Origin: Candidatus Coprovivens excrementavium
GTDB taxonomy: Bacteria > Bacillota_I > Bacilli_A > RF39 > UBA660
DNA length: 64,000 nucleotides
Direction of reading: 5' to 3'
Assembly (NCBI GenBank): GCA_944363975.1
Contig: CALVVU010000001.1
Location: 434,001 to 498,000, forward strand
This document shows positions 1-64,000 of this stretch, piece after piece. Numbering within the stretch: position 1 is the stretch's first letter; each line of letters starts with the position of its first letter. Below the pieces are notes generated by a model. The model did no database searches. It had not been told where the DNA came from and saw nothing but the letters and a program-made list of their open reading frames with translations. The position numbers were made by a program, and so were the translations under genes.

Positions 1-2
1 GT

Positions 3-1271
3 AGAAAATGTAGCGATATTACTGAAGATATAAATATTAAAGAAAATATTGATTCTAGTGTTATTGGAAAATATGAAGTAGTTTATAAATTAAAATATAA
101 AAATAAAGAATATACTGAAAAAAGAGTTGTAAATGTAGTTGATACTGAAGCACCAGTTATTACTTTAGAAGGTCAAAAAACTGCTAATGTATGTCCTAGT
201 AAAGAATATGAAGAAGAAGGATATGAAGCTATTGATAATTATGATGGAGATATTACTGATAAAGTAGAAATAATTAAAGAAAATGATTATATCAAATACA
301 CAGTTAAAGATTCTTCTAATAATGAAACATCAATAACTAGAAACATTAAAACAGTAGATGATGAAAAACCTGTTATTAAGTTAAAGGGAAATAAGACAAT
401 TAGTTTAAATTTAAATGATAAATATGAAGAATATGGTTATACTGTTTCTGATAATTGTGGAAAAATAGATAGTTCAAAGGTACAAGTAACTAATAATATA
501 GATACATCTAAAGAAGGAACTTATAAAGTTACTTATAAAGTAGAAGATGAAAATGGAAATATTGGTACTACTACTAGAACAGTAAAAGTTATAAAACCAA
601 TATCTTTTAATACAACTAATAAAAATGAATATATTGATAATTTAGAAAAATATATTAAAGATAAAAATTATAATGTAAGTTTAGGCTATGTTAATCTAAA
701 TACTGGATATACATATTTATATAACCAAAAGGTTGTATATTATGGTGCTAGTTTAGTTAAGACAGTCGATGCTTTATATGTTTATGAAAAACTTAATTTT
801 AATGAAACGACAAGAAAAAAAGTAGAACGTGCTATTTCAGTTAGTGATAATACAGCACATAGAGAATTAGTTAATATGATAGGTATAAATAATTTACGTT
901 CATATGGAAGAAGTTTAGGAGCTAAAAACTTTTTAACTAGATCTAATAATGATTATTTTGGAAATACAACAGTTAATGATCAAATAGCTATTTGGAAATA
1001 TTTATATAAATTTGTTAATAATAACGCTAAAGGAAAAGAACTAAGACAATATTTTATTAATAGTTATTATAATTTCTTATTATTCGATGGTATTCCTACG
1101 ATAATGCATAAATACGGATACTATGGTAGTTACTATCATGATGTTGGTATTGTATATGCAGATGATCCTTATATAGTAGTAATACTTACTAAACATGGTA
1201 ATGGTAATTTTAAATCAATAGTACAAGATTTATCTAAGAAAATATATGGATTAAATAAGATTGATAATTAA
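3..1271 (+). CDS. Ig-like repeat / beta-lactamase-fold serine hydrolase, 5' partial
   Basis: The reading frame is open from the first bases, so the start lies upstream of the window. The visible N-terminal part has about three DUF5011-like bacterial Ig repeats, recognisable by the recurring pattern VDTEAPVI, VDDEKPVIKL and GTYKVTYKV. The C-terminal part resembles the class A beta-lactamase/penicillin-binding fold: an SxxK tetrad (SLVK near base 750), an SDN triad (near base 842) and a KHG triad near the end. The protein is probably exported and may act on cell-wall or beta-lactam-like substrates. Substrate is unknown, and the short C-terminal domain could also be a non-catalytic relative. The next gene follows 10 bases after the stop. 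Confidence 0.7.
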   Translation, partial: RKCSDITEDINIKENIDSSVIGKYEVVYKLKYKNKEYTEKRVVNVVDTEAPVITLEGQKTANVCPSKEYEEEGYEAIDNYDGDITDKVEIIKENDYIKYTVKDSSNNETSITRNIKTVDDEKPVIKLKGNKTISLNLNDKYEEYGYTVSDNCGKIDSSKVQVTNNIDTSKEGTYKVTYKVEDENGNIGTTTRTVKVIKPISFNTTNKNEYIDNLEKYIKDKNYNVSLGYVNLNTGYTYLYNQKVVYYGASLVKTVDALYVYEKLNFNETTRKKVERAISVSDNTAHRELVNMIGINNLRSYGRSLGAKNFLTRSNNDYFGNTTVNDQIAIWKYLYKFVNNNAKGKELRQYFINSYYNFLLFDGIPTIMHKYGYYGSYYHDVGIVYADDPYIVVILTKHGNGNFKSIVQDLSKKIYGLNKIDN

Positions 1272-1281
1272 GGGTGGTTAT

Positions 1282-2055
1282 ATGAAAAAGAAAGTTAATA
1301 AAGAAGCTATAGTAATAGGATTAGTTATTATATTTATTGTTTTATTTCAAGTATCAAATACTTCTTATAGTATAAGTAATAATAGTAATAGTATAAAATT
1401 AGTTAATAAAATATTAGATAATAATACTATATATAATAAAGATGATAATATAGAAGATGGCTTGTTATTAGATGATGAATATTACTTTAAAGGGAATGTA
1501 AATAATAACTATGTATCTTTAAATAATGAATTATGGAGAATAGTATCTCTTAAAGATAATTATATAAAGATAATAAAAGAAGAAGGTATTAATAATAATA
1601 AATTATATAAATATAGTGATGATTATAATGAAGGAGATTACTTAGATAGTAATATATATAAGATATTAGATGAATGGTATAAGGAAGAACTTATTAACTA
1701 TGATAGTTATATATTAAAATATAATTATTGTGTCTTATATAAAGGTGAAGAATGTAAAGATAATAAATTACTTAAAATAGGTATTCTTAATTATGATGAT
1801 GTAGTTAAAGTAGGGGGAATAAAGAATATTAATAATAATAGTTATTATTTATATAATAGTAATGAATGGTGGATTTTAAATAGTTCTTATGATGTCTTAA
1901 TAGGTAGTTATTTTTCTGGATATATAAATAAATTGGGAAGTATAGAAGATGGGTTTGTAGATGAAGAGAAGACGATAAGACCAGTTATAGTATTAAGTAA
2001 TATTACTTATAAAACAGGGGATGGAACGAAAGATAATCCTTATGTTATAGAGTAA
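1282..2055 (+). CDS. Secreted or membrane-anchored protein of unknown function
   Basis: The start is ATG at 1282, preceded by agggtgg at 1271-1277; an upstream in-frame start overlapping the previous gene lacks such a site. The 257-residue product begins with a lysine-rich tip and one hydrophobic helix (about residues 9-26), then an Asn/Asp/Tyr-rich extracellular region. Motifs such as LNNELWRIVSL, NEWWILNSSY and a final TIRPVIVLSNITYKTGDGTKDNPYVIE resemble the repeated surface-protein domain seen in gut Firmicutes, where the last motif usually ends such domains. No catalytic residues were recognised. It forms a probable two-gene operon with the preceding serine hydrolase. Confidence 0.65.
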   Translation: MKKKVNKEAIVIGLVIIFIVLFQVSNTSYSISNNSNSIKLVNKILDNNTIYNKDDNIEDGLLLDDEYYFKGNVNNNYVSLNNELWRIVSLKDNYIKIIKEEGINNNKLYKYSDDYNEGDYLDSNIYKILDEWYKEELINYDSYILKYNYCVLYKGEECKDNKLLKIGILNYDDVVKVGGIKNINNNSYYLYNSNEWWILNSSYDVLIGSYFSGYINKLGSIEDGFVDEEKTIRPVIVLSNITYKTGDGTKDNPYVIE

Positions 2056-2077
2056 AGCAACATGTTGTTGCTTTTTT
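2054..2077 (+). terminator. Rho-independent terminator
   Basis: Nine-base perfect stem AAAGCAACA/TGTTGCTTT around a 3-base loop, followed by a T run. It begins inside the stop codon of the preceding gene. Confidence 0.85.
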
Positions 2078-2138
2078 ATTTTTGGTTTTTGAGTGTCTAA
2101 ATAAATTATTTATCATAGATTATATTGAGGTGAGTTCG

Positions 2139-2420
2139 ATGAAGAAGGTTGTTATTGATGCAGGACATGGAGGAGATGATCCTGGTGCTAGTGGTAATGG
2201 AATAGTAGAAAAAGAATTGACTTTAGAAATATCACAATATATTCATGATAGATTGGATGAGTTAGGTATAGAAAATACTTTAATTAGAGATAGTGATGAA
2301 ACGATTGAACCAAATGATAGAGTAAATATGATAGTCAGTCCTTATGGTAGTGATAGTGATGTGTTGGTTGTGAGTAATCACATAAATGCGGGAGGTCGAG
2401 CAGTTAAGTTGTTAATCTAA
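2139..2420 (+). pseudogene. N-acetylmuramoyl-L-alanine amidase, 5' half cut by mobile element
   Basis: The start is ATG 2139 with gaggtg at 2127-2132. The product begins like Amidase_3 (AmiC/CwlD-type) zinc amidases: IDAGHGG (His10), a Glu in the GIVEKEL segment and SNHINAGG (His81), which are the expected zinc ligands. The amidase sequence stops at Gly86 (codon 2394-2396). The next eight codons (RAVKLLI, stop) come from the inserted element. The remainder of the gene, with the catalytic Glu motif VEYGFLDN and four LysM domains, lies at 7910-8854 in a compatible frame. As it stands, this half alone should be inactive. Confidence 0.9.
2386..2402 (+). other. Left attachment junction (attL-like)
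   Basis: Amidase sequence ends and element sequence begins within GAGGT at 2392-2396. Left of it the Amidase_3 motif NAGG is intact; right of it the reading no longer resembles the family. The proposed crossover dinucleotide is GA at 2392-2393. Confidence 0.75.
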
Positions 2421-2468
2421 ATAATATATCCCTTTAATTTTGTGATATAATAAATATAGGTGGTACTT

Positions 2469-2855
2469 ATGATTAAAGTAGTAGCAGCTCTAATTGAAAA
2501 AGATAATAGAATATTGATTGCGAAGCGTTCTACAGGTGATCCTAATGTTATGGGAAAATGGGAATTTCCTGGTGGAAAAGTTGAATTTGGTGAAAACGAA
2601 TTTTGTGCTATTGAAAGAGAAATTAAAGAAGAATTTGAATTAGATATTAAAGCTAAAGATTTTTTGATTAATAATGTATGTGAATATCCAACAAAAACTG
2701 TTGATCTAAGATTATATAGTTGCGAGTATATAGATGGAAAATTTAATTTACATGATCATTCCGAATATAAATGGGTAGCCAAAGAAGACATAATGAATTA
2801 TGATTTAGCGCCTGCGGATATTCCGTTAGCTGAATATGTAAAAAAGGTGAAGTAA
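2469..2855 (+). CDS. MutT-like Nudix hydrolase (element cargo)
   Basis: The start is ATG 2469 with aggtgg at 2458-2463; an in-frame GTG at 2460 overlaps that ribosome site and is unlikely. The 128-residue protein has the MutT-type segment GKWEFPGGKVE and a Nudix box: G, x5, E, x7, RE-I-K-EE, with the usual Gly of the final EExG replaced by Phe. Members of this family hydrolyse nucleoside triphosphates such as oxidised dGTP. The stop TAA overlaps the ATG of the nuclease gene in TAATG, suggesting translational coupling and a joint role in the element. A nucleotide-signal or damaged-nucleotide substrate is equally possible. Confidence 0.85.
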   Translation: MIKVVAALIEKDNRILIAKRSTGDPNVMGKWEFPGGKVEFGENEFCAIEREIKEEFELDIKAKDFLINNVCEYPTKTVDLRLYSCEYIDGKFNLHDHSEYKWVAKEDIMNYDLAPADIPLAEYVKKVK

Positions 2856-4021
2856 TGAATAAAGGTGTTGAGTTTGTATTAAATAATTGTGAAAAAACAT
2901 TAAAGTTAGTTAGCGAAGTAGAAGAATATAAACATTTAAAACATAAAGTTGTTAGAGAATATTATTATCTTAAATCAATTAAGTATACAGGCAATATGTA
3001 TGAACATTATCTAAAATATAAAAATGGTAATCATAAATATGCTAAAGCTTTTGAATTTCTTGATAACTATGGAATTATATCAAACGAAAAAATGGCTGAT
3101 TATTTAAAAGAAAATTATTTTAATGAATTAAATAATTTTTGTACTATTGATGATTTTATAATAGGTAATATTTATTCTAATAATGAAATTGCAAGCACAT
3201 TTAAATGTTCTAATATGGGAGGGATGAGGCGTTCTATTGCAACAAATTCATTGGTATTAATAGCAAAACATGTTAATCCGTTGTATGATGATCAATGGAC
3301 AGAGGACGGTGTATTAAATTACACTGGTATGGGAACAACTGGTGATCAAAGTATATCTTTTGGCCAGAACAAAACTTTAGCTACATCAAAACAAAATGAT
3401 ATAAAAGTATATTTATTTGAATCTTATAAAGAAAACGAATATTATTATTGTGGTGAAGTTGAATTATGTGGAAGTATTTTTACTGCTAAAGAATTAGATG
3501 CTGATGGAAATTTAAGAAATGTATTAAAATTTCCGTTGCATAGAATTGATGGTTCAAACAAAACAATTATCAATATAGAAGATATTGAAAATAGTGAAAA
3601 GGAAAAAGCAAAAGTAGTTAGAAAATTATCTCAGGAAGAGATAAAAGAAAAAGTTAAAAATATAAAATCTAATGTTGTTACTAAAGAAGTGAAAACTGTA
3701 TACAGAGAAAGAAATCAGTTTATTGCAGAATATACTAAAAATAGAGCAAATGGTATTTGTGATTTGTGTAGAGAACCAGCACCATTTCTTGATAAGAATG
3801 GGAAACCTTATTTAGAATCTCATCATGTAATTACTTTAGCAAATGGTGGACCAGATGTGATTTATAATACAGTTGCTATATGTCCTAATTGTCATAGAAA
3901 AATTCATGTTTTAAATAATAGGGAAGATACGAAAAAACTAGAAAAAATCCTTTTAAAATATCTTTTAGCTGACGAAGATGAGGCAAGTATCATAAAATAT
4001 AATGAACTGTTTAAAGAATAA
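2855..4021 (+). CDS. McrA-like HNH endonuclease with SRA/PUA-like reader domain
   Basis: The 388-residue protein has three parts. Residues about 1-100 are helical and unrecognised. Residues about 105-240 contain IGNIYSNNEIA and YTGMGTTGDQSISFGQNKTL, which resemble the DUF3427/SRA-like region of modification-dependent restriction enzymes. The C-terminus is an HNH nuclease: C302-x2-C305, H323/H324, N338, C343-x2-C346 and H347, with paired cysteines for a structural zinc. This suggests type IV (modified-DNA-dependent) restriction, but the modification recognised cannot be read from sequence. It overlaps the upstream Nudix gene by one base and is followed by a strong terminator. Confidence 0.78.
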   Translation: MNKGVEFVLNNCEKTLKLVSEVEEYKHLKHKVVREYYYLKSIKYTGNMYEHYLKYKNGNHKYAKAFEFLDNYGIISNEKMADYLKENYFNELNNFCTIDDFIIGNIYSNNEIASTFKCSNMGGMRRSIATNSLVLIAKHVNPLYDDQWTEDGVLNYTGMGTTGDQSISFGQNKTLATSKQNDIKVYLFESYKENEYYYCGEVELCGSIFTAKELDADGNLRNVLKFPLHRIDGSNKTIINIEDIENSEKEKAKVVRKLSQEEIKEKVKNIKSNVVTKEVKTVYRERNQFIAEYTKNRANGICDLCREPAPFLDKNGKPYLESHHVITLANGGPDVIYNTVAICPNCHRKIHVLNNREDTKKLEKILLKYLLADEDEASIIKYNELFKE

Positions 4022-4063
4022 AAAAGAGTTTAATTTACTTAAAAGGTAAATCAAACTCTTTTC
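4022..4063 (+). terminator. Rho-independent terminator
   Basis: Long interrupted stem: AAAAGAGTTT pairs with AAACTCTTTT and, further in, ATTTAC pairs with GTAAAT. A T-rich tail follows. It separates the Nudix-HNH operon from the toxin-antitoxin operon. Confidence 0.8.
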
Positions 4064-4090
4064 TTTTTGAAAAACATATGATATAATTTA

Positions 4091-4109
4091 ATTAACCAAT
4101 TACGTTAAT
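4091..4109 (+). promoter_or_regulatory. Candidate HigA operator
   Basis: Inverted repeat ATTAAC-N7-GTTAAT lies just downstream of a TATAAT -10 (4082-4087) and 19 bases before the higB start. HigA-type antitoxins commonly repress their own promoter, so this is a plausible autoregulatory site. No binding data. Confidence 0.4.
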
Positions 4110-4128
4110 CGAAAGAAAGGAGAGTTGA

Positions 4129-4461
4129 ATGGAATTAACGTATAAAACAACTAAACTTCAAAAGTTATGTGAAGATCCATCATGTAATAGAGAATTGGTT
4201 AAAAAATATGGTGTTGAAGTAGCTAATAAGTTACCAAGAAGGGTGAAAGAACTAAAAGCATTTAACTCTTTAAACGATGTTCCAACTTCACCTCCTTATA
4301 GGAGGCATAAGCTAAGTGGTGATTTAAAGGAATGTTTTGCTGTTAATATTACTGGACAATACAGATTAATTTTTAGACAAAAAGAGAATAATATAATAAT
4401 AGAAGATTTAAGAGAAATAAAAGAAATTGAGATAATGGAGGTGTCTAAGCATTATGAGTAA
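4129..4461 (+). CDS. higB: RelE/HigB-family type II toxin
   Basis: The 110-residue product matches HigB/RelE 'killer protein' toxins in length and pattern: an N-terminal helical segment, the PPYRRHKLSGDLKECFAVNITGQYRLIF core and a short C-terminal strand ending in an acidic helix. Such toxins are ribosome-dependent mRNA interferases. The start ATG 4129 has aaaggagag just upstream. The stop overlaps the antitoxin gene by 8 bases, the toxin-first order typical of hig loci. In this element it probably stabilises maintenance of the insertion; some such pairs also act in phage defence. Confidence 0.85.
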   Translation: MELTYKTTKLQKLCEDPSCNRELVKKYGVEVANKLPRRVKELKAFNSLNDVPTSPPYRRHKLSGDLKECFAVNITGQYRLIFRQKENNIIIEDLREIKEIEIMEVSKHYE

Positions 4462-5524
4462 ATTAGATAAATTTGAAGAATATGTAATAGCACCAGGGGA
4501 AACAATTTTGGAATTATTGGAAGTTAATTGTATAAGCCAGTTAGATCTTGCAGATAAGACTGGGATTAATAAAAAAACAATTAATGAAATAATAAAAGGT
4601 AAAGCGCCTATAACAACTTCAACTGCATTAAAATTAGAATATGTTTTTGATATTCCAGCTAGTTTTTGGAATAACTTAGAAAGTAGTTATAGGGAAGCTT
4701 TAGAAAGAAAAAAGGATATGGAATCAATAAAAGAAGATGAAAAATATTTGGAAAATATTCCGTATACTGAAATGGCAAAACGTAATTGGGATTGGATTGA
4801 AAAAACAAGAGATTCAGTTGAAAAAGTGATAAATTTAAGAAAATTCTTTTCTGTTGCATCTCTTGCTTTTGATACAGATTTAAAAAGAAAATTAGCGTTT
4901 AGAAAAAGTAATCATGAAAGCTTTTCATTTGAATCATTATATTGTTGGTTGAGATATGGAGAGATTCAATCTAATAAAAATGAAATAGCAAAATTTAATA
5001 TTGAACTTTTAAAGGAAAATGTAAAAAAAATAAGAGATTTAGCAAATAAACCTTTTTTAGAACAATATGAAAAAATAAAAGATTTATTATCTGAATGTGG
5101 CATTTCATTAGTTTTTGAGGCACATTTACCACATACTTATGTTAATGGTGTGTCATATAAAGTAACTTGTGATAAAGCAATTATAATGATAAGTGATAGG
5201 GGTAAGAAAGATGATATATTGTGGTTTACTTTATTTCATGAAATCGCACATCTTTTAAAGCATAGTAGAAAAGAAGTTTTTATAGATTTAGAAAATGATG
5301 AAAAAAATGATATAGAAAACGAAGCAGATGAATTTGCTAGAAATATTTTAATACCAAATGAAGTGTATGATAATTTTATTAGAACTAATTATGTATTTAA
5401 TGAAAGTATTATAAAAGAATTTTCTAAGAATAATAATATTTCAACTGGTATTGTTGTTGGTAGATTACAAAAGGATGGAAAAGTTGGGTGGAATGAATTT
5501 AATAGTTTGATTACTAGAATATAA
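4454..5524 (+). CDS. higA: HigA-type antitoxin fused to an ImmA/IrrE metallopeptidase domain
   Basis: The 356-residue product has an N-terminal Xre-type helix-turn-helix (about residues 15-75; motif SQLDLADKTGINKKTINEIIKGKAPI). After a linker it has an ImmA/IrrE (M78) zinc peptidase domain with HEIAH at residues 262-266 and a downstream acidic ENEADEFARNILIP motif supplying the third ligand. Classical HigA is about 100 residues, so this is the long fused form found beside RelE/HigB toxins. The peptidase may control antitoxin turnover or respond to a cue, as ImmA does for the ICEBs1 repressor; that role is inference. It overlaps higB by 8 bases. Confidence 0.85.
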   Translation: MSKLDKFEEYVIAPGETILELLEVNCISQLDLADKTGINKKTINEIIKGKAPITTSTALKLEYVFDIPASFWNNLESSYREALERKKDMESIKEDEKYLENIPYTEMAKRNWDWIEKTRDSVEKVINLRKFFSVASLAFDTDLKRKLAFRKSNHESFSFESLYCWLRYGEIQSNKNEIAKFNIELLKENVKKIRDLANKPFLEQYEKIKDLLSECGISLVFEAHLPHTYVNGVSYKVTCDKAIIMISDRGKKDDILWFTLFHEIAHLLKHSRKEVFIDLENDEKNDIENEADEFARNILIPNEVYDNFIRTNYVFNESIIKEFSKNNNISTGIVVGRLQKDGKVGWNEFNSLITRI

Positions 5525-5547
5525 ATTGTAGTAAAGGAAGTGAAAAT

Positions 5548-6000
5548 ATGAGCTTAATGGATATATTAACAATTTCATCATTAGTGGTAGGTATAGCTTC
5601 AATTGTATTGGCTGTATTTTCGATGATATCAGCAAACAATTCTGAAAGAAGAAGCCAAGAAAATTTTGAAAAAACACAAAAAATGATGAATGAAATTTAT
5701 GATAAAACAAAAGATTTATTACATGAAATAGATAATAAATCATCTGCTATAAGTGGTATGGTTGAGAAAAATCAAACTCAATTAACAACTTTATTTAGTA
5801 ATGTTTTAGATAAAGCATTACCAAGCCAAGAAAAAGAGTTAGCAACAATGTCGCAAGAAGATATTGATAAAATAATAAAAGAAAATAATACAATAGATTC
5901 TAACAAGTTGGCTATGCAACTTTTGCCAGAACTAATTAAAAATCCAGATAGTTTAGAAAAATTAGTTAGTATTTCTGAAAAAATGAACAAAAACAAATAA
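5548..6000 (+). CDS. Small membrane protein with coiled coil (element cargo)
   Basis: Unrecognised 150-residue protein. A single N-terminal membrane helix (about residues 5-29, ISSLVVGIASIVLAVFSMIS) is followed by a charged, helical region likely to form a coiled coil (about 32-85) and an acidic C-terminal helical tail. The start ATG 5548 has aaggaag upstream, and the gene begins 23 bases after the antitoxin gene on the same strand. The topology, short N-terminal anchor with cytoplasmic coiled coil, is seen in membrane-acting defence accessory proteins, but nothing specific supports that role. Confidence 0.65.
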   Translation: MSLMDILTISSLVVGIASIVLAVFSMISANNSERRSQENFEKTQKMMNEIYDKTKDLLHEIDNKSSAISGMVEKNQTQLTTLFSNVLDKALPSQEKELATMSQEDIDKIIKENNTIDSNKLAMQLLPELIKNPDSLEKLVSISEKMNKNK

Positions 6001-6059
6001 TATATTTATATCATTACATCTTTAATAAAGTCATAGATTTTATTAGAGGTGTTTTTTTC

Positions 6060-6179
6060 ATGCAAAAAAATAAAAAAATAGTTTATTTAGAAGATAAATT
6101 TAATAATGGGAAAAATATAAAGGATATTTTAATAGAATATTTAATAAAAAAAATAAATAATGATCAGATTTCTTTTTAG
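6060..6179 (+). CDS. 39-residue ORF upstream of recombinase
   Basis: ATG 6060 is preceded by agaggtg at 6045-6051, and the frame runs 39 codons to TAG at 6177-6179. The product is basic and helical at its C-terminus (KNIKDILIEYLIKKINND). A small basic protein next to a serine recombinase is a candidate for a directionality factor, though it may equally be an unrelated accessory peptide. Existence as a gene rests on the ribosome site and its position only. Confidence 0.5.
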   Translation: MQKNKKIVYLEDKFNNGKNIKDILIEYLIKKINNDQISF

Positions 6180-6266
6180 ATGATTTGTGTTTTTTGAAAA
6201 ATGATGGTAACATCAAATTGTCTTAGAAAGGAATCTAGTGAATTAAAAAAATAAGAAGGAGGGAAA

Positions 6267-7868
6267 ATGTATAATAATTTACTAGAAAATTATGAGTATA
6301 AAGCAGGAATATATATAAGATTATCTCAAGAAGATCGAGATAAAAAATATGAGACTGAAAGTGAAAGTGTGATTAATCAAAGAGATATTTTAATGAGTTA
6401 CATTAAAAATAATGGTTTTGTTTTTGTGGAAGAGTATGTAGATGATGGATATTCTGGAACTAACTTTGATAGACCAGCTTTTAAAAAGATGATAAAGGAT
6501 ATTAATGATAAGAAGATAAATTTAGTTATTGTTAAGGATTTATCAAGATTAGGTAGAGATCATGTTAATACAGGATATTTTATGGAAAGATTTTTTCCAG
6601 AGAATAGAGTGAGGTTTATTTCAATTATGGAAAGTTATGATAGTGCTAAAGTTCAAGCTAGTAATGATTCTTCAACTTTTATAGTTGCTTGTAATGATTA
6701 TTATAGTAAACAAAATTCTAATAAGATAAGAGATGTATTACGTTCTAAAAAAATTCAAGGTAAATATATTGGTAGTGTTCCATGTTATGGATATATGAGG
6801 GATCCTGAAGATAAAGGTCATTTAATCCCAGATCCTAATACAGCGCCTATAGTAAAAGATATATTTAGTTGGTTTATATCTGGAATGAGTATTTCGGATA
6901 TAGCATCAGTATTAAATACTAGAGGAGTCTTAACTCCTAGTGCTTATAAAAAAATAAATTTAAGTAGTGAAGATAGAAGATTAAATGAATGGTGTTCTAC
7001 TTCAATAAGGAAGATATTAACCAATAGAATGTATACTGGTGATATGGTGCAAAACACTCAAACTAAAGTTAATTATAAAAGTAAGAAAAGAATTAATCTT
7101 GATAAAAGTTTATGGATTATAGTTGAAAATACTCACGAACCATTAGTAGACAGACATGTTTTTGAAACAATTCAAAAAAATAGATTAGTAATACCAAAAA
7201 CAAAAACATATAGAGAAAAAAGATTGTTTGAAAATTTATTATTTTGTAAAGAATGTGGTAATTATTTAAGTATAAGTCATAAAAAGAAATACGATTATTG
7301 GACTATAAATTGTAATAAATATGCTAGGGATCCTAAAAAACATAGATGTGAATCTCATTTTATGCCATATGATGAATTAGAAAAATCTTTATTAAAACGT
7401 ATAAAATCTACTGTTTCTAAATACATTAAAAATATATCAATTGAGGATATAAATAAAAAACTAATTAAACAGGCAGAGTTATTAGAGAAAAATAAGAATA
7501 GTGAATTAATTAGATTGAATAAAGAAAAAGAAAAACACATAAAAAAACTAAATGTGTTAGTATTCGAGATGTTTGGAAAAATAGATGAAGAAACTTTTAA
7601 TAGATTAATGGATATTGAAGACAAAGCAATAGTAGATATTGTAAAAAAAATAAAAGAGTTAGAAAATAAGAGAGATAATTCAAAGGAACAAATAGAAAAA
7701 CTTCCTGATTATACAAAAACAATAAAAGAATTTTTAAATATGAATAATCCAAGCAGAGATTTATTATTTGCTTTAATAGACAGAATTGAAATAGATAAAG
7801 ATAGAAATATACAAATTGCATATAAGTTTGATCTTATAGATGAAGAAAAGTATGAATATAATAAATAA
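6267..7868 (+). CDS. Large serine recombinase (TnpX/TndX-like)
   Basis: The 533-residue protein starts at ATG 6267 behind aaggaggg. The N-terminal resolvase domain (about 12-155) has the nucleophile Ser20 in IYIRLS, then VDDGYSGTNFDRPAF and the conserved LSRLGRDH motif. A Recombinase domain follows (about 165-290). A zinc-ribbon with FCKECG and later cysteines (about 325-370) and a lysine/glutamate-rich coiled coil (about 400-475) complete the large-serine-integrase architecture. It catalyses site-specific integration and excision through a 2-base staggered cut. The GA dinucleotide inferred at the element ends agrees with the known GA preference of TnpX/TndX relatives. Confidence 0.93.
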   Translation: MYNNLLENYEYKAGIYIRLSQEDRDKKYETESESVINQRDILMSYIKNNGFVFVEEYVDDGYSGTNFDRPAFKKMIKDINDKKINLVIVKDLSRLGRDHVNTGYFMERFFPENRVRFISIMESYDSAKVQASNDSSTFIVACNDYYSKQNSNKIRDVLRSKKIQGKYIGSVPCYGYMRDPEDKGHLIPDPNTAPIVKDIFSWFISGMSISDIASVLNTRGVLTPSAYKKINLSSEDRRLNEWCSTSIRKILTNRMYTGDMVQNTQTKVNYKSKKRINLDKSLWIIVENTHEPLVDRHVFETIQKNRLVIPKTKTYREKRLFENLLFCKECGNYLSISHKKKYDYWTINCNKYARDPKKHRCESHFMPYDELEKSLLKRIKSTVSKYIKNISIEDINKKLIKQAELLEKNKNSELIRLNKEKEKHIKKLNVLVFEMFGKIDEETFNRLMDIEDKAIVDIVKKIKELENKRDNSKEQIEKLPDYTKTIKEFLNMNNPSRDLLFALIDRIEIDKDRNIQIAYKFDLIDEEKYEYNK

Positions 7869-7901
7869 TTATTTTTTTAATTCAGTAGCTACGTATTTTT
7901 T

Positions 7902-7918
7902 GTGACCGAGGTGGCGAA
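7902..7918 (+). other. Right attachment junction (attR-like)
   Basis: Element sequence ends with GACC-GA at 7904-7909 and amidase sequence resumes with codons for GGEGAEIIYALR. The shared core GAGGT lies at 7908-7912. The recombinase gene stops 39 bases upstream, the usual arrangement for a recombinase next to its site. Confidence 0.75.
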
Positions 7919-8854
7919 GGTGCAGAAATAATATATGCCTTACGTAATAATGATACTTTTAGTAGGAAGATATCTGATGAATTAGAAAGTATGGGGAGAG
8001 TAGTTAGAAAATACTATCAAAGAAGATATCCTAGTGATTCAAGTAAAGATTATTATTTTATTCATCGTAATACTGGTAATACAGAAGCTGTAATAGTAGA
8101 ATATGGTTTTTTAGATAATGTAGATGATGCTAACTTATTAAAAAAATATTGGCAAGATTATGCAGAAGCTGTTGTTAAAGCTATTGCTAATTACTTAGGT
8201 GTTCCTTATACGTTTGATGGATCTCTTGTTAACGAGAATTATTATATAGTTAAAAAAGGAGATAGCTTATGGAGTATTGCTAATAAATATGGTTTAACTG
8301 TTGATAAATTAAAAGATATTAACAATTTATCTAGTAATATGTTAAGTGTTGGACAAAAACTATTAATTAATGATGGTACTGATGTAGATAATGTAAATGA
8401 GAATTATTACATAGTTAAGAGTGGGGATACTTTATATAGTATAGCTAAGAAATATGGATTGACTGTTGATGAACTTAAAAAGATGAATAATCTAAGTAGT
8501 AATACACTTTCAATTAATCAGAAGTTATTAGTTGGAAATGACATGAGTATAGATGATAATTATGATGTATATGTTGTAAAAAGTGGAGACACATTATGGG
8601 GAATAGCTTCTAAATATAATACTTCTGTTGATAAGATAAAAGATATTAACAACTTAAATAGTAATAATTTGAGTATTGGGCAGAAATTATTAGTACCTGG
8701 TAATAATTTAGGAACTAAGAAATATATAGTTAAGAGTGGAGATACTTTATATAAGATAGCACAAAATAACGGAACTACTGTTACAGAGTTAATTAATCTT
8801 AATAATTTAAAAACGACTAATTTAAGTATTGGACAAGTTTTATATATACCATAA
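7910..8854 (+). pseudogene. N-acetylmuramoyl-L-alanine amidase, 3' half with four LysM domains
   Basis: Amidase sequence resumes at Gly codon 7910-7912 (GGEGAEIIYALRNND), with no ribosome site of its own at the junction. It includes the conserved VEYGFLDN motif that carries the catalytic Glu in Amidase_3 enzymes. Four LysM modules follow, beginning about 8240, 8402, 8570 and 8722, each with the YxVKxGDTLxxIA pattern, giving peptidoglycan binding. An internal ATG at 7991 could only yield a truncated protein lacking all zinc ligands. With the 5' half at 2139-2396 the intact enzyme would have about 400 residues. Confidence 0.88.
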
Positions 8855-8855
8855 A

Positions 8856-8889
8856 TAGGATAGATATTATTATAAATCTATCTTTTTTG
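8856..8889 (+). terminator. Rho-independent terminator
   Basis: GATAGAT (8859-8865) pairs with ATCTATC (8876-8882) and is followed by a T run, directly after the amidase stop. Confidence 0.8.
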
Positions 8890-8897
8890 TTTGTTTT

Positions 8898-8957
8898 TAA
8901 TTTTTTGTTAAAAAGGTGTTGACAAAGTAAATAGATATTAATATAATGTTAATAACA
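8898..8957 (+). promoter_or_regulatory. NAD operon promoter 1 with palindromic operator
   Basis: TTGACA at 8919-8924, a 17-base spacer and TATAAT at 8942-8947 make a consensus sigma-A promoter. The perfect inverted repeat TGTTA-A-TAACA at 8947-8957 overlaps the predicted transcript start. The block from 8898 to 8957 is nearly identical to 14666-14724, in front of the second NAD gene group. A related TGTTATTAATA lies in the leader at 9024-9034. Confidence 0.8.
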
Positions 8958-9060
8958 AGAGGCGAAAGCTTCAATATTTTAAAAATATGTTTTTAACAAT
9001 TTGTTAATATTATTTTTAAAATTTGTTATTAATATTTTAGTAAAAAGAAAGAGGAGAATT

Positions 9061-9645
9061 ATGAAAAAAGAACTAAAAGAAATGAATGAAGCCTTATTTA
9101 TTATTGATATGAATGAAGGATTTTGTGAAGAAGGGAATTTGGCTGATCCTAGTATTAAACAGATAGTACCTAATATTATTCCAATTATTAAAACAATATT
9201 AGAAAAAGGAGAAGGTTTATTTGTAGTAAATGATAAACATAATAAAGATAGTGTAGAACTAAAAAGATATGATGAACATTGTCATAATGAAAAAGAATCT
9301 AGAACTATTAAAGAACTAAGAATATATGAAGAATATGCAGATCGTTTATTTTATAAGAATTCTACCTGTGCTTTATTTGCACCAGGTATGATGGAAATGT
9401 TAATGGAAATGGTTAATTTAAAAAGAGTAATTATTGTAGGTTGCTGTACAGATATATGTATTCAGAATTTTGCTATAGCATTACGTAATTTCTTTGATGA
9501 ATTAAATATGGATATAGATATTATTGTTCCTAAGAATGCAGTAGAGACTTTTCATATACCAAAAGTACATGAAAGAGAAGAGAACAATGAAAGAGCTTAT
9601 ATAGTAATGGAAAATACTGGTATTAAATTAGTAAAGAGTTTGTAG
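9061..9645 (+). CDS. pncA: Nicotinamidase (isochorismatase-like cysteine hydrolase)
   Basis: Converts nicotinamide to nicotinate, the entry step of NAD salvage. The 194-residue product shows the Asp-Lys-Cys triad of the family: Asp in FIIDMNEGF, Lys in LFYKNSTCA and Cys in VGCCTDICI, plus metal-site residues in the DKHNKDS region. The start ATG 9061 follows gaggag at 9051-9056; an upstream in-frame TTG at 9001 lies in the leader without a ribosome site. It is the first gene behind promoter 1, and pncB begins 12 bases after its stop. The neighbouring salvage genes make nicotinamidase much more likely than another isochorismatase-family activity. Confidence 0.9.
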   Translation: MKKELKEMNEALFIIDMNEGFCEEGNLADPSIKQIVPNIIPIIKTILEKGEGLFVVNDKHNKDSVELKRYDEHCHNEKESRTIKELRIYEEYADRLFYKNSTCALFAPGMMEMLMEMVNLKRVIIVGCCTDICIQNFAIALRNFFDELNMDIDIIVPKNAVETFHIPKVHEREENNERAYIVMENTGIKLVKSL

Positions 9646-9657
9646 GAGGAGATTAAG

Positions 9658-11130
9658 ATGGAAAGAAATTTAACTATGATGACAGACTTATATGAATTAA
9701 CTATGAGTCAAGTTTATTATTCACAACATAAAACTGAAGAAGTAGCTGTATTTGATGCTTTCTTTAGAACTAATCCTTTTGAAAAAGGATATGGAGTTAT
9801 GGGTGGACTTAGTAATATAATTAATTTTATTAAAAATGCTCATTTTAATAAGGAAGATATAGATTATTTAAGAAGTACGGGTTTATTTAAAGAAGATTTC
9901 TTAGATTATTTGAAGAATTTTAAATTTACAGGAAGTATATATGCTATTCCAGATGGAACTCCTGTATTTGCTAATGAACCTTTAGTTACTGTTAAAGCCC
10001 CAATTATTGAAGCTCAGATTATTGAAACAATTTTATTAAGTTATTTAAATGCGGGAATTTGTTATACTACAGCTGCAAAGAGAGTTGTTGAAGCAGCTGG
10101 GAATATTCCAGTAATGGAATTTGGGGCACGTCGTGCTTTGGGACCAGAAACAGCAGTAGATGCTAGTATGTGTGCTATTATTGGAGGATGTAGTGCAACT
10201 TCAAATGTTTTAGCGGGAAAGGAAAAGAATATTAATATAAGTGGAACATTTGCTCACAGTTATGTAACTTCTTATCCTACAGAGTATGATGCTTTTAAAG
10301 CTTATGCTGATACGTATCCAGATAACTGTATTTTATTAGTTGATACTTATGATGTTTTAAAAAGTGGAGTTCCTAATGCAATAAAAATAGCCCAATATTT
10401 AAGAAGTAAAGGTTATGAATTAAAAGGAATTCGTATAGATAGCGGGGATTTAGCTTATTTATCTAGAGAGGCTAAAAGAATGTTTGTTGAAGCAGGTTTT
10501 CCAGATGTAAAAATATGTTTATCAAATGGTTTAAATGAAAGAACTATTCGTTCATTAAAAGAACAAGGTGCTGTAATTGATTCAATTGGTTTAGGAGATA
10601 ATATAGTACTACCAGATCATGCTAGAGTAGGTTGTGTTTATAAATTAGGAGCTATGTATTTAGATAGTAAATATGTATCTAAAATTAAAGCTAGTAATGA
10701 TGAAATAAAAGCTATTACACCGGGTTATAAGAAAGTATATAGATTTTATGATAATAATACAGGTTATGCCTTAGGAGATGTTGTTGCTTTATATGATGAA
10801 AATATTCCTAAGAATAAATTTACTTTAATAGATCCAAGTAATGAGACGAATACCTTAACAATAAAAAATTATCGTATAAGACAATTACAAGAAACTATTT
10901 TTGAAGATGGTGAATTAGTATATAATGATCCTTCAATATTAGAAAAGAAAGATTATTGTACTAGAGAAATGGATACTTTGTATCCTGAAGTTAAGAGAGA
11001 AGAAAAACCACATAAATATTATGTTGATTTGACTAGAAAGTTATTAAAATTAAAGAAAGAGTTAATTCGTTTGGCTAAGGAACAAAAAGTAGAGTACGAT
11101 ATTGATAAAACTTTAGGTAAAAGGTTATAA
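9658..11130 (+). CDS. pncB: Nicotinate phosphoribosyltransferase
   Basis: Forms nicotinate mononucleotide from nicotinate and PRPP. The 490-residue length and motifs (MMTDLYELTMSQVY at the N-terminus, the EFGARRALGPETA segment, GTFAHSYVTSYPTEYDAF, KGIRIDSGDLAYLSREAKRMF) are those of the bacterial long-form enzyme. The start ATG 9658 has aggaggag immediately upstream. It takes its substrate from PncA, encoded just before it. The PRPP it consumes could come from the synthase at 15213-16292 under the twin promoter. Confidence 0.97.
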   Translation: MERNLTMMTDLYELTMSQVYYSQHKTEEVAVFDAFFRTNPFEKGYGVMGGLSNIINFIKNAHFNKEDIDYLRSTGLFKEDFLDYLKNFKFTGSIYAIPDGTPVFANEPLVTVKAPIIEAQIIETILLSYLNAGICYTTAAKRVVEAAGNIPVMEFGARRALGPETAVDASMCAIIGGCSATSNVLAGKEKNINISGTFAHSYVTSYPTEYDAFKAYADTYPDNCILLVDTYDVLKSGVPNAIKIAQYLRSKGYELKGIRIDSGDLAYLSREAKRMFVEAGFPDVKICLSNGLNERTIRSLKEQGAVIDSIGLGDNIVLPDHARVGCVYKLGAMYLDSKYVSKIKASNDEIKAITPGYKKVYRFYDNNTGYALGDVVALYDENIPKNKFTLIDPSNETNTLTIKNYRIRQLQETIFEDGELVYNDPSILEKKDYCTREMDTLYPEVKREEKPHKYYVDLTRKLLKLKKELIRLAKEQKVEYDIDKTLGKRL

Positions 11131-11154
11131 TAATTCTAGTTTAGGAGTGATAAA

Positions 11155-11769
11155 ATGGATGAACAAAAGATAAAGAAAATTAAAAGTATTGTCTCGTCTT
11201 TGGCAGTATCACATAAAGAATTATTATCTACATATCAAGAGGGATATATTGGTAAAAAAGTATATCAAGTTACTTTAGAAGATGGTAGTAAAAGAAAAGT
11301 AGAACAAATTACGAAGAATAAAGGTAATGGAGATGCAGTAGTGATTGTTCCGATTACCGAAGATGGTAATTTTGTAATGATAATTGAATCAAGACCTAAT
11401 ACTAAATCAACTGTAGCATTAGAATTTCCAGCAGGAATGGTTGATGAAGGAGAAAATCCAGAGGAATCAGCTAAAAGGGAATTATTAGAAGAAACTGGGT
11501 ATGAAGCTACTTCAATATATGAGTTAGAAAGTCATTATCAAGATCAAGGATGTAGTAAAGCTTTAATTCATACTTATATAGCTTTAGATTGTAAAAAGAT
11601 TCAAGATAAAATTTTATCTGGGGGAGAAAGATTAGAATATATAGAAATGTCTTATGATGAAATTTTAAGTGTTTTAAGAAAAGAAGTAAGTTTAGGTACG
11701 GAAATAAATGATGCTAATACAAAGATAGCATTTATGGAGTATACACTTAAGAAAAGAGGTATATTATAA
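11155..11769 (+). CDS. ADP-ribose-pyrophosphatase-like Nudix hydrolase
   Basis: The 204-residue protein has the ADPRase-type arrangement: VVIVPITEDGNFVMIIESRPNT, the strand EFPAG and a canonical Nudix box GMVDEGENPEESAKRELLEETGY with all catalytic Glu residues. The length fits ADP-ribose pyrophosphatases of the NudF/YqkG group, which cleave ADP-ribose to AMP and ribose 5-phosphate. It lies between pncB and nadE, and its stop overlaps the nadE ATG in TAATG, so it is probably coupled to NAD metabolism. ADP-ribose is the known effector of NrtR regulators, and such a regulator is encoded at 23290-24120. Confidence 0.85.
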   Translation: MDEQKIKKIKSIVSSLAVSHKELLSTYQEGYIGKKVYQVTLEDGSKRKVEQITKNKGNGDAVVIVPITEDGNFVMIIESRPNTKSTVALEFPAGMVDEGENPEESAKRELLEETGYEATSIYELESHYQDQGCSKALIHTYIALDCKKIQDKILSGGERLEYIEMSYDEILSVLRKEVSLGTEINDANTKIAFMEYTLKKRGIL

Positions 11770-13688
11770 TGAATAAAAAATTTGGATATGTAAGAGTTGC
11801 TGCTTCAGTACCAGAATTAAAAGTAGCTAATGTAGAGTTTAATACTAAAGAAGTTATTAAAGAAATTAAAACTTTAGATAAAGAAGGAGTACAAATTGTA
11901 ACTTTTCCTGAACTTTGTTTAACTGGTTATACATGTGCTGATTTATTTAGTCAGGATATCTTAATTACTAAGTCAAAAGAAGCAATAAAAGAGGTAATAG
12001 ATTCTACGAAATTATTAGATATTATATCTATTATTGGAGCTCCAATAGTATGTGATAATCAATTATTTAATTGTGGTGTAGTTATTAATAAAGGAAAAAT
12101 ATTAGGTATTGTCCCAAAGACTTATATTCCTAATTATGGAGAGTTTTATGAAAAAAGATGGTTTAGTACTAGTAATACTTTAACTAGTAAAACAATTAAT
12201 TTATTTGGTAAAGAAGTTCCTATTGGGATAGATTTAGTATTTAGAGATATTAATGATAGTAAATTTACATTTGGTATAGAGATATGTGAAGATTTATGGA
12301 GTCCTAAGGCTCCTAGTGTAGAAGCGGCTTTAAATGGAGCAACGATGATATTTAATTTATCTGCTAGTAATGAGCTTATTGGTAAAGCTCACTATCGTAG
12401 AAATCTAATTAATATGCAATCAGCTAAGAATGTGTGTGCTTATATTTATAGTTCATCTGGAGTTAATGAATCAAGTACAGATTTAGTATTCTCTGGATAT
12501 GCAGGGATAAGTGAAAACGGATCTATGTTAGTAGAAAATGAAAGATTTAATTTTAAAACTAATCATATTATTAGTGATGTTGATATCCAAAGACTTATGA
12601 ACAATAGAATAAAAGATATTAGTTTTATGGGAATTGGAGCTATAAATAGTTATAGAGTAATAGATATTGATTTAAAAGATAATAATAATGATTTAAAAAG
12701 AATATATGATGCATATCCATTTGTTCCAAGTAATGAAGATAAGAGAGCAGAAAGATGTTCAGAGATAATAAATATTCAAGCTTGTGGTTTAGCTAAAAGA
12801 ATTAAACATACAGGAATGAAAAAGTGTGTTATTGGAATTAGTGGTGGTTTGGATTCAACACTAGCTTTCTTAGTAATAATTGAGGCTTATCGTAAGCTAG
12901 GAATTTCTTTTGATAATTTGATTGGTGTTACTATGCCTGGATTTGGTACTACAGGTAGAACTTATAATAATGCCTTAACATTAATGAAAAATTATGGTGT
13001 TACAATGCGTGAAGTAAGTATTAAAGAAGCTTCTTTACAACATTTTAAAGATATTGGTCTTGAAGAGACAGATAGAAGTGTGACGTATGAAAATACACAA
13101 GCTAGGGAAAGAACACAAATATTAATGGATATTGCTAATAAAGAAGGTGGACTTGTTATAGGAACTGGTGATTTATCTGAGTTAGCTTTAGGATGGTGTA
13201 CTTATAATGGAGATCATATGTCAATGTATGCTGTTAATACTTCTATACCTAAAACTTTAGTTAGATATTTAGTTAAGTACTTTGCAGATATTGAACAAAA
13301 TGAAGAATGTAAGAAAACGATTTTAGATATTTTAGATACACCAATTAGTCCTGAGTTATTACCACCTTCAAAAGATGGTAAAATAGAACAACAAACTGAG
13401 AGTGTTGTTGGTCCATATATATTACATGATTTTTTCTTATATCATTTTATGAGATATGGAGCTAGTCCTGATAAAATTAAATATATTGCTAGTAAGACGT
13501 TTGATGGTATGTATGATGAAGAGACAATTGATAAGTGGTTAAAATTCTTTATTAAGAGATTCTTTAATCAACAATTTAAACGTAGTTGTTTGCCTGATGG
13601 ACCTAAAGTAGGGACAATAAGTGTTTCTCCTAGAGGGGATTTAAGAATGCCAAGTGATGCAGATAGTAGTATTTGGTTAGAGTATTAG
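11769..13688 (+). CDS. nadE: Glutamine-dependent NAD+ synthetase
   Basis: The 639-residue two-domain protein makes NAD from nicotinate adenine dinucleotide using glutamine nitrogen. The N-terminal nitrilase-like glutaminase domain has Glu in FPELCLTGYTCADLF, Lys in VPKTYIPNYGEFYEKRWF and Cys in FGIEICEDLW. The C-terminal synthetase domain has the ATP loop GISGGLDSTLAFL and GTGDLSELALGWCTYNGDHMSMYAVN. The length matches the long glutamine-dependent form. The start overlaps the upstream Nudix stop by one base, closing the first NAD operon. Confidence 0.97.
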   Translation: MNKKFGYVRVAASVPELKVANVEFNTKEVIKEIKTLDKEGVQIVTFPELCLTGYTCADLFSQDILITKSKEAIKEVIDSTKLLDIISIIGAPIVCDNQLFNCGVVINKGKILGIVPKTYIPNYGEFYEKRWFSTSNTLTSKTINLFGKEVPIGIDLVFRDINDSKFTFGIEICEDLWSPKAPSVEAALNGATMIFNLSASNELIGKAHYRRNLINMQSAKNVCAYIYSSSGVNESSTDLVFSGYAGISENGSMLVENERFNFKTNHIISDVDIQRLMNNRIKDISFMGIGAINSYRVIDIDLKDNNNDLKRIYDAYPFVPSNEDKRAERCSEIINIQACGLAKRIKHTGMKKCVIGISGGLDSTLAFLVIIEAYRKLGISFDNLIGVTMPGFGTTGRTYNNALTLMKNYGVTMREVSIKEASLQHFKDIGLEETDRSVTYENTQARERTQILMDIANKEGGLVIGTGDLSELALGWCTYNGDHMSMYAVNTSIPKTLVRYLVKYFADIEQNEECKKTILDILDTPISPELLPPSKDGKIEQQTESVVGPYILHDFFLYHFMRYGASPDKIKYIASKTFDGMYDEETIDKWLKFFIKRFFNQQFKRSCLPDGPKVGTISVSPRGDLRMPSDADSSIWLEY

Positions 13689-13696
13689 GCCTTCTT

Positions 13697-13725
13697 TTGA
13701 CTTTTTCGCTTATTTATGTTATAAT
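13697..13725 (+). promoter_or_regulatory. Promoter for riboswitch-like leader
   Basis: TTGACT (13697-13702), a 17-base spacer and TATAAT (13720-13725). The expected transcript starts near 13732, immediately before the structured leader. Confidence 0.75.
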
Positions 13726-13734
13726 TAAGTTACT

Positions 13735-13852
13735 TAAGAGGGAGTAGTTCCGTCGTACGATGTGATAATTCAACTATATGATTTATATAAAATCTGGATT
13801 ATCTAATTATATAGAACAAGACTTTTATGATGATATCATAAAAGTTTTTTTT
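13735..13852 (+). ncRNA. Candidate yybP-ykoY (Mn2+) riboswitch with terminator
   Basis: The leader has the two hallmark strands of yybP-ykoY RNAs, GGGAGTAG at 13740-13747 and CAAGAC at 13817-13822, flanked by a basal helix (AAGAG 13736-13740 with CTTTT 13822-13826). A second helix GATAAT/ATTATC (13764-13769 with 13798-13803) encloses an internal loop with TCAAC and CTGG, capped by TATAT/ATATA. The 3' strand of the basal helix is also the 5' arm of a perfect 11-base-pair terminator (13821-13845) with a T run. Metal-stabilised pairing would therefore block termination, an ON switch. Class assignment is from memory of the consensus; a tetrahydrofolate- or tRNA-type leader fits less well. Confidence 0.6.
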
Positions 13853-13876
13853 CTTAAGTATGAGAGGTTATGTGTT

Positions 13877-14545
13877 ATGAAAAATTTAAAATTGAATTTA
13901 AAAAAGTTATTATCTTTAAAAGGTGTTGCTCTTGTTTTAGTATTAACAACGGCAACAACATCTTTAGCTGGTTGTTCTAAAAAATCTGATTGTTCTATTG
14001 ATATAAATCATGCCCATAAATATGTGAATGATGATGGTTATATTAGATATATTGATAAAGAGTATATTTCTTATGAAGGATATACATGGACTGATGATTA
14101 TATAAAATTATCCGAGTCTGAAAGAGAATTTTATAAATTCTTTGATAAGAAGAATTTGCTTAGAATTGATGATAATTTAGATGTTATATTAAGTCAACAA
14201 GAAAAAAATTGTGATTATGTAGAATATCGTTATTCTTATACATATATGATGCCGATACCACATACTATGAGATCTGGAAAGTCGACAATAACTTATTTTA
14301 CTTATATTCCTACTACTCATCATTCTTGGACAGCAGATGCTAATCATTCTAACTTAACAGGAGAACAAAGAATGTGTCATTATGTTTATACTGCTTATAA
14401 AGTTGAGAAAGATGAAAATGGTGATTATGTTTTAATACCTAGTGAAGAGGTTGATGATATTATGACAGTTATGAATGAATATCCATATATTAAGGAAGAC
14501 TATTATAAGGTTATAAATTTGGAAGATGGAGTAGTCTTAGATTAA
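13877..14545 (+). CDS. His-rich lipoprotein of unknown function
   Basis: The start is ATG 13877 with gagagg at 13862-13867; a longer in-frame ORF from 13778 reads through the leader RNA and is rejected. The 222-residue product has a lipoprotein signal with lipobox LAGC about residue 33, so it should be tethered outside the membrane. It is rich in histidine (NHAHKY, PHTMRS, TTHHSW, ADANHSN, MCHYVY), suggesting metal binding. That agrees with the metal-riboswitch-like leader. The frame stops at TAA 14543-14545, but an acidic coding-like stretch continues in the same frame to TAA 14654-14656, where the terminator starts. Family unknown. Confidence 0.75.
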   Translation: MKNLKLNLKKLLSLKGVALVLVLTTATTSLAGCSKKSDCSIDINHAHKYVNDDGYIRYIDKEYISYEGYTWTDDYIKLSESEREFYKFFDKKNLLRIDDNLDVILSQQEKNCDYVEYRYSYTYMMPIPHTMRSGKSTITYFTYIPTTHHSWTADANHSNLTGEQRMCHYVYTAYKVEKDENGDYVLIPSEEVDDIMTVMNEYPYIKEDYYKVINLEDGVVLD

Positions 14546-14630
14546 GAAGATGGACCAGACGAGGAAGAAGAGAAAAAGCAATCAATAGAGGCTGAAGAAC
14601 AAAGTTATAAAGATAATAATTATAATAATG

Positions 14631-14666
14631 AAAAGAGGTTAAGTTTAAAATATTAACTTCTTTTTA
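14631..14666 (+). terminator. Rho-independent terminator
   Basis: AAAAGAGGTTAA pairs with TTAACTTCTTTT (one G-U pair) and a T-rich tail follows. It overlaps the end of the in-frame extension of the lipoprotein gene. Confidence 0.75.
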
Positions 14667-14724
14667 ATTTTTTGTTAAAAAGTTATTGACAAATTAACGT
14701 GATATTAATATAATGTTAATAACA
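14666..14724 (+). promoter_or_regulatory. NAD operon promoter 2 with palindromic operator
   Basis: TTGACA 14686-14691, a 17-base spacer and TATAAT 14709-14714. The inverted repeat TGTTA-A-TAACA at 14714-14724 occupies the same position relative to -10 as in promoter 1. The region upstream of -35 (TTTTTTGTTAAAAAG) is also conserved between the two. Confidence 0.8.
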
Positions 14725-14742
14725 AAGAAATTTATTTTTTGA

Positions 14743-14775
14743 AACATGTTATTAATAAAATAATAATAACATGTT
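14743..14775 (+). repeat. 12-bp inverted repeat in the 5' leader
   Basis: AACATGTTATTA (14743-14754) pairs with TAATAACATGTT (14764-14775) around a 9-base loop, ending 3 bases before the ribosome site ggggag (14778-14783). It contains TGTTATTAATA, related to the operator at the promoter, so it could be a second operator or a translation-modulating hairpin. Confidence 0.6.
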
Positions 14776-14791
14776 GTGGGGAGATGTTAAG

Positions 14792-15202
14792 ATGAAGACT
14801 ACTTTTACAAAAGAAGAGATTATAAAATTATTAATTGAATATTATAAAAGATTAGAAGGAAGAGATGTTACAGTTGAAATAACATCTAAAAAAGAATGTA
14901 CAGGTTTGTATGAAACAGAGACTTGTGTAACAACATTTACGGTAATTGAAAGATTTAATATAGCTGGTATCAATAAGAAAGTAGAGACTGTTTTAAGTGA
15001 AGAAGAAGTAAATACTAATATGAAAGCATTATTTTCTTTATATGATTTTGATTTAAAATCTTTAGTTATTGAAGATGGGTTAGATACAGAATATGAAGGC
15101 TATGGTACTTATGAACATAGAGTATTGAAGCCATATTTTAAAGGAGTTACTGTTGATATTCAAAAAAGTAAAAATACTAGTAAAGCAATGTATTATAGAT
15201 AG
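14792..15202 (+). CDS. Unknown protein leading the second NAD operon
   Basis: The start is ATG 14792 with ggggag upstream; an earlier in-frame ATG at 14771 is inside the leader hairpin. The 136-residue product is soluble, with an N-terminal helix (TKEEIIKLLIEYYKRLEG) followed by an alternating strand pattern with two cysteines (KKECTGLYETETCVTTF). No family was recognised and no catalytic motif is evident. It is the first gene behind promoter 2 and lies 10 bases before PRPP synthase, so it is co-regulated with NAD salvage. This makes it a candidate for an undescribed NAD- or PRPP-linked factor. Confidence 0.75.
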   Translation: MKTTFTKEEIIKLLIEYYKRLEGRDVTVEITSKKECTGLYETETCVTTFTVIERFNIAGINKKVETVLSEEEVNTNMKALFSLYDFDLKSLVIEDGLDTEYEGYGTYEHRVLKPYFKGVTVDIQKSKNTSKAMYYR

Positions 15203-15212
15203 GAGCATTTAA

Positions 15213-16292
15213 ATGAAGAAGTTAAAATTAGTAATTTTAAATAATGCGATTGATTTAGGAGATAAAGTTGATAAACACTTAATGAAGTTAAATTCAACAA
15301 GAAAATCATATAAAATTAAGATGAAAAGTGATCGTTTTAGTAATGGTGAAGGTAAAGTTTCTATTGATGAATCAGTTAATGGAATTGATTTATATATCTT
15401 AAGTGATGTTGGTAATTATGGAATTAGTTATTTAATGCATGGTAGAGAACATTATATGTCACCTGATGAACATTTTGAAGATATTAAAAGAGTAATTGCT
15501 GCTACAAGTGGTCATGCTGATAGAATTAATGTTATTATGCCTTTACTATATGAATCAAGACAACATAAAAGAAGAGGCAACGAATCGTTAGATTGTGCGA
15601 TTGCATTACAAGAGTTAGAAAAAATTGGAGTAGATAATATAATTACTTTTGATGCTCATGATCCTAGTATTTGTAACGCTATTCCTAGATTACCATTTGA
15701 AAATTTTTACCCAACTCATAATATTTTAGAGGTATTAATAAATAAAGAAAATATTAATGATTTACTAGTTATTAGTCCAGATATGGGAGCTATGGAACGA
15801 GCTAGATATTATGCAGATATGTTAGGTTGTGATGTTGGTGTCTTTTATAAACGTCGCGATTTAAGTAAAGTAGTAAATGGTAAAAATCCAATAGTTGAAC
15901 ATATGTATATGGGTGCTAATCCTAAAGATAAAGATATTTTAGTAGTTGATGATATGATAGCTAGTGGAGGTTCGATGATAGAAGTAGCTGAAGAGTTAAA
16001 GAAAAGAGGAGCTAGAAATATCTATTTAATTGCAACTTTTGCTTTATTAACAGAAGGAATTAATAAATTTAATGAAGCATATGAAAAAGGTTTATTTACA
16101 AAACTTTATTCTACTAATTTATCTTATGTACCAGAAGAAGTAAAAAAATTAGATTGGTATGAAGAAGTAGATATTTCTGAGTATTTGGCACTAATTATTA
16201 ATACGATTCATCAAAGTGAAAATATTGAAGTTTTATGGAATGGAAAAAAGGAAATTATAAATAAAATAAAAAGAAAAAAAGAAATCTCTTAA
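15213..16292 (+). CDS. prs: Ribose-phosphate pyrophosphokinase (PRPP synthase)
   Basis: Makes PRPP from ribose 5-phosphate and ATP. The 359-residue protein has the expected PRPP-synthase landmarks: the MPLLYESRQHKRRG motif, FDAHDPS (metal/ATP site) and the PRPP-binding loop DILVVDDMIASGGSM. It is longer and more divergent than housekeeping Prs (about 315 residues), with an extended C-terminus ending in a lysine-rich helix. Its place among NAD genes suggests it supplies PRPP to PncB. A dedicated salvage isozyme, distinct from a housekeeping copy elsewhere, is plausible. The start ATG 15213 follows aggagc. Confidence 0.9.
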   Translation: MKKLKLVILNNAIDLGDKVDKHLMKLNSTRKSYKIKMKSDRFSNGEGKVSIDESVNGIDLYILSDVGNYGISYLMHGREHYMSPDEHFEDIKRVIAATSGHADRINVIMPLLYESRQHKRRGNESLDCAIALQELEKIGVDNIITFDAHDPSICNAIPRLPFENFYPTHNILEVLINKENINDLLVISPDMGAMERARYYADMLGCDVGVFYKRRDLSKVVNGKNPIVEHMYMGANPKDKDILVVDDMIASGGSMIEVAEELKKRGARNIYLIATFALLTEGINKFNEAYEKGLFTKLYSTNLSYVPEEVKKLDWYEEVDISEYLALIINTIHQSENIEVLWNGKKEIINKIKRKKEIS

Positions 16293-16310
16293 AGTGAAAG
16301 GAGAACATAT

Positions 16311-16898
16311 ATGAAAATAGGAATATTTGGTGGAAGTTTTAATCCTCCTCATAAAATGCATGTAAATATGGCTCAGCAATTAATTAATAAACATTATGTT
16401 GATAAAATAATATATGTTCCAACTGGTAGTAAATATAAATATAAGAATAACTTAATAGCAGATGAATATAGATATAAAATGTTAGATATTATATGTAAGA
16501 AAAATAAAAATATGGAAGTAAGTAATTATGAATTAAAAGATAAGGTTGTATATACTTATCAAACCTTAGATTATTTTAGAAACAAATATAGTAAAGATGA
16601 AATATATTTCATATGTGGAACTGATAATTTAACATATATGGATAAATGGGAGAATGGTACAGATATACTTAGTTATAATAAGATTCTTGTTATAAAAAGA
16701 GAAACGGATGATTATGAAGATATTTTAAATAGATTATGGGAATATAAAGATAATATTATTTTAACTGATATTAAACCTTATAAAATATCTTCTACTATAA
16801 TAAGAGATATGATTAACAAGGGAGATAGTAATATAGATAATTATTTGGATAAAGATGTTATAGCTTATATTAAAGAAAATAAATTATATAATGATTAA
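16311..16898 (+). CDS. nadD: Nicotinate-nucleotide adenylyltransferase
   Basis: Adenylates nicotinate mononucleotide to nicotinate adenine dinucleotide, the substrate of NadE. The 195-residue protein has the nucleotidyltransferase signature GIFGGSFNPPHKMH at the N-terminus, FICGTDNLTYMDKWENG in the middle and ISSTIIRDMI near the end. All are diagnostic of NadD. The start ATG 16311 follows aaaggag, 18 bases after prs. In most Firmicutes nadD is followed by yqeK; here that gene is absent and pncC follows. Confidence 0.96.
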   Translation: MKIGIFGGSFNPPHKMHVNMAQQLINKHYVDKIIYVPTGSKYKYKNNLIADEYRYKMLDIICKKNKNMEVSNYELKDKVVYTYQTLDYFRNKYSKDEIYFICGTDNLTYMDKWENGTDILSYNKILVIKRETDDYEDILNRLWEYKDNIILTDIKPYKISSTIIRDMINKGDSNIDNYLDKDVIAYIKENKLYND

Positions 16899-16965
16899 TA
16901 ATTATGATAAATAGGTGTAATATATTAGATAAAGAGTTGTTATGAGTAAAAGAGGAGATACAGTT

Positions 16966-17454
16966 ATGAAAACATTTAAGAAGATAGTATTAGAATTAAT
17001 TAAAAGAGGGGAGACTATTGCAACGATGGAATCATGTACTGGAGGAGCTGTTGCTAGTTCAATTACTAATATAGAAGGAGCTTCTGAAGTATTAAAATAT
17101 AGTGCAGTTACTTATTCTAATCAATATAAAATAAAAATGGGAGTTTCATCAGATATAATAGAAAAATATAGTGTTTATAGTATAGAGACAGCTCATGAGA
17201 TGGCTTATCATATAAGTGAATTTGCTAATGCTGATTTTGGTATTGGTATTACAGGTAAATTAAATAGAGCTGATGAAAATAATAACTTCGGAAAAGATAA
17301 TGAAGTGTTTGTTAGTATTTATTATAAAGAAAAATACTATGATATTAAGTTGGTTGTTGATAAGAAGACGAGAAAGCAGAATAAAAATTTAATAATTGAA
17401 GCAATAATTGATAAGTTGGGTGATTTGTTATGGGGAGAAGAATTAATAAAGTAA
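16966..17454 (+). CDS. pncC: NMN amidohydrolase (CinA C-terminal domain protein)
   Basis: The 162-residue product is a stand-alone CinA C-terminal domain, which deamidates nicotinamide mononucleotide to nicotinate mononucleotide. Motifs: TIATMESCTGGAVASSITNIEGAS, SAVTYSNQYKIKMGV and FGIGITGKL. The usual GIAGPGG segment is altered to GITGKLN, a point to check for activity. ATG 16966 with agaggag at 16951-16957 is preferred over ATG 16942. It overlaps nadK by 25 bases. Its presence gives this cluster two entry routes: nicotinamide through PncA and NMN recycled through PncC. Confidence 0.87.
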   Translation: MKTFKKIVLELIKRGETIATMESCTGGAVASSITNIEGASEVLKYSAVTYSNQYKIKMGVSSDIIEKYSVYSIETAHEMAYHISEFANADFGIGITGKLNRADENNNFGKDNEVFVSIYYKEKYYDIKLVVDKKTRKQNKNLIIEAIIDKLGDLLWGEELIK

Positions 17455-18239
17455 AATTATTTGTAAATGATAATGAACAATCTATTATAGTTGCTAAAGA
17501 TTTAGAATTAGAACTACTTAAATATGGATTTAAAATAGTAAATAGAAATTACGATTTAGCGATTTCTGTTGGCGGAGATGGTTCATTTTTAAGAATGGTT
17601 AAAGATAATAAGTTTAATGAAAAAATTTTATATATTGGAGTTAATAGTGGAACATTAGGATTTTTACAAGAAATAGATATAAAAAATACTATTGATTTTG
17701 TAAAAAGACTTAATTGTGACGAATATAAGGTGGAGGAATTAAATATACAAGAAACTAAGATTATTACTTCTAGTAAAATATATAATTTTGATAGTTTAAA
17801 TGAAATTGTTATTAGAAATAGAGATTTTAATACTTTAAAGATTCCGATATATGTAGATGACGAATTATTAGAGAATTTTACTGGAGATGGTATTTTAGTA
17901 AGTACTAGTACAGGAAGTACTGCTTATAATATGAGTTTTGGTGGTAGTATAATTTATAATACCTTAGGTACTTTATCAATTACGCCAATAGCTCCATTAA
18001 ATAATAAAGTTTATTCTACTTTAATTAATAGTGTAATTGTTCCTAGTAATAAAGTTGTTTCTTTTGTACCTAGTAAAGAATATAAAGATTTATTTGTTCA
18101 AATTGATGGTGTTAACAAGATGGTAGATGATGTTATTAGGATAGAAACTATGATAAGTAGAAAGTCTATTAAGTGTTTAAGAATGAATGATTTTCATTTT
18201 ATTAAAGTAATAAATAATAAGATTTTACAAAATACATAG
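17430..18239 (+). CDS. nadK: NAD kinase
   Basis: Phosphorylates NAD to NADP. The 269-residue product has the GGDGS catalytic motif (GGDG at residues 48-51), the NSGTLGFLQE segment and the conserved GDGILVSTSTGSTAYNMSFGGSI and ITPIAPL motifs of the C-terminal domain. The start lies inside pncC (25-base overlap), which implies coupled translation. It ends the second NAD operon and is followed by a terminator. Confidence 0.96.
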   Translation: MGRRINKVKLFVNDNEQSIIVAKDLELELLKYGFKIVNRNYDLAISVGGDGSFLRMVKDNKFNEKILYIGVNSGTLGFLQEIDIKNTIDFVKRLNCDEYKVEELNIQETKIITSSKIYNFDSLNEIVIRNRDFNTLKIPIYVDDELLENFTGDGILVSTSTGSTAYNMSFGGSIIYNTLGTLSITPIAPLNNKVYSTLINSVIVPSNKVVSFVPSKEYKDLFVQIDGVNKMVDDVIRIETMISRKSIKCLRMNDFHFIKVINNKILQNT

Positions 18240-18242
18240 TGT

Positions 18243-18276
18243 AAAGAGTAATAATTTTTTATATTACTTCTTTTTT
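18243..18276 (+). terminator. Rho-independent terminator
   Basis: AAAGAGTAATA pairs imperfectly with TATTACTTCTTT, followed by T residues, right after nadK. Confidence 0.75.
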
Positions 18277-18308
18277 ATTTGTTAGTATAATTAAAATAGG
18301 GTGATGAT

Positions 18309-19187
18309 ATGAAAGATTATTTTGGATACACAGATAAAGTTTGTGTTGTAACTGGTGCTTCTAGTGGAATGGGAAAAGCAGCTACAGAAATGTTAGTTGA
18401 TTTGGGAGCTAAAGTATATGCATTGGATTTAAATAAGTGTGAAGTTGAGGGAATAGAAAAATATATTGAATGTAATTTATCTTTAAAAGATAGTATAGAT
18501 AAGGCTTTTACTGAAATACCAGAACATATTGATTGCTTTTTTGGAATTGCAGGTTTGTCAGGTTCTAAAACTGATTATATAACGACTTTTAATTGCGATT
18601 TTACAGCTAATAAATATATTACACTTGAATATTTAACTAAGAGAATGAGTGAGGGCGGAAGTATTACTTATGTTACTTCGACAGCTGGTAAGTATTGGCA
18701 AAATTATATGAAAGAACAAACTCCTGTTATAAGAGCAAATGGTTGGGAAGAAACGGAGAAAGCAGTTGCTAAGATTGCAGCTGTTGCTCCAGCAAGTTTT
18801 GCATATATTTTTGCTAAGAGATGTTTATCACAGTTTTCATGTGAACAATCGATAGAATTTAGTAAGAAAGGAATCAGAGTTAATAATGTTATGCCTGGAG
18901 CAACAGATACAGGTATGAAAGATGAATTTGAAAAAATGGCTGGTGGAGCAGATAATTTGAAAGCTTCTAATGGTGATATGGGAAGACTTGCAACAAGTGA
19001 AGAAATGGGGTATCCAACAGTATTCTTAGGTAGTAAAATGGCTTCCTTTATAACTGGTATTGATTTAATTGTTGATGCAACAAATACAAGTATGGTTACT
19101 TTAGGACTAAAAAAAGATGTTGGTAAAGTACCTGCTACTAATATGTTCTTACTTAAAATGGCAGCTAAAATGATGAATAAAAAATAA
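18309..19187 (+). CDS. Short-chain dehydrogenase/reductase, 3-alpha-hydroxysteroid-dehydrogenase-like
   Basis: The 292-residue protein has the SDR cofactor motif VVTGASSGMGKA, an Asp in LDLNKCE that favours NAD(H), Ser in YVTSTAGKYW and the catalytic YxxxK in FAYIFAKR. GIRVNNVMPGATDTGM is the usual downstream SDR motif. The unusually short first half and the insertion between Ser and Tyr are reminiscent of 3-alpha-hydroxysteroid dehydrogenase/carbonyl reductase. The ATG at 18309 follows gggtgatgat. It is convergent with a TetR gene whose divergent partner encodes an acyl-CoA-ligase-like enzyme, so a shared lipid- or sterol-modifying function is possible. The substrate is unproven. Confidence 0.82.
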   Translation: MKDYFGYTDKVCVVTGASSGMGKAATEMLVDLGAKVYALDLNKCEVEGIEKYIECNLSLKDSIDKAFTEIPEHIDCFFGIAGLSGSKTDYITTFNCDFTANKYITLEYLTKRMSEGGSITYVTSTAGKYWQNYMKEQTPVIRANGWEETEKAVAKIAAVAPASFAYIFAKRCLSQFSCEQSIEFSKKGIRVNNVMPGATDTGMKDEFEKMAGGADNLKASNGDMGRLATSEEMGYPTVFLGSKMASFITGIDLIVDATNTSMVTLGLKKDVGKVPATNMFLLKMAAKMMNKK

Positions 19188-19215
19188 TAGTATCAATCGA
19201 TACTATTATTTTTTG
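19181..19215. terminator. Bidirectional terminator
   Basis: AATAATAGTATC/GATACTATTATT around a 4-base loop with A residues on the left and T residues on the right. It overlaps the stop codons of the two convergent genes. Confidence 0.88.
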
Positions 19216-19760
19216 TATATAAAACGTTTTGTTCCATAAGAACTTAAATTTTCAATAATATTAGATATTTCATTGACATCTGCTTCGAAATCATTTTTTA
19301 TCCAATAATTAATAACTCCTAGGGCACCATTAAATATAAAAACTGTTGCATATTCAATGTCTTCGTCCTTTAATGTTGGTAAATCTTCAGACCATTTATT
19401 TTTACATTTTTCGTAAGCTACTTCTAAAATATCATTTAAAAAGAATAAATTGTTTGTTGTATTAAATAATAATTTGGCAAGTTCCTTATTTTCAAGAAAA
19501 ACATTTAATAAATTTTTAGAAAATGTAAAAATATTTTCATTATCATTGATAGTTGCCTTTTTTAATTCTGAGACAAATTCGGCTTGTATTTTATCTAATA
19601 AATCATAGACATCTAAATAATAGCGATAAAATGTGGCGCGATTAATGTCAGCTATTTGGCATATTTCACTAACTGTTATTTTTTTGATGTCTTTTTCTGA
19701 TAGTAAGTTTAGAAAAGTGTCTTTGATTACTTTTTTTGTATATTTAATTCTTCGATCCAT
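19206..19760 (-). CDS. TetR-family transcriptional regulator
   Basis: The 184-residue protein has an N-terminal TetR helix-turn-helix (IKKITVSEICQIADINRATFYRYYLDVYDLL, about residues 20-52) followed by an all-helical ligand-binding domain. The start at 19760 has gaggt upstream on the complementary strand. It is divergent from the acyl-CoA-ligase-like gene, with several inverted repeats in the shared upstream region, so it probably represses that gene and itself. It belongs to the same type (DhaS/YxaF-like) as the regulator at 39407-39955. The ligand is unknown, possibly an acyl-CoA. Confidence 0.9.
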   Translation of the reverse strand: MDRRIKYTKKVIKDTFLNLLSEKDIKKITVSEICQIADINRATFYRYYLDVYDLLDKIQAEFVSELKKATINDNENIFTFSKNLLNVFLENKELAKLLFNTTNNLFFLNDILEVAYEKCKNKWSEDLPTLKDEDIEYATVFIFNGALGVINYWIKNDFEADVNEISNIIENLSSYGTKRFIYKK

Positions 19761-19832
19761 ATTAATACCTCATTATTAAACAATATAATTGTTTATTGTT
19801 TAAAAACTATCAAAATGTTTATTTATTGATGA

Positions 19833-19893
19833 TTGATAGTTTCCATAGAACAATTATATAATACAATTGTAATTTATTCAACAAGTGTTGAAT
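19833..19893 (+). promoter_or_regulatory. Promoter and candidate TetR operators before the ligase gene
   Basis: TTGATA (19833-19838), an 18-base spacer and TATAAT (19857-19862). Downstream is a perfect inverted repeat ATTCAACA-AG-TGTTGAAT at 19876-19893, placed where a repressor would block transcription. Further inverted repeats lie in the same gap: AACAAT-ATA-ATTGTT (about 19779-19793) and AAACTATCA with TGATAGTTT. Confidence 0.6.
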
Positions 19894-19907
19894 AATGGAG
19901 GTTGTAT

Positions 19908-21635
19908 ATGAATATATTTAAATGGATGAAAAAGAAAAATGATAAATTAGAAAATCCTTGGGATAAGTATTATGATGAAGATAAAAGAACAATTGAAGTA
20001 CCTGATTGCTCTATTTATCGCTATTTTGAAAGAAAAGCTTATGCACATGAAGACATAGTAGCTTTAAATTATTTTGGTACAAAAATTACATATAAAGAAT
20101 TAATTAAGAAAATAGATATATGTGCTAAAGCTTTAAAATCACAAGGAGTACGTAAAAACGATGTTGTTACAATATGTATGCCTAATACTCCTGAAGCAGT
20201 AATAAGTTTTTATGCTGTTAATAAAATAGGGGCAATAGCTAATATTATCCATCCTTTATCTAGTCAAGAAGAGATTAAAAATTCGATTATTCAAACGAAG
20301 ACAGTTTTAGTTATTGCTATTAATTTAGCTTATGCAACTTTAGAAGCTATTATAGATGAGACAGAAGTTTATAAGATTGTAATAGTATCAGCTAAAGATT
20401 CTATGCCTTCTTTATTAGGATTTGGTTATTTGTTAACACAAGAATTAAAAATGAATATTTCTAAATCAAATGAAACTTTTATATATTGGAATGAATTCTT
20501 TGAAAGGGGTTATAGTTATAATTCTAATACTGAAGTTGAACGTGATAATAATGATGCTGCTATATATTTACATAGTGGTGGAACTACAGGAATACCAAAG
20601 AATATTGTTTTAACTAATGGGAATGTTAATTCAGTAATGGAACAAGCTAAAATAATATTTCCTAATATAGGTGTTGGTGATTCATTACTTGGAATTTTAC
20701 CTTTATTTCATTGTTTTGGTTTAGTTGTTTGTACATGTGCACCTTTAGCATTAGGGGCAACAGTTATATTAGTACCTCAATTTGATGCTAAGCGTTTTGA
20801 TAAATTAATTAGGAAGTATAAACCTACAATAATAGCAGGAGTTCCAACATTATATGAAGCTTTAATTACTAATCCTTATATGTTAAATGTGGATATGTCA
20901 ATGGTTAAATACGTTATTTCAGGTGGAGATTCATTATCGCCTGAAAAGAATAAAAAGGTTAATGAATTTTTGAAAGAACATAACTGTGATGCTCATATAA
21001 TGCAAGGTTATGGAATGACAGAAACAACTGGTCCAGTTTCAATAGGAGCTTTAGGTTCTGATAAACCAGGATCAATTGGTATTCCTTTACCAGGAAATAA
21101 AATTAAAATATTAGATTTAGATACTAAAGAAGAGAAGAAATATGGTGAAATTGGAGAAATATGCATAACAGGTCCAATTTTAATGAAAGAATATTTGGAT
21201 AATCCTGAAGAAACAAAGAAGATGATGGTTAAACATGAAGATGGGAATCTATGGGTTCATACTGGAGATTTAGGATATATGGATGAAGATGGGGTATTAT
21301 TCTTTGTTCAACGTTTAAAAAGAATGCTTATTGTTTCAGGATATAATGTATATCCATCATATGTAGAAGAAGTTATATTAAAGCATCCTAAAGTAGAACT
21401 ATGTGGAGTTATTGGAATTCCACATCCATACAAAGTACAAGTCCCAAAAGCTTTTATTGTATTAAAAAAAGGTGTAGAAGTTAATAATGATGTTTTGAAA
21501 GATATAAAAGAACATTGTCGTAAAAATTTAGCTAAATATATGATACCTAAGGAATTTGTATTTAGAGATAGTTTGCCTAAGACATTAATTGGAAAAGTTA
21601 ATTATCGTGAATTAGAGAAAGAAGAGCAAAATTAG
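19908..21635 (+). CDS. AMP-dependent acyl-CoA synthetase/ligase
   Basis: The 575-residue protein belongs to the ANL superfamily. It has the P-loop-like LHSGGTTGIPKNI, the YGMTETTGP motif (A5-type), WVHTGDLGYMDEDG and the hinge/C-terminal motifs RLKRMLIVSGYNVYPSYVEE and LPKTLIGKVNYREL with the catalytic lysine. Start ATG 19908 with ggagg at 19897-19901 is preferred over a TTG six bases upstream. It should activate a carboxylic acid to its CoA thioester through an adenylate. Fatty acids are most likely, and a bile-acid-like substrate is possible given the SDR nearby. Expression is probably controlled by the divergent TetR. Confidence 0.9.
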   Translation: MNIFKWMKKKNDKLENPWDKYYDEDKRTIEVPDCSIYRYFERKAYAHEDIVALNYFGTKITYKELIKKIDICAKALKSQGVRKNDVVTICMPNTPEAVISFYAVNKIGAIANIIHPLSSQEEIKNSIIQTKTVLVIAINLAYATLEAIIDETEVYKIVIVSAKDSMPSLLGFGYLLTQELKMNISKSNETFIYWNEFFERGYSYNSNTEVERDNNDAAIYLHSGGTTGIPKNIVLTNGNVNSVMEQAKIIFPNIGVGDSLLGILPLFHCFGLVVCTCAPLALGATVILVPQFDAKRFDKLIRKYKPTIIAGVPTLYEALITNPYMLNVDMSMVKYVISGGDSLSPEKNKKVNEFLKEHNCDAHIMQGYGMTETTGPVSIGALGSDKPGSIGIPLPGNKIKILDLDTKEEKKYGEIGEICITGPILMKEYLDNPEETKKMMVKHEDGNLWVHTGDLGYMDEDGVLFFVQRLKRMLIVSGYNVYPSYVEEVILKHPKVELCGVIGIPHPYKVQVPKAFIVLKKGVEVNNDVLKDIKEHCRKNLAKYMIPKEFVFRDSLPKTLIGKVNYRELEKEEQN

Positions 21636-21653
21636 AAATAATTTTGCTTTTTT
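21625..21653 (+). terminator. Rho-independent terminator overlapping a stop codon
   Basis: AGCAAAATTA pairs with TAATTTTGCT around GAAA, followed by T residues. The ligase stop codon TAG (21633-21635) lies at the top of the 5' arm and loop. Confidence 0.85.
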
Positions 21654-21678
21654 GATATAATTAAAATAGGTGATTTGA

Positions 21679-22662
21679 ATGAATAAAATATCGAAGATAC
21701 CGGATGGTTTTTTAGTAGAAAAATCACTTAGTGATGAACAAATGGAACTATTAATTGCACAAATTAATAGATTTTATGAATTAAGAGAAAAGAATATCGA
21801 GTTAGATAAAGTGAAAGTTGACGATAGAGGATTAATTTTTTTAAATGAAGGGACTATTATTCATGGAATAAGTTCTTTTAAAGTTGGTGTTTTAGAAAAT
21901 ATACAGAAAATAGGAATAATTACAGGGCAAGCTTTAGGAATACCTGAAGATGGGGAAACTTTTTATTGTGCAGATTTTCATCGTGTAGATAGAGATATGG
22001 CAATGGATGAATTTAATAGAGGGTTTACTTATATAGATGGTAGATGTCCTTTTGGTAATGGAAGAAGAGGAGCAATGACTTTGGCTTTTGTTATTAATCC
22101 GATTAAAGAAGGAGAAGAGTTATTATCTTATGATTGTTATAGAGATACTACCAATGGTATTATTACAAGGGGATTTACTAATGAAAGAGGTTTGTTAGAT
22201 AATAGTAATAAATTATCATCTATTTTATATGGAGTTCCAAGTAATTTGATTAATGGTATAGTTTTAGGAAATAGATTATTAGAAAATAAAGATGTTTTAA
22301 ATTTAATAATTAAATTATTTCCTAAATGTTATATATCTTCAATAGATGGTGTAATTATTTATAATCCTGAAATAGATATGAAGTATAGTGAAGTAGTTGA
22401 ATTACGTGCTTCTAAATATGTATTAAACTTTCAAAAAAAATTAATGGAAGAAGAACTAGCAAGAAGTAAAAATGAAACTAATAAAATTAAAAAATTATAT
22501 GATGATTTTATTGAGCAGGTTATACAAAATTGTCCTGAAGAAGAAGTTGCAAGATTATTAATGGAAAATAAAATATATCAAGGAACGATGGAACAAGTAT
22601 TAGAATATGTTAAATCAGTAAAAAATAATTGTGATGAAAGAAAAAAAAGTACTAAATTATAG
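21679..22662 (+). CDS. Unknown 327-residue protein
   Basis: Not recognised. The product is soluble and mixed alpha/beta. The first two-thirds contain well-formed motifs: TIIHGISSFKVGVLENIQKIGIITGQALGIPEDGETFYCADFHRV and DGRCPFGNGRRGAMTLAFVINP, with conserved-looking HG, ADFHR and CPFG segments. The C-terminal third (about 230-320) is a charged helical region. The HG-then-ADFHR arrangement resembles a small-molecule-modifying domain such as an ADP-ribosyltransferase fold, but this is a guess. ATG 21679 has aggtgattt upstream. The 3' end overlaps the convergent nucleotidase gene by 11 bases. Confidence 0.7.
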   Translation: MNKISKIPDGFLVEKSLSDEQMELLIAQINRFYELREKNIELDKVKVDDRGLIFLNEGTIIHGISSFKVGVLENIQKIGIITGQALGIPEDGETFYCADFHRVDRDMAMDEFNRGFTYIDGRCPFGNGRRGAMTLAFVINPIKEGEELLSYDCYRDTTNGIITRGFTNERGLLDNSNKLSSILYGVPSNLINGIVLGNRLLENKDVLNLIIKLFPKCYISSIDGVIIYNPEIDMKYSEVVELRASKYVLNFQKKLMEEELARSKNETNKIKKLYDDFIEQVIQNCPEEEVARLLMENKIYQGTMEQVLEYVKSVKNNCDERKKSTKL

Positions 22663-22670
22663 TACTTTTT
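22644..22670. terminator. Bidirectional terminator inside two overlapping gene ends
   Basis: AAAAAGTACTA pairs with TAGTACTTTTT. It lies over the stop codons of the convergent genes ending at 22662 (+) and 22652 (-), so it is partly coding on both strands. Confidence 0.85.
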
Positions 22671-23203
22671 ATTATATTTTCTATTTCTAACCAGTTAGTT
22701 GATTGTAAACCGTCGTATTTATTATTTTGGTTAAATAATATAGTTTTAATATTATAAGAGTTAGCTTTTATAATATGTTTAAGATCATCATCTATAAATA
22801 AGTCAATATTATTATCTTTACAAAAAGATTCTTTATCTCTAATATTAGTATATATTATATCAATAGGAATATTATTTTCGGCAAACCATTCTTTTAATCT
22901 TTGGTGTAAATTTTGATATTTTTCATCAGGTCGTGAGGTTATGATACAAAGTTTATGACCAGCCTTTTTAAGATTATTAAGTACTAATGAGGCGTTTTCT
23001 TTAAATGATGAATAAAAAGATAATTCTTCTCGATAAGTATCCCAGAAATTTTGAACGTATTCGTCACCGAAATCATTAATTGTAGAGGGTAAATTAGTAT
23101 CATATCCTTTTTTAGGATGATTAGTAACATATTCTTGCCAATATAATAATTGGATATCTTTAGTATTTGTTAGAGTATCATCAATATCAATTCCTATTTT
23201 CAT
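22652..23203 (-). CDS. 5'-nucleotidase, NT5C-type HAD hydrolase
   Basis: The 183-residue protein starts with IGIDIDDTLTNT, the DxDxT nucleophile motif of HAD phosphatases, followed by the ITSRPDEKY motif II and IDLFIDDDLKHI motif IV. Length and motif spacing fit the 5'(3')-deoxyribonucleotidase (NT5C/YorS-like) family that removes phosphate from nucleoside monophosphates. The start at 23203 has ggtgat upstream on the minus strand. It overlaps the convergent unknown gene at its 3' end. Confidence 0.8.
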   Translation of the reverse strand: MKIGIDIDDTLTNTKDIQLLYWQEYVTNHPKKGYDTNLPSTINDFGDEYVQNFWDTYREELSFYSSFKENASLVLNNLKKAGHKLCIITSRPDEKYQNLHQRLKEWFAENNIPIDIIYTNIRDKESFCKDNNIDLFIDDDLKHIIKANSYNIKTILFNQNNKYDGLQSTNWLEIENIIKSTII

Positions 23204-23279
23204 CTTATCACCATAATAATTATATCATATTTATGTTTTTTTATTAATTTTGATTATATATGTTATAATGTTTATGAGG

Positions 23280-23290
23280 TGTTATTAATA
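23280..23290 (+). promoter_or_regulatory. Possible NrtR autoregulatory half-site
   Basis: TGTTATTAATA spans the nrtR ribosome site and start codon. The same 11-mer occurs in both NAD-operon leaders (9024-9034 and 14747-14757) and differs by one base from the complement of their promoter palindrome. Such AT-rich words can also arise by chance. Confidence 0.35.
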
Positions 23291-24120
23291 TGATGTATAA
23301 AAGTGAGGAAGAGTTTTTAAAAGCATATAATCCGGAAGATTATGATAGATTAGCGGTTACAACTGATATATTAATTTTAAGTATTAGTGATGAAGTACAA
23401 TCTAACTATCGTAAATCAAGTAAAAAACATATGAGTGTTTTACTTGTTAAAAGAGATGATTATCCTTTCAAAGATAAATGGTGTTTACCTGGTGGTTTTT
23501 TAAAAGTTGATGAAGATTTAGAAGAATGTCCAAAAAGAATATTGAAACAAGAAACGGGATTACATGATATATATTTGGAACAATTATATACTTTTGGATC
23601 TGTTAATAGAGATCCAAGAATGAGAATTATTTCAACTTCGTATATGGCATTAATTGATAAAAATAGACTTACGGATAAATTAAATGAAAATACATCATGG
23701 TTTAATATAAAATATTTTGAAGAAGAGAATAGTGTGTTGGTTGTTTTAGATAATGATAAAGAACAAATTAAATTTAAAATAAAGAAAGAATTAAAAGAAT
23801 TAACTACTGATAGATATAAGTTTAAGATAGAAGAAAATGAAGATTTAGCTTTTGATCATCCTCTAGTTATATGGTCTGGAATAGAAAGACTAAAAAACAA
23901 AGTAAATTATACAGATGTTGTATTTAATATGATGCCTGAGTTATTTGCTTTAGGAGATTTACAACAAGTATATGAAGTTATTTTAAATAAAAAGTTATTA
24001 GATCCAGCTTTTAGAAGAATAATAGCTAATAAAGTTGAAAAGACTGAGTTCGTTCAAAGTGGAGCAGGACATCGCCCTTCAGCATTATTTAGATATAAAA
24101 AAAATGAAGATACTAAGTAA
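23290..24120 (+). CDS. nrtR: NrtR-type Nudix-related regulator of NAD metabolism
   Basis: The 276-residue protein has an N-terminal Nudix-like domain (SVLLVKRDDYPFKDKWCLPGGFLKVDEDLEECPKRILKQETGL, then YLEQLYTFGSVNRDPR). Its C-terminal winged-helix region has FNMMPELFALGDLQQVYEVILNKKLLDPAFRR and a final GHRPSALFRY. This two-domain arrangement is that of NrtR, which represses NAD genes and is released by ADP-ribose. The Nudix box is degraded (RE replaced by RI, EE by QE), consistent with ligand sensing rather than catalysis. The likely targets in this window are the two NAD promoters at 8898 and 14666. Confidence 0.88.
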   Translation: MMYKSEEEFLKAYNPEDYDRLAVTTDILILSISDEVQSNYRKSSKKHMSVLLVKRDDYPFKDKWCLPGGFLKVDEDLEECPKRILKQETGLHDIYLEQLYTFGSVNRDPRMRIISTSYMALIDKNRLTDKLNENTSWFNIKYFEEENSVLVVLDNDKEQIKFKIKKELKELTTDRYKFKIEENEDLAFDHPLVIWSGIERLKNKVNYTDVVFNMMPELFALGDLQQVYEVILNKKLLDPAFRRIIANKVEKTEFVQSGAGHRPSALFRYKKNEDTK

Positions 24121-24133
24121 TTAGTATCTTTTT
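24107..24133. terminator. Bidirectional terminator
   Basis: GATACTAA/TTAGTATC stem around GTAA, with T residues to the right and A residues to the left. It overlaps the nrtR stop and the convergent wall-hydrolase gene end. Confidence 0.85.
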
Positions 24134-24563
24134 AATATATTTCTTTACATGTTCCTGATTCTGGTTTATAAAAGCAATGGTTTTTATATTTACCAGCGAA
24201 TTCTTGACCATACCAAGTATTTTTACAGTTTGTTCCTGGAGAAGGAGCGTAGAACCATAAGGCATGAGTTGCAGGATGATAATATTCGCCATTTAAGACT
24301 CTTTTAGCAAGTGCCTGTTCAGCTGATGTTGAGCGTGATTGAAAAAGAGAACTTTGAGTACCAACAAATTGATTTGGTTGATAAATAACATCGGTTATTG
24401 TACGAACGTCAGAGAAAGTTAAACATGAAGCAATTGCGCGATTTACAACGACATTTCCAACCATAAGCATGCCTAAATTTCCTTCGTTTAAGGCTTCTGC
24501 TCGCATAATACGAGCAAGAAGGTCTAGTTCTTTAGATGTGTAGTTTAATAACATAATATTCAC
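24132..24563 (-). CDS. SleB/CwlJ-type cell wall hydrolase
   Basis: The 143-residue protein is a bare Hydrolase_2 catalytic domain: LLARIMRAEALNEGNLGMLMVGNVVVNRA, the FVGTQ region, HPATHALWFYAP and ending NHCFYKPE. In spore formers such domains degrade cortex peptidoglycan; in others they act in wall turnover. There is no signal peptide or LysM, so it is short for the family and its export is uncertain. It may be released or moonlight in wall remodelling. A trans-wall role is inference. The start at 24563 has aggtgaat upstream on the minus strand. Confidence 0.85.
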   Translation of the reverse strand: MNIMLLNYTSKELDLLARIMRAEALNEGNLGMLMVGNVVVNRAIASCLTFSDVRTITDVIYQPNQFVGTQSSLFQSRSTSAEQALAKRVLNGEYYHPATHALWFYAPSPGTNCKNTWYGQEFAGKYKNHCFYKPESGTCKEIY

Positions 24564-24654
24564 CTATTATATAGTATGTTTTAAATGTAATTATGAAACA
24601 ATAAATACTTGTACAATGAAAAATATGTGATATAATTAAGTTACTTGAGTTTTT

Positions 24655-24728
24655 AGGGGTATAGTTCAATGGTAGAATAACGGTCTCCAAAACCGCTGAT
24701 GTGGGTTCAACTCCTGCTACCCCTGCCA
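24655..24728 (+). tRNA. tRNA-Trp (CCA)
   Basis: Acceptor arms AGGGGTA (24655-24661) and TACCCCT (24718-24724) pair fully, with discriminator G and encoded CCA at 24726-24728. The anticodon loop CTCCAAA holds anticodon CCA (24687-24689). The T arm has GGGTTCAACTC. A -10 TATAAT at 24631-24636 with TTGTAC at 24609-24614 lies upstream. Confidence 0.95.
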
Positions 24729-24737
24729 GTTGTGAAT

Positions 24738-24767
24738 AAAGTCCAAATTATTTTGGACTTTTTTTAT
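24738..24767 (+). terminator. tRNA terminator
   Basis: AAAGTCCAAA/TTTGGACTTT stem followed by T residues, 9 bases after the tRNA. Confidence 0.9.
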
Positions 24768-24821
24768 GTGTTGATGAATTTATTGATTTTTGTGTTATAC
24801 TTTGATTAGGAAATGGGTGAT

Positions 24822-25469
24822 ATGATGAAGAAAAAATTTTTGGTTTTACTATGTTTCTTTCTTTTATTATGTTTAACTGGTTGTGGTAAAATACAATCAA
24901 ATGAAAAAGAGGAAGATACTCAAGAAGAAGTAAAGTACAATTTAAATGATAATATTGAAGTTGTAATTATGACGGAAAGTACAGGTCTTTCTGAATGCTT
25001 CTTTTATATGTTTGCTACTAATTTATCAGATGTTTTTCCTCAAGCTCAGATTGAAAGTGATGGCGATTATCACTATGTAACTTATTGGAGTGGAAGTGCA
25101 GATGATAGAGCGGAAGGAGAAATTGCAGAAGATGATTTAATTGATAATCTTGAATCTTTAAAATTTAATACTGAAAAAGAAAATAATATTGTTAATTTAT
25201 TTAAGGAATATCAGCAAAAAGAATATTTTGGTTTAAATAATGTTACATATAAATTAGAAAATCATAGATTTATGTATTCTTATAATTATTTAGTTTTTAA
25301 AGATGAAAGTATTAAGGCAGATGGTGAAGAGTTTAACGAAAAAGTTAATAAAGCATTAGAAGAATCTATTAGATTTAATGGTCCATGTGGTGGCTTTGAT
25401 TTTGCTAAGGAAGAAATTTTAAATGAAGAATTATGTAACGAATATAATTTAACATGCGATAGATGGTAA
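24822..25469 (+). CDS. Lipoprotein of unknown function
   Basis: The 215-residue product begins with a lysine-rich tip, a hydrophobic stretch (FLVLLCFFLLLCLTG) and a lipobox LTGC, so it should be lipid-anchored outside the cell. The remainder is acidic, with cysteines at SECFF, GPCGGFD, EELCNEYNLTCDRW near the end that could form disulfides. No family was recognised. Two or three ATGs are possible (24813, 24822, 24825); gggtga before 24822 supports the later ones. It is monocistronic between tRNA-Trp and an unrelated gene. Confidence 0.7.
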   Translation: MMKKKFLVLLCFFLLLCLTGCGKIQSNEKEEDTQEEVKYNLNDNIEVVIMTESTGLSECFFYMFATNLSDVFPQAQIESDGDYHYVTYWSGSADDRAEGEIAEDDLIDNLESLKFNTEKENNIVNLFKEYQQKEYFGLNNVTYKLENHRFMYSYNYLVFKDESIKADGEEFNEKVNKALEESIRFNGPCGGFDFAKEEILNEELCNEYNLTCDRW

Positions 25470-25574
25470 TTTCTATTTAATAGTAGAATAATGATGTTTT
25501 TAAAATATTTTTAATCTATTTTTTTATAGATGTGCTATACTAAGGATTATTAGATTTTTGTGAGGTGGTTTTGA

Positions 25575-26021
25575 GTGAAATCTGTTGTTAGAGAATGGTT
25601 AAGTAGTGATAATATTTCTTGGAAACAACAAACAGTAGTTTTGTCTTCATTAAGAGGATGTGATGGTCAGTCAAAATATGATTTATCTAAGAAATTAACT
25701 CGTCAACTTAGAAGTGCTATTTTATATAATGCAGCAGCTAAGGATACGACATTTATGAGAGATACAATGACTTTAGAAGAGGTAAGAAAGTTAGCTGAAG
25801 ATAGTGATAAATATCCTATTCATTACTATATGCATGCATGTCATGCTTGTGAAATTATTGGCTTTAAACATCCAGATGAAAAAATAAGGGAATGGTTTAA
25901 TGGTGCTTATTTAATTATGGTTGATGCGTTACATTTAAAGCCTGAAACAGAAGAAGAATGTGATTATCGATTAAGAGATGGTGTTAATACGCCTTTTACT
26001 GAGATTGAAGAAGAAAATTAG
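25575..26021 (+). CDS. Unknown 148-residue protein
   Basis: Not recognised. It starts at GTG 25575 behind gaggtggtt. The soluble, largely helical product has the sequence VVREWLSSDNISWKQQTVVLSSLRGCDG at the N-terminus and a His/Cys-rich middle (HYYMHACHACEIIGFKHP) that could bind metal. It carries no membrane segment. It lies alone between terminators, so the context gives no function. The N-terminal pattern resembles small phage-derived proteins of gut Firmicutes; weak evidence. Confidence 0.7.
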   Translation: MKSVVREWLSSDNISWKQQTVVLSSLRGCDGQSKYDLSKKLTRQLRSAILYNAAAKDTTFMRDTMTLEEVRKLAEDSDKYPIHYYMHACHACEIIGFKHPDEKIREWFNGAYLIMVDALHLKPETEEECDYRLRDGVNTPFTEIEEEN

Positions 26022-26042
26022 GTTATATAATTTTCTTTTTTA
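26010..26042 (+). terminator. Rho-independent terminator overlapping a stop codon
   Basis: AGAAAATTA/TAATTTTCT stem plus T residues. The preceding gene's TAG lies at 26019-26021, inside the hairpin. Confidence 0.8.
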
Positions 26043-26083
26043 TTTATGATTAATTTGATATAATTTAGCAAAGGAGGGATATT

Positions 26084-26338
26084 ATGAAATGTCCAGTTTG
26101 TAAAGATGTAACTTTATTAATGTCTGAAAAAAGAGGAGTTGAAATCGATTATTGTCCAGAATGTCGAGGAATATGGCTTGATCGTGGGGAATTAGAAAAA
26201 ATAATTGAAAAAGAAGATAACTTTGTACAATCAAATAATGATTCACAAAATAAAACAAACGAAAATGAGAAATATAACTCTAAGAAGAAGAGAAAAGAAT
26301 CTTTTCTAGGGGAGATATTTGATATATTTGGTGATTAG
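26084..26338 (+). CDS. TFIIB-type zinc-ribbon protein
   Basis: The 84-residue product matches the zf-TFIIB family: CPVCKD...YCPECRGIWLDRGELEKII, with two CxxC knuckles (Cys3/6 and the pair about 26/29) for one zinc ion. A charged tail of Asn, Lys and Glu follows and ends with a short hydrophobic patch. Proteins of this family are common in bacteria but lack a defined function. ATG 26084 has aaggaggg upstream. A terminator follows at 26343. Confidence 0.88.
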   Translation: MKCPVCKDVTLLMSEKRGVEIDYCPECRGIWLDRGELEKIIEKEDNFVQSNNDSQNKTNENEKYNSKKKRKESFLGEIFDIFGD

Positions 26339-26342
26339 TTTT

Positions 26343-26370
26343 AATAGGTAAATTTGCCTATTTTTTTTAT
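26343..26370 (+). terminator. Rho-independent terminator
   Basis: AATAGGTAAA pairs with TTTGCCTATT (one G-U) and a T run follows. Confidence 0.8.
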
Positions 26371-26405
26371 TGTTGCTATAATTAAATCAGATGGGGGTAT
26401 TGGTT

Positions 26406-27227
26406 ATGTTAGATGAAAGATATGAAATGCAAAAATTAATGTTTGAAGCTTATAAAGGTAGAAGACCTAATAAAGTAGATAATGTTAAAATTAGAGTATC
26501 TGTTTTTTATAATTATTTAAAAGAAAGATTGACAGAAACAGCAGCAGTAGTAACTGGACGTAAGCTAGCTAATAATAAAGAGTATGAAGGTGCTCCTCGT
26601 GTTAGTCAACAGGTTGTCGAAGAAAATCCACGTCGTTGGATAATTGAAGAGTGTGTACCAGCTTGTCAAATATTATGGGATAAAAATATCTATACATTTA
26701 TGTGTAGTGATGGTATAGATAATGATTCTTGGATAGAATTAGAAATAGACTGCTTATCTGAAGAAAATAAAGCTATATTAGAACAAATTAAAGAAGAATA
26801 TGTGTGTTTTCCTTATCATCCAGGATGTTTAAGTATTTTAGTAAAAGGAAAAGGAAGAAAAGCTCAAGAAGAATTAATTAATATGGCTAATAGATTTGTT
26901 ATGCAAGATGTACCAAGTAAACATGCTACTAGTACGATGAAGGAAATTTATATGAAATGTGGTTGTCGTAAAGAAATTGATAATCCAGATTATACGCCAT
27001 TAGAAGAGCAACTTGCTAATTTTTCTATTGATAATTGGGGTAAAGAGATAGAAAGTCCTACAATAATTGTATTTGATCCTACTAAAGTTACTAAGAGCGA
27101 CGATGAATATTTAGAAGAAGTTGGAGCTATTGTAGATGAAGATACAGGTGTAATATATAAAAATCAATTTCATTATAATAAACATTTAAATTATATTAAT
27201 AGCTTGAGTAGAGGAATAAAAAAATAA
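26406..27227 (+). CDS. Unknown 273-residue protein with conserved cysteines
   Basis: Not recognised. The ATG at 26406 has gggggt at 26393-26398; the ATG at 26391 lacks a site. The product is soluble, with several cysteines in spaced motifs (EECVPACQILW, FMCSDG, VCFPYHPGCL, MKCGCRKEI), possibly a metal site or disulfides. The segment NDSWIELEIDCLSEENKAILEQIKEEYVCFPYHPG looks like a compact alpha/beta domain. It lies between two terminators and shows no operon partner. Confidence 0.7.
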   Translation: MLDERYEMQKLMFEAYKGRRPNKVDNVKIRVSVFYNYLKERLTETAAVVTGRKLANNKEYEGAPRVSQQVVEENPRRWIIEECVPACQILWDKNIYTFMCSDGIDNDSWIELEIDCLSEENKAILEQIKEEYVCFPYHPGCLSILVKGKGRKAQEELINMANRFVMQDVPSKHATSTMKEIYMKCGCRKEIDNPDYTPLEEQLANFSIDNWGKEIESPTIIVFDPTKVTKSDDEYLEEVGAIVDEDTGVIYKNQFHYNKHLNYINSLSRGIKK

Positions 27228-27250
27228 ATACAAAATGTATTTATTTTTTT
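27222..27250. terminator. Bidirectional terminator
   Basis: AATAAATACA/TGTATTTATT around AAA, with A residues before and T residues after. It serves the gene ending at 27227 (+) and the remnant ending at 27241 (-). Confidence 0.85.
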
Positions 27251-27421
27251 ATTGGAAGAGAATTTGAAATAGAATCTGAATTAATCATTTCTTTTAATTC
27301 ATTCAAATTAATATTTTCAGCAAATGTTGGTTCAGTTATACGATTGTTTAGAATTTTAGTTTTTATCTGATTATAAATTTCTAATGTTGGTAATTAATTG
27401 TTTCAATTGTTCGTTTGTCAT
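27241..27421 (-). pseudogene. Small frameshifted gene remnant
   Basis: On the minus strand, ATG at 27421 is preceded by aggtgat and a TATAAT-like -10, so a gene start is credible. The frame reads MTNEQLKQLI and then hits TAA after 16 codons. In a shifted frame coding resumes as PTLEIYNQIKTKILNN and continues to TAA at 27241-27243, about 60 residues in all. A single-base indel near 27391 would explain it. The product is unrecognised; it lies between the gene ending 27227 and the WXG-like cluster. Confidence 0.5.
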
Positions 27422-27516
27422 ACTATCACCTATGTTAATTATAGCAAAATTTTGTTACTTTTATATAAAATAAAAGTTGATTATGATATAATAATAATTA
27501 AATAGAGGGTGACTAT

Positions 27517-28569
27517 ATGAGTGGTATTGTTAAAGTAAATAAAGATGGATTAAGTAGTAGTGCAGCTAATATAAATAATTATGTAACTACATTAAGTAGT
27601 ACTATCTCTTCGTTAAATAGTACGTTATCTTCTATACCTTCACATAGTAAATTTAGTAGTGTTACGTCTAAGGCAAGTTTAATTGCAAGTAGTTTAAAGG
27701 CTTTAGAAAATGATATGAAGAATGTTTCAACTAATATTAAAACTTATATAGATAGTTTAACTGAAATAGATGGCGAAAATATAACTGATATAGAGTTTTC
27801 TGATAGTACGAAAGCTATTGATACTAGTGGAGTAACAGGTACTTCTAATAGTTGGACTGGTATTTCTTCAAGTAATAATTATTATAGTGGTAATTCTAAT
27901 AATGGAACATATACTTATTCTTATAGTTCTAGTCCTGGGGGAACTACAATATATTCATCTCCTTCTGTTTCAACTAATTGGGGAACTGTTGATACTTCAA
28001 AAGCGTTTCCTGGTAAAGAGTATAATTATGATGGAATTGAGGAATATATTGCTGATTTAAAAGGAACTACTATTACATTACCTTTAGGTTTAGGAAGTGT
28101 TCATACATATATGGGTTGGCAATGTATTACAGCAACAAGTTCTACACAATATAAATTACGTGAAGTAGCTGGTATGAAATTTGATGAAGATGGCTTTGCT
28201 AAGATTGGTGATCGTTATGTTGTTGCTACAACTACAACTTTTGGTAAAGTTGGTGATTATATTGATGTATATCAAGAAGATGGAACTGTTATAAAATGTG
28301 TAATTGGTGATATTAAGAATCAAAATGATGCAGGCTGTAATGAATGGGGACATAATAATGGACAATGTGTACTTGAATTTGTAGTTGATAAAAATTCTTG
28401 GTATGGAACTAATAAGACGGTTAATGGAATTCATCCTGAATTTAACAAGAATATTACTAAGATAGTAAATAAAGGTAATTATTTTGATTTGATTCAAACA
28501 GATGCTGCTAAAATAGATAATAATAGTACTGATAGTGAAGTACAGGAAGATAATAGTGATAATGAATAG
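27517..28569 (+). CDS. WXG-like helical N-terminus with a C-terminal beta-rich domain
   Basis: The 350-residue product starts with about 90 residues of Ser/Thr-rich amphipathic helix that resemble ESX/WXG100-type secretion partners, but no W-x-G was seen. A Ser/Asn/Tyr-rich linker (about 105-170) follows. The C-terminal domain (about 185-325), with GWQCITATSSTQYKLREVAGMKF, DRYVVATTTTFGKVGDYIDVY and NDAGCNEWGHNNGQCVLEFVVD, resembles small beta-barrel (3D/RlpA- or phage-tail-like) wall-binding or lytic domains. It starts the four-gene cluster with agagggtgac upstream. Secretion by a type VII-like route is inference; no such machinery is in this window. Confidence 0.65.
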   Translation: MSGIVKVNKDGLSSSAANINNYVTTLSSTISSLNSTLSSIPSHSKFSSVTSKASLIASSLKALENDMKNVSTNIKTYIDSLTEIDGENITDIEFSDSTKAIDTSGVTGTSNSWTGISSSNNYYSGNSNNGTYTYSYSSSPGGTTIYSSPSVSTNWGTVDTSKAFPGKEYNYDGIEEYIADLKGTTITLPLGLGSVHTYMGWQCITATSSTQYKLREVAGMKFDEDGFAKIGDRYVVATTTTFGKVGDYIDVYQEDGTVIKCVIGDIKNQNDAGCNEWGHNNGQCVLEFVVDKNSWYGTNKTVNGIHPEFNKNITKIVNKGNYFDLIQTDAAKIDNNSTDSEVQEDNSDNE

Positions 28570-28580
28570 GAGAAATAATG

Positions 28581-28868
28581 ATGGCAAGTCAATTTTTGTA
28601 TGATGATAGTGGAGTTAATTCAACAATAAGCGATGTTAATTCTTCTTTAACAGATTATAAAAATAGTATAAGTAGTTTGGAAAATTTGATATCAAATATG
28701 GAATCGTCATCTGCTTGGAAAGATGAAGCATTAAAAACATCTTTTATAGCATCTGCTAAAGCTTACTTAGAATCTTATAAAAATTTTTCAACAGGAATAG
28801 AAAACTATGTTACAGCTTTGAGTACCAAAGCTAATAATATTAATGATCATGAGAATAACTTTTCATGA
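28581..28868 (+). CDS. WXG100-like small helical protein
   Basis: The 95-residue product has the two-helix ESX layout: an N-terminal helix rich in Ser/Asn/Asp, a turn with SSAWKDEALKTSF (W-K-D where WXG proteins have W-x-G) and a C-terminal helix (SYKNFSTGIENYVTALSTKAN). ATG 28581 is behind aggag at 28568-28572; the adjacent ATG 28578 is equally possible. The stop is TGA. Such proteins form dimers exported by type VII systems in Gram-positives. It lies 11 bases after the previous gene in a tight cluster. Confidence 0.65.
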   Translation: MASQFLYDDSGVNSTISDVNSSLTDYKNSISSLENLISNMESSSAWKDEALKTSFIASAKAYLESYKNFSTGIENYVTALSTKANNINDHENNFS

Positions 28869-28886
28869 GTTAAAGGAGAGATGAGA

Positions 28887-29849
28887 ATGTCTTATTCTGG
28901 ATATGCTTCTAAAATAGAAAGTTCTAAAGGTAATTTAGATAGTAATCTTTCAAATATTGAAAGTATAGATTTTGCTTCTGTTTGGGAAGGAAGTGCAGCT
29001 ACTAAACAAATTAGTAATATTGAAAATATTATGAGTTCTTTTGATGTTCAATCTGGTCAATTATCTAGTTTAGCTAATGCTTTAAATTTGATAGATGAAT
29101 ATGATAATGCAAAGCAAAGATATGATAACGCTTTAAGTAATAGAAATGAATTAAATACAGAAGCTGATAATTATAGTGATAATTATAATAGATATACCGG
29201 TATTATGAATGATGCAAGTACAGAAATGACTAATTTAGAAAGTCAAATAGATAGTTTATTAGGAAGTATTAGTGAGAGTTATTCATCTAATATAACTGTT
29301 ATACCAGCAACACCTCTTACACCAACTACTGATGCAATAAGTAATATTAATTCGATATCAGCTTCATTTGGAACATCTTTTGACTTAAGTAATACAGTAG
29401 TTTCATCAGGTGCTGGTAACTTTAGTAAAGAGCCTAATTTTTCTAATACAGCTGCATGGATTTCAGAAAATCCTTATGCTGCTAATTATATGGGGCAATG
29501 TACATGGTTTGCATGGGGAAGATTTTATGAAATGTACGGATATAGTCCTGGATTTACTGGTAATGGTTATGAATGTGTTGGACAACTTTTAAATGCGCAT
29601 GGGGATAAATTTTATAAATCTTCAACACCAGTACCTGGAGCTGTTTTTTCGACAAATGGAGTAACGAGAAATCATGTTGGAATAATTATTGATGTTAATG
29701 GTGATACTTTGACAATTCAAGATGGTAATTATGACGGACATAATAATGGTTGGGATACTGCTCAAAGTGATTGGGGAACTTGGACAGCATCTTTAAGTGA
29801 ATTTCAAGCAAAAATGGGTGGTAATGTTGTTTTTGCTAATCCTAGATAA
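28887..29849 (+). CDS. WXG100-type protein fused to a CHAP amidase/endopeptidase domain
   Basis: ATG 28887 is chosen because aaggagag (28873-28880) lies 6-8 bases away; ATG 28881 sits directly on the site. Residues about 1-100 form the helical WXG-type head, with WEG at residues 33-35. A linker with threonine and serine follows. Residues about 190-320 form a CHAP domain: catalytic Cys205 in MGQCTWFAWG, His263 in TRNHVGIIID and a later acidic/Asn residue in IQDGNYDG. CHAP enzymes cleave peptidoglycan cross-links. An ESX-like head joined to a wall hydrolase suggests either a wall-modifying export partner or an antibacterial effector. Confidence 0.82.
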   Translation: MSYSGYASKIESSKGNLDSNLSNIESIDFASVWEGSAATKQISNIENIMSSFDVQSGQLSSLANALNLIDEYDNAKQRYDNALSNRNELNTEADNYSDNYNRYTGIMNDASTEMTNLESQIDSLLGSISESYSSNITVIPATPLTPTTDAISNINSISASFGTSFDLSNTVVSSGAGNFSKEPNFSNTAAWISENPYAANYMGQCTWFAWGRFYEMYGYSPGFTGNGYECVGQLLNAHGDKFYKSSTPVPGAVFSTNGVTRNHVGIIIDVNGDTLTIQDGNYDGHNNGWDTAQSDWGTWTASLSEFQAKMGGNVVFANPR

Positions 29850-29862
29850 ATGAGGTGATATT

Positions 29863-30123
29863 ATGGCACAAGTGTATGTTGATAGTTCAGCAATGGAAGA
29901 TTGGAAAAGTCAGATGGAAAAAATTAATACAGATTGTATTGCAGCAATAGAAGAGATAGAAAGTTCAATAAAAAGTTTAAATTCTAGTTTTCAAGGATCT
30001 TATGCTGATTCATATACAGAATCATTTTCATCTTTTACTAATAAAGTAAAAGAGAGTCATCAAGCAATGAGCGATTTTAGTGGATTTTTAAATACAATTG
30101 TAAATGTGATGAATGGACAATAA
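29863..30123 (+). CDS. WXG100-family small protein
   Basis: The 86-residue product has the length and two-helix pattern of WXG100 proteins: N-terminal helix (EDWKSQMEKINTDCIAAIEEIESSIKSLNSS), turn FQG (in place of WxG) and C-terminal helix (SYTESFSSFTNKVKESHQAMSDFSGFLNTIVNVM). It follows the CHAP fusion by 13 bases and closes the cluster. ATG 29863 has aggtgata upstream. It may be the dimer partner of the WXG heads encoded just before it. Confidence 0.82.
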   Translation: MAQVYVDSSAMEDWKSQMEKINTDCIAAIEEIESSIKSLNSSFQGSYADSYTESFSSFTNKVKESHQAMSDFSGFLNTIVNVMNGQ

Positions 30124-30154
30124 ATATTTCATATAGTATATGAAATATTTTTTT
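30122..30154 (+). terminator. Rho-independent terminator
   Basis: AAATATTTCATA/TATGAAATATTT stem with a T run ends the WXG cluster. Confidence 0.85.
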
Positions 30155-30180
30155 GTTAAAATAATTTTAGGAGTGATTTT

Positions 30181-31122
30181 GTGAAAGTACTATTATTTAG
30201 CCATATTCAAGATATAGATGGCATGGGAAGTGTTATATTAGGTGAGCTTGCTTTTACATCTTTGGATTATGTTTTATGTAAAACTTTTGAAGTAACTGAT
30301 ATTGTATCTTCTTATTATGATAAAGGCGAATTGTATAATTATGATTACGTTTATATAACAGACTTGTGTATAAAAGAACCATTATTAGGTAAAATTGATA
30401 AAGATGAAAAATTAAATGGTAAGATATTGGTGTTTGATCATCATATTACAGAGATACAAGAAGGTAATGATAAATATAATTTTGTTAATATAATTGTTGA
30501 AAATGAAAAGGGTAAAACTTGTGGAACTAGTTTATTTTATGATTATTTGTTAAGACAAGGTTATTTAAAGAAAAATGAAACACTAGATCAATTTGTTGAG
30601 TTAACAAGACAACATGATACTTGGGAATGGAAAACAAAATATAATAATCCTTTAGCAAGAGATTTATATATATTATTTGGGGAATTAGGATATGAAGAAT
30701 ATTTGAATATATGGAGAAAGATTGTTAGAAATAATAAAGGAATAATTTTTAGTTCTGAAGAGCAAAAGGTAATAGATGATTATAATAAAAAATTTAATAA
30801 TGATATTAAGTTTATTTTAGATAATATGAAACCTTATGTACTTAGTATTGATGATGAAAAATATAAAATAGGTTTTATTAAATGTCCTTACAAATATCGA
30901 AATGATATTAATGAATTGGTAAAAGATAATAATAAACAGGATGTTGATTTAATTGGAATGATATTTACTGATATGGATACTGTTTCTTATCGTTTGGTAA
31001 AAAATAAAGATGCATCGAAAGTAGCAGTATATTTTGGTGGAAAAGGACATCGTGATGCTTCTTCTAATTTGAAAGATAATTATAAATTTAAGAAGGTATT
31101 AGAAGATATTGGAGAGATATAA
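30181..31122 (+). CDS. DHH-family phosphoesterase
   Basis: The 313-residue protein has the DHH metal motifs SHIQDIDGMGS, YITDLCI, LVFDHHITE and, in the C-terminal DHHA1-like part, GGKGHRDASS. These are typical of NrnA/NrnB/RecJ-like enzymes that hydrolyse small oligonucleotides or cyclic dinucleotides. The start is GTG 30181 after aggagtgatttt. Length and motifs resemble NrnB-type nano-RNases, but the target is not determined. Two acetyltransferase genes follow with stop-start overlaps. Confidence 0.85.
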   Translation: MKVLLFSHIQDIDGMGSVILGELAFTSLDYVLCKTFEVTDIVSSYYDKGELYNYDYVYITDLCIKEPLLGKIDKDEKLNGKILVFDHHITEIQEGNDKYNFVNIIVENEKGKTCGTSLFYDYLLRQGYLKKNETLDQFVELTRQHDTWEWKTKYNNPLARDLYILFGELGYEEYLNIWRKIVRNNKGIIFSSEEQKVIDDYNKKFNNDIKFILDNMKPYVLSIDDEKYKIGFIKCPYKYRNDINELVKDNNKQDVDLIGMIFTDMDTVSYRLVKNKDASKVAVYFGGKGHRDASSNLKDNYKFKKVLEDIGEI

Positions 31123-31637
31123 TGGATTATTTTATTAGATTGGCTGAAGATAAAGATTGTAGAATATTAGCATATTTAAAAAAAGATATATGGGAAACTA
31201 CATATAGAGGAATATATCCGGATGTAAAGTTTAATGCTTATGATTATAATAAAGAGGAAGATAAATTTAGAAATATTGTTAATAATAGTGAAGTTGATTT
31301 ATATGTTGTTATTGTTAATGATGAAATTGTCGGATATATGTCGTTTGGTAAACCATTACGTCCATTTCGTGATTATGAACAAGATATAAGTTTGTTTTAT
31401 TTAAAGAAAGATATTCAGCATAAAGGGATAGGACGAGATTTATTTTCGTTAGCTTATGAATCTATAAAATTTAAAGGTTATAATAAGTTTTTTATATCAT
31501 GTAATAAGTATAATGTTGATGCACGTTTATTTTATGAAAAAATGGGTGGCATAATAGTTTTTGAAGATGAAGATAACGAAGATAAATCTTTACCACAAGT
31601 TAAATTTAATTTTGATATAAGGAGAAATGAATTATGA
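31122..31637 (+). CDS. GNAT acetyltransferase
   Basis: The 171-residue protein has the GNAT fold pattern: VIVNDEIVGYMSFG (beta4), LFYLKKDIQHKGIGRDLFSLAYE with the acetyl-CoA pyrophosphate loop (KGIGRD, Q/RxxGxG/A-like) and ARLFYEKMGG near the end. The stop is TGA, overlapping the ATG of the next gene by ATGA, and its own ATG overlaps the DHH-gene TAA. The acceptor substrate is unknown. Confidence 0.85.
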   Translation: MDYFIRLAEDKDCRILAYLKKDIWETTYRGIYPDVKFNAYDYNKEEDKFRNIVNNSEVDLYVVIVNDEIVGYMSFGKPLRPFRDYEQDISLFYLKKDIQHKGIGRDLFSLAYESIKFKGYNKFFISCNKYNVDARLFYEKMGGIIVFEDEDNEDKSLPQVKFNFDIRRNEL

Positions 31638-32104
31638 TTATAAAGACCTTTAATGATATTAGTAGTTCTGATTTAGATAAAATAATTAAACAACATTTTA
31701 ATCATTGGTCAAGGTATAGTCAATATATGAATATTGATGATACAACTGATAAGTTTAAAAATATTTATGCTAATGATAATAATATACCTTATGGTATAGC
31801 TATGTATGATAAAGATAATTTAGTAGGTTTTTGTGTTTTTAAAGAAAATTGTTTGGAGAAATATCCTCAATTTACACCTTGGATTTCGGATGTTATGATA
31901 TTTCCCGATTATCGTAGTAAAGGTTATGGAAAAAAGTTAATTGATTTTGCTAAAGATGAATTAAGAAAAAAGGGTTTTAATTATTGTTATTTATGGACTG
32001 ATAAAGCTCCTTTGTTTTATGAAAAAATAGGTTTTGTTTATGTTCAAGATGTAGTAAAAAATAATGATGATGGAATTGGAAGGTTATACAAAATAGATTT
32101 ATAA
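31634..32104 (+). CDS. GNAT acetyltransferase
   Basis: The 156-residue protein has WISDVMIFPDYRSKGYGKKLIDFAKDELR, in which RSKGYGK is the acetyl-CoA loop, and APLFYEKIGFVYV, the usual C-terminal helix-strand. It begins in a 4-base ATGA overlap with the preceding acetyltransferase, so translation is coupled. Substrate unknown; such pairs often modify small molecules or ribosomal proteins. Confidence 0.85.
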   Translation: MIIKTFNDISSSDLDKIIKQHFNHWSRYSQYMNIDDTTDKFKNIYANDNNIPYGIAMYDKDNLVGFCVFKENCLEKYPQFTPWISDVMIFPDYRSKGYGKKLIDFAKDELRKKGFNYCYLWTDKAPLFYEKIGFVYVQDVVKNNDDGIGRLYKIDL

Positions 32105-32133
32105 AAAGATACGAGAATGTTCGTATCTTTTAA
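32103..32133. terminator. Bidirectional terminator
   Basis: AAAGATACGA/TCGTATCTTT stem between convergent genes, with A residues left and T residues right. Confidence 0.85.
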
Positions 32134-34211
32134 TTTTCGAATTTATTTATATCAAATAAGAATCCGTATTCTGGATAAACACGAGATCCGATTTTAGCAA
32201 ATTTTTCAGCTATTTTATTTCCACCTAATTTTTGATAGAATTTGATAGCATTTTTATTTTCTTTAATACACCAAACAAGCATATTTCTTTTATTGTATCC
32301 TTTTAAAATTTTGATTGTTTCTCTAAAAAGAGATTTACCTATACCTTTACCTGTATATCCAGGAGCTAGATATAAGCTTACGAGTTCGCAATCTGTATTA
32401 TCAACAAACTCATTTTCATTTGTGCTAAAACAGCTATAACCAATAATTTTATTAGTGTTTTTTTCGCAAGCAACTAAAACATTATATTTATACTCATCAA
32501 ACGATTCGATGTATCTATCTTTTTGAATTTGGTAATCTAAAGATGCTAGATATTCATCGTCAATTATTCCTTTATATGTTTCGTTCCAACTATCAACTTT
32601 TATGTGAGCCATTTGTTCTTGATCTTCTATACGATTATATCTAATTTCGTATGAGTTTTCTAAAACAAGTTGTTGTAATGAATCGTTCATTAATGTTAAA
32701 GCATTAATTAATTCATCTTCTTCCATTGCAAAAGTAACACGGCCAATTAATTCTTTAGTATAAGGCCAACTAATTGACTGACCTATTAAAAAACGAAGGC
32801 GATTTGTTTTATAGAAAAATTGTAGTAAATCTTTTTCTGTTCTTATTAAGTTACCTTGAAAAGTTTTGCCTTTAATGTCAGTAAAATCAAGAATTGCAAA
32901 GAATCCAGCTTCTGGTTCTAGTATTTTGTTTTTTCCTTTAGGAAATTTAGTATAAGGCATTCCTTTAAGTATAGTATGTAATTTTTTTTCGTCTTTAATA
33001 TATTTAGTTATTGTTTTTAAAACATTTTCTTTAATTCTTTTATTTTCAATAGAATCTATTCCTGTTATAAATGCTTTTAAAATATTATAGCGGAATTGAT
33101 ATGCTTTTCTTAGTGGTTTAAAATAGGTGTTATATTCTTCATAACGCTCTTTTCGAGCATTAAAAGCTCCAACTAGAGCACGGCCAACAATATCTGGAGA
33201 AGAATCCATTTCTTGAAAAATACGATTTATTACCTCACGTATTATTATTTCGTCAGCTATTAAGAAACCAGCACGTAATGAAGCCATTCCATAACTTTTT
33301 GATAAACCGAATAATGTGATGGTATTTCTGAACATTCCAGGAATAGTCGCAATTGGTTTAGCTATATTTTTTTCGTCATATGATATATCTCGATATACCA
33401 TGTCATCAATTACAAAAACACCGCGGTCTAAACAAACTTGGCTTATTTCAGTTAGTAATTTAGTATCTTTTTCTCCCATAACACGTCCAGTTGGATTATT
33501 AGGATTAGCGTTTAAGAAAGCTACTACTCTTGGGACGTAACCATGTCTTCGATTATATACTCGTTGAAGACTATAGTTTATTTCATCGATAGTATTAGCT
33601 AATTTTTGAGGATTAACTAAAAAATCATCTTCTTTTTCTAAGGGAAGAATTTCTACTTCAGCACCAGCACGTTCTGCACGTATAGTAAATAAACCATAAC
33701 TTGGACCAGGAATTAGTATTACGTCACCAGGTTTTGATATTATATTTACTATTATATTAAAAGTTATTGAAGTTGAAGGTAAAAAAGTTATATTATGAAT
33801 CGATAATCCTTTGTTATCAATATCATCATAGTTATAAGGTTCAGTATTGATGAATCCTTCTTGTTCTATATATTCGAGAAGTTCTTTTCTAATTTCGTCG
33901 TCTCCTTCAGTATAAGGATATTTATACATATTTCCTTTTTGTAATGATTTAATCATTTCGTCGATTGAAGGTGGATATGGTTTATATTTCATAGGATTTC
34001 CACCTCCTAAATCGATATCTTTTTTAGTTACGATATCTTTATCTCGTACTTCAAAACCATAAAAATCAATTGCATTTGCGATTTCTTGAACTGTAGGATT
34101 AAATTCTTCCTTATCTAGACGAGCGCCGACATAAGGTAGTCCGAATCTTCTTTCACCTAGCATTGGATTTTCTCTTAATAATCTTTGGATTGCTGTTGAT
34201 TTTACTAACAT
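32130..34211 (-). CDS. Class I/II aminotransferase fused to a GNAT acetyltransferase
   Basis: The start at 34211 (MLVKSTAIQ) has agagga upstream on the minus strand; an extension to 34253 lacks such a site. The 693-residue protein has two domains. Residues about 1-520 form a PLP-dependent aminotransferase: LNANPNNPTGRVM, FVIDDMVYRDI and the PLP lysine in LFGLSKSYGMASLRAGF. Residues about 535-690 are a GNAT domain with LVSLYLAPGYTGKGIGKSLF (acetyl-CoA loop) and NAIKFYQKLGG. The aminotransferase half is longer than the usual 400 residues and resembles long AspD/aspartate-aminotransferase-like enzymes. The product could transaminate and then acetylate one substrate. Substrate unknown. Confidence 0.87.
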   Translation of the reverse strand: MLVKSTAIQRLLRENPMLGERRFGLPYVGARLDKEEFNPTVQEIANAIDFYGFEVRDKDIVTKKDIDLGGGNPMKYKPYPPSIDEMIKSLQKGNMYKYPYTEGDDEIRKELLEYIEQEGFINTEPYNYDDIDNKGLSIHNITFLPSTSITFNIIVNIISKPGDVILIPGPSYGLFTIRAERAGAEVEILPLEKEDDFLVNPQKLANTIDEINYSLQRVYNRRHGYVPRVVAFLNANPNNPTGRVMGEKDTKLLTEISQVCLDRGVFVIDDMVYRDISYDEKNIAKPIATIPGMFRNTITLFGLSKSYGMASLRAGFLIADEIIIREVINRIFQEMDSSPDIVGRALVGAFNARKERYEEYNTYFKPLRKAYQFRYNILKAFITGIDSIENKRIKENVLKTITKYIKDEKKLHTILKGMPYTKFPKGKNKILEPEAGFFAILDFTDIKGKTFQGNLIRTEKDLLQFFYKTNRLRFLIGQSISWPYTKELIGRVTFAMEEDELINALTLMNDSLQQLVLENSYEIRYNRIEDQEQMAHIKVDSWNETYKGIIDDEYLASLDYQIQKDRYIESFDEYKYNVLVACEKNTNKIIGYSCFSTNENEFVDNTDCELVSLYLAPGYTGKGIGKSLFRETIKILKGYNKRNMLVWCIKENKNAIKFYQKLGGNKIAEKFAKIGSRVYPEYGFLFDINKFEN

Positions 34212-34318
34212 AATATGTCCTCTTTTCTTGATTTGTATTATATCATGTAACATAGAGAGATTTGTAATTAATTTGTTATATGTGTGTTATAATTGAGGTG
34301 AAAGTAGAGTGTGATGAT

Positions 34319-35383
34319 GTGAGTAGAATTAAGAAGTTTAAAATAGGTGATGATTTAGAGTGTGGACTTTTATATTTTTATATTCATTTTGTTGTTGAAG
34401 TATTGTGTTTTTTTGTATTAGCTCGATTAATAGGAGATAGTCCTTTTTTATGGTTAGCACCATTATTTTACGATGCAGTAGCGTTTGTTCCTCAAGGTAT
34501 AATTGGTTATATTTATGATAGATTTAAAAAGTTTAAATGTGGATTATGGGGATTATTATTATTGTTAGTTGGATTTATATGTTTTGGCTTAGATTTAGTT
34601 AATCCTTATATATCGATATTATTTGTTGCTTTAGGAAATGCTTTTTTACATGTTCAAGGTGCTGAAATAACTTTAAGAGTATCGGCAGGTAAATTAGCAC
34701 CAAGTGCAATATTTGTAGCTGGTGGTTCTTTTGGAGTTATTACAGGTAAATTATTAGGAACTACAGTAGTTAGTTTTTGGATATTAGTTATTTTGGCTTT
34801 GTCAACTATACCTTTTATTCTTTTAGCTGATAGTTATATAAATGAAAAAAGTAGCAATTGTGAAAAATTTGATTATGTTAAAGAGAATAGTAATCAATTG
34901 ATAATAGTTATGGCTTTAGTTTTCTTTGTAGCAGTTAGAGGATATATGGGATATGGTTTACCTACATCATGGAATAAGACTGTTTTGCAAACTGTAATAT
35001 TATATGTTGCGATGGGATTAGGTAAAGCCTTAGGAGGAATTTTATCTGATATATATGGTTTAAAAAAAGTAGGAATAGGTAGTTGTTTATTATCTTTACC
35101 TTTCTTATTACTAGGAGATAATTTAATGCTTGTTTCATTAATTGGAGTGTTATTTTTTAGTATGACGATGTCTATTACATTAGCACTATTGGTTTCGGTA
35201 TTTAAGCAAGCTCCTGGTTTAGCTTTTGGAATGACAACATTAGGTTTGTTTTTAGGTTCTGTTCCTATATTTATATTTAGAATAACTTCAGTATTAATCA
35301 ATTGCTTTATTATAGTTGTCTTAACTTTATTATGTGTAATTATATTGATGAAAGTTATTAGAAAGGATAAAGAGTATGAGTAA
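34319..35383 (+). CDS. Membrane transporter, major-facilitator type
   Basis: About 354 residues with at least ten hydrophobic helices and MFS-like loops (YDRFKKFKCGLWG between helices 2 and 3, GGILSDIYGLKKVGIGSC in the second half). The SDIYGLKKVG and YDRFKKFK segments match the GxLaDrxGrr-type loop. The start is unclear: the longer frame begins at 34280 before a likely -10, while GTG 34319 has only a weak gagtg site. The stop region overlaps the next small gene by 8 bases. Substrate unknown. Confidence 0.75.
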   Translation: MSRIKKFKIGDDLECGLLYFYIHFVVEVLCFFVLARLIGDSPFLWLAPLFYDAVAFVPQGIIGYIYDRFKKFKCGLWGLLLLLVGFICFGLDLVNPYISILFVALGNAFLHVQGAEITLRVSAGKLAPSAIFVAGGSFGVITGKLLGTTVVSFWILVILALSTIPFILLADSYINEKSSNCEKFDYVKENSNQLIIVMALVFFVAVRGYMGYGLPTSWNKTVLQTVILYVAMGLGKALGGILSDIYGLKKVGIGSCLLSLPFLLLGDNLMLVSLIGVLFFSMTMSITLALLVSVFKQAPGLAFGMTTLGLFLGSVPIFIFRITSVLINCFIIVVLTLLCVIILMKVIRKDKEYE

Positions 35384-35537
35384 TATAAAATGGATTGTAA
35401 GTCCTAGATTTATTGAAATAGAATTTTTTCCATTTATAATTTTAATTATTTTATTACTTTTAATGTTAATATTTTTAGGGATATTTGTTAAAATAGAATT
35501 AGATAAAAATAAAAATGAAAAGAGGAATATTAAATGA
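35376..35537 (+). CDS. 53-residue single-pass membrane protein
   Basis: ATG 35376 lies within the end of the transporter gene and the frame runs to TGA 35535-35537, which overlaps the ATG of the next gene (ATGA). The product has one long hydrophobic helix (about residues 17-39, FFPFIILIILLLLMLIFLGIF) and a charged, lysine-rich C-terminal tail. The double overlap argues for real, coupled translation. Possibly a small subunit of the transporter or of the downstream SH3 protein. Confidence 0.6.
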   Translation: MSNIKWIVSPRFIEIEFFPFIILIILLLLMLIFLGIFVKIELDKNKNEKRNIK

Positions 35538-36991
35538 AAAGAAGAATGTGGTCTTATTTAGGGGGCTTTTTGATTGTTATTTTGATGTTTCCAATATTAG
35601 TTTTGGCAGATGTAGGTGCACCAGAACTAGGTGATTATGATGTTATTATCTCAAATAAAGATGGTGCTTCGTTGTATGATTATAATTATAATGTCATAGA
35701 TAAAATTCCTTATGATACAAAGATAACTGTTAATTTTGAATATACTAGAGATGGTGTGTTATATGGAACAATAAATTATCATGGTCAAACAGGTGATATT
35801 AGATTATCTGATGTAAAGATATATGATGAAGAAATTGATTTAGATGATTATTTAAAATTAGATACACCAGCTGAGTTATATGTTTTTGATGATGAAGCTT
35901 ATTTATATAAAGGACCTTCTACAGTATATGGACGTGTTGATAAGGAAGTTAGAATACCTCAAGGAGAAATTGTTTCTTATGAATATTATAATGATGCTTG
36001 GGTTTATGTAGAATATGATGGTGTAAAAGGTTGGTTATTAAATTATTCATTTGGTGATATTTATTCGGATTTATCTAATTCTGTTGCTCAAGTAGCGGGT
36101 GAAAAAAATAGGGTATATGTTATTGATAATGTTAAAACTTTATTGAAAAATCCTAAAAATACTGATGATACAATTGATGTAGATATTCCAGCTGGAACTG
36201 AATTAGAATATAAATATTATTATAATTTAGCTAAAACAGGTTATGCATATGTTGAGTATGAGGGCCAAGAAGGTTGGATATATGTCTCTCCGTCATCTTT
36301 TGGTGAAGATTCATCTAGTGCAGTAATAGAAGATGAATGCTCAACATTAATTGTAGTTAGTGAAGAAGCTTATATTTATGAAGAAGAAACTAATTTAGAT
36401 AGTAAAACTGATAAAACTATTCCTTATGGAGAAGAAGTTACGGTTATATTTAGTTTTGTAAAAGATAATTATACTTGGTATTATGTTTCTTATGATGGTG
36501 AAAATTATTGGTTAGCAGAAGATAGTGATTATGAAAATAATTCACTATATGTTGGTAATTATGGTTATGTACAGACATATGAAATAAATAAAGGTATTGA
36601 AATATATGAATATCCTAGTAAAGATTCTAAAATAATAGGAACAATTAATAAAGATGGCGAAGTAGTAGATACTTATTATACTTTTGTAGATAATAATTAT
36701 GAATATAGTGATGATTATTATAGTTGGACTTATATTGAATATGATGGTGTAAAAGGTTGGGTTTTAACTACTACATTAGGTGATTTAAAAGAAAATAAAG
36801 AATTATGTAAAACAACTATAAAAACAGAAGAAAATGAAGAAACAGAAAAAGATAAAGAAGATAAGTCATCTAATTCATTATCTCCTAAAGTAATTGTAGC
36901 AATAGCAATTGGTGGAGCAGTTGTTCTAGCTTTAGTAGTAATTGTAATTATAAAATTAGTAAATAGAAATAAGAATAAAGAGATGCTATAA
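35534..36991 (+). CDS. SH3-repeat membrane protein
   Basis: The 485-residue protein has a signal peptide (about 1-25, ending LVLADVG), then at least five bacterial SH3-like repeats marked by VYVEYDGVKGWL, AYVEYEGQEGWIY, YYVSYDGENYWL and TYIEYDGVKGWVL. An acidic, Lys/Glu-rich linker and a C-terminal membrane helix (about 457-478) follow. It probably sits outside the membrane and binds wall or other surface ligands. ATG 35534 is overlapped by the upstream TGA, placing it in the operon. Function unknown beyond the fold. Confidence 0.82.
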   Translation: MKRRMWSYLGGFLIVILMFPILVLADVGAPELGDYDVIISNKDGASLYDYNYNVIDKIPYDTKITVNFEYTRDGVLYGTINYHGQTGDIRLSDVKIYDEEIDLDDYLKLDTPAELYVFDDEAYLYKGPSTVYGRVDKEVRIPQGEIVSYEYYNDAWVYVEYDGVKGWLLNYSFGDIYSDLSNSVAQVAGEKNRVYVIDNVKTLLKNPKNTDDTIDVDIPAGTELEYKYYYNLAKTGYAYVEYEGQEGWIYVSPSSFGEDSSSAVIEDECSTLIVVSEEAYIYEEETNLDSKTDKTIPYGEEVTVIFSFVKDNYTWYYVSYDGENYWLAEDSDYENNSLYVGNYGYVQTYEINKGIEIYEYPSKDSKIIGTINKDGEVVDTYYTFVDNNYEYSDDYYSWTYIEYDGVKGWVLTTTLGDLKENKELCKTTIKTEENEETEKDKEDKSSNSLSPKVIVAIAIGGAVVLALVVIVIIKLVNRNKNKEML

Positions 36992-37002
36992 GCATCTTTT
37001 TT
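36978..37002 (+). terminator. Rho-independent terminator
   Basis: GATGCT-ATA-AGCATC with a T run, overlapping the stop codon region of the SH3 gene. Confidence 0.85.
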
Positions 37003-37028
37003 CGTGTTATAATTAATATGGTGAGATA

Positions 37029-37379
37029 ATGAATATTTTTGTTATTATGTTGATTGCTTTAAGTTCCACTTTAATTATAGAGTTTGTAGGAGCATATATA
37101 TTAGGTATACGAAATAAGTTAGATTTTGTTAATGTAGGATTAGTTAATATTTTAACTAATCCGTTAGTAGTATCAATATCTTTTTTTATGAATATTACAT
37201 ATGGTGTTGTCTATAGAAGAATAGCCTTATTTATTTTGGAGGTATTGGCTTTTGTTATAGAGGGATATATTTATGATAAAGTTTTATCTTTTAAAAAGTA
37301 TAATGGATTTACTATTTCTTTTGTGTTGAATATTTTATCTTTTGGATTAGGTATTCTTATAAATAAAATAATTTATTAA
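37029..37379 (+). CDS. Four-helix membrane protein, unknown
   Basis: The 116-residue product is almost wholly hydrophobic, with four predicted membrane helices and short loops (IRNKLDFV, YRRIALF, KKYNG). No motif identifies a family. ATG 37029 is preceded by a ggtgagata element, a modest ribosome site. The next gene is a frameshifted membrane protein on the same strand, so this may be part of a degrading locus. Confidence 0.65.
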   Translation: MNIFVIMLIALSSTLIIEFVGAYILGIRNKLDFVNVGLVNILTNPLVVSISFFMNITYGVVYRRIALFILEVLAFVIEGYIYDKVLSFKKYNGFTISFVLNILSFGLGILINKIIY

Positions 37380-37386
37380 TTTTTGA

Positions 37387-37811
37387 TTGTTAAATGTAAT
37401 TATTCCATTTTATAATAGTTATGTGTTGTGCGAGATAGTTGGACTTTCTTGGTATTGGTTTGTTTTAATGTTATTGCCAACTATATTTAATATCTTTGGT
37501 ATTTTAGGTATATTGCTTACAATAGGTAACTTAGTTGGTTTTATTGCTAATGCTAATGTTTATTATAATTTGGCTAAAAAGTTTAATAAAGATAATGTTT
37601 GGGTAGTACTTAGTTTATTTTTAGTTTTATAACAATTCCAATTTTAGGATATTCTAGTAATGATAAATACGAAAATGTTCCTACTAAAGAAAATGGTTTC
37701 TTAGACAATTTATTTGGATCTAATAGTAGTAATAACAATAATAATAATCAAAATAATTCAAATGTTGAACACAATACTGATAATCAAAATGTAAATGATA
37801 AAAAGGAATAA
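37387..37811 (+). pseudogene. Frameshifted membrane protein (DUF5684-like)
   Basis: From a TTG at 37387 the frame encodes IPFYNSYVLCEIVGLSWYWF, LPTIFNIFGI and VYYNLAKKFNKDNVWVVLSLF, matching the IPFYN...LAKKFGK pattern of DUF5684-type proteins. It stops at TAA 37630-37632. In the -1 frame coding continues as TIPILGYSSNDKYENVPTK and an Asn-rich tail to TAA 37809-37811. The typical LGYS ending directly after the break shows that one base was gained or lost just before it. The first transmembrane helix of the family is also missing, so the 5' end may be truncated too. Confidence 0.6.
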
Positions 37812-37853
37812 TAGTTATTTCTTTTTTTATGCTATAATATTAGTGGTGATGTT

Positions 37854-38111
37854 ATGGAGTATACTTATAAGACAGATGGTACTTGTTCTGTAAAAATTCA
37901 ATTTAAATTACAAGATGATAAAGTTTATGATATTAAATTTTTTGGTGGTTGTCCTGGTAATTTAAAAGCTATATCTAAATTGCTAGAAGGTCAAACTGTT
38001 TCATATATTGAAGATAAATTACTAGGCAATCAATGTGGAATTAAAGGAACTTCTTGTGCTGATCAATTAGCAAAAGCGGTAAGAAAAGCATATGACGAAA
38101 GTAAAAAATAA
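37854..38111 (+). CDS. TSCPD-domain protein
   Basis: The 85-residue product matches the small TSCPD family (TIGR03905-like): a short N-terminal strand pair, FFGGCPGNLKAISKLLEG and NQCGIKGTSCADQLAKAVRKA. Cysteines in GGCPGN and GTSCADQ are the family signature. This domain is also the C-terminal metal-binding part of class II ribonucleotide reductases, but the stand-alone protein has no established function. ATG 37854 follows gtggtgatgtt. The last 20 bases overlap the next gene. Confidence 0.88.
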   Translation: MEYTYKTDGTCSVKIQFKLQDDKVYDIKFFGGCPGNLKAISKLLEGQTVSYIEDKLLGNQCGIKGTSCADQLAKAVRKAYDESKK

Positions 38112-38421
38112 ACAAAAGAAAAAATTAAACTTAGAAGTACCTGAAGAAATACGTATATTATTTGGAAAATTTTATTTTTTTTCTTTATTATATATAATTT
38201 TTTTTGGAATTATATATCCATTTTTTTTACTGGAAAGAATTTCTATAGTTAGTTCAGTAATGATATTTATTTGTTTAATAATGATTTACTTATATATAAT
38301 AAATGATGTTAGGAGTAATAAGAAGAATTTTTATTCTAATATGTATTTTTATCTAATGGTGATTGTCTTTTTTGTGATTTCATTTTCTTTGATACGTTTT
38401 ATTGTTTCACTTGAAATTTAG
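38092..38421 (+). CDS. Small three-helix membrane protein
   Basis: The 109-residue product has a basic N-terminus (TKVKNKQKKKLNLEV) and three hydrophobic helices (about 30-48, 54-72, 84-107). It starts inside the TSCPD gene (20-base overlap), indicating coupled translation. Not recognised. The overlap links it physically to the TSCPD protein but does not establish a shared pathway. Confidence 0.6.
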   Translation: MTKVKNKQKKKLNLEVPEEIRILFGKFYFFSLLYIIFFGIIYPFFLLERISIVSSVMIFICLIMIYLYIINDVRSNKKNFYSNMYFYLMVIVFFVISFSLIRFIVSLEI

Positions 38422-38478
38422 TGTATTTTTAGTATAATACATGTTATAATTGTTTAGTTACTTATGAGGAGGTGCGAT

Positions 38479-38601
38479 ATGAGAACATATAAAGCTAATT
38501 TACCAGAAGGTGTAAAAAAACAATTTAGTACTTTAAGAGGTGTTAAAGTTAAATTAGTAGCTAAAAATAAGAAGAAAAGCAAGAATGCTAAAGCTAATTA
38601 A
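38479..38601 (+). CDS. 40-residue basic protein
   Basis: ATG 38479 follows a strong gaggaggtgcgat site. The product is MRTYKANLPEG followed by a VKKQFSTLRGVKVKLVAKNKKKSKN-type basic tail, with lysines making up a large share. A dedicated terminator follows at 38603. High basicity and small size suggest RNA or DNA binding or ribosome association. No family was recognised. Confidence 0.65.
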   Translation: MRTYKANLPEGVKKQFSTLRGVKVKLVAKNKKKSKNAKAN

Positions 38602-38602
38602 T

Positions 38603-38628
38603 AAACAGACTTGGGTCTGTTTTTTTTG
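38603..38628 (+). terminator. Rho-independent terminator
   Basis: AAACAGAC-TTGG-GTCTGTTT stem and T run. Confidence 0.85.
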
Positions 38629-38654
38629 TGATATAATAAAATTGTGGTGAAGTT

Positions 38655-39314
38655 ATGAAAAAGATATTTATTTTTCTAATTTGTTGTCTTTTAATTTGTG
38701 GATGTTCTAATAAAAAAGAAAATCAAAATAAGGATGAAAAAAAAGAACAAGAATTTATATTAGAAAAAATTGATAATAAACAAGATTATATTTATTTACA
38801 GCCTTATCATAATTTAATAGTAAATGGAGACGAATATGTTTTAAATTATTTAATTGTTAATATAAAAAGTGATGATGTTCAAAATGTTAATTTAGAATTA
38901 AGAAGTTTTGTTACTAAGAGTTATCAAAATATGATAATAGAGAATAATGAGTTAAAACAAGGGAATGTTGTTGATTATAAATATTATAAAACTTATGAAT
39001 ATATTTCTATTTTACAATTGTATTATCCATATATTAATGGAGTATATGGAGAAGAGAGTAGTAATATTTATGTTATCTCTTTAAAGAGTGGAGAGGTATT
39101 AAGTAATGAAGAAATATTAAATAATTTTAATATATCAGAAGATGAGTTGTTTGATAAAATAGAAGAAAATATTGATAGTGAAGATGTTTTATATAGTATG
39201 ATGAATATTAAAGAAGAAGGATATTCTTTATATGTTAATAGTGATAATAAATTAGTTGTTAGTTATTATGAAGTTAATGATGAAAACAGCGTAAGAAAAG
39301 AATTGGTATTATGA
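38655..39314 (+). CDS. Lipoprotein of unknown function
   Basis: The 219-residue product has a lipoprotein signal with lipobox LICGC and a Lys/Glu-rich linker. The body shows the DUF3298/DUF4163-like pattern of IYLQPYHNLIVNG, LNYLIVNI and NVVDYKYYKTYEYISILQLYYPYINGVYGEESSNIYVISLKSGEVLS, as in RsiV/PdaC-type extracellular proteins that sense or modify wall components. Identification is tentative. ATG 38655 follows gtggtgaag. A strong hairpin terminator lies 50 bases downstream. Confidence 0.7.
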   Translation: MKKIFIFLICCLLICGCSNKKENQNKDEKKEQEFILEKIDNKQDYIYLQPYHNLIVNGDEYVLNYLIVNIKSDDVQNVNLELRSFVTKSYQNMIIENNELKQGNVVDYKYYKTYEYISILQLYYPYINGVYGEESSNIYVISLKSGEVLSNEEILNNFNISEDELFDKIEENIDSEDVLYSMMNIKEEGYSLYVNSDNKLVVSYYEVNDENSVRKELVL

Positions 39315-39365
39315 TTGGACAAATACTTTTTTATATTTTGTTATTAAATTTAATAGTTATTGTAT

Positions 39366-39406
39366 GAAAATCTCGTATTCAAAAAGAATACGAGATTTAT
39401 TTTTTA
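39366..39406. terminator. Bidirectional terminator
   Basis: Perfect 13-base-pair stem AAATCTCGTATTC/GAATACGAGATTT around five A residues, with T-rich sequence on the right. It separates convergent genes. Confidence 0.9.
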
Positions 39407-39955
39407 TTAGATAAAACTACTTAGACCACTCATACAAATTTTATTGATGAATATTGCGACGTTATTCGGTTCTTCTTGGCAGTTTGATTTTATCCAAGCT
39501 TCAACAATACCAATGGTACCATCAACAATAAAATTGTAAATCTTTTCTAAGTCAGAACGAGTAGCTTTTTTTAATAATTTTTCCCATTCTATTATACTTT
39601 GATTGTATACTAAGCTTAGTATTCTTCTTAAGAAAGTATGATCTCCGTTTTCGCTTAATATACGTGTATATATTTCTTTATGATTGGCAATTGTCTCAAT
39701 TATTTTACTTGTATAAGTTATTAAATAGTTTCTTTTTATATCATTGATGTATTTTTCTAAATCTGTTAATAACGATTCTTCGATTTTAAAAATCAAATCA
39801 TCGACATCTTTATAATATTTATAAAATGTTGTTCTGTTTATTTTCGCTTTTTGACATAATTCTAGAACAGTTATGTCTTTAATCTTTTTTTCGTTGATTA
39901 AAAGAAGTAAAGTATTTGTTAACTTCTTTTTTGTGTTTAAAATCCTCTTATCCAT
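39407..39955 (-). CDS. TetR-family regulator
   Basis: The 182-residue protein has a TetR HTH (IKDITVLELCQKAKINRTTFYKYYKDVDDLI, about 22-52) and a helical C-terminal domain. It is similar in plan to the regulator at 19206-19760. The start at 39955 has aaaggtgat upstream on the minus strand. It is divergent from the fucO-like gene, so that gene is the probable target. The ligand is unknown; aldehydes or 1,2-propanediol metabolites are reasonable candidates. Confidence 0.9.
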   Translation of the reverse strand: MDKRILNTKKKLTNTLLLLINEKKIKDITVLELCQKAKINRTTFYKYYKDVDDLIFKIEESLLTDLEKYINDIKRNYLITYTSKIIETIANHKEIYTRILSENGDHTFLRRILSLVYNQSIIEWEKLLKKATRSDLEKIYNFIVDGTIGIVEAWIKSNCQEEPNNVAIFINKICMSGLSSFI

Positions 39956-40052
39956 ATTATCACCTTTTACCTATTATAATTATAGTATATTTTTTATATT
40001 AAATCAACACAATGTTTATTAAAAATAAAAGGATATTTTAAATGATTTATGT

Positions 40053-40058
40053 TATAAT
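40053..40058 (+). promoter_or_regulatory. Candidate -10 for the fucO-like gene
   Basis: TATAAT lies 23 bases before the start codon. No clear -35 was found. The gap to the divergent TetR gene includes AT-rich sequence but no long perfect palindrome. Confidence 0.35.
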
Positions 40059-40080
40059 TAATAAGGATATGGAGGTATGT

Positions 40081-41229
40081 ATGACAAATAGAATAATATT
40101 AAATGAAACATCTTATTTTGGATGGGGAGCGAGAGAAGTTTTAGTAGATGAAATTAAAAGGAGAAAATTTAAAAGAGCTTTAGTAGTAACTGATGAAACA
40201 TTATTGAAGGTTGGTGTTACTAATAAGGTATTATCTTTATTGGATGAAAATATGATACCTTACGAAATGTTTAGTGATATTAAACCTAATCCAACTATAT
40301 CGAATGTCAAAAAAGGATTAAAGATTGCTAAGAAGTATCATTGTGATTATTTAATTGCTGTTGGTGGTGGTTCTGTAATTGATACGGCAAAAGCTATAGG
40401 TATTGTAATTAATAATCCAGAGTTTAAAGAAATCAAGAATTTAGTTGGTACAGCAAATACAAAAAATCCTAGTTTACCAATTATTGCTTTACCAACTACT
40501 GCAGGTACAGCTGCTGAGGTAACAATTAATTATGTTATTACAGATGAAGAAGCTGTTGTTAAGTTAGTATGTGTGGATCCTAATGATATTCCAGTATTAT
40601 CAATTATTGATACGGAATTAATGTCTGCAATGCCAGCAAGTACAGCGGCAGCTACTGGGTTAGATGCTCTTACTCATGCAATGGAATGTTATATAACTAA
40701 GGGAGCTTGGGAAATGTCTGATATGTTTGCTTTAAAAGCTATGAAGTTAATATATGAGAATTTAGAGAGTGCAGTTAATAAAAATCGTGATGCTATGGAT
40801 AAGATGGCTTTGGCACAATATATTGCTGGTATGGGATTTTCTAATGTTGGTTTAGGAATTGTTCATTCAATGGCTCATCAATTAGGGGCTGTATATGATA
40901 CTCCACATGGAGTTGCTAATGCTTTATTATTACCATATATACTTGAGTATAATGGTGAAGTGTGCCCTGAGAGATTTAGAGATATGGGTAGAGCATTCGG
41001 GTTAGATATGAATGGTTTAAGTGATAAGGAAGCAGTTAAGAAAGTTGCTGATGCAGTTAGAGAATTAGCAGTAAGACTTAATGTTCCTCAACATATTAGA
41101 GATATTGGCGGCAAAGAGGAAGATATTCCTTTATTAGCTAAAAAAGCTTTAGAGGATCCTTGTACTGGTGGTAATCCAAGAGAGATGGATCTAGTAGAAT
41201 TTGAAAAATTATTTAAAATTGCTTTTTAA
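40081..41229 (+). CDS. fucO: Iron-dependent alcohol dehydrogenase, lactaldehyde reductase type
   Basis: The 382-residue protein is colinear with FucO (lactaldehyde reductase/1,2-propanediol oxidoreductase): NRIILNETSYFGWGA at the start, the NAD loop AVGGGSVIDTAKAIG, IALPTTAGTAAEVTINYVITDEE, and the iron-binding Asp in MSDMF-preceding GLDALTHAMECY with His in HSMAHQLGAVYDTPHG. It reduces L-lactaldehyde to 1,2-propanediol with NADH during deoxysugar fermentation. ATG 40081 with ggaggt is chosen over an upstream ATG at 40042 that precedes the -10. Probable repression by the divergent TetR. No fucose or rhamnose genes are in the window. Confidence 0.92.
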   Translation: MTNRIILNETSYFGWGAREVLVDEIKRRKFKRALVVTDETLLKVGVTNKVLSLLDENMIPYEMFSDIKPNPTISNVKKGLKIAKKYHCDYLIAVGGGSVIDTAKAIGIVINNPEFKEIKNLVGTANTKNPSLPIIALPTTAGTAAEVTINYVITDEEAVVKLVCVDPNDIPVLSIIDTELMSAMPASTAAATGLDALTHAMECYITKGAWEMSDMFALKAMKLIYENLESAVNKNRDAMDKMALAQYIAGMGFSNVGLGIVHSMAHQLGAVYDTPHGVANALLLPYILEYNGEVCPERFRDMGRAFGLDMNGLSDKEAVKKVADAVRELAVRLNVPQHIRDIGGKEEDIPLLAKKALEDPCTGGNPREMDLVEFEKLFKIAF

Positions 41230-41254
41230 AAAGATGTTTATGACATCTTTTTTT
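41228..41254 (+). terminator. Rho-independent terminator
   Basis: AAAGATGT/ACATCTTT stem with T run after the fucO stop. Confidence 0.85.
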
Positions 41255-41282
41255 GTTATACTAGTTATGAAGGAGGAATTTT

Positions 41283-42962
41283 ATGACAATAAAAGAAATT
41301 ATAGAAAATGTTATAAAAGGTCTTCATGATGATTGGTCAACTTTATATAAAATAAGATATGTATATATAGAGTTAGGTAAATTATTGGAAAAAGATACTG
41401 ATTTTTTCTTTTCTGTTGATAATAAATTGGGTGAAAAAAATTTATCTTTTGAGGAAATAAAGAATGCTTATGAAAATGAGACGAAGTTGAGTACGAGTGT
41501 TATATGTAAATCTTCTTCGTTAATATTAAAAATGATTTATGATCGAATAGGTATTAAAAGTAGATTAATAAAATCTTTAAATAATATAATTGAGTATGAT
41601 GATGGGGTAGATTAATTAGATATAAATCACTGGTTTTTAGCTGTTAGTGATGGTAATGAAGAGTATTTTTGTACTTTATCTTCTGATTTGCCATATATTC
41701 AAATGGGAATGGAGACAAAGCATTTTGGTGTTAATATTCCTTATAAGAAAAAAATTGGTGATGAAGAAATTCAGGTTTATGATGGTGATGAAATAAAACA
41801 TACTATTATTAATAAAGATTACTTAAGAAAGATTGATATTGATATTGGTTATATAAAAAATCAATATCGATATGATAATAATTATACTAAAACTAATAAT
41901 TGGTATTATAATTACAATGATGCTTCTTTAGCTATGCTTTCTGATGCTTTAATATCAAATAAGATGTATCTTGATCTAGAAATAGGAAGTACTTATTTTT
42001 ATCGTGATTTAATTTCATTTAAAGGATCCGATGGTCGAAAGATAGAATTCTTTACTTTTGATAAGTTAAATTTAAGTAAAGAAGATTGGGAATGTTGGAA
42101 GAAAGTTTTAGCTCGTTATGTCTTAGAAAAGATTAATACAATTATTCCTTATAAAATTAATTCATATCCTGATATTAATGATCCAAAATGGAATTATAAT
42201 AAATGGTTGTTGAATGTATGTAAGCAATTACAAAGATATATTTATAGTTTGGTTCATAATTATAGTGAAGATTTATATGTTACAGAACCTTTTGATTATA
42301 CTAAATGGTCAAGAAATTTAAAAAAAGAATTGAAACTTAATTTTGAAGAATTTGATTATGATAATGTTATTTTAATTATTGATAAAATGAATGCTCTAGT
42401 TTCATTTGTTGATAGAGGTCATTTTAATCATCATTTTTCGGTTTTATTAAATTCTTTGGCTTATCATTTTATTCATCGTGAAAATTTGTTTGAAGAATCT
42501 TTGATAGGTGGAAAAATATCAAGTAAGTATATAGCTCATAAATTTAAAAAGTTATTTACAGTTATTTTTGATTGTAATAATACAGTTGGTCTTTTAAGTG
42601 ATATGAGTTATAGTGAACAAATTGTTATTATTAAATTGATATTAGAAAGAATGTTTAAGGAATTAAATAAAAATAATTCATCTTTAGATGACTACGATGA
42701 TAATTATAGTGCTGTTTTTAATCGTATACAATTATATGCTATTAAACATAAAAAGAGTGGGGAGTATTCAGTTATTTTTCATATATTAGATGATGGAACT
42801 TATGTAGATACTTATTATTATTACAATCCTAAGACTAATGAATTTAAACTAGCTAATATATTCGATATATATAGTGATTATGTAATAGTTAGTAATCGCC
42901 TTAAGACAAGAATAGAAGAGATGGAAAATATTGAGGAACCAGAAAAAAAGGTTAAATTTTAA
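41283..42962 (+). pseudogene. Unknown protein gene interrupted by an in-frame stop
   Basis: ATG 41283 follows gaaggagg. The frame runs 110 codons to TAA 41613-41615 and then continues open, without a frame change, to 42962 (about 559 codons in all). Flanking sequence ...EYDDGVD, stop, LDINHWFLAVSDG is continuous. The first part contains STSVICKSSSLILKMIYDRIGIKSR and the next INHWFLAV and LSSDLPYIQMGME. Cys, His and Asp in this order suggest a transglutaminase-like cysteine protease domain. The stop would remove the His and everything after it. The rest is a large charged region. The internal ATG at 41688 is an unlikely new start. Confidence 0.75.
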
Positions 42963-42975
42963 ATTAACCTTTTTT
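42944..42975. terminator. Bidirectional terminator
   Basis: AAAAAGGTTAA/TTAACCTTTTT stem around 8 bases, covering the 3' ends of convergent genes. Confidence 0.85.
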
Positions 42976-43321
42976 ATTTTAAACTTAAAATATTGATATC
43001 ACTTTGTGTTAATGGTGTTGTAAAAGATTGTTTTGAAGAAGTTACATTTAACATTTGAATATTTCTTCTAATAGTTGTGATTAATACACTTAACTTTTTG
43101 TATTCTTCGATTTGATTACTTAGACGTTCTATTATTATACCACTTTGATTTAGTAGTTCTAAGGCATTTGTAATTCTTTCGATAGTTGGAATATCACCTT
43201 TATAAGATATGAGATAAGAAATAATAGCTTCTTCATTTTCTGGTTTTAGAGCTAAAATATAACTTTTGTCATTATTAGGACTTGTCATTTTATAGATAGT
43301 ATAATTAGACTTGTTTTTCAT
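42974..43321 (-). CDS. Unknown 115-residue protein
   Basis: Not recognised. The soluble product has a short strand-rich N-terminus (YTIYKMTSPNNDKSYILAL) and a mainly helical remainder (SYLISYKGDIPTIERITNALELLNQSGIIIERLSNQIEEYKKLSVLITTIRRNIQML). It starts at 43321 with aaggag upstream on the minus strand and is monocistronic. Divergent from htpG. Confidence 0.65.
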   Translation of the reverse strand: MKNKSNYTIYKMTSPNNDKSYILALKPENEEAIISYLISYKGDIPTIERITNALELLNQSGIIIERLSNQIEEYKKLSVLITTIRRNIQMLNVTSSKQSFTTPLTQSDINILSLK

Positions 43322-43403
43322 AAAGACCTTCTCCTTGCTATTTGGATTATATATGATGATATTTTAAATGTCAAATTTAACAATTGTGATAAATTTATGA
43401 AAA

Positions 43404-43430
43404 TTAGCACTTGCTATTGACAAGTGCCAA
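43404..43430. promoter_or_regulatory. CIRCE-type HrcA operator
   Basis: TTAGCACTT-N9-AAGTGCCAA matches the CIRCE form (consensus TTAGCACTC-N9-GAGTGCTAA), with compensating changes T/A at the inner position and one mismatch at the right arm. It lies 48 bases before the htpG start and overlaps the -35 box. Confidence 0.85.
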
Positions 43431-43446
43431 TTGATAGTGTTATTAT
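43417..43446 (+). promoter_or_regulatory. htpG promoter inside CIRCE
   Basis: TTGACA (43417-43422) lies between the CIRCE arms, with an 18-base spacer to TATTAT (43441-43446). HrcA bound to CIRCE would occlude the -35. Confidence 0.65.
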
Positions 43447-43478
43447 TCATTTAGTTAAGTAAAGAAGGAAAGATGATT

Positions 43479-45377
43479 ATGAAGAAAAAACAATTTAAAA
43501 CAGAGTCAAAAAAGATTTTGGATTTAATGATTAATTCTGTATATACAAATAGAGATATTTTTTTGAGAGAATTAATATCTAATGCAAGTGATGCAATTGA
43601 TAAATTGTATTATAAGTCATTAACTGATCGTAAGGTTAAATTAGATAAAGATGATTTTTGTATTCGAATTGATGTCGATAAAGAAAATAGAGTGCTTACT
43701 ATAACGGATAATGGTATTGGTATGACAGAACAGGAATTAGACGATAATTTAGGTATCATTGCTAAGAGTGGTTCTTCATTATTTAAAGAAATGAATGAAA
43801 AGAAGAAAGATGTTAATATCATTGGTCAATTTGGAGTTGGCTTTTATTCAGCATTTATGGTTGCTAAAGAAATCAGAGTATTAAGTAGAGCTTATGGTTC
43901 TGATAAAGCATATTTATGGGTTAGTGATGGAGCTGATGGATACACAATTACTGAAGCTTCAAAAGAAGAAGTAGGTACAGAAATTAAATTATATTTGAAG
44001 GATAATACTGAAACTGAAAATTACGATGAATATTTGGAACCTAGAAGAATTGAAGGTATTGTTAAGAAGTATTCTGATTATGTAAAGTATCCTATTATAA
44101 TGAAAAAAGAAGAAACTAAAATTAAAGATGATGCTGATAAAAATAATGACGAAGAAGTAAAAACTGAGACTGTTGTTGAGGATAAAACTTTAAATAGTAT
44201 GATTCCAATTTGGAAGAAAAGTGAAGATGAAGTAACTCAAGAAGAGTATAATGCTTTTTATTCAGATAAATTTTATGATTTTGAAGCCCCAATTAAAACA
44301 ATACATAGTAAGGTAGAAGGTCAAGTATCTTATGATGCATTATTGTTTATACCTGGACATGTTCCTTATGATTATTATACAAAGGAATATGAAAAAGGCT
44401 TACAATTGTATTCTAATGGAGTTCTTATAATGGATAAATGTGCAGATTTATTGCCTGATTATTTTAGTTTTGTAAAAGGATTAGTCGATAGTGAAGATAT
44501 ATCTTTGAATTTATCTAGAGAAATGTTGCAACAAGATAGACAATTGAAAGTTATCGCTAGAAGTATTGAGAAGAAGATTAAAGCAACATTAGAAGATATT
44601 TTGAAAAATGATCGTGTAGGTTATGAAAAGTTCTTTGATGCTTTTGGAATGCAATTAAAATATGGAATTTATAGTTCTTATGGAATGAACAATGATACTT
44701 TGAAAGATTTATTGTTATTCTATAGTTCTAGAGATAAAAAGAGAATTACATTAAGAGAATATGTTGATAACATGAAAGATGGTCAAGATAAGATTTATTA
44801 TGCTAGTGGTGAAAGTATAGATAAGATTGATTTGTTGCCTAATGTTGAAAGATTTAAAGAAAAAGATTATGAAGTATTATATCTATGTGATTATGTTGAT
44901 GAATTTACAATTCAAGCATTAATGGAATATGATGGTAAAAAGTTTGCTAATGTTGCTTCTGAAGATGTTTCTTTAGATACTCCAGAGGAAAAAGAGGCTT
45001 TGGAGAAAAAGAACGAAGAGGCTAAAGATATGTTTAGTTTAATGAAAGAATCATTACCTGAAGTTAAAACAATTAAATTTACGAATAAGTTGAAGAATCA
45101 TCCGGTATGTTTAAGTACTGAAGGAAATATTTCTTTAGAAATGCAAAAAATAATGAACTCAATGCCAACAGGTGAAGATGTTAAAGCCGAGATTGTCTTA
45201 GAAATAAATGAAAATCATCCAATAGTAGATAAACTTAAAGATTTATATGAAAATGATAAAGATAAATTAGGTGATTATACAAAGATTTTATATAATCAAG
45301 CACGTTTAATAGAAGGATTAAGTGTTGAAAATCCAACAGAACTTACTAATTTAATCTGTGATATTATGAGTAAATAA
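43479..45377 (+). CDS. htpG: Hsp90-family chaperone HtpG
   Basis: The 632-residue protein has the GHKL ATPase domain at the N-terminus: LRELISNASDAIDKL, ITDNGIGMTEQELDDNLG and GQFGVGFYSAFMVA, followed by middle and C-terminal dimerisation domains (LNLSREMLQQDRQLKVI, MPTGEDVKAEIVLEIN). It helps fold and remodel client proteins in the cytosol. ATG 43479 is favoured by its 9-base spacing from aaggaaag; ATG 43473 is nearer the site. A CIRCE operator upstream indicates HrcA control, unlike B. subtilis where htpG is not HrcA-controlled. Confidence 0.96.
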   Translation: MKKKQFKTESKKILDLMINSVYTNRDIFLRELISNASDAIDKLYYKSLTDRKVKLDKDDFCIRIDVDKENRVLTITDNGIGMTEQELDDNLGIIAKSGSSLFKEMNEKKKDVNIIGQFGVGFYSAFMVAKEIRVLSRAYGSDKAYLWVSDGADGYTITEASKEEVGTEIKLYLKDNTETENYDEYLEPRRIEGIVKKYSDYVKYPIIMKKEETKIKDDADKNNDEEVKTETVVEDKTLNSMIPIWKKSEDEVTQEEYNAFYSDKFYDFEAPIKTIHSKVEGQVSYDALLFIPGHVPYDYYTKEYEKGLQLYSNGVLIMDKCADLLPDYFSFVKGLVDSEDISLNLSREMLQQDRQLKVIARSIEKKIKATLEDILKNDRVGYEKFFDAFGMQLKYGIYSSYGMNNDTLKDLLLFYSSRDKKRITLREYVDNMKDGQDKIYYASGESIDKIDLLPNVERFKEKDYEVLYLCDYVDEFTIQALMEYDGKKFANVASEDVSLDTPEEKEALEKKNEEAKDMFSLMKESLPEVKTIKFTNKLKNHPVCLSTEGNISLEMQKIMNSMPTGEDVKAEIVLEINENHPIVDKLKDLYENDKDKLGDYTKILYNQARLIEGLSVENPTELTNLICDIMSK

Positions 45378-45403
45378 GAGAGACTTGTCTCTCTTATTTT
45401 TTT
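45372..45403 (+). terminator. Rho-independent terminator
   Basis: Perfect stem AATAAGAGAGAC/GTCTCTCTTATT around two T residues, with a T run. Confidence 0.9.
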
Positions 45404-45439
45404 ATTATTTGTTATAATATAAGATATTAGGAGGGTATT

Positions 45440-46018
45440 ATGGAAGCTTTAAGAATAGATAAAGATTTAGAGTATTTGAGACAAGTAAGTATAGATGTTG
45501 ATTTAAAAAAAGACAATTTAAAAGAAGATATTCAATTAATTGAAGAATATTGCTTAAGTCATGGTGTATTTGCAATAGCTGCAATTCAATTAGGGATTAA
45601 TAAACGAATAATTTATTTAAAGAATACACGATTAGATAAAGTTGATGATGATAAATGGAATGAAGCACAAGTTATTATTAATCCTGTTATTAAAAAACAA
45701 GTTGGGTTAACTAAGTATTGGGAAGCTTGTGCAAGTTGTTTAGATAATACTGGTTTAGTATTAAGACCATATAAAATTTTAATTAATTATCTTGATTTAA
45801 ATGGTAAAAAACATCAAAAAACTTTTAAAGCTTTTCCTGCTACTGTATTTTCTCATGAATATGATCATTTAAATGGAATATTACATATGGATAAAGCTTT
45901 AGAAGTAAGAATTATGAATAAGGAAGAAAGAAGAGAGTTTAGAAAATCACATGGTTATGAAATTATATGTAAAGATGGAGAATTTCTAGATTTGGAAAAA
46001 GATTATGATAAAAACTAA
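45440..46018 (+). CDS. def: Peptide deformylase, variant motifs
   Basis: The 192-residue protein has the three deformylase motifs in order: GVFAIAAIQ (residues 42-50, GxGxAAxQ type), EACAS (95-99, normally EGCLS) and HEYDH (139-143, HExDH). The metal ligands Cys97, His139 and His143 and catalytic Glu140 are kept, but two residues of motif II differ from consensus. Deformylases remove the N-formyl group from nascent proteins. This may be an additional rather than the housekeeping copy. ATG 45440 has aggagg upstream; the end overlaps the YbaK gene by 14 bases. Confidence 0.85.
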   Translation: MEALRIDKDLEYLRQVSIDVDLKKDNLKEDIQLIEEYCLSHGVFAIAAIQLGINKRIIYLKNTRLDKVDDDKWNEAQVIINPVIKKQVGLTKYWEACASCLDNTGLVLRPYKILINYLDLNGKKHQKTFKAFPATVFSHEYDHLNGILHMDKALEVRIMNKEERREFRKSHGYEIICKDGEFLDLEKDYDKN

Positions 46019-46475
46019 TGCAATGAGAATTTTAGATAAATACAAGGTTTTGTATGAAGAATTAAATTTAGATATTAATGAAGCTTTGGATGGTGTTACT
46101 TGTGCTAAAATGTTAAATTTAAATATTGATATGGTTTTTAAAACGCTTGTTACTGTAAGTAAGAGTAAAAACTATTATGTCTTTGTAATTCCTGTAAATT
46201 GTAAATTAGATTTGAAGAAAGCTGCTAAAAAGGTTAATGAAAAGAACTTAGAAATGCTTCCTTTAAAAGATTTATTAAAAATTACAGGTTATGTTCATGG
46301 TGGATGTAGTCCTATCGGAATGAAAAAGGTTTTTAAAACGGTTTTTGATGAGTCAGCATTGAATTATAAAGAAATTGTTTTTAGTGGTGGAAAAATTGGA
46401 TATTTTGTTAAATTAAATGTTCGAGATATTGAAAATATTATTGATATAAGTTATGAGAATGTTGTGGAGGACTAA
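46005..46475 (+). CDS. Cys-tRNA(Pro)/aminoacyl-tRNA deacylase, YbaK family
   Basis: The 156-residue protein is a YbaK/EbsC-type editing domain: VFKTLVTVSKSKNYYVFVIPVNCKLDLKKAAK, KNLEMLPLKDLLKITGYVHGGCSPIGMKK with the characteristic GGCSPIG and IVFSGGKIG. It hydrolyses misacylated tRNA such as Cys-tRNA(Pro). It overlaps the deformylase gene by 14 bases and is followed directly by an ASCH gene, forming an apparent translation-linked operon. Confidence 0.9.
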   Translation: MIKTNAMRILDKYKVLYEELNLDINEALDGVTCAKMLNLNIDMVFKTLVTVSKSKNYYVFVIPVNCKLDLKKAAKKVNEKNLEMLPLKDLLKITGYVHGGCSPIGMKKVFKTVFDESALNYKEIVFSGGKIGYFVKLNVRDIENIIDISYENVVED

Positions 46476-46859
46476 ATGAAGGTATTGACATTAAAACAGC
46501 CTTGGGCAAGTTTAGTAGCTAATGGTTATAAAGAGTTTGAATTCCGTTCATGGAAAACTAATTATCGTGGGTATTTACTTATACATGCTGGATGTGGAGT
46601 AGATAAAGAATGGCTAGATAAAGTTAAAGATTTTAATCTTGATTTTCCTAAAAAAAGAATATTATGTATAGTCAAATTAGAAGATTGTATTTTAATTGAT
46701 GATAGTTTTAATAAAATGATAAATAATAAAGATGAGAGAATATATGGTCGTAAAGAAAGGACTGGTTATGCTTGGAAATTGAAGCTTGTTAAGAATATAG
46801 ATAGTAAGGAAGAAGTTAAAGGGCAATTAGGTTTATGGAATTATGATGTTGATAAGTAA
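46476..46859 (+). CDS. ASCH-domain protein
   Basis: The 127-residue product starts at ATG 46476, immediately after the YbaK stop. The N-terminus VLTLKQPWASLVANGYKEFEFRSWKTNYRGYLLIHAG is the ASCH (PUA-like) signature, with the W-x-x-L/Y-RG element. ASCH proteins bind RNA or modified nucleosides, and some hydrolyse N4-acetylcytidine. The identity of its ligand is unknown; co-transcription with YbaK and a deformylase suggests an RNA or translation role. Confidence 0.85.
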   Translation: MKVLTLKQPWASLVANGYKEFEFRSWKTNYRGYLLIHAGCGVDKEWLDKVKDFNLDFPKKRILCIVKLEDCILIDDSFNKMINNKDERIYGRKERTGYAWKLKLVKNIDSKEEVKGQLGLWNYDVDK

Positions 46860-46932
46860 AAAGTTATTAACATTTTTATATACATTATTAAATATGTGAT
46901 GTATAATACTTGAATAAATTAGGAGGGAAGCT

Positions 46933-47613
46933 ATGAGTAAGATACTGAAACAAAAAGAAAGAGGCTCTTTAATCGTAATAAGTGGTCCATCGGGATGCGG
47001 AAAAGGAACGATTATAAAAGATTTTTTGAGTAAACATGATAATGTTTGGTTGAGTATTTCTTGTACATCAAGAGATATGAGACCTGGAGATATTGCTGAT
47101 GAAACTTATTTTTTTATAAGTCGTGGAGAATTTGAGGAGAAAATTAAAAATGATGAATTCTTAGAATACGCTGTATATAATGGAAATTATTATGGTACGC
47201 CAAAGGAACATATTGAAGAAAAGTTAACTAAAGGAATTGATGTTATTTTAGAAATTGAAGTTCAGGGAGCTTTAAAAGTTAAAGAAATAGTTCCAGAAGC
47301 TATTTGTATATTTATTATGCCACCAAGTATGAAAGAATTAAGAAAACGTCTAGTTGGTCGTGGAACGGAAGATAAAGAAAAAGTTCTTAATCGTTTTAAA
47401 ACAGCGTATAAAGAGATAAACGAAGTTACAAGATATAATTATGTTGTTACTAATGATTCAATTGAGGATGCATCAAAGAAAATTGCAGCTATTATAATGT
47501 CAGAAAAATGTCGTGTTGATCGTATTGAAGAAGTGTATTTAAATAATGAAGAAGAAGAAATTCATGAATTATTGATGGATAAAGATTTTGTAAATGAGGA
47601 TATAAAAATATAG
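46933..47613 (+). CDS. gmk: Guanylate kinase
   Basis: The 226-residue protein phosphorylates GMP to GDP. It has the P-loop ISGPSGCGKGTI, the GMP-binding SCTSRDMRPGDIADETYFFI and ILEIEVQGALKV, and ends with an acidic tail longer than the usual 205 residues. ATG 46933 follows aggaggg. In many Bacilli gmk is next to rpoZ and priA; those genes are not seen here. Confidence 0.96.
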   Translation: MSKILKQKERGSLIVISGPSGCGKGTIIKDFLSKHDNVWLSISCTSRDMRPGDIADETYFFISRGEFEEKIKNDEFLEYAVYNGNYYGTPKEHIEEKLTKGIDVILEIEVQGALKVKEIVPEAICIFIMPPSMKELRKRLVGRGTEDKEKVLNRFKTAYKEINEVTRYNYVVTNDSIEDASKKIAAIIMSEKCRVDRIEEVYLNNEEEEIHELLMDKDFVNEDIKI

Positions 47614-47635
47614 AAGAGGTAATACTCTTCTTTTT
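47613..47635 (+). terminator. Rho-independent terminator
   Basis: GAAGAG/CTCTTC stem and a T run at the gmk stop. Confidence 0.7.
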
Positions 47636-47705
47636 ATTGGACATTTACTTTAATTGGATTCTTGTGTTATTATATATATAATAGGATAAATAGGGAGAGA
47701 ACTAT

Positions 47706-48308
47706 ATGGAAAAAAACAACTTTAAGGTTAGTAATTTATATGGTAGGGCAAGACGTATTGAATTAGTAGAAAAAATTGCTTATATTGTTGTTGGAATAAT
47801 AGCTATTGTTTTAGTTGTTTTTTTGGTTGCTCGTCAAACGAAGTCACAAGATGGAAATGTTAATTTCGCCTATCTTCGTGAATATTTAGAAAATAAAGGC
47901 TATATGTGTGATAGAATTCATCTATCTGGTGGTCAGTGTGTGTTATCAAATGAAAATAGTAATCATGTATTTATAAGAAGAGATAATGGTTTTGAATATA
48001 TTGTTAGTACTAATAGTTATATTTTAGGTATGAAACATTATTTAGATGAAGAAGATGAAATAACTTTTAAAACTTATTCTGAAGCATTCATTGGTTATCG
48101 TAATAGGAATTATGTTTGTTCTTATAAGAAAAATATTATTGGGGGATTAGAGAGATGTGTTGATGAAGATACAGGTGAAGAACTTGATTTAGATTCATAT
48201 AAAGGTGTTATTGTTCAAGCTATGAATGAACTTAATAATATTATAGATAGTTCTGGTTATGATAAGAATGAATTGTTAGAAAATTATATTTGGAAAAAGG
48301 AAGCTTAA
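47706..48308 (+). CDS. Single-pass membrane protein, unknown
   Basis: The 200-residue product has one membrane helix (about 25-43, AYIVVGIIAIVLVVFLVA) and an exposed C-terminal domain with cysteines (YMCDRIHLSGGQCVL, NYVCSYKKN, LERCVDEDTG) that could form disulfides. No family was recognised. ATG 47706 is preceded by gggagaga. It is convergent with the DUF308 gene, sharing a terminator. Confidence 0.65.
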   Translation: MEKNNFKVSNLYGRARRIELVEKIAYIVVGIIAIVLVVFLVARQTKSQDGNVNFAYLREYLENKGYMCDRIHLSGGQCVLSNENSNHVFIRRDNGFEYIVSTNSYILGMKHYLDEEDEITFKTYSEAFIGYRNRNYVCSYKKNIIGGLERCVDEDTGEELDLDSYKGVIVQAMNELNNIIDSSGYDKNELLENYIWKKEA

Positions 48309-48340
48309 AAAAAGAAAAAGTTAAGCTTTCTTTTTCTTTT
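48300..48340. terminator. Bidirectional terminator
   Basis: AAGCTTAA/TTAAGCTT arms around an A-rich loop, overlapping both stop codons of the convergent genes. Confidence 0.7.
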
Positions 48341-48974
48341 CTTTTACATCTTTTATTTTCTTTTTCTTTTTATTATTTTGTTCTTCTTGTTCTTCTTGTT
48401 CCTCTTGAATAATTAGTGTAGTTGTTCCTGGTTCTTCTGGTTTTGTTGTATCTTTAGAATAGAAGATGAAACCGGTTATTTCAATAACAGCATATATCAT
48501 CATTATTATACCAATAGTTGATAAAATAATGTCGCCGATTACTATTGTGTAAACACCAACAATCATTAAGAGAATTGAAGTAATTAAAAGAGGAATAAAT
48601 TTTCGACTTTTATTGTTAATAGAAAGAGCATTTATAAAACGCATTATGCCACTAAAGAGAATCCAAGCTCCAATAATAAAACGAATGAATTGTTCAACTA
48701 CTTCGGAGAAAAAGATAAAAATTATGGCGAATATTGTAGCGATTACGCAGAATATTAGACGACTTTTTTTAGGTATAATATCTTCTTTTTTTTGCTCAAT
48801 AATATAAATTATAAGTTCAATAATAGCTATTACTACTAGAATTATTCCTAAAGATATTGAAATAAAGGAGATAACTTTATCTGCACTACTAAATAAGATA
48901 GCACCTAGTATAAAAAAGATGATAGCATTTATTAATGAAGATTGAGATGAATATGATTTAACTTTTATTTCCAT
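48321..48974 (-). CDS. DUF308/HdeD-like membrane protein
   Basis: The 217-residue protein has about six hydrophobic helices arranged in two repeated triplets (INAIIFFILGAILF, ISISLGIILVVIAIIELIIYII; LIFCVIATIFAIIFIFF, FIIGAWILFSGIMRFI; LLITSILLMIVGVYTIVIG, IGIIMMIYAVIEITGFI), a pattern of HdeD/DUF308 proteins. The cytoplasmic tail is a run of Glu/Gln then Lys residues, a low-complexity end. Function is unknown beyond membrane location. Start at 48974 has aaaagaggt upstream on the minus strand. Confidence 0.7.
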   Translation of the reverse strand: MEIKVKSYSSQSSLINAIIFFILGAILFSSADKVISFISISLGIILVVIAIIELIIYIIEQKKEDIIPKKSRLIFCVIATIFAIIFIFFSEVVEQFIRFIIGAWILFSGIMRFINALSINNKSRKFIPLLITSILLMIVGVYTIVIGDIILSTIGIIMMIYAVIEITGFIFYSKDTTKPEEPGTTTLIIQEEQEEQEEQNNKKKKKIKDVKEKKKKA

Positions 48975-49093
48975 TTTGAAACCTCTTTTCGTTATTTTTA
49001 TTATACAACAAAATGGCGTTATTTTATAAATAAATTATGTTTTTATATATTTTTATGTGTTATAATATTTTTAAATAATAGGGAGGGTGTTTT

Positions 49094-51763
49094 ATGCTAG
49101 ATTTTGATACGACTTTTGAATTAATGAAGAAGTATGGGTATAGTTCAACTGTACACCCTTATATTTATCAAAATGGGGAGACAATGGGCATTTGTTATAC
49201 CTATATTGATGAGGATTATGGAACTTTAGAGAGAATTAAATTATTTGAAGATGCTGATAGTTTAGAAGAGTTTTTAAAAAAATTAGAATGGATTAAGACA
49301 AATGGTAAAAATTATAATGTGAGAATGGCCCTTGATAATTATGAGTCAATGAATCCTAAAGTTATTTTTTTACGTAATGAAAAGATAATGGTTGAAGGTG
49401 AAATGTTTAATATTGATACATATGATTACCGAGAAAGTCAAAGATTAAAGATGGATGATGTATCAAAGGTTATTTATGAAGCTGGAGATTTATTATTAGT
49501 GTATGATGAAATTAAAGGTAGACAATTACAGTATTTAAAAAGTATTGTAAGATTAAAAAATACTTTAAGGCAAAAGTATTATGATTTGCAGTGTGAGGTT
49601 GATAAGTATAATAAATATAAAGTTGAAAGAGCTTTAGTTTTATTGCCGGAAGTTGCAGATATAGGAATAAATGAAATGTTGGAAATAAATATTAAGGATC
49701 GTTATAATATGTATGTTACGCAACGTCCATCTTATCAAGAAGCAGTAGATTTTGTTAGGGAAGTATGGGATTTAAATAAGAGTTTGGAATTGAATGTTAA
49801 GTATTATGAAGCAATGAAAGAGGAAAATGATGTTCGAAATGAAATAAAAATAGTTGAACAAAAACTTGAGTTAATGAAGGATTTAAATGATAATTATAAA
49901 CCTTTATTTGGTGTTGATTTAGTAGGAAAATTCAGAAAAATAAATAAAACTTGTCGAAAATATAGCAATTCTATTTCAACTGATTTTATTTCTGAAAATA
50001 TAAATACAATTAATCGAAAGTATGCAGTATTTGATAATCTTGATTTATTATATACTTCTGATTATTTACGTGAAGCAATTCAGAATACTAATTATGCTGA
50101 TTTGGCAATAAAGTATTCGAAAGATAAAAGTAAGCAAGAGGTTAATAGGAGTAGAAAACCATTAAATGAAGTAGCATCTAGTCTATCTATTCAATATCGT
50201 GATCGATTAAGTAGTGATGAGCAAGCTATATTAGTTATATTTAATAATCATAAATATAGAAAATTATGTAATGCAATTTTACAAGTTGAAAATTTTGCGG
50301 AAATACCTGTAAAGAAATTAATAAGTAAAATAAATGGAATAAAGGGTTTCTCAAAAATAAAATCAGAATGTTATGATGTAGTTAAGAGAAGATTAAGTGA
50401 TCCTATTAATCAAAAGATAAAAAATATGCTTTTTAAAGATTATGATTTTTCTACTTTTGAGACTTTTATTTCTTCTTTGATAAAGGAATTAGTGAAGTTA
50501 AAAAATGTTAATAATAAAATGACTATTAATGGTGATATAAATATGTATTTAATAGTTAATAAAGTAGAAGATATTTCTAAAGAGAGATTTTTGGTTGTAA
50601 CTAATTCATTAAATTCTTTGTTAATTGATACAAAGGATACGAATAAAATGATAGGAATTACTTTGTTAAAAGAAAATTCACCAGTTTTATATTCGCCTTA
50701 TTATTTTGATGTTGGAGATATATATAGTAAGAATGCTTCTTTACAGATGAATATTAAGGAAATGGTTGACTTTGAATTGCTAGTTGATACTTCGGATATA
50801 GTTATAAATGTTGATCCATATAGAACTAATGTAGTTCGATATTATAGTGAACCAACTGCGATAGAAAATATCTTAGTAGTTAATGATTTGAAAATGAATT
50901 ATAAAACAACATTTTGTAAATTTGCTTTTACAAGTAATATTGTTGAGGAAAATGTTGTTAATCAACCTCAATTAAGTACTAATGTTAGTCTTTCTAATAA
51001 TCAAAGTGTTTCTAATTTACCAAAGCAGGATGTTCAAAGTAATAGTGGAGATATTAAGATACAAGCTGTTAATAATGTTAATTTGAATAACTCTACTGTG
51101 ACGAGTAAAAAGGAAGAACAAAAAGTTGTTAATCAACCTCAAGTAGGTACTAATGTTAGTTTTTCTAATAATCAAAATGTTTCTAACTCATCAAAATCAG
51201 CATCAGCTATCCAAGGTGTTAGTGGAGAAGCTAAAACACAAGTAGTTAATAATGTTAGTTCGAATATTACTCAGGAAAATCAGAAGAAGGATGAAAAAGT
51301 TGTTCTACCTGTTACGAAACCGAAAGAGGAAAGTAATATTGTTGTTAATAAGGTAGTTGAGAATAAGAAACCTGTTTTAGAAAGTTCTAATCAAGTAGTT
51401 AAAAAGGTAGATAATCAAGGAACAACAAGTGTAAATAATTTACCAATTAAGAAAGAAAATGTAAATAATACTACTAATGTAGTGGTGAAACCTAAAGAAA
51501 ATGTTGCTCCTAAGGAAAATATTAATAAACCAGTAGTTAAACAACCTGTTAATAATTCTAATAATAAGAGTAATGTCGTAGCTAATCAAATGCCTATGGT
51601 TAAAAAGGAGCCAGTGAAAAATACAGTTCAAACACCAGTGGTAAAGAAAGTTGTTACAGTTAATCAAGTTGCAAAACCAGCATCAGTTACGAGTAGTCAG
51701 CCAGTAAATAATCCATCTGTAAAAACAGTTAATAATAGTGAAAAAAGTGAGGGAGTTAAATGA
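49094..51763 (+). CDS. Large unknown protein with Asn/Val-rich repeat tail
   Basis: The 889-residue product is not recognised. Residues about 1-110 look like a globular alpha/beta domain, 110-430 a predominantly helical (coiled-coil-like) region and 430-620 a second alpha/beta region (INMYLIVNKVEDISKERFLVVTNSLNSLL). Residues about 620-889 are low-complexity, rich in Asn, Val, Lys and Pro, with two copies of a VVNQPQ...NVS-type unit. There is no signal peptide, so it is probably cytosolic. The stop overlaps the ATG of a membrane protein gene in ATGA, suggesting a soluble-plus-membrane pair. ATG 49094 follows gggagggtg. Confidence 0.7.
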   Translation: MLDFDTTFELMKKYGYSSTVHPYIYQNGETMGICYTYIDEDYGTLERIKLFEDADSLEEFLKKLEWIKTNGKNYNVRMALDNYESMNPKVIFLRNEKIMVEGEMFNIDTYDYRESQRLKMDDVSKVIYEAGDLLLVYDEIKGRQLQYLKSIVRLKNTLRQKYYDLQCEVDKYNKYKVERALVLLPEVADIGINEMLEINIKDRYNMYVTQRPSYQEAVDFVREVWDLNKSLELNVKYYEAMKEENDVRNEIKIVEQKLELMKDLNDNYKPLFGVDLVGKFRKINKTCRKYSNSISTDFISENINTINRKYAVFDNLDLLYTSDYLREAIQNTNYADLAIKYSKDKSKQEVNRSRKPLNEVASSLSIQYRDRLSSDEQAILVIFNNHKYRKLCNAILQVENFAEIPVKKLISKINGIKGFSKIKSECYDVVKRRLSDPINQKIKNMLFKDYDFSTFETFISSLIKELVKLKNVNNKMTINGDINMYLIVNKVEDISKERFLVVTNSLNSLLIDTKDTNKMIGITLLKENSPVLYSPYYFDVGDIYSKNASLQMNIKEMVDFELLVDTSDIVINVDPYRTNVVRYYSEPTAIENILVVNDLKMNYKTTFCKFAFTSNIVEENVVNQPQLSTNVSLSNNQSVSNLPKQDVQSNSGDIKIQAVNNVNLNNSTVTSKKEEQKVVNQPQVGTNVSFSNNQNVSNSSKSASAIQGVSGEAKTQVVNNVSSNITQENQKKDEKVVLPVTKPKEESNIVVNKVVENKKPVLESSNQVVKKVDNQGTTSVNNLPIKKENVNNTTNVVVKPKENVAPKENINKPVVKQPVNNSNNKSNVVANQMPMVKKEPVKNTVQTPVVKKVVTVNQVAKPASVTSSQPVNNPSVKTVNNSEKSEGVK
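50954..51015 (+). repeat. Direct repeat, copy 1
   Basis: A 62-base coding unit (VVNQPQ-x-x-TNVS-x-SNNQ-x-VSN) is repeated 171 bases later at 51125-51186 with few base differences. It belongs to the tail of the 889-residue protein. Confidence 0.85.
51125..51186 (+). repeat. Direct repeat, copy 2
   Basis: Second copy of the 62-base unit at 50954-51015, 171 bases later and in frame. Codons for the invariant residues are mostly identical, suggesting recent duplication. Confidence 0.85.
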
Positions 51764-52191
51764 AAAAAATAAAAGAGTTTGGAAAGAATTTTAAAAGTTA
51801 TGTCGATTATTTAATGACAGTTAATTTTAAAGAATTGTTGGTAAATGTTTTAATATTGGTATGTATTTTAATATTAGCACTATTTGTATATGTACCTGTA
51901 GGTATTGTTCAAGAATTAATTAGAAGTATTATTGTTGTATATGCATCTTTTAGCGACTTGGGATTACAATTATTTAATTGGTTTTTCTTATTAATTAGTT
52001 CAGTATGTGCAATATTGTTTTTTGGATATTTATTTAACAAGAGATTTGCAGATATTAAAGAATTCAAGAAACAAGTGAAAGATAGTTTAGAAAAAAAAGA
52101 TAATCATAAAGATAAAGACGAGAAGAAAGATGAAATAAAAAAAGAATCTGAAGAAGATGAAATAATTTTACCAAAAACTAAGAAGAACTAA
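51760..52191 (+). CDS. Two-helix membrane protein
   Basis: The 143-residue product has two hydrophobic helices (about 27-52 and 66-88), then a Lys/Asp/Glu-rich cytoplasmic tail. Its ATG overlaps the stop of the preceding 889-residue gene by 4 bases (ATGA), so the two are likely translated together. The gene is unrecognised. A terminator follows at 52180. Confidence 0.7.
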   Translation: MKKIKEFGKNFKSYVDYLMTVNFKELLVNVLILVCILILALFVYVPVGIVQELIRSIIVVYASFSDLGLQLFNWFFLLISSVCAILFFGYLFNKRFADIKEFKKQVKDSLEKKDNHKDKDEKKDEIKKESEEDEIILPKTKKN

Positions 52192-52213
52192 TTGAGAGAG
52201 TTCTTCTTTTTTT
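52180..52213 (+). terminator. Rho-independent terminator
   Basis: AAGAAGAACT/AGTTCTTCTT stem, overlapping the stop codon of the preceding gene, with T run. Confidence 0.85.
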
Positions 52214-52288
52214 GATAAAAACTTGTCAATTTCTTTATTTTGTGATAAAGTTTTTGTTGGATTTTAAAAGAGAAGTGGGGAAAGTTAT

Positions 52289-54100
52289 ATGGATAAAATA
52301 ATTAATATAGCTGTTGTGGCACACGTAGATGCTGGTAAAAGTACTTTAGTTGATGCTTTACTTGAGCAAAACGGTGTTTTTAGAGCTAATGAAGAAGTTG
52401 TAGATTGTGTAATGGATAGTAATGATATTGAAAGAGAAAGAGGAATAACTATATATTCTAAGAATTGTGCTATTCGATATAAGGATTATAAAATAAATAT
52501 TGTTGATACACCTGGTCATGCTGATTTTTCATCTGAAGTAGAACGTATTATGAAAACTGTTGATACAGTTATTCTATTAGTAGATGCATCTGAAGGGCCA
52601 ATGCCTCAAACACGTTTTGTTTTAAAGAAAGCATTAGAACAAAATTTAAAACCAATATTATTTATTAATAAAATTGATAAGAAAGATGCACGTCCTGAAG
52701 AAGTTGTAGATATGACTTTTGATTTATTTATGGAACTTAATGCAACTGATGAACAATTAGATTTTCCAATTGTTTATGGTATAGCAAGAGAAGGAATTGC
52801 TAAGTTATCTTTGGATGAAGAGAGTAATTCTATAGAGCCATTACTTAAGACTGTTTTAAAACAATGTTCACCTTATGAAGGAAATGAAAATGATCCTTTA
52901 CAAATGCAAGTTAGTTCTTTGGATTATGATTCATTTATTGGACGTTTAGGAATTGGTAGAATTACTAGAGGTAAAATTAAAAATGGACAGACTGTTGCTT
53001 TAGTTAATAATGATGGTAAGGTTTCTTCTTTTAGAATATCTAAATTATTTGTAGAAGAAGGAATTAAACGTGTAGAAAAGGATGTAGCATATTATGGAGA
53101 TATTGTTACTTTTGCTGGATGTCCTGAAATATCGATAGGTGATACAGTTTGTGATAAAGATCATATTGATGCTATGGATCCAATTATTATTGAAAAACCA
53201 ACTTTGAGTATGGATTTCTTAGTTAACTCAAGTCCTTTTGCTGGACGTGATAAAGCTAGTAAGTTTTTGACTAGTAGACATATTAAAGAAAGATTAGAAA
53301 AAGAACTAGAAACTAATGTTGGTCTTGAAGTAGAGGAACTTCCTGATTCAGATGGTTATAAAGTTTCTGGTCGTGGCGAATTGCATTTATCTATTTTATT
53401 AGAGAATATGAGAAGAGAAGGTTATGAGTTGAGTGTTTCCAAACCTCAAGTATTGTTTAAGGAAATAGATGGTAAGAAGTATGAACCATTTGAAAAAGTT
53501 ATTGTAAATTGTCCTTCTGATTATTCTGGAACAATAATTAATGATTTACAAGAGAGAAAAGCAGTTTTAGAAGTTGTTAATAATGATGCCAATGATTATG
53601 TTCATTTAGAATTCAGTGCTCCTACTCGTGGATTAATCGGTTATAGAAGTGCTTTTATTACTAATACTAAAGGTGAAGGAGTTATGGTTCGTAGTTTTGA
53701 AGATTATAAACCATATGTTGGTGAAATTACAGGAAGAAAAAATGGTGTTTTAGTTTCAATGGAAAATGGTAAAACATTAGGATTCTCTTTGTTTAATTTA
53801 CAAGATAGAGGAACTTTAATTGTTGGTCCAGCAGAAGAGGTTTATGTTGGAATGATAGTTGGAATTCATAATCGTGACAACGATTTAAATGTTAATCCAT
53901 GTAAGAATAAGCAATTAACGAATACAAGAGCTTCTGGTTCAGATGAAGCTATTGCTCTTATTAAACCAAAAACATTTAGTTTGGAAGAAGCTTTGGAATT
54001 TATTCAAGATGATGAATTGGTGGAAGTAACACCTAGTGCTATAAGATTGAGAAAGAAAATACTAGATCCAAATGAAAGATTTAGATTAAATAGAAAGTAG
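52289..54100 (+). CDS. typA: Translational GTPase TypA/BipA
   Basis: The 603-residue protein has the GTPase G1 AHVDAGKST, the RERGITI effector segment, G3 DTPGHADF and G4 NKIDKKDA, followed by EF-G-like domains and the TypA-specific C-terminal domain (SAPTRGLIGYRSAFITNT, TNTRASGSDEAIALIKP). The length is typical. It associates with ribosomes and supports growth at low temperature and stress. ATG 52289 has gtggggaaag upstream; a terminator follows at its end. Confidence 0.97.
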   Translation: MDKIINIAVVAHVDAGKSTLVDALLEQNGVFRANEEVVDCVMDSNDIERERGITIYSKNCAIRYKDYKINIVDTPGHADFSSEVERIMKTVDTVILLVDASEGPMPQTRFVLKKALEQNLKPILFINKIDKKDARPEEVVDMTFDLFMELNATDEQLDFPIVYGIAREGIAKLSLDEESNSIEPLLKTVLKQCSPYEGNENDPLQMQVSSLDYDSFIGRLGIGRITRGKIKNGQTVALVNNDGKVSSFRISKLFVEEGIKRVEKDVAYYGDIVTFAGCPEISIGDTVCDKDHIDAMDPIIIEKPTLSMDFLVNSSPFAGRDKASKFLTSRHIKERLEKELETNVGLEVEELPDSDGYKVSGRGELHLSILLENMRREGYELSVSKPQVLFKEIDGKKYEPFEKVIVNCPSDYSGTIINDLQERKAVLEVVNNDANDYVHLEFSAPTRGLIGYRSAFITNTKGEGVMVRSFEDYKPYVGEITGRKNGVLVSMENGKTLGFSLFNLQDRGTLIVGPAEEVYVGMIVGIHNRDNDLNVNPCKNKQLTNTRASGSDEAIALIKPKTFSLEEALEFIQDDELVEVTPSAIRLRKKILDPNERFRLNRK

Positions 54101-54121
54101 AATATATTTCTACTTTTTTTC
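54092..54121 (+). terminator. Rho-independent terminator
   Basis: AAAGTAGAA/TTTCTACTTT stem and T run at the typA stop. Confidence 0.85.
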
Positions 54122-54171
54122 TTGCGGTTTTATATTCTTACTACTATAATAGTAAAAAAGTTGGTGGATTT

Positions 54172-55116
54172 ATGGTTGATATTAGTCGTATTGATATAAA
54201 AGAAGATTACTTGCAAAAAAAATTAAATTCTCTTTGTCATTTATTTGGTTGGAATTTAAATGATGGGGTTAGAGTTTTATTTAATGGCAAGGAATCTTTT
54301 TTATTTTATTGTAATAATATTTTTGTGAGATATTTTATTTCTGCAGATATGGAATTTATGTATAATATTATTCAAGTAGATGATGAAGGTAAAGTAATTA
54401 CTTTTACTTTGAAAATAGATGATGATGATTATCAAGTTGTTATTGATGAGAATGGTGTTAAATTGATAGATGAGAATAAAAATCAACGATTTTTACGACT
54501 AGTTAAAGATAATTATTCTTCAGATGATATATCTAATAATGGAGTTCTTGGTTTTGGGCAATATAATATAAAAAACAATATTTTATTAGAAATGAGATAT
54601 GAACAGATGGTTCATGGTTCTTTAGATAATAAAATTATTTATGCCGATTATATAAAAGAACCTTATTCTTATTCGTTTGAATATGGTTTGAGAATGAATA
54701 AGTTGTTATCTTTTATACGAAGGAAAAAAACTTTTTATCGTTTAGATTTTGATTTTAGAGATAATAGATGGCAGTATGAGTTAGAAAATTTAAAAGAATT
54801 AGGAATTAATGCTTATAGAAGAAATGGTACTAGTACTTTACATTTTTCGCGCTATTATCGAGAATTATTTCATATAGGTGACTATATTACAATAACGGGA
54901 TTTCCTTTTTTTAGAGGATATACAGAAGATGAAATTAGGAATTTAGTTTATGATAATGATTTTTTAGGTAATATACCTGATTATTTGATATCAATTTTTA
55001 ACAAGAGAATATCTATGATTAGGGAATATCAAGATATAGTAGATGCTTATAATAATTTTATGTTAAATGATAAAAGTTTAAGTAAGAAGATAGGTGATGA
55101 ATATGATAAAAGTTAA
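54172..55116 (+). CDS. Unknown paralogous family, copy 1
   Basis: The 314-residue soluble protein is the first of three related proteins in tandem. Shared landmarks are an early NGKESFLFYCNN-type strand pair, VLGFGQYNIKNNILLEMRYEQMVHG, ELGINAYRRNGTSTLHFSRYYREL and IPDYLISIFNKRISMIREYQDIV. No known family was recognised. ATG 54172 follows a ggtggattt site. It overlaps the second copy by 14 bases. The copies differ enough that they are not recent duplicates. Confidence 0.7.
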   Translation: MVDISRIDIKEDYLQKKLNSLCHLFGWNLNDGVRVLFNGKESFLFYCNNIFVRYFISADMEFMYNIIQVDDEGKVITFTLKIDDDDYQVVIDENGVKLIDENKNQRFLRLVKDNYSSDDISNNGVLGFGQYNIKNNILLEMRYEQMVHGSLDNKIIYADYIKEPYSYSFEYGLRMNKLLSFIRRKKTFYRLDFDFRDNRWQYELENLKELGINAYRRNGTSTLHFSRYYRELFHIGDYITITGFPFFRGYTEDEIRNLVYDNDFLGNIPDYLISIFNKRISMIREYQDIVDAYNNFMLNDKSLSKKIGDEYDKS

Positions 55117-56062
55117 AGAGATGAGTGAATTAGAGATACATAAGTATGGAGTGATATTTCAATGTGTTTTTGATTTATTTAATGATTTTGAAGGAGTATA
55201 TTTTAAAATTGAAGTAAATGGTCAAGAAAAGATATTACAAAGAAAAGATAATCTGTGTGTTTTATATACTTTGGAAGATGAGAAGACTGTAAGTTATGAG
55301 ATGTTTTGTTTAGATGAAGAATATAATGTTTCTCAAGCGGGATTTGATGATTATGAACTGACGATGTACGGTGATTTATTTACAGTACAAGAGCGAAATA
55401 GTTCAATTGTTCAATCATTAAATTTATATAAAAGAACAGATGGTGTTGATAATGATGGCTATGATGGGGTAATAATTTTTGTGCAGTACGATATCAAAAA
55501 GAAAACGCGAATCACTTTAACTTATCAGCAGATTTTTGATAAGGAAAATAGTATTTATTATTATGCTAAAGAGAGAATGCCGTTACAAGTTGTCATTGAA
55601 TATGGAGTTTTTGTTAATGATGGAGATGTTTATGGAGTACTAAAAAAAGATAGATATATAAGAGCTGATATTAGTAGTGATGATTATTATTATGATTTTA
55701 TAACAATTAAGGAATATGGATTAATTAACTTTTTAAAACATGGTTCTTATGAATTGCAAAAACAAAATGAAATAGTTAGATATATTAAATTTAGAAGAAC
55801 AAACGAAAATAATCAAGCAATTTTTTCGATACCTATTTATCAATATTCTTGGGATGAAATGGCTGATAAAATAAGAAAGAAAGGTTTTGCAACTAAAATA
55901 CCTGATTATTTATATGAAACTTATAATGGAAGAAATCAAGTGTTAAATGAATATAAAGAGGTGGCTGAGTTTCTTAAAGAATATGAGAAGACACCTCCTG
56001 ATGAAATAATTAAGTTAAATTTGAGATTTGAAGGGACGAGTGACGGTGATTCAGATAGTTGA
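55103..56062 (+). CDS. Unknown paralogous family, copy 2
   Basis: The 319-residue protein shares the landmarks of copy 1: VIIFVQYDIKKKTRITLTYQQIFDKE, EYGLINFLKHGSYELQKQNEIVRYIKF and ATKIPDYLYETYNGRNQVLNEYKEV. ATG 55103 has aggtga at 55092-55097; the upstream GTG and ATG are inside the preceding gene. Product unknown. It overlaps copy 1 by 14 bases and copy 3 by a few, implying translational coupling of the three. Confidence 0.7.
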   Translation: MIKVKEMSELEIHKYGVIFQCVFDLFNDFEGVYFKIEVNGQEKILQRKDNLCVLYTLEDEKTVSYEMFCLDEEYNVSQAGFDDYELTMYGDLFTVQERNSSIVQSLNLYKRTDGVDNDGYDGVIIFVQYDIKKKTRITLTYQQIFDKENSIYYYAKERMPLQVVIEYGVFVNDGDVYGVLKKDRYIRADISSDDYYYDFITIKEYGLINFLKHGSYELQKQNEIVRYIKFRRTNENNQAIFSIPIYQYSWDEMADKIRKKGFATKIPDYLYETYNGRNQVLNEYKEVAEFLKEYEKTPPDEIIKLNLRFEGTSDGDSDS

Positions 56063-56984
56063 GTGTAGTGATGAAGTTATAGCTAAAATACCTAATATAA
56101 TGGGGTTGCTTTTTGAGATTTATGGAAAAAGTGAAATGAAGTTATTTGCAATTCAGAATGATGATAAATTAGGTTTTTTAGCAAAAGTAGATAATAATTG
56201 TACTTATTTAGATAGTAATCATAATCCTATTTATTTTTCTTTAGGAGTTAATGAAGAGATAGAATGTATATATTTGAAACCATATCGAGTATGTTTTGGT
56301 GATGAAGTTTTTTTGATAGATGATAATAATCGTCAGCATTTTTTGAGTTTCAATAAATTGGCTATTCCTGATGAAGAGGGATATACAGGTAGTATTTCGT
56401 ATAAACAATATGATGAAGATAAAGATGTAATGTGCGAGTTAACTTTTCAACAGATGTATAGAGATGGAGATTATAATCCTATTTATTATTTTCATACAAA
56501 AGAAGTTGATGCTGTTTACATTGATGAACAATATGAAAATTCTAAAAGATATCATGTAGGAGTTTTACCTAAAAGAGCTAAATATTATAAGAAGGTTGCT
56601 TTTGTAAATGATGAAGTTGGTTATACTTTAACAGCAATGAATGAATATGGTTTATTAAATGTTTTAAAAAATGGATCTTATAATTTATTGCGAGAAGATA
56701 GAACTGTTAGATATGTTAAATCCTTGTTTATAGATTTCAAAGGTAATTATAGAGATGCATGGCCATTTGCTAATTTACTTAAAGCAGAAGAAATAGAATC
56801 ATTAATTAAAAAATATAAATTTAATACTAGAATTCCAGATTTTATTATAAGTTTGTATAATGGTGAAAATAAGGATGTTTTATTAATTCAGGAAATCGTT
56901 GAGAAGGTTCGTTTATTAGAGAAAGAGTTATTACAGCCAGAAAATAGTAGAATGTGTTTAACTTTAAAATTTGAAGAAGGATAA
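56046..56984 (+). CDS. Unknown paralogous family, copy 3
   Basis: The 312-residue protein has the same landmarks: GYTGSISYKQYDEDKDVMCELTFQQMYRDG, NEYGLLNVLKNGSYNLLREDRTVRYVKS and KFNTRIPDFIISLYNGENK. The start is GTG 56046, 9 bases after aaggga; GTG 56040 and TTG 56028 are nearer to or inside the site. Unknown function. It ends 6 bases before the lysS promoter. Confidence 0.7.
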   Translation: MIQIVECSDEVIAKIPNIMGLLFEIYGKSEMKLFAIQNDDKLGFLAKVDNNCTYLDSNHNPIYFSLGVNEEIECIYLKPYRVCFGDEVFLIDDNNRQHFLSFNKLAIPDEEGYTGSISYKQYDEDKDVMCELTFQQMYRDGDYNPIYYFHTKEVDAVYIDEQYENSKRYHVGVLPKRAKYYKKVAFVNDEVGYTLTAMNEYGLLNVLKNGSYNLLREDRTVRYVKSLFIDFKGNYRDAWPFANLLKAEEIESLIKKYKFNTRIPDFIISLYNGENKDVLLIQEIVEKVRLLEKELLQPENSRMCLTLKFEEG

Positions 56985-56990
56985 AATTAT

Positions 56991-57019
56991 TTGACAAATA
57001 AAAAAAACTATAGTATTAT
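56991..57019 (+). promoter_or_regulatory. lysS promoter
   Basis: TTGACA (56991-56996), a 17-base spacer and TATTAT (57014-57019). The transcript would start just before the T-box leader. Confidence 0.75.
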
Positions 57020-57025
57020 TAGCGC

Positions 57026-57237
57026 ATAAATCGATGAAAAGGACGAGTAGTATTAGAAACTGTTTAAAGAGAGCTAGAATGGTGAGAACTAGTAATAAGC
57101 CTAATATGAATAAAAACCTTTGAGTGGCTTTGCCCCGGATAATTCCGTTATAAATTATGAGAGATAATCAAGTTATAGATTAAAGAAGGGTGGTACCGCG
57201 AAAGTTTTTCGCCCCTTTGATCTATAACTTTTTTTAT
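57026..57237 (+). ncRNA. T-box leader of lysS
   Basis: The leader has the diagnostic T-box element AAGGGTGGTACCGCG (57186-57200), preceded by a structured stem-I region with AGAGAGCTAGAATGGTGAGAACTAG-like folding, and followed by a terminator (TTATAGATTAAAG against CTTTGATCTATAA with a T run, ending about 57236). Uncharged tRNA binding would favour the antiterminator. The downstream gene identifies tRNA-Lys as the expected effector; I could not place the specifier codon with certainty. Confidence 0.9.
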
Positions 57238-57259
57238 TAATTAAAAGGAGATGTTAAAA

Positions 57260-59185
57260 ATGCGTGAGTTTACAGAACAAGAACTAGTAAGAAGAGAAAA
57301 GGCTGAAAAAATCAGAGAAATGGGAATGGATCCTTTTGGGCATCGTTTTGATAGAACAGCATTCGCTAAAGATATTAAAGATAAATATCGCGATGTAGAT
57401 CATGATGCTTTTGAAAACATGAATGATGAAGCTATTGTTGCGGGAAGAATTATGTTTATAAGAAAAATGGGTAAAGCATCATTTTTTACTATTAAAGATA
57501 AAACTGATTCTATTCAAATATATATTTCAATTAATGATGTTGGAGAAGAAGTTTATTCATTATTTAAAACAGCTGATATTGGAGATATTGTTGGTGTACG
57601 TGGAAAAATAATGAAAACTAAAACAGGAGAAATAACTATAAAATGTTTAGAATATACACATTTAGTTAAAGCTTTGAGACCATTGCCTGAAAAATTCCAT
57701 GGTTTAACAGATATTGAGGAAAGATATAGAAGACGTTATGTTGATTTAATAATGAATGATGAATCGAAGAGAGTTGCTTTCTTACGTCCTAAAATTATCA
57801 GATGTATTCAAAATTATATGGATGGAAAAGGATTTACAGAAGTTGAAACACCTATTTTATCGAATTTGTTAACTGGTGCAAGTGCTCGTCCTTTTATTAC
57901 TCATCATAATACACAAAATTTGGATATGTATTTAAGAATTGCTTTAGAATTACCTTTAAAGAGATTGTTAGTAGGTGGTATGGAAGCAGTATACGAAATA
58001 GGTCGTGTATTTAGAAACGAAGGAATGGATCCAAAACATAACCCTGAATTTACGTTAATGGAAGCTTATTTGGCTTATAGTGATTTAGAAGGTATGATGG
58101 ATTTAACAGAAGGTATGTATCAAACGATTGCTAAAGAAGTAATTGGCAAGATGAATTATAATTTTGGCGGTTATGAAATCAGTTTAGAAGGACCTTGGAA
58201 AAGAATTAGCATGACTGATGCAATAAAAGAAATAACTGGTATAGACTTTAAAGCTAAGGATATGACTTTAGAAAAGGCTTTAGAATTAGCCGAAGAGCAT
58301 CATATTGAGGTTCAAGAACATGAGAAATCTTATGGTCATATAGTTAATTTATTTTTTGAAAAATATGTTGAGGAAACTTTGATTCAACCTACATTCTTAT
58401 ATGGTCATCCTATTGAGATAAGTCCATTAACTAAGAAAAATCCAGAAGATCCTAGATTTGTAGATCGTTTTGAATTATTTATTGCTGGTAAGGAGTTTGC
58501 AAATGCCTATACAGAGTTAAATGATCCAGTTGATCAGTTAGAAAGATTTGAAGCGCAATTAGCCGAAAGAGATTTGGGTAATGATGAAGCTAATGATATA
58601 GATATGGATTTTGTGGAGGCGTTGGAATATGGAATGCCTCCTGCAGGTGGAATTGGATATGGTATTGATAGATTATGTATGTTATTTTTAGAACAAGAAT
58701 CTATTAGAGATGTTTTATTGTTCCCAACAATGAAAACTATTAATGATGGTAATAAAAAAGATGAAGAAAGTGGAGCTAAGACTGATACGAAAAGTGAAAA
58801 TGTGAAAATTGATTTATCTAAATTAAAAGTTGAACCTTTATTTGAAGATTATGTTGATTTTGAGACTTTTAGTAAATCTGATTTTAGAGTTGTTAAAGTA
58901 GAAGCTTGTGAAGAGGTTCCTAAATCAAAAAAACTTTTGAAATTTATCTTAAATGATGGTACAGAACGTCGTCGTACAATTTTAAGTGGTATTCATGGAT
59001 ATTATGAACCAGAAGAGTTAGTAGGTAAAACTTGTGTTGCTATTACAAATTTACCACCTAGAAAGATGATGGGTATTGATTCTGAGGGAATGTTAATCAG
59101 TGCTGTATGTGAGTATGACGGTCAAGAATCATTAAATTTGTTAATGCTTGATGATAATATTCCAGCGGGAGCAAAATTATATTAA
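57260..59185 (+). CDS. lysS: Lysyl-tRNA synthetase with C-terminal tRNA-binding domain
   Basis: Class II LysRS: an N-terminal OB domain (about 55-145), motif 1 region RPKIIRCIQNYM, motif 2 FRNEGMDPKHNPEFT and motif 3 GIGYGIDRLCML. After about residue 505 an acidic linker joins an EMAPII/Trbp111-like OB domain (FSKSDFRVVKVEACEEVPKSKKLLKF, LPPRKMMGIDSEGM), more often found on MetRS. At 641 residues it is about 140 longer than the common form. ATG 57260 is 9 bases after aaggag; ATG 57251 is right on the site. T-box control matches its function. Confidence 0.95.
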   Translation: MREFTEQELVRREKAEKIREMGMDPFGHRFDRTAFAKDIKDKYRDVDHDAFENMNDEAIVAGRIMFIRKMGKASFFTIKDKTDSIQIYISINDVGEEVYSLFKTADIGDIVGVRGKIMKTKTGEITIKCLEYTHLVKALRPLPEKFHGLTDIEERYRRRYVDLIMNDESKRVAFLRPKIIRCIQNYMDGKGFTEVETPILSNLLTGASARPFITHHNTQNLDMYLRIALELPLKRLLVGGMEAVYEIGRVFRNEGMDPKHNPEFTLMEAYLAYSDLEGMMDLTEGMYQTIAKEVIGKMNYNFGGYEISLEGPWKRISMTDAIKEITGIDFKAKDMTLEKALELAEEHHIEVQEHEKSYGHIVNLFFEKYVEETLIQPTFLYGHPIEISPLTKKNPEDPRFVDRFELFIAGKEFANAYTELNDPVDQLERFEAQLAERDLGNDEANDIDMDFVEALEYGMPPAGGIGYGIDRLCMLFLEQESIRDVLLFPTMKTINDGNKKDEESGAKTDTKSENVKIDLSKLKVEPLFEDYVDFETFSKSDFRVVKVEACEEVPKSKKLLKFILNDGTERRRTILSGIHGYYEPEELVGKTCVAITNLPPRKMMGIDSEGMLISAVCEYDGQESLNLLMLDDNIPAGAKLY

Positions 59186-59193
59186 GAGATGAT

Positions 59194-59225
59194 AAAAACC
59201 TAATTAAATAAATAATTAGGTTTTT
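59194..59225 (+). terminator. Rho-independent terminator
   Basis: AAAAACCTAATTA/TAATTAGGTTTTT stem around a 6-base A-rich loop. Confidence 0.9.
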
Positions 59226-59302
59226 GTTTGTGAAATAATTTTCATTATTTTTTGAGGTATTTATAGGGCAATTGTGATATAATTTTTTAGAGGAGGAAAG
59301 TT

Positions 59303-60721
59303 ATGAAAAATAAAAATGATAAAATATTTATTTTGTTGTTTATAATGCTAATTTGTTTAGTAATGTCTTGGATTGTTGAAGCAGGTGTTTTCAATTCGGG
59401 ATCATTTTCAAGTGTAGGTTATTATCGAGCTGGTATCTTTGATTTATTTGCTTTAGTATTGTCAGCTTTCTATTACAAAAGATATGAACTATTTTATTTA
59501 TTTCTAATAGGTGGTTGTTATGGCGTTTTAACGCAGACTAAGATTTATCGTAAGTTAGTTGATAAAACTTCTGCTTTGATTAAGGGCAAAGAACCTGTTG
59601 TAATGGCTTTAATTACCTTATTGATGGGAGCATACATCTCTATTAGTAATAATTTGCTAGTTTTATTGTTCTTATCTCCTTTTATCGTTTCTGTTTTCTT
59701 GAGAAATGGATATGATAAAATTACAGCTCTTAGTGCTGGCTTTGGTGGAATATTTATTGGATATTTAGGACTTACTTTTGGTTTAGGAGAATCTCAGTAT
59801 TTGTATGAATCTACAGGAGTTGATATTCTTGACTGGATGTGGGTTAAAGTTGTATTATTTATTGCAGCGTATGTTTTATTTACTTTGTTTGCAATATTGC
59901 ATATGAGAAAGAATAATGAAGTTGATGAAACTGAGGATGATATTTTCTGTCCAGCACCATTAGATGAAACAAAATTAAAGAAAAGACAAAAAGTTAAATT
60001 ATGGCCAATAATCCTTGTAATGGCTATTGTGTTAGTCAATGTATTGATTGGATATATTTCATGGTTCGATAGTTTTGATATTAGTTTCTTTTCTGAGTTA
60101 CATACTAATTTTACATCAGCATTTACAATTGCAGATGTTCCGATTTTCTATTCCCTTTTAGGTAGTTATTTTACTGGTTTCGGAGAATGGGATAGTTTAA
60201 TGTTTGCTATGTTCTTCTTATTAGTTGGGGTAATTGTTATTGCTTTAATTAGTAAGATGAAAGTAGATGATTTTGTTAAGTATTTTGGACGTGGAATGAG
60301 AAAGATTAGTAAAGTTGCTTTTATCTTTGGATTATCTTATGTATTAGTATTTTTAGCAACTAGTTTCCCATGGCAAAATACAATGTTAAATTTCTTATTT
60401 GGTGATGGAACATTTAATATTTTATTATTACTTATTATTGCTATTATTGCCCAAATATTTATTGGAGATCCTAGTTATTCAGCATATACGTTTGCTCCAT
60501 ATTTAGCTGTAGCTTATACTGGTAGTATAGTTGCTTCAATAATATTATGGAGATTAGGAACTGGTATTGCTTTAGTAGCTGGACCTACTAGTTTTATATT
60601 ATTATCAGCATTAACATATTTAAATGTTTCATATAAAGATTGGTTAAAATATATCTGGAAGTTTGTATTAACTTTCGTAATTGTATCTTTATTAGTAATG
60701 GCAATTGTGTTATATGTTTAA
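59303..60721 (+). CDS. DcuC/YfcC-like membrane carrier
   Basis: The 472-residue protein has about twelve membrane helices. The segments LLMGAYISISNNLLVLLFLSPFIVSV, AGFGGIFIGYLGLTFG and FIGDPSYSAYTFAPYLAVAYTGS match the anaerobic C4-dicarboxylate/YfcC family (DcuC superfamily), which exchange small carboxylates or amino acids such as arginine and ornithine. The substrate cannot be read. ATG 59303 follows gaggagg. The family sits in fermentative bacteria, consistent with the rest of the window. Confidence 0.78.
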   Translation: MKNKNDKIFILLFIMLICLVMSWIVEAGVFNSGSFSSVGYYRAGIFDLFALVLSAFYYKRYELFYLFLIGGCYGVLTQTKIYRKLVDKTSALIKGKEPVVMALITLLMGAYISISNNLLVLLFLSPFIVSVFLRNGYDKITALSAGFGGIFIGYLGLTFGLGESQYLYESTGVDILDWMWVKVVLFIAAYVLFTLFAILHMRKNNEVDETEDDIFCPAPLDETKLKKRQKVKLWPIILVMAIVLVNVLIGYISWFDSFDISFFSELHTNFTSAFTIADVPIFYSLLGSYFTGFGEWDSLMFAMFFLLVGVIVIALISKMKVDDFVKYFGRGMRKISKVAFIFGLSYVLVFLATSFPWQNTMLNFLFGDGTFNILLLLIIAIIAQIFIGDPSYSAYTFAPYLAVAYTGSIVASIILWRLGTGIALVAGPTSFILLSALTYLNVSYKDWLKYIWKFVLTFVIVSLLVMAIVLYV

Positions 60722-60746
60722 AATCTACGATTATCGTAGATTTTTT
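60719..60746 (+). terminator. Rho-independent terminator
   Basis: AAATCTACGA/TCGTAGATTT stem around TTA with T run, starting at the stop of the carrier gene. Confidence 0.88.
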
Positions 60747-60791
60747 CATTTTATTATATTTTATTCATATATATTATTAGGTGATATAGTA

Positions 60792-61157
60792 ATGGATATT
60801 TTATTTAAAATGGCAGAAGAAGAGATGTTAGAATTACATCATCCGTATGTTGGAACTGAACATTTATTTTTAGCTTATTTAAAAATGTTTGACAATCAGT
60901 TTATTACATATGATAAATTTAAAAATAATATTATTAAAGTAATTGGTCAATCTTATAAAAGAAGTGAAGTAATTTTATATACACCAATTTTAAGAAAAAT
61001 AAAGAATGAAAGTTCTAATATTTATGAAGCAATAATATCTATATTAACAGATGATAATTGCATAGCTTATAATTTATTATTAGTTAATGGATATGATATA
61101 GAAAAAATATATTTGGATATTCTGAAGAATGATAAATTAAGAGAGTATGAGTGGTAA
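60792..61157 (+). CDS. Stand-alone Clp N-domain protein
   Basis: The start is ATG 60792 with aggtgat at 60780-60786; a longer frame starting inside the preceding gene is rejected. The 121-residue protein opens with MDILFKMAEEEMLELHHPYVGTEHLFLAYLKM, close to the Clp N-terminal repeat motif (ClpC/ClpA: AEELGHNYIGTEHLLLGLL). The second half matches only weakly (LTDDNCIAYNLLLVNGYDIEKI). It lacks AAA modules. It could bind substrates or adaptors and influence a Clp ATPase. It lies directly upstream of cysS, near which clpC genes are found in many Firmicutes. Confidence 0.75.
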   Translation: MDILFKMAEEEMLELHHPYVGTEHLFLAYLKMFDNQFITYDKFKNNIIKVIGQSYKRSEVILYTPILRKIKNESSNIYEAIISILTDDNCIAYNLLLVNGYDIEKIYLDILKNDKLREYEW

Positions 61158-61246
61158 GTTAATATACTATTATTTATATATAGTATTTTTTTTTAATGAT
61201 TTATGCTAAAATAAAAGCACTTAGATGTATATTGGAAGGTGATAAT

Positions 61247-62557
61247 ATGAAATTGTTTAATACATTAAGTGGAAAAATGGAAGAATTTAAACCTATGAAA
61301 GAAAATGAGATTAATATGTATGTATGTGGTCCTACTGTTTATAGTTATGCTCACGTCGGAAACATGTGTCCAGTTATCATCTTCGATATGGTTTATAGAT
61401 ATTTTAAATATTGTGGTTATAATATTAAGTATGCTAGTAATTTTACTGATGTTGATGATAAGATAATTAAAGCAGCTAAAGAAGCAGGTGTCACTGAAAA
61501 AGAATTAACGGAAAAATATATTAAAATATATTTAGATGATGTTAAGGCTTTAAATTGTTTAGATATTGATTATAGACCAAAAGTTACAGAGACAATGGAT
61601 GAAATAATAGATTATATTCAGCTGTTGATGGATAAAGGTTATGCATATCAAAGTGGTGATGATGTATATTTTAGAGTTGGTAAAGTAAAAGATTATGGTA
61701 AATTAAGTAAGCAAATATTGAATGATTTAGATGCAGGTAATAGAGTTGAAGTTGATGAGAATAAAGAAAATCCATTTGATTTTGTTTTATGGAAAAAAAC
61801 AAAAGAAGGTATTACCTGGGATTCACCTTTCGGTAAAGGTAGACCAGGTTGGCATACTGAATGTGTTGTAATGATTAATAAATTATTTGGTGATAATATA
61901 GATATTCATGGAGGAGGAGTTGATTTAAAATTTCCTCATCACGAAAATGAAATGGCTCAGAGTGTTGCTGCTACTGGTACAGATTTAGCTAACTATTGGA
62001 TGCATAATGGTCATGTAATGGTTAATGGCGTTAAAATGAGTAAATCATTGGGGAATTTTATAACAGCTCATGAATTGTTAGAAAAGTATTCAGCTAATGT
62101 TATACGTTTGAGTATTTTAAAAACAAGTTATAGATTGCCTTTTGATTTTACAGATCAATTATTTAAAGAATGTGGAACAATAAATGACAAAATATATAAC
62201 GCTTTAAAACAAGCTAATCTAATTGTTCAATTAAGAGGGTTAGAAGTTGGTAAATTAAAACAAGATAATAAAATTAATGAAATAATGGATGAAGATTTTA
62301 ATACTTCAAATTTGATCACCTATTTATTAGAATTAATTAAGGATTTAAATAATAAAATTAGACAAAACGAAGAATTTGTTGAAGTATATGATAAGATTAT
62401 GCTTATTAATTATATCTTAGGATTAAAATATGATTTTGTTTCTTTAAATGATGATGACAAAGAAATTTATAATAAATGGTTAGAATATAGGAAAAATAAA
62501 GATTTTGAGAATGCTGATAAATTAAGAAATACTTTAGTTGAACGTAATATACTGTAG
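61247..62557 (+). CDS. cysS: Cysteinyl-tRNA synthetase
   Basis: ATG 61247 follows gaaggtgat; a TTG-type extension to 61196 is rejected. The 436-residue protein has the class I HIGH-like motif in YVCGPTVYSYAHVGN, the tetrad zinc ligands in GWHTECVVMINKLFG and HHENEMAQS, and the KMSKS loop (GVKMSKSLGNF). It is slightly shorter than the usual 460 residues, mainly in the C-terminal anticodon region. It charges tRNA-Cys and forms an apparent operon with the Clp N-domain gene and the following membrane protein. Confidence 0.96.
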   Translation: MKLFNTLSGKMEEFKPMKENEINMYVCGPTVYSYAHVGNMCPVIIFDMVYRYFKYCGYNIKYASNFTDVDDKIIKAAKEAGVTEKELTEKYIKIYLDDVKALNCLDIDYRPKVTETMDEIIDYIQLLMDKGYAYQSGDDVYFRVGKVKDYGKLSKQILNDLDAGNRVEVDENKENPFDFVLWKKTKEGITWDSPFGKGRPGWHTECVVMINKLFGDNIDIHGGGVDLKFPHHENEMAQSVAATGTDLANYWMHNGHVMVNGVKMSKSLGNFITAHELLEKYSANVIRLSILKTSYRLPFDFTDQLFKECGTINDKIYNALKQANLIVQLRGLEVGKLKQDNKINEIMDEDFNTSNLITYLLELIKDLNNKIRQNEEFVEVYDKIMLINYILGLKYDFVSLNDDDKEIYNKWLEYRKNKDFENADKLRNTLVERNIL

Positions 62558-62567
62558 GTGATTTATA

Positions 62568-63239
62568 ATGAATAATTTATATATATTAGTAATTCTTTTA
62601 ATAATACCTGTTGTAAGCTATTTTATTGAAAAAATAATGAAAGATAATTTTCACAAGAAAAAATTGGATTCTGAATTAACAGGATTTGAAGTAGTTAGAA
62701 AAGTATTGGACAAAGAAGAAATGAAAGATACTTACATAGTAGAAATAAAAACGGGAGATTTTACAGATCATTATGATAATAAACAAAATGTTGTTCGTTT
62801 ATCAACTGATGTTTATCATGGTATGTCATTTTATTCTACTGTTGTTGCTTTATATTATGCAAGTCAAGCTATATTAAATAGAGATGATAAGTATTTTGTA
62901 AGAATAAAGAAGTTTTTAGATACGATAATTGAGTTTGGATATATACTAATTGGAATTTTATTATTGATGTGGATATTTGTGCTAGATAATAGTATTCTTT
63001 TGTTAGCGGATGCTTTATTGAGTATTGCCATTGCTTATGAATTTTTAACTTTACCGTTAAATTTTAAAGTGGCTGATGAATCAATAAAAAGAGGATTAGA
63101 TAATGAATTAATTAAAAAAGAAGATGAACAAACTTTTAAAAAAATAAGTCGTTTAGTTGCTTGCAGTTCATTAAATAAAATAATTATTCTTATCAATAAA
63201 GGTGTAAATAATTTAGTAGATAGTATAAAAAGAGGTTAA
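62568..63239 (+). CDS. YugP-like membrane protein lacking the zinc motif
   Basis: The 223-residue protein is colinear with the YugP/neutral zinc metallopeptidase family (GFEVVRKVLD, GDFTDHYDNKQNVVRLSTDVYHGMSFYSTVVAL), but the family's HEVGHAIQ is replaced by YYASQAIL (residues 96-103). With both zinc-binding histidines and the catalytic Glu gone, it should be inactive as a protease. Three or four hydrophobic helices remain. ATG 62568 follows aggtgattt. It is either a pseudoenzyme with a retained structural role or a protein in decay; no frameshift is present. Confidence 0.8.
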   Translation: MNNLYILVILLIIPVVSYFIEKIMKDNFHKKKLDSELTGFEVVRKVLDKEEMKDTYIVEIKTGDFTDHYDNKQNVVRLSTDVYHGMSFYSTVVALYYASQAILNRDDKYFVRIKKFLDTIIEFGYILIGILLLMWIFVLDNSILLLADALLSIAIAYEFLTLPLNFKVADESIKRGLDNELIKKEDEQTFKKISRLVACSSLNKIIILINKGVNNLVDSIKRG

Positions 63240-63253
63240 AAGCTCTTTTTTTT
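63227..63253 (+). terminator. Rho-independent terminator
   Basis: AAAAAGAG/CTCTTTTT stem over the preceding stop codon with a T run. Confidence 0.75.
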
Positions 63254-63294
63254 GAAAAAAAATGTTATAATAAAAAGAGAATAGAGGGTATGTA

Positions 63295-64000
63295 ATGGAT
63301 ATTATTGGAAAAAAACGTGTTGATTCGTCTAAAAATGAATTTTATGGTATAGATGTTAATGATAAGGCTGCAGTTGAAAAGGAGTTTCAACGTTTAAAAA
63401 AGAGACATCGTAATGTTACAATTTTAGTTATAGTTGTTTTATGTATATTAGGTGTGTTTATTTTTGATTTTTGGCGTGTTAATTTTATTGGTGGTAAACC
63501 TTTATTTGCTATTTCTAGTAAAGTAGAAAGAGGTACTTTATTTAAAGGGATAGGGTATAATGTTTTATATTGTAATAATGGAGAAAGGTATATTGGTTCA
63601 GTTTTATATAAGACATGTGATGAGCCAAATGAAAATGATTTTCGAAATTTTATTTATGAATTATTTGTAAATTATGAAATAGAAAATGAAAATCTTGACA
63701 AAAATAATTTAGATAGTCTTGTTATTAATAGTGTTTTAACTGATGAAGATAATGAAGAGGGGGGTAGTGATTATCTACTTAATTTATCTGTTGTTTGTAA
63801 AGACGGAAGTAATAAGTGTTTTAAATATGATAAAGAACATGATGATTATACAAATATCAATTTATATATATCAGTAGATAAATATAATGAAATATATAAA
63901 GTTTTTTCGTTTAAAGATTCGGGAGCTTATTTTGAACAATTAAATGAAGTTTATACAGAAAAGGTTAAGAATTATTTATTAAATGAAGGTAAAGTTGATG
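63295..64000 (+). CDS. Single-pass membrane protein, 3' partial
   Basis: The frame opens at ATG 63295 behind agagggtatgta and runs past the window end, at least 235 codons. A basic cytoplasmic head (residues about 1-42, KEFQRLKKRHRN) is followed by one membrane helix (about 43-60, VTILVIVVLCILGVFIFDF). The exported part has GGKPLFAISSKVERGTLFKGIGYNVLYC, a pattern seen in small bacterial lipoprotein-like proteins beginning at the membrane surface. No family was assigned. Confidence 0.7.
   Translation, partial: MDIIGKKRVDSSKNEFYGIDVNDKAAVEKEFQRLKKRHRNVTILVIVVLCILGVFIFDFWRVNFIGGKPLFAISSKVERGTLFKGIGYNVLYCNNGERYIGSVLYKTCDEPNENDFRNFIYELFVNYEIENENLDKNNLDSLVINSVLTDEDNEEGGSDYLLNLSVVCKDGSNKCFKYDKEHDDYTNINLYISVDKYNEIYKVFSFKDSGAYFEQLNEVYTEKVKNYLLNEGKVD

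Follow-up and report, generated by a model that had tools for sequence, protein, structure and literature searches.

A yybP-ykoY-family leader with a natural substitution at the Mn2+-discriminator base upstream of a lipoprotein gene in uncultured Bacilli

Organization of the locus

The stretch of DNA analysed here (the window, 64,000 nucleotides from Candidatus Coprovivens excrementavium) carries a lipoprotein gene between nadE and prs. The nadE gene ends at position 13688 and the ATG of the lipoprotein gene is at 13877, with a promoter and a leader of about 120 nt between them. As a promoter is located at 13697..13725, the leader belongs to a transcript of its own that starts after nadE. Relatives keep the TATAAT element and the ACTTAAGAG that directly follows it. 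Residues 13736-13826 form a 91-nt aptamer of the yybP-ykoY fold, and a perfect terminator makes use of the 3' strand of this aptamer as well. The features of the locus are listed below; R2 is a covariance model described in the section on family assignment.

13697..13725, +, sigma-70-type promoter TTGACT-17 nt-TATAAT, read directly from the sequence (TATAAT at 13720-13725)
13736..13740, +, P1.1 5' strand AAGAG, the switch helix (alignment, covariation, R2 match)
13741..13746, +, L1 5' strand GGAGUA (invariant in the aligned set)
13747..13750, +, P1.2 5' strand GUUC (compensatory changes)
13751..13762, +, P2 hairpin CGUC-GUAC-GAUG (compensatory changes)
13764..13772, +, P3 5' strand GAUAAUUCA (99% of cells paired; two-sided changes in 7 of 8 pairs)
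13773..13779, +, L3 ACUAUAU, the metal-site loop of seven nucleotides (length as in published L3; PMC6754395)
13775, +, U at the Mn2+-discriminator position (A41 in L. lactis, A48 in X. oryzae)
13780..13794, +, P3.1 hairpin GAUUU-AUAUA-AAAUC (compensatory changes)
13795..13803, +, P3 3' strand UGGAUUAUC (covariation)
13814..13817, +, P1.2 3' strand GAAC (covariation)
13818..13821, +, L1 3' strand AAGA (alignment of family leaders)
13822..13826, +, P1.1 3' strand CUUUU, common to the terminator (covariation, terminator overlap)
13818..13852, +, intrinsic terminator with a 14-bp stem, 13818-13831/13835-13848, and a U-run at 13845-13852 (eight T)
13862..13867, +, likely Shine-Dalgarno sequence GAGAGG, 9 nt 5' of the ATG (direct reading)
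13877..14545, +, lipoprotein gene, 222 aa, lipobox LAGC at C33 (alignment of 13 homologues)

The two strands by which an earlier, sequence-only reading had recognized the leader, GGGAGTAG and CAAGAC, are both found as described, at 13740-13747 and 13817-13822. The L1 strands GGAGUA and AAGA are positioned between P1.1 and P1.2, and their alignment columns are invariant. P3 carries the seven-nucleotide L3 bulge on its 5' side, and P3.1 lies above it. There is no P4 hairpin in 13804-13813, and the four-way junction known from the crystal structures, which involves P2 and P4, is thus not formed. The missing P4 is not treated as excluding membership in the fold because P4 or P2 has also been lost from many relatives, exporter leaders included (heuristic count).

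The segment TACTTAAG before the aptamer (13731-13738) is complementary to CTTAAGTA downstream of the terminator (13853-13860). These segments are kept in a related assembly, G004, and partly in G002, and they are paired in the unconstrained fold of the leader.

The terminator and the switch

The 5' arm of the terminator (13818-13831) includes the 3' strand of P1.1 (13822-13826), as the sequence-only reading had proposed for the P1 helix. Because the terminator stem (13818-13848) includes this strand, helix P1.1 of the aptamer and the terminator are mutually exclusive, which is the arrangement of a transcription ON switch, and binding of the ligand should therefore turn the gene on. A terminator overlaps P1.1 in the same way in 42 of the 55 leaders of the window's bacterial family. 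The unconstrained minimum-energy fold does not contain the aptamer (-11.6 versus -15.8 kcal/mol), a result that neither refutes nor supports the aptamer, because the energy models ignore the metal and the tertiary docking.

Conservation and family assignment

The leader was found in other genomes of the genus by DNA search, and a pattern search of the family gave some two dozen more leaders of the same plan, together with coding artefacts. The latter arise because the pattern GGGAGTAG...CAAGAC also matches a coding motif (GGGAGTAGGAGAACCTATTGATAT..., read as tgt), and these matches were set aside. In an alignment of 24 leaders, with a structure consisting of P1.1, P1.2, P2, P3 and P3.1, 92.3% of the cells are paired, and 18 of the 24 pairs show two-sided compensatory changes. 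None of 500 shuffles reached any of the five measures; when the pairing partners are shifted by one to three columns, only 25-49% of the cells remain paired. The covariation is strong, and the leader is more than a chance arrangement.

The sequence-only reading assigned the leader to the yybP-ykoY family and proposed a search with the Rfam model (RF00080) as the check, the lack of a covariance-model hit being taken to count against the assignment. This search gave no useful match to the leader, and none in the window or the genome, with either gathering or permissive thresholds. The gathering cut-off, which is a matter of detection and not of structure, is reached by none of 146 relatives either, and among 20 leaders sampled from other families RF00080 reports two, both below the cut-off. 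This failure is a weakness of the Rfam model for this lineage: it misses most leaders of the class in AT-rich Bacilli, including most of those that precede bona fide Mn exporters.

Two further covariance models were used. R1 was trained on the leaders of the window's family. All five Bacilli leaders with an RF00080 match at E < 1e-4 are among its hits, as is a sixth to which RF00080 gives only a weak score, and R1 leaders are present in 93 of the 346 genomes of the class; two weak R1 matches, L163 and L207, are treated as false. R2 contains no leader of the window's family (its sequences are all non-f1), so that the query is absent from it. It matches the window leader with 61.6 bits (E = 5.3e-13), as the only match in the 64 kb, and in the whole 1.63-Mb genome the window leader is again the sole match (E = 1.3e-11). 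Because a model built outside the window's family matches the window leader, the fold is that of yybP-ykoY, and homology to the leaders of Mn-homeostasis genes is established by a model free of the query. The lack of a hit is thus confined to the Rfam model, and the family assignment is upheld by R2 and by the covariation. Fold and expression platform together make the leader a member of the yybP-ykoY family. Both R1 and R2 also detect far more leaders than RF00080 does at loci L174-L280, which belong to the other families of the class.

Because nadE and prs lie on either side of the locus and the surroundings form an NAD-salvage cluster, an unrelated leader such as an NAD-type switch might be considered, and the neighbours do include nicotinamidase-like, NAPRTase, NadE, Prs, NadD and NadK genes. 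However, Rfam shows no match to an NAD, PRPP or other riboswitch at the leader, the independent yybP-ykoY-type model does match (E = 5e-13), and related leaders occur far from NAD genes. This explanation is very improbable, and the NAD context was rejected as a clue to the ligand.

The lipoprotein

The sequence-only reading expected a lipoprotein and not an exporter behind the leader, and the LAGC lipobox in the frame that starts at 13877 bears this out. The clusters of histidines that it pointed to are present, but only H45, H47 and H168 among the histidines are conserved in the 13 homologues. The residues invariant in all 13 copies include these three together with the lipobox C33 and C39. 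The protein has no match in Pfam, in NCBIfam or among PDB sequences or PDB folds, where the top TM-scores, near 0.1, are meaningless; AlphaFold2 nevertheless models it with confidence (mean pLDDT 85.8). It belongs to a new family, in which a Cys-His-His-His set is invariant. An extracellular role in metal handling is plausible: these conserved residues, together with the switch that precedes the gene, suggest that the protein may bind metal.

Seven of the 13 aligned copies of this family (the HAH lipoproteins) are located behind such a leader, two of them downstream of an SPFH gene in a single operon. In G071, a leader was sought before the lipoprotein gene and not found. The frame in the window stops about 36 codons short of the homologues, and an acidic tail can be read behind the stop (14543-14656); intact, full-length copies exist in other genomes.

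The discriminator base of the metal site

In the known members of the class, L3 has seven nucleotides, UCAAUUC in L. lactis and ACAUACU in X. oryzae (PMC6754395). Its third base, A41 or A48, has been called invariable, and its N7 ligates Mn2+ (PMC6754395; PMC9190785). The A48U change in X. oryzae abolishes both the Mn2+-docked state and the stabilization of P1.1, and a U at this position was suggested to bind harder ions of the Mg2+ type weakly through its O4 (PMC6754395). In the structure of the L. lactis A41U mutant, most contacts of the MB site are unaffected (PMC9190785).

The L3 of the window leader is ACUAUAU. Its third base is U13775, and the invariable adenosine is thus missing from the position where the Mn2+ ligand is expected. 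L3 was read in 227 distinct aptamers, after two spurious matches had been excluded. Of these, 225 have A as the third base and one has G (G354:C27), and U is confined to the window sequence. The U-bearing aptamer is shared with G004, in which all 91 nt are identical. As G004 was assembled separately (contig CALVJQ010000017.1, a MAG of uncultured Bacilli), U13775 is not a sequencing error. No description of a natural change at the discriminator base was found in the open-access literature. The proposal of the sequence-only reading that the leader senses Mn2+ is not supported as it stands, since in laboratory work a U at this position does away with Mn2+ sensing (PMC6754395). As the defining adenosine was tested for and is absent, the leader should not be filed as an Mn2+ riboswitch. 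It is a candidate for a changed metal preference because it is without the adenosine that every studied member uses to recognize Mn2+.

An ordinary Mn2+ riboswitch is a less likely alternative. The main caveat to the reading of L3 is that a slip by one nucleotide, with an A13773-C13794 mismatch, would place A13776 at the discriminator position, where it could supply the N7; alternatively, the five phosphate contacts might suffice to hold the ion, as the L. lactis A41U mutant keeps most of the contacts of its site (PMC9190785). Every other element of the class is intact, and the usual L3 is found in sister leaders that serve the same lipoprotein family, such as those of G330 (beginning with UCA) and G002 (beginning with ACA). 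The slip, however, costs the A-C mismatch and a shorter P3.1, and with A48U the stability of P1.1 does not respond to Mn2+ (PMC6754395).

The laboratory mutant that loses Mn2+ sensing through a change at the discriminator base (PMC6754395) could also mean that the response to any ligand has been lost here, leaving a fixed attenuator or a decaying relic with basal read-through. The early stop of the lipoprotein frame, which in the homologues runs on for about 36 more codons, would agree with such decay. Conservation argues in the other direction, and loss of the response is unlikely. Between the window genome and G004 the four-fold sites of the flanking genes are only about 52% identical, yet the aptamer of these two species is identical and the terminator is kept, and the lipoprotein remains 84% identical. 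Part of the identity of the aptamer may reflect local exchange, because a run of 162 nt identical to G004 lies inside the lipoprotein gene (14171-14332). This run looks like a recent local exchange; 5' of it the third-position identity is about 68%, and ordinary divergence separates it from the leader.

Departures from the CA core at the second and third positions of L3 occur in four aptamers (AUA twice, AUG once and ACU once). All four belong to the window's family, and all four are upstream of lipoprotein or SPFH genes. This association is suggestive only, as the cases are few and partly related. The leader with G for A at the discriminator position (L105 763-846, in G354:C27) precedes a lipoprotein of the PGEH type; the A is present in a paralogous leader of that genome. 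A UCA/UGG closing pair together with an L3 starting with A was considered as a marker of a variant class, but this idea was abandoned, since the combination also occurs in ordinary leaders of exporters and the X. oryzae L3 is ACAUACU.

Genes behind related leaders

Outside the window's family, the first genes behind 75 sampled leaders comprise 33 P-type cation ATPases, 16 Na/Ca exchangers and 14 MntP proteins (63 of the 75 together), as well as four SPFH and two CNNM/CorC proteins. These targets are the classical Mn2+ regulon. Within the window's family, transporters account for only seven of 50 sampled genes (three P-type ATPases and four exchangers). The others include four SPFH proteins, two AdoMet decarboxylases, two nucleoside-deoxyribosyltransferase-like proteins, one NfeD protein and many unknowns. 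In an all-against-all comparison, the largest clusters of targets are the nine-member PEEYGD family, the seven-member PGEH type (mostly lipoproteins) and the HAH lipoproteins. In this one uncultured Bacilli family, the switch thus controls lipoproteins, SPFH proteins and several families of unknown proteins.

The PEEYGD proteins (about 190 aa) follow leaders with an ordinary core (L159, L157, L110, L137, L161, L149, L153, L112 and L156). SPFH/band-7 genes, and one NfeD gene, recur behind the switch inside and outside the window's family (L158, L160, L109, L122, L121 and loci of the class). Two similar leaders are present at each of the loci L122 (G400:C3) and L181 (G661:C44), about 0.6 and 1.2 kb apart; in the G400 pair, one leader precedes a short frame and the other the SPFH gene.

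A possible mechanism of switching and its significance

The leader resembles the yybP-ykoY Mn2+ riboswitch (RF00080; L. lactis yoaB, X. oryzae yybP) in the order of its parts (P1.1, L1 GGAGUA-AAGA, P1.2, P2, P3, L3, P3.1) and in its ON platform, where P1.1 and the terminator have a strand in common; leaders homologous to it precede Mn exporters in the same class. It differs from it in having a U in place of the Mn2+-coordinating adenosine, a three-arm junction without P4, a lipoprotein as its target and a score under the Rfam threshold. Its best explanation, to which a probability of roughly 0.5 may be given, is an ON switch of yybP-ykoY type that acts by transcription attenuation and whose selectivity for Mn2+ has been weakened or changed, the ligand side being what we infer. 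The sequence-only reading was right about the family and the platform; the ion that it named is unproven and perhaps wrong.

The switch is presumably functional and operated by a metal ion, which in the known class is Mn2+. A divalent metal would dock L1 against L3 and thereby stabilize P1.1. P1.1 would then hold the CUUUU strand, the terminator would be blocked, and the lipoprotein gene would be read. In the absence of the metal the terminator would form and the gene would be off; with plentiful metal the gene would be on. As the N7 of the adenosine is missing, the selectivity may have shifted, for example to harder ions such as Mg2+, bound through the O4 of the uridine; a general response to divalent ions is another possible outcome. 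The lipoprotein might bind the metal outside the membrane, or hand it over there, by means of its Cys-His-His-His set.

More tentatively, the leader may be a retuned member of the Mn2+ family in which the change from A to U has moved the selectivity to another divalent ion. It would control a new family of metal-handling lipoproteins, the RNA having been recruited in this lineage to envelope proteins instead of exporters. A metal-handling target on the outer face of the membrane would be in keeping with the precedent of B. subtilis MeeY, a TerC protein under an Mn riboswitch, which metalates exported enzymes (PMC10550928).

Variant riboswitch classes (guanine, adenine and 2'-dG; the ykkC subtypes) have likewise kept a scaffold while one or a few core bases, the target genes and the ligand changed. 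Sherlock and Breaker expect such variants of yybP, tied to target genes that are unfit for Mn2+ (PMC7266159). The Mn2+ class is taken to rest on one invariable adenosine, and A to U is the standard mutant for loss of sensing. Here the A-to-U change occurs naturally and is conserved, upstream of an atypical gene, and the question raised in PMC7266159, whether some members respond to other divalent ions, becomes directly testable.

Related observations

The consensus of SSRC10 (RF02617, Streptococcus sRNA 10) follows the same plan, GGGAGuag ... CGUCa ... CCG ... gaGaC, with a terminator, and looks like a yybP-ykoY aptamer with its terminator. RF02617 is catalogued as an sRNA. A related leader, G010:C21, matches it weakly (E = 0.22), and weak matches are located at L047 2641-2756 and L210 2488-2609.

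Between the lipoprotein gene and prs, a protein of 143 aa without a Pfam family is encoded at 14771-15202, and a homologue occupies the same place in G001. Elsewhere in the window, a T-box leader is found at 57025-57219 (E = 2.5e-24).
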